IMG/VR virus record: IMGVR_UViG_3300044641_002996
Location: 1-25,998 of that record
Reading direction: 5' to 3' (one strand)
Length of the DNA stretch: 25,998 bases
From: a virus
The notes below the pieces were generated by a model. That model searched no databases. It saw only the letters and a list, made by a program, of their open reading frames with translations, and was not told where the DNA came from. The position numbers and the translations under genes were made by a program. Within the stretch, counting starts at the first letter, position 1; every line of letters starts with the position of its first letter. This document shows, in pieces, positions 1 to 25,998 of this stretch.

Positions 1-1
1 A

Positions 2-793
2 GAAGAAAAGAAAGAAGAAACTAAATCGGAAAGCAAAGAAGAAAAGAAAGAGGAATCTAAATCAGAGGAGAAGAAGGAAGAAAAGAAAGAGGAGAAGAAG
101 GAAGAAAAGAAAAAAGAGGAAAAAAAGAAATCAGTTGCAAACCCAATGATGTTAGCATCTGATTTGGCTGGTACTGAAGATATGGAGGGTAGGTATGCTG
201 TAATGATGAGTGTGGGTGTTTCCAAATCATCTTTAATGGGTGATAAATCATATTCAGCTACGGCACTTATTTGGAGTACCCTAAACCAATTTGCATTGAG
301 TGCTGGGGTTACTAAGATGGATTTTGATGAAGGTAAATTAAATGCAATACATTCATACGGAACTACATTTGCTTACCTTAAAGGAACTCTAATGAACCTT
401 AATGGATATACCTACATCAAACCACATCCTAAATACGGAACATTTGGTTATAATGTGGGAGTGATTACCCTAATGATGCCTAGAATGGGTGAGGGTGGTT
501 ATGATGTATCACTAAGTGCATCAGCAGTTGGATTTTGGATGAAACCATTTCAGTATAGTAGAAAAGTTACTCTAACCCCTCAATTATTCCTAATGCAATC
601 TCCAATAGCTTGGAATACAATGACTGGTAATAGTTCGGTAACAAGAACGCCAGGTGCAATTGTAGGGTTGGGATATGATTACAAAATAAGTAAAAGATTT
701 GCATTATCTACATCGTATAGAGGTGCTATGACCTTCGAACCTAATTTTAATTTACTACATAACTTCCAAATTGGTTCAAAGATGTTATTTTAG
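2..793 (+). CDS. Outer-membrane beta-barrel-like protein, 5' end outside window
   Basis: The frame is open from the first full codon of the window to the TAG at 791, so the true start lies upstream. The ATG pair at 146/149 is internal and has no leader features. About the first 43 visible residues are almost only Lys and Glu with a few Ser/Thr, as a flexible charged linker. The remaining ~220 residues show alternating hydrophobic and polar residues with frequent Gly, Tyr and Phe, broken by short turns, and end in Lys-Met-Leu-Phe. A terminal aromatic residue after amphipathic strands is typical of outer-membrane barrels. No family was identified with certainty. It could be a virion protein with a barrel-like fold or a protein placed in the host envelope. 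A new transcription unit begins just downstream. Confidence 0.55.
   Translation, partial: EEKKEETKSESKEEKKEESKSEEKKEEKKEEKKEEKKKEEKKKSVANPMMLASDLAGTEDMEGRYAVMMSVGVSKSSLMGDKSYSATALIWSTLNQFALSAGVTKMDFDEGKLNAIHSYGTTFAYLKGTLMNLNGYTYIKPHPKYGTFGYNVGVITLMMPRMGEGGYDVSLSASAVGFWMKPFQYSRKVTLTPQLFLMQSPIAWNTMTGNSSVTRTPGAIVGLGYDYKISKRFALSTSYRGAMTFEPNFNLLHNFQIGSKMLF
65..112 (+). repeat. Perfect 24-base tandem repeat in a Lys/Glu-coding tract
   Basis: Bases 65-88 and 89-112 are identical 24-mers in frame, each coding Glu-Glu-Lys-Lys-Glu-Glu-Lys-Lys. Looser copies of the same unit lie at 2-61, where the protein reads EEKKEETKSESK then EEKKEESKSE. Unit length is a multiple of three, so copy-number change by slippage would lengthen or shorten the linker without breaking the frame. 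Confidence 0.9.
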
Positions 794-801
794 AATAACT
801 G

Positions 802-811
802 AATATTTATA
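802..811 (+). promoter_or_regulatory. Putative phage late promoter motif (AATATTTATA)
   Basis: The sequence lies in a 36-base gap, 18 bases before the ATG at 830. It is followed by CACATAAA, as is the copy at 21848. No convincing -33 element lies 19-21 bases upstream. It is one of seven gap copies in this window. The role is inferred from position and recurrence. Confidence 0.6.
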
Positions 812-829
812 CACATAAAATAATATATT

Positions 830-1486
830 ATGAAAAAATTTGTTAATTTCAAAAACATTGCCATAGCAGCTTTGGTTATTTACATACTGTTGCAATGGTT
901 TAATCCAGGCGGAGTAATGCCAGGTGGAAGAACTATCAGAATTGATGGCAAAAAATATGAAGTATTGAAACACACAATTGATACTGTTGAAGTTGAAAAG
1001 ATTAAAACAGTAACTAAAAAAGGTGAAGATATTATACATGAAGTAATTGATGTTGATACTTTAGTTCTTAGAGAATTGGTAAATGTAGATACTGCTGCAT
1101 TACTTAAAGATTACTTAGCAAAAGTAATCTATAAAGATACATTAAAATTGGATGATGGTTTAGGATTTGTAGCTGTAACCGATACTATTCATAAAAATAG
1201 AATCAATGGCAGAACATTTACAGCAAATGTAAAGGAAAGAATCATCAAAGAAGAACTTATTGTTAAAGAGCCTGCAAGAAATCAATTATACTATGGTTTG
1301 AATGCTGGATTTAATAAAGAAGATTATGTATCTGCAATTGGAGCTGGTTTAATCTTAAAAACTAAAAAAGATAAAATCTATCAAATTGGATTGGGTGTAA
1401 ATAATAGAACAATTGATGGTACTAATGGTTCATTCTCACCTTATGTTGGTTTTGGTACTTATTGGAAAATTAAAGTAAAGAAATAA
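830..1486 (+). CDS. Membrane-anchored envelope protein with C-terminal beta strands
   Basis: This is a 218-residue protein of unrecognised family. A single hydrophobic segment at about residues 9-24 (IAIAALVIYILLQWF) after a Lys-containing N-terminus looks like an uncleaved inner-membrane anchor with the rest in the periplasm. Residues ~35-150 are charged with repeated Asp-Thr and Val-rich strands. The last ~65 residues contain Gly-alternating amphipathic strands (YYGLNAGFN, AIGAGLILK, YQIGLGV, PYVGFGTYW) resembling hairpins of outer-membrane proteins. That layout (inner-membrane anchor, periplasmic stretch, outer-membrane-like end) could suit a spanin-like lysis protein or another envelope factor, but this is inference. 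The ATG at 830 is the first after the promoter motif. It ends one base before the next gene, suggesting cotranscription. Confidence 0.75.
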   Translation: MKKFVNFKNIAIAALVIYILLQWFNPGGVMPGGRTIRIDGKKYEVLKHTIDTVEVEKIKTVTKKGEDIIHEVIDVDTLVLRELVNVDTAALLKDYLAKVIYKDTLKLDDGLGFVAVTDTIHKNRINGRTFTANVKERIIKEELIVKEPARNQLYYGLNAGFNKEDYVSAIGAGLILKTKKDKIYQIGLGVNNRTIDGTNGSFSPYVGFGTYWKIKVKK

Positions 1487-1487
1487 G

Positions 1488-1802
1488 ATGATAAAATTAA
1501 TGGGTATTGTAACCGGAAAACCTAAAGTAAACGAAGTACGAGATACTACGCAAATTATAGAGAAGATAGCTAAATTGACTGATAGAAACGACCATACCAC
1601 TGCTGTAATCGAATTGGCAACATTTTTAAATAATACAAAGGCTCTTAAATTATTACAAGCAATTGAAACAATACATGATATTGAAGGTTCTATGCCATCT
1701 GAAGTTTCTAAATATAGAAGTAGTATCCTAAAAGATTTGACAGATAAATTCAAATCAAAATACGGAGATGATGCGGCCAAAGAATTAAATAAAGCGTTTT
1801 AA
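1488..1802 (+). CDS. Hypothetical protein, small helical
   Basis: The product is 104 residues of unrecognised family. It is predicted to be mostly helical and charged, without membrane segments or cysteines. The middle part (residues ~38-65) is rich in Leu, Ala and Ile in a helix-like pattern, and the C-terminus is Lys/Asp-rich. The start at 1488 lies one base after the previous stop. An in-frame ATG at 1500 (residue 5) is an alternative that the sequence does not exclude. It sits between the envelope protein and two uncharacterised genes in one tight run, so it is probably expressed from the motif at 802. Confidence 0.7.
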   Translation: MIKLMGIVTGKPKVNEVRDTTQIIEKIAKLTDRNDHTTAVIELATFLNNTKALKLLQAIETIHDIEGSMPSEVSKYRSSILKDLTDKFKSKYGDDAAKELNKAF

Positions 1803-1803
1803 T

Positions 1804-2454
1804 ATGATAAAGCTAAAAGATTTACTAAACGAAGAAAAGCCGGGTTTATGGGCAAACATTAGAGCTAAAAGAGCTAGAGGAGAAAAACCTGCACATGGTA
1901 ATTCCGATGCACACAAAGATGCGGTTAAGGCTGGTAAAGAAATAAATAATGAAGAAACTCTTACTGAAAAGAAATACTATGTAACCTACAACTTAGGTAG
2001 AGGAAGGGGTAAAGATTTGGAAAAAGAATTTGACCCAAAAACCTTTAAAACAACTGGTAAGCCAAAAGTATTTAATTCATATAGTGATGCTAAAAAATAC
2101 GCTGAAAAAATGGAAAAGATGTTCCAACATTCAATTGGTGGTGGAACGGCATATTGGGTATCGGATGAAAAAATGAATCCAATAAAGGAAGCAAAAGCAC
2201 CTTACGAAGTATATCATAAATCATATACATCAGCAATCGAAGCAGCTAGAGAATATGCGGAGAAGAAAGGATTTGAAATAGATAATGATGATTCTTTTAG
2301 AAAAATAGGAATGGGACCTCGTAAACCATCGGAAGGTAAAACTAATAGTTTTAGCATACAACTATCTAAAGATGGTAAGTTACAAAGAAAGCAACTTCAT
2401 ATCCAAGTATATGGTATGAAAAATTCTTATGAACTAAACGCATATATCGGATAA
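1804..2454 (+). CDS. Hypothetical protein with mosaic of short phage-type segments
   Basis: This 216-residue basic protein has no recognised enzymatic domain. Three blocks can be told apart. A leader (MIKLKDLLNEEKPGLWANI, followed by Arg/Lys-rich residues to ~36) resembles a tag I have seen recurring in proteins of marine phages. A middle block at ~57-123 begins YYVTYNLGRGRGKD and contains a Tyr/Lys-rich helix. A C-terminal block at ~136-216 begins YEVYHKSYTSAIEAA, has Gly-Pro-Arg-Lys-Pro in the middle, and ends in beta strands (LHIQVYGMKNSYELNAYI). The blocks look like separate small domains joined together. The start follows the previous stop by one base. The function is unknown. Confidence 0.7.
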   Translation: MIKLKDLLNEEKPGLWANIRAKRARGEKPAHGNSDAHKDAVKAGKEINNEETLTEKKYYVTYNLGRGRGKDLEKEFDPKTFKTTGKPKVFNSYSDAKKYAEKMEKMFQHSIGGGTAYWVSDEKMNPIKEAKAPYEVYHKSYTSAIEAAREYAEKKGFEIDNDDSFRKIGMGPRKPSEGKTNSFSIQLSKDGKLQRKQLHIQVYGMKNSYELNAYIG

Positions 2455-2458
2455 TAAA

Positions 2459-3274
2459 ATGAAACTTAAAGAGTGTATCATTGTATCTAAAGAGGTAAAA
2501 GATAAATTTATCCTAGCTAAAAACAGAGATAGAGCATACAATCCATCTTTAGAAATTGTACATACTATCATTGATGGTGTGGAAGTTGCATATCTACATG
2601 ATTTAACAACGGATTGGAGTGAGGGGTTAAATGAAAATGGTATAGGTGTTGTAAACTCCGCACTATTAGTAGGACACGATGAAGCAGAGCATAAGATTGT
2701 AAAGAAAGGTGGAAAACCTGGACCTGATGGTGATAAGATGAGAAACATCATCAAACAACCTACTCTAATGAAAGCCGTTAGAGCAGCATTAAAGTATAAA
2801 GGTAAGAGTGGATTATCTCTTAAAGGTCATACGTTTGTATCATCACCGAAACATTTGATAAGTATTGAAACTACATCAAAGCATAAGCCTGATGTTAAAC
2901 TGCAAAACTCCGAATCGCCTGTTGTTCGTACAAATCACGGACACATGTTTACTGATGCAGGATATACACATGGCGAAAAGTACCTATCATCCAAATTGAG
3001 AAAAATATCAGCAGAAAAATCAGTTGATAAGGTAGAAGATTGGAAAGGAATAGCACAAGCTATGAGAAAAGAATACTTCCCAAATAAACCTATGTTAAAT
3101 ATGAAAAGGGACACAAAAGAGATGTCTACTTCTTCACAAACGGTAATGAATCTGACAGACCGTATATTACAAATTACTTATTTTAAGAACAAAGTAAACG
3201 AATTCAAAGGTATTAATAGACAACTACCTGACGGATACCAACCTAAGATTACAATTGAAGTAATCCCAGTTTAA
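2459..3274 (+). CDS. Ntn-hydrolase-like protein (C45/choloylglycine-hydrolase type)
   Basis: The 271-residue protein carries the signature spacing of Ntn cysteine hydrolases. Cys6 would be the nucleophile once a five-residue propeptide (MKLKE) is removed. An Asn-Arg-Asp at 22-24 follows in KNRDR, then GLNENGIGVVNS (residues ~56-67, like the GxNexGlav motif of the family), and Thr-Asn-His-Gly at 158-161. Known relatives cut amide bonds, as in acyltransferases, bile-salt hydrolases and acylase-like enzymes. Here the substrate is unknown; a cell-wall or signal amide is possible but unsupported. Length is close to the family's smaller members. It is the last gene of its run, four bases after the previous stop, and is followed by a promoter-like motif. 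Assignment rests on motifs seen by eye. Confidence 0.6.
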   Translation: MKLKECIIVSKEVKDKFILAKNRDRAYNPSLEIVHTIIDGVEVAYLHDLTTDWSEGLNENGIGVVNSALLVGHDEAEHKIVKKGGKPGPDGDKMRNIIKQPTLMKAVRAALKYKGKSGLSLKGHTFVSSPKHLISIETTSKHKPDVKLQNSESPVVRTNHGHMFTDAGYTHGEKYLSSKLRKISAEKSVDKVEDWKGIAQAMRKEYFPNKPMLNMKRDTKEMSTSSQTVMNLTDRILQITYFKNKVNEFKGINRQLPDGYQPKITIEVIPV

Positions 3275-3295
3275 TTTCAACATTTTAATAGAACC

Positions 3296-3304
3296 ATATT
3301 TATA
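3296..3304 (+). promoter_or_regulatory. Putative phage late promoter motif (ATATTTATA)
   Basis: The motif lies in a 56-base gap, 26 bases before the ATG at 3331, with TACACACAAAATG following. It heads the run that codes for the hub/spike and the two M15 peptidases. There is no recognisable -33 box. Confidence 0.6.
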
Positions 3305-3330
3305 TACACACAAAATGTAAATATATTAAT

Positions 3331-3723
3331 ATGTCAACAGAATTCGAATTATTTAAAGGAAAGAATTTAAGTTCTCTTTTCGAAGACATCTATAACAACC
3401 AAACTTCAAAGAAAGCAAAGATAAGTAGTTTAATAGAAGAACTTAAAAAGATGATTAAGCATGCCGGTGATGTGGCAAGCGTAGGACCTATCCTATCTTC
3501 ACTAATTGATAGTTCCGTAAAGAACGATGACCAATTAGTTAAACTTGCAACAATCGCAACTAAAATTATAGCATCAGAAAAGAAAACCGAAGGACAGGAT
3601 GGATTCTTGACTGAATTTGAAAAGAATCAATTACTTAAAGAGTTAGAAGAAACCAAAGAGGAAGTATTAAGAGTAGATGATTTGGAGTTTGAATTAGAAG
3701 ATTTAAAAAAGAAAATGAAATAA
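3331..3723 (+). CDS. Small helical protein of the baseplate gene run
   Basis: The product is 130 residues, all helical in appearance, without membrane segments. The central SVKNDDQLVKLATIATKI segment (~67-84) resembles a conserved stretch I recall from uncharacterised proteins next to baseplate genes in marine T4-type phages. The last ~35 residues (LLKELEETKEEVLRVDDLE onward) have heptad-like Leu/Val spacing and high Glu/Lys content, as in a short coiled coil. It is the first gene after the 3296 motif and ends one base before the gp5-like gene. A chaperone or minor assembly role is conceivable but not shown. Confidence 0.7.
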   Translation: MSTEFELFKGKNLSSLFEDIYNNQTSKKAKISSLIEELKKMIKHAGDVASVGPILSSLIDSSVKNDDQLVKLATIATKIIASEKKTEGQDGFLTEFEKNQLLKELEETKEEVLRVDDLEFELEDLKKKMK

Positions 3724-3724
3724 T

Positions 3725-4972
3725 ATGGCTTTTGATAATTCACAAAGTTCTGTCAGTTCCGTACAAACTCCCGGTGCCAAACAACCAATGGGGTTTGGAA
3801 TTGTATATTCCGTTATTTTAGATGAAAATCATCCGTACTTAAAAGGAAGTGTTGGTGAGAGGCAAATAGAAAAACAAGGAGAGGCCGCCTATATGGGTGC
3901 AATACAATATAGAATTACTGGCCAACCAAGTACCGATGATGCTTCACTTCCTGTAGCGTTTCCGTATGATAAAAATTTTAAAACAATACCATTAGTAAAC
4001 GAATCGGTTGAAATACTTCAAAATAATGGTGTATCATATTATAGAAGAATTGGTTTGGAAAAAACACCAAACATAGATAGTAAAAAAACGTTAATATCGG
4101 AAATATTCCCACCAGAACAACAAGTTGATGATGTAAAGAAAAATTATAAGACGGTTCAACAAACAGGAACCACAATGAGTAATGTTAATGAATCATCTAA
4201 ATATGATAAATTTGGTGACTATTTTCAAGAAGAACCAGGAGTACATAAATTAAAATTATATGAGGGAGATAGTTTGATAGAAACTAGATTTGGACAATCT
4301 CTTAGATTTTCTGGATTTAATAATTCCGAAAAAATATTTTCACCAACAATTATATTGAGAAACAATGAAAATGCAGAATCTAAAAAGAAATTAATAAAAC
4401 TACCAACCGAAGAAGATATAAATAGAGATGGTAGTGTAATTGTTTTAGGTTCGAATCAGTATCAATTGCCATTTCAACCAGGTACAATATCTGACAAAGG
4501 TTCATCTGATTTTGAAACAAAACCAAACACATTTAAAGGATACCCGTCAAAATTAATAGGAGACCAAATTCTAATAAATTCTGGTAGAGTTATAATATCT
4601 GCAAAAAATGCTGAAATGATATTCTATTCAAAAAAGAATTATGGATTTATTTCTGATGGTGCTATGTCAATTGATAATAAATTGGGTATCGATGTTACTG
4701 TTGGGGATAATATAAATGTAACTGCAAAGGATAGAGATATAAATTTTAATACATCTAATGGTAAAATAAATTTAGGTAATACTAAATTAGAACCATTGGT
4801 TAAAGGTGATAGTTGGGTTTCGCTAATGGAAGAATTGATAGATGCCATAGTAGCACAACAATTCTTAACTCCATCTGGACCTTCGGCAACTGGACCCGTA
4901 AATAAGCCAACATTCAATACAATAAAATCTAAATTAAAATCGGTATTGAGTGAATTAAATAAAACATCTTAA
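3725..4972 (+). CDS. Baseplate hub/tail spike protein, gp5-like (no lysozyme domain)
   Basis: The 415-residue protein has an N-terminal OB-fold-like region at ~22-100 (GIVYSVILDENHPYLKGSVG, then VNESVEILQNNG), as in gp5/VgrG-type hub proteins. Next comes a segment around 177-197 (GDSLIETRFGQSLRFSG) of the kind found in gp5 homologues of marine T4-type phages. Repeated short beta strands at ~280-350 (INSGRVIISAKNAEMIF, then IDVTVGDNINVTAKDRDINF) suit the intertwined beta-helix of a membrane-piercing spike. Unlike T4 gp5 there is no inserted lysozyme domain. The two peptidase genes immediately downstream may supply that activity in trans. Spacing is one base after the previous gene and two before the next. 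It acts at the tail tip during injection, by family knowledge. Confidence 0.75.
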   Translation: MAFDNSQSSVSSVQTPGAKQPMGFGIVYSVILDENHPYLKGSVGERQIEKQGEAAYMGAIQYRITGQPSTDDASLPVAFPYDKNFKTIPLVNESVEILQNNGVSYYRRIGLEKTPNIDSKKTLISEIFPPEQQVDDVKKNYKTVQQTGTTMSNVNESSKYDKFGDYFQEEPGVHKLKLYEGDSLIETRFGQSLRFSGFNNSEKIFSPTIILRNNENAESKKKLIKLPTEEDINRDGSVIVLGSNQYQLPFQPGTISDKGSSDFETKPNTFKGYPSKLIGDQILINSGRVIISAKNAEMIFYSKKNYGFISDGAMSIDNKLGIDVTVGDNINVTAKDRDINFNTSNGKINLGNTKLEPLVKGDSWVSLMEELIDAIVAQQFLTPSGPSATGPVNKPTFNTIKSKLKSVLSELNKTS

Positions 4973-4974
4973 AA

Positions 4975-6252
4975 ATGTCTTGGGATATATTCAAAGAAAA
5001 TATATTAAACGTTGTAACAAATCCAGAATCTATAAATTCAACGGATACTGTTGCGGAATTATATGCAAAAGAATATGATGCTGCTATAAAAAGAGGTGCT
5101 GATATTTTATTTCAATCAAAGATGAAAACGGGAAATGTACAATCTTTGAAATTATTAATAAAATCCGCAATGGATAGTGGTGTATCCCAAAAAGAACCAT
5201 ACGATTTAGTTGGTGAAATGGGGAAAGGGGTTTTAGCTTATTGGGCTGGAGCTCAGTTGGACCCATCATCCGTACCATCACCACCAACAACACCACCTGC
5301 TACTGGAGCAGTTCAAAATATTCAAATTGTGGCTATTACGTGTACCAATGCTGGTCAATGGCAACAACCAACTTTAGGAGGTGGTAGTGAGCCTGATTTA
5401 AGAGAAGGTGAAACTGAAAACGATGATATGCCTGATACTGAACTTGGAGAAACTGAAGAAATATTAGGAGAAGTCCCAGAAGATGAAGAAACTGATGACC
5501 CACAGGAATTAGAAGAAGAAGAGTCATCATTTTTCAATACACAAGCAGAAGAAGTTGAAATTAGTGGAGTAGACCCAATAGGTGACCCTCAAGTAGTACC
5601 ACCACAACCTGCACCAATTCCTATTGATACATCTACTCCTGTTGATTTACAAAATCCATCAGACCCTAATAGTGCTCCTATTGCTGATGTTAAAGGACCA
5701 AGAATAACTTCGAATGTGGGAAAAACAGCACCACCACCTCCACCTGGTTTAGCAAGTTTTGGAAATGGTAAAATACCAAGAGATAAATTAGGAAGTATAG
5801 ATGCATCTTATGGTGGTGGTATATTACACATTGAGGCTGCAAAAATGTATAATAAAATGATAGCACAGGCCAAAAAAGAAGGAGTTAAGTGGAGAGTGTC
5901 ATCTACATATAGAGATTATGCTGGACAAGTAGCTTGTTTTGAGAAGTATGGGTCAGGCAGTGCAGCTAAACCAGGTTCTTCACCACATGGCTGGGGATTA
6001 TCAACTGATTTTGGTGAGATAGCCGGTATGCAACAGGCAAGAGCTAAATCGTTGGGGGTTGGTAGGGCAACTCCCGGACCAGCTCGATATACCAGAGAAA
6101 ATTCAAAAATATATCAATGGTTGGCTGTAAATGGGCCAAAATATGGATGGTATAATCCATATAGATTAGCAGATGGTGGCGGTATGGATGAAGCTTGGCA
6201 TTGGGAATATTGGGGATTTTATACATTAACTAAAGAACAAAGACAAGCGTAA
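4975..6252 (+). CDS. Virion-associated M15-type D,D/L,D-carboxypeptidase-like protein
   Basis: The 425-residue protein has three parts. Residues 1-~125 are a helical domain with a Pro-rich end (AYWAGAQLDPSSVPSPPTTP), probably for virion attachment. Residues ~130-265 form an acidic, then proline-rich linker. Residues ~265-420 form an M15B (VanY-type) zinc peptidase: SSPHGWGLSTDF gives zinc ligands His338 and Asp345, and DEAWHWEYW gives the catalytic Glu406 and zinc ligand His409. Such enzymes cleave peptidoglycan stem peptides. The position next to the spike gene suggests a tail-borne enzyme that opens the cell wall on entry, though a lysis role is not excluded. The linker motif VDPIGDPQVVPPQPAPIP (199-216) recurs in the next gene. 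Confidence 0.85.
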   Translation: MSWDIFKENILNVVTNPESINSTDTVAELYAKEYDAAIKRGADILFQSKMKTGNVQSLKLLIKSAMDSGVSQKEPYDLVGEMGKGVLAYWAGAQLDPSSVPSPPTTPPATGAVQNIQIVAITCTNAGQWQQPTLGGGSEPDLREGETENDDMPDTELGETEEILGEVPEDEETDDPQELEEEESSFFNTQAEEVEISGVDPIGDPQVVPPQPAPIPIDTSTPVDLQNPSDPNSAPIADVKGPRITSNVGKTAPPPPPGLASFGNGKIPRDKLGSIDASYGGGILHIEAAKMYNKMIAQAKKEGVKWRVSSTYRDYAGQVACFEKYGSGSAAKPGSSPHGWGLSTDFGEIAGMQQARAKSLGVGRATPGPARYTRENSKIYQWLAVNGPKYGWYNPYRLADGGGMDEAWHWEYWGFYTLTKEQRQA

Positions 6253-6253
6253 C

Positions 6254-7285
6254 ATGGGTGCTATACAACCAACTAAAAATCATAAACTAATAATTGATGA
6301 GTTTATACGATACGCTCAGCAACATCTAACCACAGTTAGTGGTATTGTTACCACCGTATCCACATATCCTCCACTAAACACTCCGGGACCCGGAATAGCA
6401 AATTGGTCTGGTTATAGTGTACAACCTGCAAATTTATCGGGACTAACATCTGATGAATTTTTTGAAGAAGCAGAAGCGATAGAGCGTGATATTAATGAAG
6501 AATATCCCGCAAATCAACAATTGTATGAAGAACAATTCGAAACCGAAGAAGCTGCTATGCAAAATAATAGTGATGTTACTGAAGAATCTGCATTTTTCCG
6601 CGTAAGAGAATACAATAACGAAAAAGAATTTGGTTTAGACCCAGTAACTGACCCACAAATAATACAACCACAACCAGCTCCAATTCCATTAGAACCAACA
6701 CCGCCCGGAGATTTACCACAACGAAGCGTAGCAGGGCCAGTTGGTAGAGGGGATGAAGCATTATTTAGAAAATGTGGTAATGGAGTATGGCCGGCTGTAG
6801 GTACTGCACCTAATTTTCAAGTAAGTTCTACTCAAGCCGGCAAATGTACAAGGTATTGGTATAAGGTAAATACAGAATATATGACCAAAAATTGTACACA
6901 AATAATGTTCCCAACTGCAAGTGGGGATAAAAAAATAACGGTACACAAAGATTTAGCAGCTATTGTTAAACCGGCAATTGTAAGAATAAAAGCATTGGGG
7001 TTACAAAAATATATTCAAAATTGTGGAGGAGGATTGGCAGTTAGAAACGTAACATGTGGAAGTAGATTATCAAACCATAGTTGGGGAACTGCCATTGATA
7101 TGAATACTACTCTATATCCGTATGGATACAAATTCAGGGCAGATGGTATTTATGCTGGTAATGCAAAGATAAGAGATTTGAATGAGTTTGATAAAGGATT
7201 TCAACAAGTGGCAGCTATATTCAAATCACAAGGGATGACTTGGTTAAGTAATAATGACCCAATGCACGTTTCAATATATGAGTAA
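6254..7285 (+). CDS. Second M15-type peptidase (M15C-like) on a related scaffold
   Basis: The 343-residue protein begins with a region holding a Pro-rich stretch (YPPLNTPGPGIANWSGY), followed by an acidic linker. The motif LDPVTDPQIIQPQPAPIP at 128-145 matches the preceding protein at 12 of 18 positions. The C-terminal ~170 residues are an M15C-like zinc peptidase: LSNHSWGTAIDMN gives His275 and Asp282, and the end of the protein (DPMHVSIYE) gives Asp335 and ligand His338. This resembles phage L-alanyl-D-glutamate endopeptidases, so it probably cuts a different peptidoglycan bond from its neighbour. Cysteines at 191, 203 and around 257-267 may form disulphides in the periplasm. It starts one base after the previous stop and is last in its run. 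Confidence 0.85.
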   Translation: MGAIQPTKNHKLIIDEFIRYAQQHLTTVSGIVTTVSTYPPLNTPGPGIANWSGYSVQPANLSGLTSDEFFEEAEAIERDINEEYPANQQLYEEQFETEEAAMQNNSDVTEESAFFRVREYNNEKEFGLDPVTDPQIIQPQPAPIPLEPTPPGDLPQRSVAGPVGRGDEALFRKCGNGVWPAVGTAPNFQVSSTQAGKCTRYWYKVNTEYMTKNCTQIMFPTASGDKKITVHKDLAAIVKPAIVRIKALGLQKYIQNCGGGLAVRNVTCGSRLSNHSWGTAIDMNTTLYPYGYKFRADGIYAGNAKIRDLNEFDKGFQQVAAIFKSQGMTWLSNNDPMHVSIYE

Positions 7286-7318
7286 CAATCATAATAATTC
7301 CCAAAAATAACAATTCAA

Positions 7319-7327
7319 ATATTTATA
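7319..7327 (+). promoter_or_regulatory. Putative phage late promoter motif (ATATTTATA)
   Basis: The motif is in a 62-base gap, 20 bases before the ATG at 7348. This leader also holds AGGAAG directly before the start, the only purine-rich Shine-Dalgarno-like sequence noticed ahead of a gene in the window. It heads the wedge gene run that includes gp25 and gp6. Confidence 0.6.
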
Positions 7328-7347
7328 AACATAACAAATAAGGAAGT

Positions 7348-7845
7348 ATGAATACAGATAAATTATTAAAAGCCATACAAATCCTAATAAAAGAGGAATT
7401 GAAAGAACAATTACCTATATTAATTAAGGAAACTGTAAAAGCTGAAATGAAAAAACTGATAGCAGAAGGAAAACAACCTGCTAAACCAAAGAGTAGCGGA
7501 TTATCAATGGCTAAAGCTATGATGGAAGATGAAACTTTAGTAGAATCTATTGAAAGTAAAGTGACACCTACAAAGCAATTCAGTAAAAACCCAATGATTA
7601 ACCAAATTCTAAATGAAACCGCAATGGCACCAACTGGTGATGGTGGTTTTAGAACTATGAATTTTGGACAAGGTGATATGGGTTCAATTGTAAATAGAAC
7701 TGCAATAGCTGAAAAAATGGGTTATGGTGATTTAGCAAAAGGACCACAACCAACTGGATTGGGTGTACAAACTGGAGTTCCTGAATTAGATAAAGCTTTG
7801 AATAGAGATTACTCTGAACTTGTAAAAAGATTTAATAAAAAGTAA
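7348..7845 (+). CDS. Hypothetical protein with N-terminal coiled coil, wedge operon
   Basis: The 165-residue protein starts with about 40 residues of amphipathic helix (LLKAIQILIKEELKEQLPIL and beyond) rich in Lys, Glu, Leu and Ile, a likely coiled coil. It continues with a Gly/Pro/Met-containing, probably extended region (~90-150) and a short basic C-terminal helix. There are no catalytic motifs, cysteines or membrane segments. Its stop overlaps the start of the gp25-like gene (TAATG at 7843-7847), which indicates translational coupling and suggests a structural or assembly job at the baseplate. No family is assigned. Confidence 0.7.
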   Translation: MNTDKLLKAIQILIKEELKEQLPILIKETVKAEMKKLIAEGKQPAKPKSSGLSMAKAMMEDETLVESIESKVTPTKQFSKNPMINQILNETAMAPTGDGGFRTMNFGQGDMGSIVNRTAIAEKMGYGDLAKGPQPTGLGVQTGVPELDKALNRDYSELVKRFNKK

Positions 7846-8273
7846 TGGCAATTGTATTAGGACAAAAGTTAGTACAAGATACGAAAAAATTTGATGATTT
7901 TGCGATAGGTATAACTTTGCCAATCCGAATTGGTAATACTGCTTTTAATCAAAGTTTTAAAACAGCGGAGCAAGCTAGTTCTAATATAAAAAATTTATTA
8001 CTAACAAAAAGAGGTGAACGAATAATGCAACCTAATTTTGGTAGTGGTCTTCAAGAATTATTGTTTGATTTTAATGATGATTCATTGGCTGAAAAAATAG
8101 AAGATACCGTTACATTGGCATTAGAAAATTGGTTACCATATATAAGTGTTGATACAATTGATATAGGAGCATCTGATTTGGATAAAGATAATAACATTGT
8201 AAATGTATCAATTAAATTTAGAGTTTTAGGAAACCCAGACTTAAATACAGTCACCTTTAATGTAGGTGTATAA
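7845..8273 (+). CDS. 25: Baseplate wedge protein, gp25-like
   Basis: The 142-residue protein shows the gp25/GpW-type wedge fold. It has an N-terminal strand region, then TKRGERIMQPNFGSGLQELL (the family's hallmark arginine/Gly-Glu-Arg turn followed by Pro-x-Phe-Gly), then a helix (DDSLAEKIEDTVTLALENW), and a final beta region ending in FRVLGNPDLNTVTFNVGV. Length is close to T4 gp25 (132 residues). In contractile tails, gp25 sits in the wedge core together with gp6 and helps start sheath assembly. The gp6-like gene follows after 11 bases, the usual gene order. The symbol is by analogy with T4. Confidence 0.9.
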   Translation: MAIVLGQKLVQDTKKFDDFAIGITLPIRIGNTAFNQSFKTAEQASSNIKNLLLTKRGERIMQPNFGSGLQELLFDFNDDSLAEKIEDTVTLALENWLPYISVDTIDIGASDLDKDNNIVNVSIKFRVLGNPDLNTVTFNVGV

Positions 8274-8284
8274 TATAATAGAAT

Positions 8285-10321
8285 ATGTCAATAGCAATTA
8301 CAAATAGAAATTTTAAAAATAAAGGAAAAGATATAAAATATCTTAATAAAGATTTTGCTTCATTTAGAAATAATTTAATTGAATTTGCAAAAACTTATTT
8401 CCCAAAAACATATTCTGATTTTAACGAATCATCTCCTGGTATGATGTTTATAGAAATGGCATCTTATATAGGAGATTCATTATCATATTATATTGATGAC
8501 ACATTGAAAGAGTCATTAATGACTTATGCTGAAGACCCTCAAAGTGTTTTAGCATTATCTCAATATTTAGGATATAGACCCAAAGTAACATCACCTGCAA
8601 TAACAACATTAAGTGTGTATCAATTAATACCATCTATTGGAGTTGGTATTAATAATAAACCCGATGAAAAATTTTATTTAAGAATAAAAGAAGGTATGTT
8701 GAGTAAATCAACAACAGCTGGCATAATTTTTAGAACTACCGATGTAGTTGATTTTTCTGATGAAACTAATAGAGAAATAACAATATATCAAAGAGATGCA
8801 AATACAGGAGAACCTTTATTTTATTTAGTTAAAAAATATGTACAAGCTTTATCTGGTGAATTAGTAGAATCGCAAGTAACGTTTGATGGATATTCACCTT
8901 TTCAAAAAATAGATTTGCCTGAAAATAATGTAATTCAAATATATGATGTAAGAGATTCAAATGGTAATAAGTGGTATGAAGTTCCATATTTGGCACAGGA
9001 AATGATATATTTAGATACGCCAAATACAGAAACAAATGACCCAGATTTGTATCAATTTAAATCAACTGTACCATTTGTATTAAAAACAATTAAAACAGCA
9101 AGAAGATTTGTAACTAAAGTAAATCAAGACAATACTACATCTATACAATTTGGTGCAGGCGATTCATCTGCATCGGATGAGCAACTTATCCCAAATCTTA
9201 AAAATGTAGGATTGGGATTACCAAACTCTATTAGTAGATTGGAAGAATCATTTGACCCAACCAATTTCTTAAAAACTAAAACATACGGAACATCACCATC
9301 TAATACAACTATGACTGTGAAGTATATGATTGGTGGTGGTGTTGCATCGAACATACCTGTTGGTGAATTGGTGAGAGTTAATACGATTGAGTTTGATGAA
9401 GATATTGAATCACTTAATGCATCTGAATTGGCAATTTACAATACAGTGAAAAATTCAATTGCAATTGATAATGAAGTACCAGCAACTGGTGGTAGAGGTG
9501 CTGAAAGTTTGGAAGAAATAAGACAAAATTCATTAGCAAATTTTGGTTCTCAAAATAGAGCAGTAACCGCAAATGATTATCAAGTTAGAGCATTATCAAT
9601 GCCATCAAAATTTGGGGCAGTTGCAAAAGCATTTGCAGTTGCGGATGGTACATTGGACAATAATTCACCATCATCAATATTAGCATCTCCAAATAATTTA
9701 CAAGAGTTTACGGATTTAGTTATGAGTTTCGTAACTAAACCAGATGATGAAGAACCTACACAGCAATCAATAAAAGAAGAAATAACTAGATTTTTAATTG
9801 GAAAAACTTCAAATGAGAATGAAAAAAATAATCCATTTGCAATAAATTTATATTTGTTGGGATATGATAATAACGGCCATTTAACAAATCTTAATAGAGG
9901 TGTTAAAGAAAATTTAAAAACTTATATGAATGAATACCGATTATTAACAGATGGTATTAATGTGTTAGATGGATTCATTATTAATATTGGAATTGAATTT
10001 GAACTAATTGTATTTAGTAGTTATAACAAAAGTGAAGTTCTTACCAAATGTATAAATGAACTAAAACAATATTTTAGTATAGATAATTGGACATTCAATC
10101 AAACAATTAATTTGAGTGAAGTTGAATTATTAATAGCTAACGTTGAAGGAGTTTCTTCAGTTCCTATGGTAAAAATAACAAATAAATGTGGTGGGAGATA
10201 TTCTCCAAACTCATATAATATAGATGCGGCAACTAAAGATAAGATTATATATCCATCGTTAGACCCAGCAGTTTTTGAAATTAAATTTCCGGATTCGGAT
10301 ATAAAAGGTAGAGTAAGATAA
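8285..10321 (+). CDS. 6: Baseplate wedge protein, gp6-like (baseplate J family)
   Basis: The 678-residue protein compares with 660 for T4 gp6. The N-terminus (DIKYLNKDFASFRNNLIEFA, then FPKTYSDFNESSPG, then a helix with YIGDSLSYYIDD) is the characteristic opening of gp6/gpJ proteins. It continues with the LGYRPK motif at ~97-102. The central part (~360-440) contains IGGGVASNIPVGEL and GGRGAESLEEIRQNS, followed by NRAVTANDYQVRAL, the conserved core of baseplate J proteins. The C-terminal third is a mixed alpha/beta domain. The protein forms the dimeric ring around the hub that converts receptor binding into sheath contraction, by family knowledge. Its stop overlaps the next start (TAATG at 10319-10323). 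Confidence 0.9.
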   Translation: MSIAITNRNFKNKGKDIKYLNKDFASFRNNLIEFAKTYFPKTYSDFNESSPGMMFIEMASYIGDSLSYYIDDTLKESLMTYAEDPQSVLALSQYLGYRPKVTSPAITTLSVYQLIPSIGVGINNKPDEKFYLRIKEGMLSKSTTAGIIFRTTDVVDFSDETNREITIYQRDANTGEPLFYLVKKYVQALSGELVESQVTFDGYSPFQKIDLPENNVIQIYDVRDSNGNKWYEVPYLAQEMIYLDTPNTETNDPDLYQFKSTVPFVLKTIKTARRFVTKVNQDNTTSIQFGAGDSSASDEQLIPNLKNVGLGLPNSISRLEESFDPTNFLKTKTYGTSPSNTTMTVKYMIGGGVASNIPVGELVRVNTIEFDEDIESLNASELAIYNTVKNSIAIDNEVPATGGRGAESLEEIRQNSLANFGSQNRAVTANDYQVRALSMPSKFGAVAKAFAVADGTLDNNSPSSILASPNNLQEFTDLVMSFVTKPDDEEPTQQSIKEEITRFLIGKTSNENEKNNPFAINLYLLGYDNNGHLTNLNRGVKENLKTYMNEYRLLTDGINVLDGFIINIGIEFELIVFSSYNKSEVLTKCINELKQYFSIDNWTFNQTINLSEVELLIANVEGVSSVPMVKITNKCGGRYSPNSYNIDAATKDKIIYPSLDPAVFEIKFPDSDIKGRVR

Positions 10322-11391
10322 TGGCATACTATTTCCTAACAGCATCAAAAGATGCAACAATTTATTTACAACAACCAAACCAAAATACTGGTTTGGATGA
10401 GATATTAGAAATCAGTAAACTTTACTATGGAAATATCAAAGATGTATCACGTGCTGTTTTAAAATTTGAAGTTGGATTTTTATCATCATCTTTAGTAGAT
10501 AATACTATTAAAATGGAAGAAGCTACTTTAATTTTAAAAGAAACTAAAAGTGAAGAAGTTCCATTGGATTTCACACTATATGCATATCCAATTTCACAAA
10601 GTTGGCAAATGGGTAAGGGGACTAGATTTGATAACGTATCAACACAAGGTGTTACATGGAATTATAGAGAAGGTGATACTAAATTAGATTGGTTGCAAAA
10701 CACTTTAGCAGCTGGTAGTGATTCCAATCCAAATAATGGTACTGGTGGAACTTGGTATTTAGTAAGTGGTTCAACTCAATCATTCGGATATAAATCGACA
10801 GATATTTCAATGGATTTAAAACCAATGTTAAGAGTTTGGATGAGTGGTTCTATTCCAAATGATGGATTAATAATTAAATTTAGTGATAGTTTAGAAAACG
10901 ATACCGAAGATTATGGTGTATTAAAACTATTTAGTAAAGAAACAAATACAATATATCAACCAAAGATTAGAATAGGGTGGGATTCTCAAAATTATGTAAC
11001 TGGTTCATTAACTGCTTTAACTGCTGAAGATATAAAAATTGGAATTGTAAATCTAAAAAAAGAATATAAAGTTGGTACAAATCCAACTATGAGAATTTTT
11101 GCTAGAGAACTATATCCATTAAAAACTTTTACAAATAAATTTTCATATAATAATATAAAGTATCTTCCCCAAACTACATATTATCAAATTAAAGATTTTG
11201 CATCAAATGATATTATAATTCCATTTAGTGATTATTCTAAAATAGATTGTGATGCAAATGGTAACTATATAAAATTAAATCTTTCTAATTGGGAAGCTGG
11301 TAGAGTGTATAAAATAGAATTTAAAGTTGATAATGGTGGTAATATACAATATTTTGACAATGAATTAACTTTCAATACCGTAAAAGATTAA
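10321..11391 (+). CDS. Baseplate-associated beta protein with DNRLRE-like domain
   Basis: The 356-residue protein is beta-rich. Residues ~1-205 resemble DNRLRE-type domains known from bacterial surface proteins. The opening YFLTASKDATIYLQQPN is followed by SRAVLKFEV, then strands and a Trp-containing core (VTWNYREGDTKLDWL), ending with GLIIKFSDSLEND. The C-terminal ~130 residues form a second domain (NLKKEYKVGTNPTMRIFARE and IIPFSDYSKIDCDANGNYIK) which I recall from structural proteins of marine T4-type phages. It is coupled to gp6 by a stop/start overlap, so an outer wedge or tail-surface position is likely. Receptor or glycan contact is possible but unproven. Confidence 0.65.
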   Translation: MAYYFLTASKDATIYLQQPNQNTGLDEILEISKLYYGNIKDVSRAVLKFEVGFLSSSLVDNTIKMEEATLILKETKSEEVPLDFTLYAYPISQSWQMGKGTRFDNVSTQGVTWNYREGDTKLDWLQNTLAAGSDSNPNNGTGGTWYLVSGSTQSFGYKSTDISMDLKPMLRVWMSGSIPNDGLIIKFSDSLENDTEDYGVLKLFSKETNTIYQPKIRIGWDSQNYVTGSLTALTAEDIKIGIVNLKKEYKVGTNPTMRIFARELYPLKTFTNKFSYNNIKYLPQTTYYQIKDFASNDIIIPFSDYSKIDCDANGNYIKLNLSNWEAGRVYKIEFKVDNGGNIQYFDNELTFNTVKD

Positions 11392-11392
11392 A

Positions 11393-12406
11393 ATGCTAAA
11401 AACAGGATTAAAAAACGAACAAAAAGTTGGACAGATTTTAGTTAGTGGTTCATTAGCAATTACAACTAAAAATTCTTTTGGTGTCCATGTATTTAGTGGT
11501 TCTGTTGCTGATGATGGTATTGTTTCTGGAAAATTATCAAGACCAAAATACAAAGAATCGGAATTACTAAAATCAATAGATACTACAATTATAGAATTGA
11601 TTCCAGTAGAAGCTCCAGTTTTACCTGAAATGGTTCTAAAAACAATCTATGATGCAGCTTTAGTTGAAATTGCGAATAGGGATGTTATAATAACTCAATT
11701 AAATGCGGATATATTAGATTTGAGAGCAAAGGTAACTGAATTAGAAATAGTTACTCAAAGTTTAATAGTTCAACTTGATGGAAAAGATTTAGTTGTTGCA
11801 ACTGCTGAAAATCAAACACAACAAGCGAATTCTAAAGTTACTGGTACAATAGTTGAACTTCAAAATTCAATACAAAAAGCAACCGCTGAATCAATTCAAA
11901 GAGTTTCTTTATTTGCTAGAAATCAAACATTAGAAAAACAAGTAGAACAATTGAGAGAAGAATTGTTTGGTAAAGCTGCTAAAATACAAGAAGGATTCAA
12001 AGTAGCAGAAGATTTTGGAGCTAAGGTAATAAACATTTCAGAGAAGCAATATCCGGATATTACATTTAGAGGTAGAGCGAAAGATGATGGTAAAGGAAGG
12101 TTTATTAATGGACCTGAACTTAGAGTTGTTAATTTTACTAAAAAACCTGTAACAATAACTTTTACTCAAGATGGAGCCACAGCTGGTATATTTGAGTTCA
12201 TACCATCCATAGAATTAAAACCTGGTGAAAATAAAGGATTAAAATTACAAACAATAAATAGTAAAGTTGATGGATATAGGCCATCGGCGGGTTTTGGGGT
12301 CAGTCCAGATACGGAGTATAATGGTAATCTCATTCTAAAATCATCAACGGGTACACTTAATATACCAGTTGCTTTACAAAAACAAAGAGGAGATAGTTGG
12401 GGTTAA
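11393..12406 (+). CDS. Structural protein with central coiled coil
   Basis: The 337-residue protein has a small N-terminal beta region (LVSGSLAITTKNSFGVHVFS). A long helical stretch at ~90-195 has heptad-like Leu/Ile/Val spacing (LNADILDLRAKVTELEIV; LEKQVEQLREELFGK). The C-terminal beta-sandwich-like domain at ~215-337 (PDITFRGRAKDDGKGRF; LRVVNFTKKPVTITFTQDG) resembles Ig-like folds. A coiled coil followed by a beta tip is common in trimeric phage fibres and whiskers, so a short fibre or connector role is plausible. The gene lies in the wedge run one base after the preceding stop. No specific family was recognised. Confidence 0.65.
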   Translation: MLKTGLKNEQKVGQILVSGSLAITTKNSFGVHVFSGSVADDGIVSGKLSRPKYKESELLKSIDTTIIELIPVEAPVLPEMVLKTIYDAALVEIANRDVIITQLNADILDLRAKVTELEIVTQSLIVQLDGKDLVVATAENQTQQANSKVTGTIVELQNSIQKATAESIQRVSLFARNQTLEKQVEQLREELFGKAAKIQEGFKVAEDFGAKVINISEKQYPDITFRGRAKDDGKGRFINGPELRVVNFTKKPVTITFTQDGATAGIFEFIPSIELKPGENKGLKLQTINSKVDGYRPSAGFGVSPDTEYNGNLILKSSTGTLNIPVALQKQRGDSWG

Positions 12407-12417
12407 AATAAAATAAA

Positions 12418-13683
12418 ATGGCAATAAAAAAATTCAAAGATATAATCGATAACAAAGGATACCGAATTAACTCAAAAGATAGAAAAATTTTTGAGGAGGG
12501 AAACCTACAATCTTTTTTTGGGTTTGGTGACAAAGATGCGATTGAATTTATTGTATATGATATAAATGATAATCAGTTACCTCAAATAGATGATAAGTTA
12601 ATTAGATATGTAACACTATCTACTGAAAATATAAAAGATTATTTTTTAATAGCTGAAGGTACTTTATTTGAAAAAAATCAATTTCCATCCGAATACTTTA
12701 TAGATGTAGAAAGATTATTGAGAGAGGCTGGATATAATAATGGTATATTTAAAACACAAATTACTTTATTAAATAAAAGAGTTGGTAGTGAACAACCACA
12801 GGACAAATTATGGATTTCAGAAATATCACCATCAAGAACAGAAGTTAGACTATTTCCTATAAAAAATTCTGGATATGCAAATACTGAATTAGAAAAAAGA
12901 TATAGTATGTTTATCCAAAATCAACAATTTAGGGATGATATAATAAATTCTGCATTTGTATTTTTAGATAAAATAACTCCAATAACTATATCTGAATTTA
13001 TAAAAAGAAAATACACAAATGAATGGTTTGAAAAATTTAGAGCAGAGTATAAAATATCTGATTTTGAAACGTTGGTAACAAAAATACATACTAAATTCAT
13101 AGAATCCGCTGGATACTATTTTACAAATAGAAATTCTGATATAAGAAGTAATAGTTATGGTAAACCATTAATTACAAGACCTAAACTTGATTTATCTAAA
13201 AATGAAATAAAAGAAAATTGTAAATTATTATTAGCAAAATCAATAGATTTTTATTTAAATCAGTTGGATGTGAAGAAAGATGTTACACAAAAAGTTGGTG
13301 TGGAAGAAAGTTTAGATGATGTTGGCAAAGTTATGCAAAGATATGAAAGTGATATTTTAATAGATACTGCATCTCCTGTGAAGAATATTGTTACAATTGA
13401 AAAAACTCAAATAGATGAAAAATCATTGGTGTTTCAAAAAGAATTAGAAAAAGAAATTCCACCATCACCACCAAATGAGACTCCATTACCAAAACCACCG
13501 GTAGAAACACCTGTTGGTGACCCACCATACACCGAACCACAACCACCATCATATTCTGGTGGAGGAGGCGGAGGCGGTGGAAACTCTGGTGGGGGCGCAT
13601 TTATTGAAAGGGATTTTGGAACTGGATTTGGTAGAGAGCAAGTATTTGAAAGAGATGCGAGTCAAAGAGAAAACATTAGATAA
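12418..13683 (+). CDS. Baseplate/tail structural protein with Pro- and Gly-rich C-terminus
   Basis: The 421-residue protein has a conserved-looking N-terminal domain. The stretch LWISEISPSRTEVRLFPIKN at ~136-155 resembles a motif I have seen in structural proteins of marine T4-type phages. Residues ~155-330 are mostly helical. From ~345 the chain becomes proline-rich (PPSPPNETPLPKPPVETP), then contains an eight-Gly run followed by NSGGG (encoded around 13558-13598, unusually GC-rich for this genome), and ends in a short charged tail (FERDASQRENIR). The disordered tail may bind or wrap a partner; the next protein starts with a Gly-rich segment of its own. The end is directly followed by a late-promoter-like motif. 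Confidence 0.7.
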   Translation: MAIKKFKDIIDNKGYRINSKDRKIFEEGNLQSFFGFGDKDAIEFIVYDINDNQLPQIDDKLIRYVTLSTENIKDYFLIAEGTLFEKNQFPSEYFIDVERLLREAGYNNGIFKTQITLLNKRVGSEQPQDKLWISEISPSRTEVRLFPIKNSGYANTELEKRYSMFIQNQQFRDDIINSAFVFLDKITPITISEFIKRKYTNEWFEKFRAEYKISDFETLVTKIHTKFIESAGYYFTNRNSDIRSNSYGKPLITRPKLDLSKNEIKENCKLLLAKSIDFYLNQLDVKKDVTQKVGVEESLDDVGKVMQRYESDILIDTASPVKNIVTIEKTQIDEKSLVFQKELEKEIPPSPPNETPLPKPPVETPVGDPPYTEPQPPSYSGGGGGGGGNSGGGAFIERDFGTGFGREQVFERDASQRENIR

Positions 13684-13684
13684 G

Positions 13685-13693
13685 ATATTTATA
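13685..13693 (+). promoter_or_regulatory. Putative phage late promoter motif (ATATTTATA)
   Basis: The motif begins two bases after the preceding stop codon in a 38-base gap, 28 bases before the ATG of the 1748-residue gene at 13722. It suggests a separate late unit for that gene. Confidence 0.6.
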
Positions 13694-13721
13694 AATTAAT
13701 AGTATAATACAAAAATAAAAA

Positions 13722-16700
13722 ATGGCAGAAAGAAACGATGCGCAAAATTTTAATTCCGAATACAATAGTTATTTGGTAAGCGATTCAGAATCTGTATCCG
13801 GTGTATCATTTGGTGGTGGAGCTGGAGCAGGTGGTTCATCTAATGTCATTGGAGCAACTAATTATGGGTTTACTGGAACGGCCGTACCTATAAATAACGA
13901 TATAATTTCTATACCAACCGATTTAAGGCAAAATGGTGAAACTCCTTATATACCTATAACAAGTCAACCCGGATTGGCTAATAGTGATGGGTTATACACA
14001 TTTAGAATATCATCTAATGTTACAAATGCTTCTATTTTTATAAATGATGAGAACATTTTCAAAACAACACCACACACATTTAAAAGAAATATAAGTGAAT
14101 TAGCATTATCCCAAGCAGTTGTTACTTTACAAAAAGAAGGATATGTTTCAAATGAAAAATATGTAATAAGTGTTATTCAAAATCCTAATTACAATTATGG
14201 TATAAACATAAATCCTTATGATAGTTTAATAAATTATACAACTAGAGGTTTACTTGATTTATCAAATGCTTCTTTGGTTTATTCAACAACGCCTTTATTT
14301 ACTATAAAAATTGAGTATTTTAAAAGTAATGTATTACAAGAGTTTAATTATAATATAGATGATAAGATACAGGTATTAGATTTTAATGATTTTGTAGTAA
14401 AAAAAGAAGACCCAGTAATTGAAGAACCAGTACCATCCGAAAGCAAAATAAAAATAAATTTAGATGGTATTGATAATAGTGTAGAGTTTGTAAATAAAAA
14501 AGCTGTATCACTTAGTGATGGTGCGCAAAGAATTACAACTGGAACTACTGAAGTTTCTATTAAATCGGATAGACCTAGTTTAATAAGAAGTGCCGATAAA
14601 GCATTATATCGAATTACATCCATACAATTAATACGAAATACCGAAATACTTCAAAATTTAACTGCACAATCAAACGAAAGTTTGTTATTTAGATTTGATG
14701 CCGTAGCGGGTGATATTGTAAATGTTAAAACAGAAGCTATTGTTGAACCTTTGTTGGAAGATTTTCCAATACTTAGATTAACCAATCCGGAAACAAAACG
14801 ATTATATAATTTAAATTCTGCGGCAGCAATTCCTATTGGTTTAGAACAACAAAATAATACACAATCTGTAAGGGTTTATGTAAATCAAAAAGAATATCAA
14901 TATGATGTACCATCATTCGATGGTGTACCAACATTTATAATATCAATACCGGCAAATGCATTTTCTGATATTGGGGTATATAAAGTAATTATTGTTCCAT
15001 CTAATACAAGAGGTGATGGTGAATTTTTAGAATTAACTATTAATGCTACAAGGGATGTTTGGGTTGGTATACCCGATATTAGAAATATAAGATACCCATC
15101 TGAACTGTTTGGACCAGATTATGTAGGTACTAATGTAAATTTCAATATATCATACGAAACAGTAAGTACCGATTATGTAAGAATATATAAAGTAGGTAGT
15201 GATAAATTCATAAAAGCATCGGCAAATGGCGTTGTTACTTTAAATTTTCAACAACTTTTAGATTTAGATGCATCTCAAACATTTGAAGATGTAGATAAAA
15301 TATCAATCATATTAAAATTAGTACCATACAACGAAAGTGGTAAAGAAGTTGTAATTGGAAAGGAAGAATTAATTACTATTAATTTTGATAAAGGTGATTT
15401 AACAATACCAAGAGATGTTGCTATAAGTAGAATTGCAGAAGCGTTTATTAATCAATTTGATGATAGACCATTTGAAATAGATTCATCTAAATATCTTACA
15501 CATTTATTACACATAGGAAATGGTGATAATAAAGTAATCACAACTTGGACAGGTAGTCAAGGTTCTTTAATATTAAAATTATACGAACCAATACCAACAA
15601 CAATCCAACCAAACCAACAGGTTTGGATTTCAAAATTGCAAGCAAATCCAATAGTTGAAACAATAACAATAAGTGGAGTTGATGCAGCATTTTGTCCACC
15701 ATTAAAAGGCCCTAATTTTTCATTAGAACCTGATAATGGTATTGGGTTTAAAGTTTATGATGAACTTATAGCAAGCGGTTCTTACACATCAACCGATTTA
15801 ATAAATAAATTTGCGGAACAAAATTCAATTGATACTGAAAAACTTAATATACAATATGTAAGTGGTTCTTCATATAGTTGGAACAATTTTGTACACTTTG
15901 GTTCTGCCGAAGAAAGAGTTAATAACTTTTACTATAAAATAAAAATATTAGAAGATTTAAGAAAAAAATATCAAGGATTAATAGCTGATACATTTATTAA
16001 TCCGTATCAATCTTTGGATTCGGCATTATTAACAGAAGTATCTGAAGAAATAGTTACAGAAGATTCTTTATATACATTGAACTGGGAAGTTTATGTGGAA
16101 AAGGGTTTTAATCAAGGTGAAGAAGTTCAAAGATTAGCAACTAAAATAAATAATTTAATAAGAGGATTTGATGGATTTGAAAAGTGGCTTTATAAAACAG
16201 AAGATACACTTGCATTCCCTAAAGAAAATTATTTAGCACCAACTGGTATAACGTATAGAGTTTTAAAAAATTGGGATAGTGTTGATTCGGTTAGTTGGTT
16301 TGAATATGCAATTCAATCGGGTGGAACGTATGATGTGTACAACATAAATTCGATGAAAAATAATATGCCTGAATATTTGGTAGAAGACTACGAAAATTCA
16401 GATTTCTTATTATTTTTGGATATGATAGGGCAGCACTTTGATATATTATGGTGTTATATAAATGCATTAAAAGCAAATAAAAATTTAGAACATAAGCAAG
16501 ATATTGGTATAACAAATTCAATGGTATATAATATGCTTGATTCTATGGGATGGAAAGGAAAGAGAGCATTTGATTCACAGTTTCTTTGGGAATATGCATT
16601 TGGTACAAATGAAGCTGGTGTACCAAAATATAGTAGAAGTTTAGAAGATGCAAATAACGAAGTTTGGAGAAGAATCTTAAATAATTTACCATATTTGTTG

Positions 16701-18968
16701 AAACATAAAGGAACTGGTAGAGCTATGAAAGCTATTATGGCTTGCTATGGTGTACCACAATCTATGTTGACTATAATGGAATTTGGTGGCCCTCAAGATC
16801 CAACTAAAGGTGGTACTACTCAATTTACTTTTGATGATAGGACAGCAGCAATTTATTTGAAAGAAAATTCTAATGTAAAAATACCTTGGAAAGAAATATC
16901 TGGGTTTGGTGATTATCCAAATGCAGTTGAATTTAGAATACAACCAACATACAAACCAACATCACAATATACATTAATATCTGGAACAGAATGGACTTTG
17001 GATTTGGTAAAAACAACTGGTTCATTTGCTAAATTAGAATTGAATTTTGGTGGTGACCAATCAACAAGTACATATTTTTCTGAAAGTATAGGTATCCCCG
17101 CATCATATTATATTTCATATATAGATGATGAACCATACGCTTATGGTCCTGATTTAAAAACAGGAAGTTTAGATTTTCCTATATCAACTGAAAATTATAC
17201 GAATGTATTAATCAATAGACATAATAGCCCCGATTCATCATCTTGGTTTGAAGTTTGGTTAGCTACATCAAATGGAAGTAGGATAACTACCTTTGTTAGT
17301 ATGTCATTGGCAACGGATGATGCACAATGGGAAACTGGTTCTTATTTGCAAATTGGTGGCAATGGATTTGATGGTAATTTGGATGAATTCCGTTTATGGA
17401 AAACACCATTACAATTAAGTAAATTCCAAAACCATACACTATTCCCAGATGCGATTAATGGTAATGATTTTGATTCATCAACAAAAGATTTAGTATTCCG
17501 TTTAGATTTTGAATATCCAAAAGATAGAAATATAGACCCTAATATTAAAAACGTAGCTATTAATGAAAGTTATGGTGAACCATTCGCATCAGCAAGTAAT
17601 ATGTGGGTTAATGCAACATATCCATATCAATACGTTCCGTATGATAGAACTGTAACTGCAAATGTACCATCTTTGGGTTTAACATATTCGAATAAGATAA
17701 GATTTGAATCAGCATCTCTTGTTACTGATTTATCATACAGAACAAGAGCAACTAAAAAAGCATTTGACCAAGCACCAATAGATACGAATCGTTTGGGATT
17801 ATTTTTATCTCCAACTAAAGAGTTAAATATGGATATATTAAAAGCATTTGGTGATTTTAATATTGATAACTATATTGGAGACCCATCGGATGAATATAGA
17901 GATAGTTATAAATCTTTAGCTGATTTAAGAGAATACTACTTTGAAAGACTTGGTAATAGAGATATATACGAATACATACGATTAGTAAAGTATATTGATA
18001 AATCTTTATTTGATGTATTATCGGATTTAGCACCGGCTAGAACAAATATATCAAAAGGATTATTAATTGAACCACATTATTTAGAGAGAAGTAAAACTAA
18101 ATGGACTAAACCGGAATCTTTGAGAAACGATTATGATACTATAATAGATACCAAAGATAATACTAATATTGATTTAGAATATGCAGTTAAAAATTCAATT
18201 ATAGATTTGAAAGATTTGACAGAATTTGATGTAAATTTACCAAACTATGACACATCATTGGAAGCAAATGATAATATTTTATTAGAAGGTACTAATCCAA
18301 CATATCAATCAAATATAACATATAATTTAGATGATAGTATAAGAACAGAATTTCCAACATACCCAAATACAGGTTCAGCAAATATTTTCTGTCCAACTGG
18401 AGAAACTTTACTTGGTAGTGTGGATGTATTTTCATCTACACAAATAGGAATGGAAAGAGATTCGTTAGCAAATGCTGGATTTGGGTTATATGCTAAAAGA
18501 GGTAATGGATTGGTTAGAAATTGGGAGGGTGTATTTGGAAATTCGGAAACAACTGGTAGTAGAAAATCAATATTTTTAGTAAAAGAACAATATACTGAAT
18601 TTGAACAAGTTCAAATATCTGGATACCCTGTTGTTGGATACCAACCTGGTGACCAAATAAAATATGTAAAACAACCTGTAATAAAAAACAAATATAGAGT
18701 TTCAGTTTTACCTTTTAGTGGTAGTATTGAACTTGGAAACGATATTGTAGAAGTGAAATCAGTAAATGGTTATCTACCAACCCACTATCGTTTTAAAAAT
18801 AATTTAACTGAAGGTATGCAACGTTCCTACTTCAAAGGTTCTCAGCAAACGATAGCAACTACACCTGATGGATTGGAGCCGGTAGAAACATTCTCAACTA
18901 ATCCTAACATTCTTAGAGTGGCTAAGACAGGTAGAGGAAGTGGTGAACCGATACTTGAAGTGGATTAA
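13722..18968 (+). CDS. Giant baseplate wedge/tail protein with LamG-like domain (gp7/gpI-like parts)
   Basis: At 1748 residues this is the largest gene in the window and far longer than T4 gp7 (1032). Residues ~1-55 are Ser/Gly-rich. Residues ~60-570 appear to be repeated beta-sandwich domains. Around 589-735 lies a block (HLLHIGNGDNK, then FGSAEERVNNFYYKIKILED) that I recall from large marine T4-type wedge proteins. Residues ~978-1020 (NLPYLLKHKGTGRAM, then YGVPQ and EFGGPQ) resemble tail protein I of contractile tails. Residues ~1069-1260 look like a concanavalin/LamG domain, ending in NGFDGNLDEFRLWKTPL, the usual final motif. The C-terminus (GRGSGEPILEVD) is also conserved-looking. It probably joins wedge, sheath initiation and surface sugar binding. 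The reading frame is intact; naming after a single T4 gene would be unsafe. Confidence 0.75.
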   Translation: MAERNDAQNFNSEYNSYLVSDSESVSGVSFGGGAGAGGSSNVIGATNYGFTGTAVPINNDIISIPTDLRQNGETPYIPITSQPGLANSDGLYTFRISSNVTNASIFINDENIFKTTPHTFKRNISELALSQAVVTLQKEGYVSNEKYVISVIQNPNYNYGININPYDSLINYTTRGLLDLSNASLVYSTTPLFTIKIEYFKSNVLQEFNYNIDDKIQVLDFNDFVVKKEDPVIEEPVPSESKIKINLDGIDNSVEFVNKKAVSLSDGAQRITTGTTEVSIKSDRPSLIRSADKALYRITSIQLIRNTEILQNLTAQSNESLLFRFDAVAGDIVNVKTEAIVEPLLEDFPILRLTNPETKRLYNLNSAAAIPIGLEQQNNTQSVRVYVNQKEYQYDVPSFDGVPTFIISIPANAFSDIGVYKVIIVPSNTRGDGEFLELTINATRDVWVGIPDIRNIRYPSELFGPDYVGTNVNFNISYETVSTDYVRIYKVGSDKFIKASANGVVTLNFQQLLDLDASQTFEDVDKISIILKLVPYNESGKEVVIGKEELITINFDKGDLTIPRDVAISRIAEAFINQFDDRPFEIDSSKYLTHLLHIGNGDNKVITTWTGSQGSLILKLYEPIPTTIQPNQQVWISKLQANPIVETITISGVDAAFCPPLKGPNFSLEPDNGIGFKVYDELIASGSYTSTDLINKFAEQNSIDTEKLNIQYVSGSSYSWNNFVHFGSAEERVNNFYYKIKILEDLRKKYQGLIADTFINPYQSLDSALLTEVSEEIVTEDSLYTLNWEVYVEKGFNQGEEVQRLATKINNLIRGFDGFEKWLYKTEDTLAFPKENYLAPTGITYRVLKNWDSVDSVSWFEYAIQSGGTYDVYNINSMKNNMPEYLVEDYENSDFLLFLDMIGQHFDILWCYINALKANKNLEHKQDIGITNSMVYNMLDSMGWKGKRAFDSQFLWEYAFGTNEAGVPKYSRSLEDANNEVWRRILNNLPYLLKHKGTGRAMKAIMACYGVPQSMLTIMEFGGPQDPTKGGTTQFTFDDRTAAIYLKENSNVKIPWKEISGFGDYPNAVEFRIQPTYKPTSQYTLISGTEWTLDLVKTTGSFAKLELNFGGDQSTSTYFSESIGIPASYYISYIDDEPYAYGPDLKTGSLDFPISTENYTNVLINRHNSPDSSSWFEVWLATSNGSRITTFVSMSLATDDAQWETGSYLQIGGNGFDGNLDEFRLWKTPLQLSKFQNHTLFPDAINGNDFDSSTKDLVFRLDFEYPKDRNIDPNIKNVAINESYGEPFASASNMWVNATYPYQYVPYDRTVTANVPSLGLTYSNKIRFESASLVTDLSYRTRATKKAFDQAPIDTNRLGLFLSPTKELNMDILKAFGDFNIDNYIGDPSDEYRDSYKSLADLREYYFERLGNRDIYEYIRLVKYIDKSLFDVLSDLAPARTNISKGLLIEPHYLERSKTKWTKPESLRNDYDTIIDTKDNTNIDLEYAVKNSIIDLKDLTEFDVNLPNYDTSLEANDNILLEGTNPTYQSNITYNLDDSIRTEFPTYPNTGSANIFCPTGETLLGSVDVFSSTQIGMERDSLANAGFGLYAKRGNGLVRNWEGVFGNSETTGSRKSIFLVKEQYTEFEQVQISGYPVVGYQPGDQIKYVKQPVIKNKYRVSVLPFSGSIELGNDIVEVKSVNGYLPTHYRFKNNLTEGMQRSYFKGSQQTIATTPDGLEPVETFSTNPNILRVAKTGRGSGEPILEVD

Positions 18969-18989
18969 GATTGAAAATATTAATTGGTT

Positions 18990-18998
18990 ATATTTATT
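18990..18998 (+). promoter_or_regulatory. Putative phage late promoter motif, one mismatch (ATATTTATT)
   Basis: The motif lies in a 61-base gap, 31 bases before the ATG at 19030, the longest spacing among the copies. It differs from the others in the last base. It precedes two structural genes with codon use that suggests strong expression. Confidence 0.45.
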
Positions 18999-19029
18999 TT
19001 AGAAATAAAGCATTAAAAAACAATATCAA

Positions 19030-19653
19030 ATGGCATATTTAGATAATACCGAAATTACCGTAGATGCAATCCTTACAAAAAAAGGTAGACAAAAATTAGC
19101 ATCCGGTCAATCGTTAAACATTACGAAGTTTTCGTTGGGTGATGATGAAATTGATTACACCTTATACGAACCAGCACATCCAAAAGGTTCTGCATACTAT
19201 GATTCAGCAATTAGAGCTATTCCTATTACGGAAGCTTCACCTGATGAAACTCAAGTATTGAGATATAAGTTAGTTACTTTACCAAAAGGAACAACTCAAA
19301 TTCCTGTTGTTAGATTTGGAGTACCATCTATCGCAGTTAATCAAACCGAAGGTGGTGTTGGATTAACACCAACGACTTCACCATCAGGAAATACAAACGC
19401 TGGATACACTGTGGTATTAACCGACCAAAGAGCTGGTACTATCACTGTGACTAGAGGAGCTACGAATGTAGGAAGTGTTCCTGTATTCTTGGGTGAAGAA
19501 ATTACAACAACTGCACAAGTAGTAAGTGGTTTAGAATTTAGATTCACACCAAATCCAAACTTGACAATTGATATTTCGACAACAATAACAGTATACGGAA
19601 ATGAAACTGGTGGTTCAGAAACTATCCCTGTAACTGTAACTTATAAAGCATAA
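19030..19653 (+). CDS. Tail/virion structural protein with C-terminal Ig-like domain
   Basis: The 207-residue protein opens with YLDNTEITVDAILTKKGRQK and continues KFSLGDDEIDYTLYEPAHPKG, an N-terminal domain I recall from many marine T4-type phage structural proteins, often near tail genes. Residues ~118-207 are beta strands rich in Thr/Val (GYTVVLTDQRAGTITVTRG; ITVYGNETGGSETIPVTVTY), as in an Ig-like domain on virion surfaces. Isoleucine codons are almost all ATT or ATC (14 of 15), unlike the preceding giant gene, which may reflect high expression. It is probably cotranscribed with the next gene, 14 bases downstream. Confidence 0.7.
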   Translation: MAYLDNTEITVDAILTKKGRQKLASGQSLNITKFSLGDDEIDYTLYEPAHPKGSAYYDSAIRAIPITEASPDETQVLRYKLVTLPKGTTQIPVVRFGVPSIAVNQTEGGVGLTPTTSPSGNTNAGYTVVLTDQRAGTITVTRGATNVGSVPVFLGEEITTTAQVVSGLEFRFTPNPNLTIDISTTITVYGNETGGSETIPVTVTYKA

Positions 19654-19667
19654 AATAGATATATAAA

Positions 19668-20906
19668 ATGGCACTAATCAATGACCCTAATATAACCGCC
19701 CAAATTAGAGATTTAGCTAATACGGGAACGATTGATTCAAATCAATTGGTAACCTTGTTAAACTCTGTATTACCGGCAGGTCAACAAATTTCAACCGGTA
19801 CTGGTGTAGCTACTGGTATTTATAAAAGATTTGGTGATTTTGATAAAGTAAACGCTAAAGTAGAAGTAGTAACCACGGGTCTATGGACTGGTGATTCTGG
19901 TTCTTTGGCACAATTCTATACAGCATCATCACAAACAACCGCAACTAGCGGATACTATTACGCTAATGTATATGATTACAATCCAATTGCATTCTCTGAC
20001 TCGGCTGAAGTACAATTCGCCGTAGCTTATGGGCATGTTAATGGTAGTGGTTCTATGAACTTAGCAACTAACGATTCTGCATTACTTGCTACAAAAGCAA
20101 CATACGCACAATATCGTTCTATGTTGTTAGACCCAACTGATAGTAAGTTTTCTTTTGAAAACGCATCTGGTATTGAAGTTGATGCAAATGGTATCTATAT
20201 AATCAATATATCTAGAAGTAGATTTAGAGAAAAAATGGATGCTGGTAACTGGTCATTAACATTGACAGGTGGTAATGGTACATTTACTTTTATCGATAAT
20301 AGCGGTAAAAAGTTTGGAGATGATTTAGGATTGAGTGGTAGAGTATTCAAAGTTGTTTCAGGTTCATTGAACTTAGGAACTGAAAACGAAGCTACAATCA
20401 ACACAACAGTTGATGCAAGTACTGGAGAAGGATATGGTTTATTCTATCCTGATAGAGGTATAATTGTACTTAATGCAAGAGCAATTGGTTCTACTTTAGG
20501 TACTATTGCAAACCAAACAATTTATACAAAAGATGGTACATTTATACAAAGTGGTAGTGTATCACCTTCACATTTACAAACATCGGAGCAATTTAATCAA
20601 TACAGATTACTTCAGGCAATTCAAAGAGGTGGTGATTTTGAAGCTCGTAGAACTGAAAACATTTCTACACAGCATTTCTTTGTAAGAGCAACAAATAGAG
20701 AGTTTAACTATTCTAATAATCCTACTTATATTGATGCAGATGGTTTCTTTGTAGAATCTACATTTGAAACTGACCCTCAAACATATATAACAACAATAGG
20801 ATTGTATAACGATTCCAACGAATTAATAGCAGTAGCTAAAACATCTCAACCTGTTGTTAAATCATTTGATAAAGAAGTACTGATTAAAGTTAAATTATCA
20901 TTCTAA
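19668..20906 (+). CDS. Virion structural protein with C-terminal module shared with the next gene
   Basis: The 412-residue protein looks like an abundant structural protein of T4-type marine phages. A domain at ~50-140 runs from IYKRFGDFDKVNAKVEVVTT to AEVQFAVAYGHVNGSGSMNL, and another at ~150-270 includes GLFYPDRGIIVLNARAIG. The last ~95 residues begin at FFVRATNREFNYSNNPTYID and contain YITTIGLYNDSNELIAVAK at ~374-392, closely like the end of the following protein. There are no catalytic motifs. Location on the tail or neck is likely but not fixed by the sequence. A strong terminator follows 23 bases after its stop, so this gene ends a transcription unit. Confidence 0.7.
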   Translation: MALINDPNITAQIRDLANTGTIDSNQLVTLLNSVLPAGQQISTGTGVATGIYKRFGDFDKVNAKVEVVTTGLWTGDSGSLAQFYTASSQTTATSGYYYANVYDYNPIAFSDSAEVQFAVAYGHVNGSGSMNLATNDSALLATKATYAQYRSMLLDPTDSKFSFENASGIEVDANGIYIINISRSRFREKMDAGNWSLTLTGGNGTFTFIDNSGKKFGDDLGLSGRVFKVVSGSLNLGTENEATINTTVDASTGEGYGLFYPDRGIIVLNARAIGSTLGTIANQTIYTKDGTFIQSGSVSPSHLQTSEQFNQYRLLQAIQRGGDFEARRTENISTQHFFVRATNREFNYSNNPTYIDADGFFVESTFETDPQTYITTIGLYNDSNELIAVAKTSQPVVKSFDKEVLIKVKLSF

Positions 20907-20929
20907 TAAAAAAATAAACACAATATAAG

Positions 20930-20950
20930 AACCCCCGAAAGGGGGTTTTT
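20930..20950 (+). terminator. Rho-independent terminator
   Basis: The sequence AACCCCC-GAAA-GGGGGTT folds into a 7-bp stem capped by a GNRA-type tetraloop and runs into five T residues. It follows the stop at 20906 by 23 bases and precedes the next promoter-like motif by 10 bases. It is the only such hairpin I found in the window. Confidence 0.92.
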
Positions 20951-20960
20951 AGTTTAAGAA

Positions 20961-20969
20961 ATATTTATA
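20961..20969 (+). promoter_or_regulatory. Putative phage late promoter motif (ATATTTATA)
   Basis: The motif lies between the terminator and the ATG at 20983, only 13 bases before the start, the shortest spacing in the set. Placement directly after a terminator strengthens the reading of this motif as a promoter rather than part of a leader. Confidence 0.65.
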
Positions 20970-20982
20970 TAAAAAATAATAG

Positions 20983-21843
20983 ATGATTAAAGAAATTCCC
21001 AAATCCGATATAATTACAAGACCAATCAAAGTTTATAAAGAATGGCCGTTGGATGAAACTGATGTATATCCATTATTTGGAGAAGCGCCAAATAATACAT
21101 TAATAGATGTAAATTCGGATGAAAGAACTCACGGATTTATTAGAAAGGTTTTATATGAATCGGTAAAATCGCAATTTTATAGAAACGCAGATACAGCATC
21201 AATAATAACTGAAGTTGGCTTACGAAAATCATATACATCTACACATGAAAGAAACTTAAGTAATGAGTTCGCTGTAATATCTATACCACAAATATATTAT
21301 GGTGAGGGTATTAAAGTTGGTAGTGTAAGATTAGAGGATGAACAAACCGGAAAGATATATGAGGATGATGGGTATTCAAATCTTATAGATTCTGGGAGTA
21401 ATGTAGCTGGTAACATATTTTATGATAGGGGGTTGGTTATACTGACAAGAGATATTGTTAGTGGTTCTGTATTATCAGAATTTACATTAAACTTTCGTTC
21501 TACTAAAACAATTTATGAAAACGAAATTTTATTAACTGTATTAGAATCGGAGTTTAATGTTTCACAAAATCCAACAGCGGTTGATTATGATGCCGATGGA
21601 ACTTTCGGAAAAATTAAATTACACAATATTCAATCGCAAATAGACCCAACTGTGTTTAGTGGGTTTGGTGAATATGATTATAGTAGTTCATTGGATACAA
21701 CCGGTTCATATTTAGCACCTTATATTACAACAATTGCTTTATATGATAATGACTTGAATATGGTAGCTGTTGCAAAATTACCACAACCAATAAAATCGAT
21801 GCCTGATTATCCATTGAATTTTATTGTTCGTTTTGATACATAA
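20983..21843 (+). CDS. Virion structural protein, partial paralogue of the preceding gene
   Basis: The 286-residue protein has N-terminal segments (KVYKEWPLDETDVYPLFGEA) of no recognised family. A beta-rich middle reads IKVGSVRLEDEQTGKIYEDD then NIFYDRGLVILTRDI. The C-terminal part has EFNVSQNPTAVDYDADG and YITTIALYDNDLNMVAVAK at ~247-265. The order of the FYDRG-like strand, the EFN-NPT motif and the YITTI-AVAK motif matches the preceding protein, so the two share a related C-terminal half. It has its own promoter-like motif and follows the terminator, so the two may be expressed in different amounts. Confidence 0.7.
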   Translation: MIKEIPKSDIITRPIKVYKEWPLDETDVYPLFGEAPNNTLIDVNSDERTHGFIRKVLYESVKSQFYRNADTASIITEVGLRKSYTSTHERNLSNEFAVISIPQIYYGEGIKVGSVRLEDEQTGKIYEDDGYSNLIDSGSNVAGNIFYDRGLVILTRDIVSGSVLSEFTLNFRSTKTIYENEILLTVLESEFNVSQNPTAVDYDADGTFGKIKLHNIQSQIDPTVFSGFGEYDYSSSLDTTGSYLAPYITTIALYDNDLNMVAVAKLPQPIKSMPDYPLNFIVRFDT

Positions 21844-21847
21844 TGTT

Positions 21848-21856
21848 ATATTTATA
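21848..21856 (+). promoter_or_regulatory. Putative phage late promoter motif (ATATTTATA)
   Basis: The motif lies in a 35-base gap, 22 bases before the ATG at 21879. The flank ATATTTATACACATAAA is identical to that at 803-819. A TTG lies 20 bases upstream of the TATATTTA reading of this copy (21824-21826), inside the preceding gene. Other copies examined lack this. Confidence 0.6.
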
Positions 21857-21878
21857 CACATAAACAAATACTAAAAAA

Positions 21879-22079
21879 ATGGCAAGTATAATTGATATTT
21901 ATAAAAAAGCAATACCTACAACTGGAAAAGCTAACCTTAAAGGTGGTGATATTGAGCCTGTTGGCGCTGATAATGCATACAAACCATCTAAAGATTTATC
22001 TAAAGATGAAAAAGCACTTAAAAAAGCAAGAGGTGGTGAACTGAATATGAAAAAATATTCAGATAGTGTAAACAGATAA
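21879..22079 (+). CDS. Small hypothetical protein
   Basis: The product is 66 residues, basic and Lys/Gly/Asp-rich, probably partly disordered, with a KDLSKDEKALKKARGGEL helix in the second half. There are no cysteines, membrane segments or known motifs. Support for it as a gene comes from the promoter-like motif 22 bases upstream, the A-rich leader, and the next gene starting one base after its stop. A second ATATTTATA inside it (21895-21903) encodes Asp-Ile-Tyr-Lys and is treated as chance. Confidence 0.6.
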   Translation: MASIIDIYKKAIPTTGKANLKGGDIEPVGADNAYKPSKDLSKDEKALKKARGGELNMKKYSDSVNR

Positions 22080-22080
22080 T

Positions 22081-22491
22081 ATGTCTTGGAAATTTAATGG
22101 AAATATTGTTACAGAAGAAAACACACCTGAAGGTGCGGTTGGATTTGTCTATAAAATGATACATATTCCAACTGGAAAATTCTACATAGGTAAAAAACAA
22201 CTTACTCAAACTCGTAGATTAAAACCCCTTAAAGGAAAGACTCGTAAAAGGGTTGTAAAGAAAGCATCTGATTGGGAGAAGTACTATTCATCAAATGAAT
22301 GGATTAAATCGGAAGTTAAAGCTGGAAACGCTGAACACTTTGAAAGAGAAATCATTCAATTTTGTTTCTCAAAGAAATCATTATCATATTACGAAATTAA
22401 ATGGCAGTTTCATTACGATGTACTTGCCAATGAACAAGCAATAAACGAAAACCTTATGGGAAAATTCTTCCGTAGGGATATTATAAATTAA
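22081..22491 (+). CDS. GIY-YIG-like nuclease domain protein
   Basis: The 136-residue protein has the two hallmark elements in order: GFVYKM at 21-26 in place of GIY, and FYIGKKQL at 34-41 for YIG. A basic stretch with Arg45/Arg46 is a candidate for the conserved catalytic arginine. YYSSNEWIKSEV at 68-79 resembles the segment before the metal-binding helix. Glu88/Glu90 in HFEREIIQF could be the metal ligand. Length suits a lone catalytic domain with no DNA-binding module. Relatives in T4-type phages include Seg homing endonucleases and unclassified GIY-YIG proteins. Being in a tight run (one base after the previous stop, five before the next start), it does not look like a free-standing intruder. 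Confidence 0.65.
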   Translation: MSWKFNGNIVTEENTPEGAVGFVYKMIHIPTGKFYIGKKQLTQTRRLKPLKGKTRKRVVKKASDWEKYYSSNEWIKSEVKAGNAEHFEREIIQFCFSKKSLSYYEIKWQFHYDVLANEQAINENLMGKFFRRDIIN

Positions 22492-22496
22492 AAGTT

Positions 22497-22697
22497 ATGA
22501 ACATTCAAGAAATTTGTAAAAAGTACGGAATCTCCGATAATTACTTAAACTCAAAAGATGATGCACATCAAATAGCAGCTGCATCTTTAGTGGACCTTAA
22601 AAATATGGTTCTTCAAAATCAACCAAGAGAGACTATAGCTAATAAATTACAATTCTTAGCAGATTTTCTAAATGATGTAAAGAATTCATCTTACTAA
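22497..22697 (+). CDS. Small hypothetical protein
   Basis: The product is 66 residues, probably all helical (IQEICKKYGISDNYL; HQIAAASLVDLKNMVL; IANKLQFLADFLNDV). It has no recognised family. The leader AAAAGTT before the ATG is A-rich. It ends at the base directly before the -33 box of the primase promoter, so it seems to be the last gene of the unit starting at 21848, with no terminator visible after it. Confidence 0.6.
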   Translation: MNIQEICKKYGISDNYLNSKDDAHQIAAASLVDLKNMVLQNQPRETIANKLQFLADFLNDVKNSSY

Positions 22698-22729
22698 TTT
22701 GGTTATATCGGGTATTTTTTGTATATTTG
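22698..22729 (+). promoter_or_regulatory. Bacteroidota housekeeping-type promoter upstream of primase
   Basis: TTTG at 22698-22701 and TATATTTG at 22722-22729 match the -33 (TTTG) and -7 (TAnnTTTG) boxes of Bacteroidota vegetative promoters, with a 20-base spacer in the normal 19-21 range. Transcription would start around 22735, leaving a leader of about 14 bases before the ATG at 22749. This implies use by the host polymerase, as expected for early or middle genes. Confidence 0.75.
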
Positions 22730-22748
22730 TGATAATAATATCCAAATC

Positions 22749-23687
22749 ATGCTATCTGGTAGGAACAAATTACAAATAATCACAATATTAGATTCTACGC
22801 TAGGTGTAGGTTCATCTCTCAAAGGAAATGAACAGGCACACCATTGTCCATTTTGTAATCACCATAAAAAGAAACTTCAAATAAATTTAGATACTCAAAG
22901 ATGGCACTGCTGGGTATGTGATTCTAAGGGTAGAAGTATATATTCACTACTACGCAAACTCAATGTAGATATTAGAGACCTGAATAAGGTTAGGGATGTA
23001 TATGGTGATGAGCCTGAATATGATTCCAAAGAGGAGTATGTGGCCAAATTACAATTACCAAAAGAATTCAAACAATTATATTTCAAACCAACTGGGTCAT
23101 TTAATCCAATCTATAATCAAGCTATACACTACTTAAATAAAAGGGGTATTAAGAAAGCAGATATTGTAAAGCACAATATCGGATATTGTGAGGATGGGTT
23201 GTATGGTGGTAGAGTAATCATTCCATCTTATGATGATAGTGGTGAACTTAACTACTTTGTGGCACGCTCTTTTTATGAGGATGACAAAATGAAGTATAAG
23301 AATCCACCAATTAGTAGAGATGTAATTGTGTTTGAGAATCAAATTAATTGGAACGAACCTATAACTTTGGTAGAGGGTGTGTTTGATTCATTTTCAGTAA
23401 AGAGAAATGTGATTCCATTGTTAGGTAAATTCTTACTTAGCAAATTGAAAAACAAAATTATGGAAAAAGGTGTTAAGGATGTAACGATTATGTTGGATTC
23501 TGATGCCGTTGATGATTCTACTAAACATACGGAATGGTTTCAAAAGAATGGGATTAGAGTAAGGAATATTATACCAACTGATAAAGATGCTGGTGAAATG
23601 GGATTTGAAAAAGTAAACGAACTATTGAAAGGGGCTAAAGAAACCGGATGGGATGACTTAGTACTTTCAAAACTAAATAATATATGA
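22749..23687 (+). CDS. DnaG-type DNA primase (zinc ribbon plus TOPRIM)
   Basis: From ATG 22749 the protein has 312 residues. An N-terminal zinc ribbon uses Cys33, Cys36, Cys54 and Cys57 (CPFC and CWVC). The RNA-polymerase/TOPRIM core includes GRVIIPSYDDSGELNYFVAR, then LVEGVFD with Glu209, and MLDSDA with Asp250 and Asp252, the metal-binding acids. It makes RNA primers for lagging-strand synthesis, comparable to T4 gp61. No helicase domain is attached and the helicase is not in this window. A longer reading from a TTG at 22719 would lie on top of the -7 box and is rejected. The gene's TGA overlaps the next ATG (ATGA at 23684-23687), so the two proteins are probably translationally coupled. 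Confidence 0.9.
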   Translation: MLSGRNKLQIITILDSTLGVGSSLKGNEQAHHCPFCNHHKKKLQINLDTQRWHCWVCDSKGRSIYSLLRKLNVDIRDLNKVRDVYGDEPEYDSKEEYVAKLQLPKEFKQLYFKPTGSFNPIYNQAIHYLNKRGIKKADIVKHNIGYCEDGLYGGRVIIPSYDDSGELNYFVARSFYEDDKMKYKNPPISRDVIVFENQINWNEPITLVEGVFDSFSVKRNVIPLLGKFLLSKLKNKIMEKGVKDVTIMLDSDAVDDSTKHTEWFQKNGIRVRNIIPTDKDAGEMGFEKVNELLKGAKETGWDDLVLSKLNNI

Positions 23688-25998
23688 ATAGATTAAAAAC
23701 GATTTATCACATTGCGGATATACACATCCGTAACATCAAAAGACATAAAGAATTCAGAGAAGTATTCTATGCTATGTTTGATGAGATTAAGAAAAGGGGA
23801 ACGGAAGATTCTATTATTTATTTAGCTGGGGATATTGCACATGCTAAATTGGAAATGAGTCCTGAATTGGTGAGTGAGATTAGCTGGTTATTTACCGAAT
23901 GTAATAAACTATGTACTACTATTGTAATTGCTGGTAATCACGATTGTAATATGAACAATGCGGACAGAATGGATGTACTTACTCCAATTGTAGATGCATT
24001 GAAGTTACCTAATTTACATTATTTAAGAGATACGCAAGTGTATGGAATAGGTGGAGTTGATTTCGCAGTATTCAGTATATTCGATAACAAAGATAATTGG
24101 CCTAAAGCTGATACCCTATTTGCTAATAAGAAGATTGCACTATTTCACGGACCGGTTGATAACTCTACAACCGATGTAGGTTATGTAGTTAGTAGTAGAC
24201 ACTTCACAACTGAAATATTTGATGGATATGATTTAGCCCTTTTGGGGGATATTCATAAAAGACAAGAAATGATTTCACCAAGCGGATGTAAGGTGGTGTA
24301 CGCCGGTTCTTTGGTACAACAAAACTTTGGTGAAACATTAGACAAGCACGGATTCTTAGCTTGGAATTTGGATACAATGACCTACGAAGAAATTGATATT
24401 AAAAACGATTACGGATACTATACATTGGATGTTGATGGTGGTATTGTACCGGATGTAACTGATATGCCACTTCATCCTCGTTTAAGGGTAAGGATAACTA
24501 ATACGGATACCGCAGATACAAAAAGAATGATGGCTGATATTACGGCAAAGTATGGTGTGGAGGATTTTACAATCATTCGTACCGATTCATTCCAAACCAA
24601 AAAGACAGGTGATAGAGAAGCAAGAGTCGATGTTGATAATGTAGCTGATATAAACCATCAAAACTCTTTAATAGGGGAATATATCGAACGTATGATGCCA
24701 TTCGTAACGAAAGAGGACCTATTAGGTATTGAGAAAATAAATCGTGACATTAATAGTAGAGTACAACCATCGGAATTACAAAGAAACATAAGTTGGAAGC
24801 CGATAAGATTTGATTTCTCTAATATGTTCAGTTATGGGGAGAACAATATCATTAAGTTTGACAAAGTAAACGGACTAATGGGATTATTCGCACCAAACGC
24901 ACAAGGTAAATCATCCCTATTCGATGCAATCTCATTTTGCTTGTTTGATAAATGTAGTAGGGCTTATAAGGCAGCCGCAATTATGAACAATCGTAAATCA
25001 GATTTCCATTGCCAATTAGATTTCACTATTGATGGGGTAATGTACCATATTCGTAGAGAAGGGAGAACGATTAATAAGGGAAGAAACGTAAAGGTAGATG
25101 TGGACTTTTGGAGAGATGGTGATAGTGGAAGGGAATCCTTAAACGGAACGGAGAGAAGGGATACAAACCAAATCATTGAAACCTATGTAGGAAGGTATGA
25201 TGATTTCGTAATGACAGCATTGAGTTTGCAAGGAAACAATGCACTATTTATTGATAAATCACAATCGGAGAGAAAGGATTTGTTGGCTCAATTTATGGGA
25301 TTGGATATGTTCGATAAATTGTATGAAACGGCAACGAATGATATTAAAGATGTGAACGCTCTTATCAGAAATTTCAAGCGTACTGATTTTACGACAGAAT
25401 TAGCCCAAAAAGAAAACGACTTGAATGAGAAGAAGGTTGAGTATGGTGAGTTAGATTCTGAAAAAACGGAATTAGAAAATCGTAAAGCTGATTTGGAAGA
25501 ACAAATTGTAACTCTATCTCAACAAATAGTTCCAATTCAAGGTAATTTAGATATTGATGAATTAAATCACAAAATTCAAAAAATTGAAAGTGAATTAAGT
25601 ACTTGGGGTGATACTAAATTCGATAAGATACAAAAACATACTGAAGCTAAGGAGTTGGTAAGAGAAGCTAAGGAAATGATTGATTCTAAAGCTACTATAA
25701 ACGATATAGGTATAGATGTTGCATATTCAAATTATCAGAGAGAACAAAAGAATTTAATTGAAGCAGAAAAAGTGTATTCAACTGTAAAATCTCAATTAAC
25801 TTCTGCTGAAGAAAAGATTAACCATTTGGATAAACATGAATATGACCCAAATTGTAAATTTTGTTGTGATAATGAGTTTGTTAAAGATGCAATGCGAGCA
25901 AAAGAAGCATTGCCTGAATTAAAAAGGTTTGTTGAAAACGCAACTATTCAATGTACTGGTATCCAACAAACTTTAGATTCTTGGGAAGGTATTGAAGA
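23684..25998 (+). CDS. Fused SbcD-SbcC (Mre11-Rad50) recombination nuclease, 3' end outside window
   Basis: I translated this frame codon by codon: 771 codons to the window edge without a stop. Residues ~1-330 are an SbcD/Mre11 (T4 gp47-like) phosphodiesterase: Asp12-Ile-His14, GDIAH (49-53), GNHD (84-87), His155 and GDIH (188-191), then AGSLVQQNFGE (207-217). A short helical link follows. From ~370 it reads as SbcC/Rad50 (gp46-like): a P-loop APNAQGKSS (403-411), Q-loop Gln516, SERKDLLAQFMGL, then a coiled coil from ~567. A zinc-hook motif Cys724-Lys-Phe-Cys727 lies at the apex. The returning coil, signature motif and Walker B lie beyond 25998. Separate subunits are the rule, so this is a single-chain nuclease/ATPase. 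The role would be DNA-end resection for recombination-dependent replication. Confidence 0.92.
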   Translation, partial: MNRLKTIYHIADIHIRNIKRHKEFREVFYAMFDEIKKRGTEDSIIYLAGDIAHAKLEMSPELVSEISWLFTECNKLCTTIVIAGNHDCNMNNADRMDVLTPIVDALKLPNLHYLRDTQVYGIGGVDFAVFSIFDNKDNWPKADTLFANKKIALFHGPVDNSTTDVGYVVSSRHFTTEIFDGYDLALLGDIHKRQEMISPSGCKVVYAGSLVQQNFGETLDKHGFLAWNLDTMTYEEIDIKNDYGYYTLDVDGGIVPDVTDMPLHPRLRVRITNTDTADTKRMMADITAKYGVEDFTIIRTDSFQTKKTGDREARVDVDNVADINHQNSLIGEYIERMMPFVTKEDLLGIEKINRDINSRVQPSELQRNISWKPIRFDFSNMFSYGENNIIKFDKVNGLMGLFAPNAQGKSSLFDAISFCLFDKCSRAYKAAAIMNNRKSDFHCQLDFTIDGVMYHIRREGRTINKGRNVKVDVDFWRDGDSGRESLNGTERRDTNQIIETYVGRYDDFVMTALSLQGNNALFIDKSQSERKDLLAQFMGLDMFDKLYETATNDIKDVNALIRNFKRTDFTTELAQKENDLNEKKVEYGELDSEKTELENRKADLEEQIVTLSQQIVPIQGNLDIDELNHKIQKIESELSTWGDTKFDKIQKHTEAKELVREAKEMIDSKATINDIGIDVAYSNYQREQKNLIEAEKVYSTVKSQLTSAEEKINHLDKHEYDPNCKFCCDNEFVKDAMRAKEALPELKRFVENATIQCTGIQQTLDSWEGIE

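Follow-up and report, generated by a model that had tools for sequence, protein, structure and literature searches.

Tail-borne peptidoglycan hydrolases for entry, the virion-associated lysins (VAL or VAPGH), are drawn from several enzyme families (PMC6116005, PMC5380687). In phage T4, no enzyme of the particle is known besides the lysozyme within the spike protein gp5 (PMC3004832). The locus described here shares with this gp5 tail lysozyme (PMC3004832) a wall hydrolase that would be delivered by the baseplate beside the spike, as read here from the genes. Unlike T4 gp5, its spike-like protein has no enzyme, and two separate adaptor proteins carry exchangeable ones; a GH24-type lysozyme of the T4 gp5 kind occurs in one of the two positions (slot B, see below) of relatives. 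The difference from the described VAL/VAPGH proteins is that two paired, position-specific adaptors exchange their enzymes independently, and their presence in the virion is presumed. While tail-borne lysins are well known (PMC6116005), the paired adaptors with independent exchange are new as far as we found. No description of them was found in the open-access literature, which is itself weak evidence.

By the gp6 homologue, the nearest deposited phages are Microcystis phage Mel-JY01, a 484-kb uncultured phage and Flavobacterium phage immuto, all at <42% identity. Mel-JY01 (PP395634, L068) has a wall enzyme gene between the spike-like gene and gp25. This gene (L068:6930-7961), at the slot position, is annotated as a putative chitinase and is GH19-like by eye; it is a single enzyme gene, and the adaptor HMMs find no adaptor. 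Immuto (MW353175, L070) has a similar baseplate gene order and a gp6 homologue, without proteins A and B there, and its VanY-type carboxypeptidase gene lies far off (~159 kb).

We consider it probable that the two proteins studied here, A and B, found in a family of uncultured phages with contractile tails, are baseplate mounts with slot-specific adaptors that tether exchangeable wall hydrolases for entry.

Layout of the two slots and their catalytic domains

The window, meaning the whole stretch of DNA that was analysed, is a virus record of 25,998 bases. Genes A and B, which define slots A and B, are separated by a 1-base gap and encode proteins of 425 and 343 aa. Their layout is as follows.

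3725..4972, + strand: spike-like (putative gp5-like) baseplate protein, in which no lysozyme domain is recognisable; borders the slots on the upstream side
4975..6252, + strand: slot A protein, 425 aa, made of adaptor A, acidic segment, linker and VanY-type M15 peptidase
4975..5367, + strand: adaptor A, aa 1-131, kept in slot A proteins regardless of the enzyme behind it
5377..5565, + strand: enzyme-cognate acidic segment of the VanY cassette (DLREGETENDD...DEETDDPQELEEEESSFF...)
5566..5622, + strand: shared linker patch of A, GVDPIGDPQVVPPQPAPIP, aa 198-216
5770..6249, + strand: VanY-type M15 peptidase domain (H338, D345, E406, H409)
6254..7285, + strand: slot B protein, 343 aa, made of adaptor B, acidic segment, linker and M15_4 peptidase
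6254..6427, + strand: adaptor B, aa 1-58 (DEFIRYAQQHLTTVSGI..T.S.YPPLNTPGPGI.NWSGY), kept regardless of the enzyme behind it
6446..6631, + strand: enzyme-cognate acidic segment of the M15_4 cassette (EEAEAIERDINEEYPANQ...EEAAMQNNS)
6632..6688, + strand: shared linker patch of B, GLDPVTDPQIIQPQPAPIP, aa 127-145
6749..7282, + strand: M15_4 peptidase domain (H275, D282, D335-P-M-H338)
7348..8273, + strand: 165-aa protein and gp25-like baseplate wedge protein; a conserved pair that borders the slots on the downstream side

The preliminary description had placed the pair in a baseplate-type setting, just downstream of a spike without a lysozyme domain, and both points hold. The genes sit in the tail/baseplate module, between the spike and gp25/gp6, and are followed by the 165-aa protein, gp25 (PF04965, E 4.4e-15) and a gp6/J-type protein. 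The spike-like protein (3725-4972) has no Pfam match at E<=1, and it is colinear with its relatives in the alignment, with no space where a lysozyme could be inserted. As its profile found only noise in the PDB, its putative identity as a gp5-like protein comes from its position and the general pattern.

The two proteins end in different types of M15 peptidase, as had been proposed from the motifs. Protein A matches the Pfam family VanY (PF02557) with E 2.8e-18 over aa 284-414, covering positions 4-131 of the 132 of the profile. Protein B matches Peptidase_M15_4 (PF13539) with E 1.3e-7 over aa 270-340, at 32.5 bits (cutoff 25). The catalytic patterns, SPH338GWGLSTD345...E406-x-x-H409 in A and SNH275SWGTAID282...D335-P-M-H338 in B, are invariant among the aligned relatives. 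Because these patterns stand in the domain alignments, the calls of A as ExxH type and B as DPMH type are correct. The Zn-ligand HxxxxxxD plus the ExxH motif of VanY-type peptidases is conserved in A, which shares its catalytic domain and Zn-ligand/catalytic pattern with the VanY-type M15 peptidases (PF02557; solved structures 4mph, 4jid and 5hnm). Unlike in those, the enzyme of A sits on a phage baseplate adaptor. A role of A as a resistance carboxypeptidase was rejected, as the NCBIfam VanY-A model gives 28 bits against a cutoff of 425.

The H..D...DPMH pattern of the PF13539 M15 peptidases is common to protein B, and here such enzymes are mounted on adaptor B or A. The DxxH catalytic pattern of this Peptidase_M15_4 family resembles that of the L-Ala-D-Glu endolysins. 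Searches of the PDB with the M15_4 profile of B's relatives gave no sequence match at E<=0.1, so the M15C subtype of B is assigned by motif. Single-sequence searches of solved structures with A or B gave no match either.

Adaptors and the enzymes mounted on them

Relatives were collected by scanning viral contigs with A, B and N-terminal alignments, which gave 65 loci at first and 241 source sequences finally. In loci that span the region, slot A is followed by slot B between the spike gene and the genes of the 165-aa protein and gp25, and each adaptor type stays in its own slot across relatives. The adaptor HMMs recognised at least 207 slot A and at least 203 slot B ORFs, with at least 130 distinct intact proteins and later somewhat more. 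The tails behind the adaptors form 12 clusters, one of which is a single frameshifted VanY protein. The remaining clusters are given below, with class counts drawn from related contigs, many of them fragmentary.

GH19: at least 36, all with adaptor B, including a fused protein (L131)
VanY: at least 19 in slot A and at least 11 in slot B
M15_4: at least 11 in slot A and at least 13 in slot B
CHAP: at least 22 in slot A and at least 1 in slot B
Cys/His type with GLCPQG, with weak amidase/CHAP similarity: at least 10 in slot A and at least 1 in slot B
GH24 phage lysozyme: at least 6, slot B
VanY plus hydrolase-like domain: at least 2 in slot A and at least 2 in slot B
M15_3-like: at least 2 in slot A
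Small unclassified clusters: three, all in slot B

Some loci depart from the common layout. VanY cassettes at L099:3275-4822 and L100:1536-3338 bear a C-terminal α/β-hydrolase-like domain (weak Pfam match in L099, E 0.009). L057 has three enzyme genes, not two (L057:5794-6858, L057:6869-7705 and L057:7710-8642). A break at ~aa 99 divides its adaptor A; the part before the break carries M15_4, the remainder starts the next ORF with a CHAP domain, and a slot B GH19 follows. In one group of relatives, an extra Ala/Lys-rich gene, probably encoding a coiled coil, lies between the spike and slot A (L044:3689-4648, L041:1734-2645, L048:1532-2191, L054:1510-2040 and L057:5215-5790). The product of this extra gene is possibly another tail-tip component; immuto has a similar gene, annotated as RecN-like. 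Two apparent variants were set aside: the enzyme-less slot A of L170 reads as a local indel, since L088 is otherwise identical in DNA, and the slot A of L025 looks frameshifted.

Adaptor A (~130 aa) and adaptor B (~58 aa) differ in length and in their conserved residues. Adaptor A has predicted helices at 3-15, 23-39, 55-68 and 77-90, followed by a Pro-rich/β part (YWAGAQL...NAGQW). An AlphaFold2 model of protein A (20 sequences, mean pLDDT 58.6) has four helices within aa 3-90, an unstructured stretch at aa 129-251 (pLDDT ~30) and then a folded VanY domain. According to this model, the architecture of the protein is adaptor, flexible tether, enzyme. Searches of the PDB with the adaptor profiles gave noise only, with no homologue of known structure. 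No cultured phage carrying adaptor A or B was found, and a profile search of genome contigs with adaptor A gave one weak match (46 aa at 35%), in a contig of a Desulfobulbus MAG.

The preliminary description had suggested a profile alignment of the two N-terminal parts as a check on common origin; hhalign of the adaptor A and B profiles gave a probability of 1.1%, that is, no relation at the profile level. The parts of A and B before the linker have no significant similarity (shuffle p 0.08-0.31). For the catalytic parts p is 0.04, in an alignment outside the linker that holds nothing convincing.

The adaptors also occur without an enzyme or joined to each other. In L028, the slot A protein consists of just the adaptor (137 aa, no enzyme). 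L131 encodes a 472-aa protein in which an A-type and a B-type adaptor stand in tandem ahead of a GH19 tail. In the 484-kb phage, a protein of 175 aa (L069, L220 and L221) has an A-like stretch (hmm E 6e-4), then a B-like stretch recognised by eye only (HLLTVQG...WTG), and no enzyme; it is apparently a fused A-plus-B adaptor. MAFFT alignments mixing fused and separate adaptors placed B rows or the C-terminal parts of A wrongly and were excluded. The tandem adaptors would fit two parts of one structural unit and not paralogues, and the two may once have been one structural protein that was split, or separate ones that were joined.

Cassette exchange and the shared linker

On a spike plus gp25 tree of 64 genomes, each of the two slots has changed its enzyme class at least 13 times; the tree is a quick one with some open forks, and these counts are approximate minima. 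The borders of the changes can be followed in DNA. Adaptor A (aa 1 to ~120) is ~80-93% identical in the pairs of close relatives L229/L114 and L189/L144, and from there to the end of gene A identity sinks to a background of ~35-65%. It is ~80-93% over adaptor B (aa 1 to ~60), drops at ~aa 60-80, stays at ~35-50% up to near the end of gene B and is high again near or after the stop. Between the window and L072, identity in slot B drops at ~aa 54. The pair L118/L135 was discarded as an example of exchange; it is ~94% identical throughout despite differing cluster labels and is thus of one enzyme type. The tree count is unaffected, because unclassified slot A rows such as L135 were excluded.

The same cassettes are found in both slots. 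L011 and L072 have VanY in both, with 87% DNA identity over 896 bp starting after the B adaptor, and same-class slot pairs include M15_4/M15_4. The acidic segment that precedes VanY in the window also precedes VanY in slot B of relatives, and the M15_4 segment precedes M15_4 in slot A of relatives. When each segment after the adaptor was compared with the other slot of other genomes, 56 of the 60 best matches came from a protein of its own enzyme class (shuffles: mean 8.6, maximum 28). The other 72 of the 132 segments matched nothing across slots, mostly because slot A lacks members of GH19 and GH24. Judged by sequence, the acidic segment after the adaptor goes with the enzyme and not with the slot. 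Catalytic exchange on retained carriers is real and rampant in both slots.

The linkers GVDPIGDPQVVPPQPAPIP of A and GLDPVTDPQIIQPQPAPIP of B have 12 identical residues from DP to PIP, a likeness already pointed out in the preliminary description. A local alignment of A135-229 with B53-158 scores 123; 500 shuffles have a mean of 37 (sd 6.4) and a maximum of 77, so the similarity is not due to chance. It is strongest in a 19-residue patch (5566-5622 and 6632-6688), which is confined to the close relatives of the window and absent from other slot A/B pairs. The SxFF motif noted shortly before the linker does match between A and B, but it is weaker evidence, as other M15_4 cassettes have EAFNS or EALNS, and among M15_4 cassettes FF occurs at this site only in the window's close relatives.

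The pair had been explained by duplication of one carrier gene followed by exchange of the catalytic domains, with the shared linker left as a trace. Exchange is borne out by the repeated class changes, and the linker patch is more similar than chance would give, but the duplication itself does not stand, as the adaptors are unrelated by profile comparison. After an old duplication, the adaptors would also be expected to be better conserved than the rest, and yet the similarity lies in a patch present only in the window's close relatives. In addition, L131 holds both adaptors in tandem as different domains. Given unrelated profiles, different lengths, residues and slots, and this tandem, sequence comparison leads us to reject duplication as the main account, and we regard it as unlikely. 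The alternative is that the linker comes from exchange between slots, by gene conversion or cassette movement, and is homogenised within each genome. From the sequences this appears the likeliest origin, although we give it only even chances. Among the VanY/M15_4 genomes, the two linkers of one genome are more alike in protein sequence than linkers of different genomes (a value as high arises in 4 of 5040 permutations). L015 has FNDEDEVGTPK in both slots, with 94% DNA identity over 34 bp, and at the DNA level its A gene matches only its own B. QPAPTP is found in both slots of L001 and L004, QPAPIP in both slots of the window, and L072 offers a whole-cassette transfer between slots. Against this, the within-genome excess leans much on L009 and L015 and is not significant at the DNA level (732 of 5040, seven genomes). 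In the window, 8 of 13 codons in the linkers are identical, barely above the 7.2 expected from codon usage, and a recent DNA copy is not supported here. For the window pair, inter-slot exchange is a candidate origin, with an older exchange or selection on linker composition both possible. Exchange of linkers between slots is compatible, as a sub-hypothesis, with slots that hold tethered hydrolases.

Enzyme pairing and proposed function

The preliminary description regarded the pair as a possible kit that opens two kinds of wall bond. Among 43 dereplicated genomes, 21 pair a slot A peptidase or amidase with a slot B glycosidase and 13 pair different peptidase classes (one of these being the frameshifted VanY); the same class occurs twice in 3, and an enzyme is unclassified or missing in 6. 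Most genomes thus pair different classes, as the kit would have it. Two different bonds are not a strict requirement, as both slots hold the same enzyme in some phages. By the predicted enzyme classes, two-bond pairing is a tendency, not a rule.

Recognised glycosidases make up 0 of 46 dereplicated slot A proteins and 25 of 48 in slot B (Fisher p ~1e-9, uncorrected for ancestry), counting enzymes recognised by the class clusters among the best 80 loci of each adaptor search, so that others could be missed. Slot B switches between glycosidase and other enzymes at least 8 times on the tree, and its bias is therefore not that of one lineage. That slot A takes only cutters of peptide or amide bonds, and that glycan cutters go only into slot B, is a tentative rule that we rather doubt. 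If it is true, the two docking sites would meet the wall at different moments or in different geometries, and the baseplate of contractile phages would dictate a fixed order in which wall bonds are cut.

As baseplate mounts, A and B would act as follows. The slot-specific adaptors would dock at their own tail-tip sites, flanked by the spike and by the gp25/gp6 wedge, and each would bear a peptidoglycan hydrolase on a flexible, acidic, proline-rich tether. Tail contraction would present both tethered hydrolases to the wall and open it locally, the two together replacing the lysozyme domain inside T4 gp5. An enzyme and its cognate acidic segment would be exchanged together, as one cassette. Homology for its replacement between co-infecting phages would come from the conserved DNA of the adaptor and of the gene that follows the slot, and cassettes would occasionally pass between the two slots of one genome. 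We infer the virion location, the docking and the action on the wall at entry, and also that exchange proceeds by homologous recombination.

It could be argued that A and B are ordinary lysis endolysins that lie in a tail operon by chance. Their catalytic families are common among endolysins, and the PHROGs matches of B are labelled endolysin. The best PHROGs match of A, however, is a tail tape-measure protein. The enzymes also occupy two fixed positions on conserved non-enzymatic adaptors, between the spike and gp25, and the adaptor is kept where the enzyme is missing (L028, L069), which makes chance placement improbable. Still harder to credit is that the enzymes are structural or maturation proteases acting on phage tail proteins instead of cutting peptidoglycan for entry. 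M15 folds could in principle cut other peptides; the same slots of relatives, however, hold GH19, GH24 lysozyme and CHAP, enzymes whose usual substrate in phages is peptidoglycan. This we consider very improbable.

Taken as baseplate mounts, the proteins offer a natural series of adaptors that tolerate many unrelated wall hydrolases, so that the entry enzyme of a phage can be read and tested apart from the rest of the tail. Whether a contractile phage opens the wall through one or two bond types, and whether position sets the order, become testable questions. The adaptors could also serve as markers for the entry enzymes of uncultured phages, whose genes are readily mistaken for those of endolysins.

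Several other genes of the window were recorded. A SegE-type GIY-YIG homing endonuclease gene (22081-22491; PF19835, E 4.8e-27) lies 3' of the tail genes, ~15 kb away from the slots; GIY-YIG-type homing endonucleases are able to promote local exchange. An ORF at 2459-3274 has an NRDR motif reminiscent of Ntn-hydrolase (C45-like) proteins, without Pfam support. Upstream of the baseplate genes, two ORFs (146-793 and 830-1486), neither with a Pfam match, resemble outer-membrane β-barrel proteins by eye, and the second has a relative in L131 at 736-1368.
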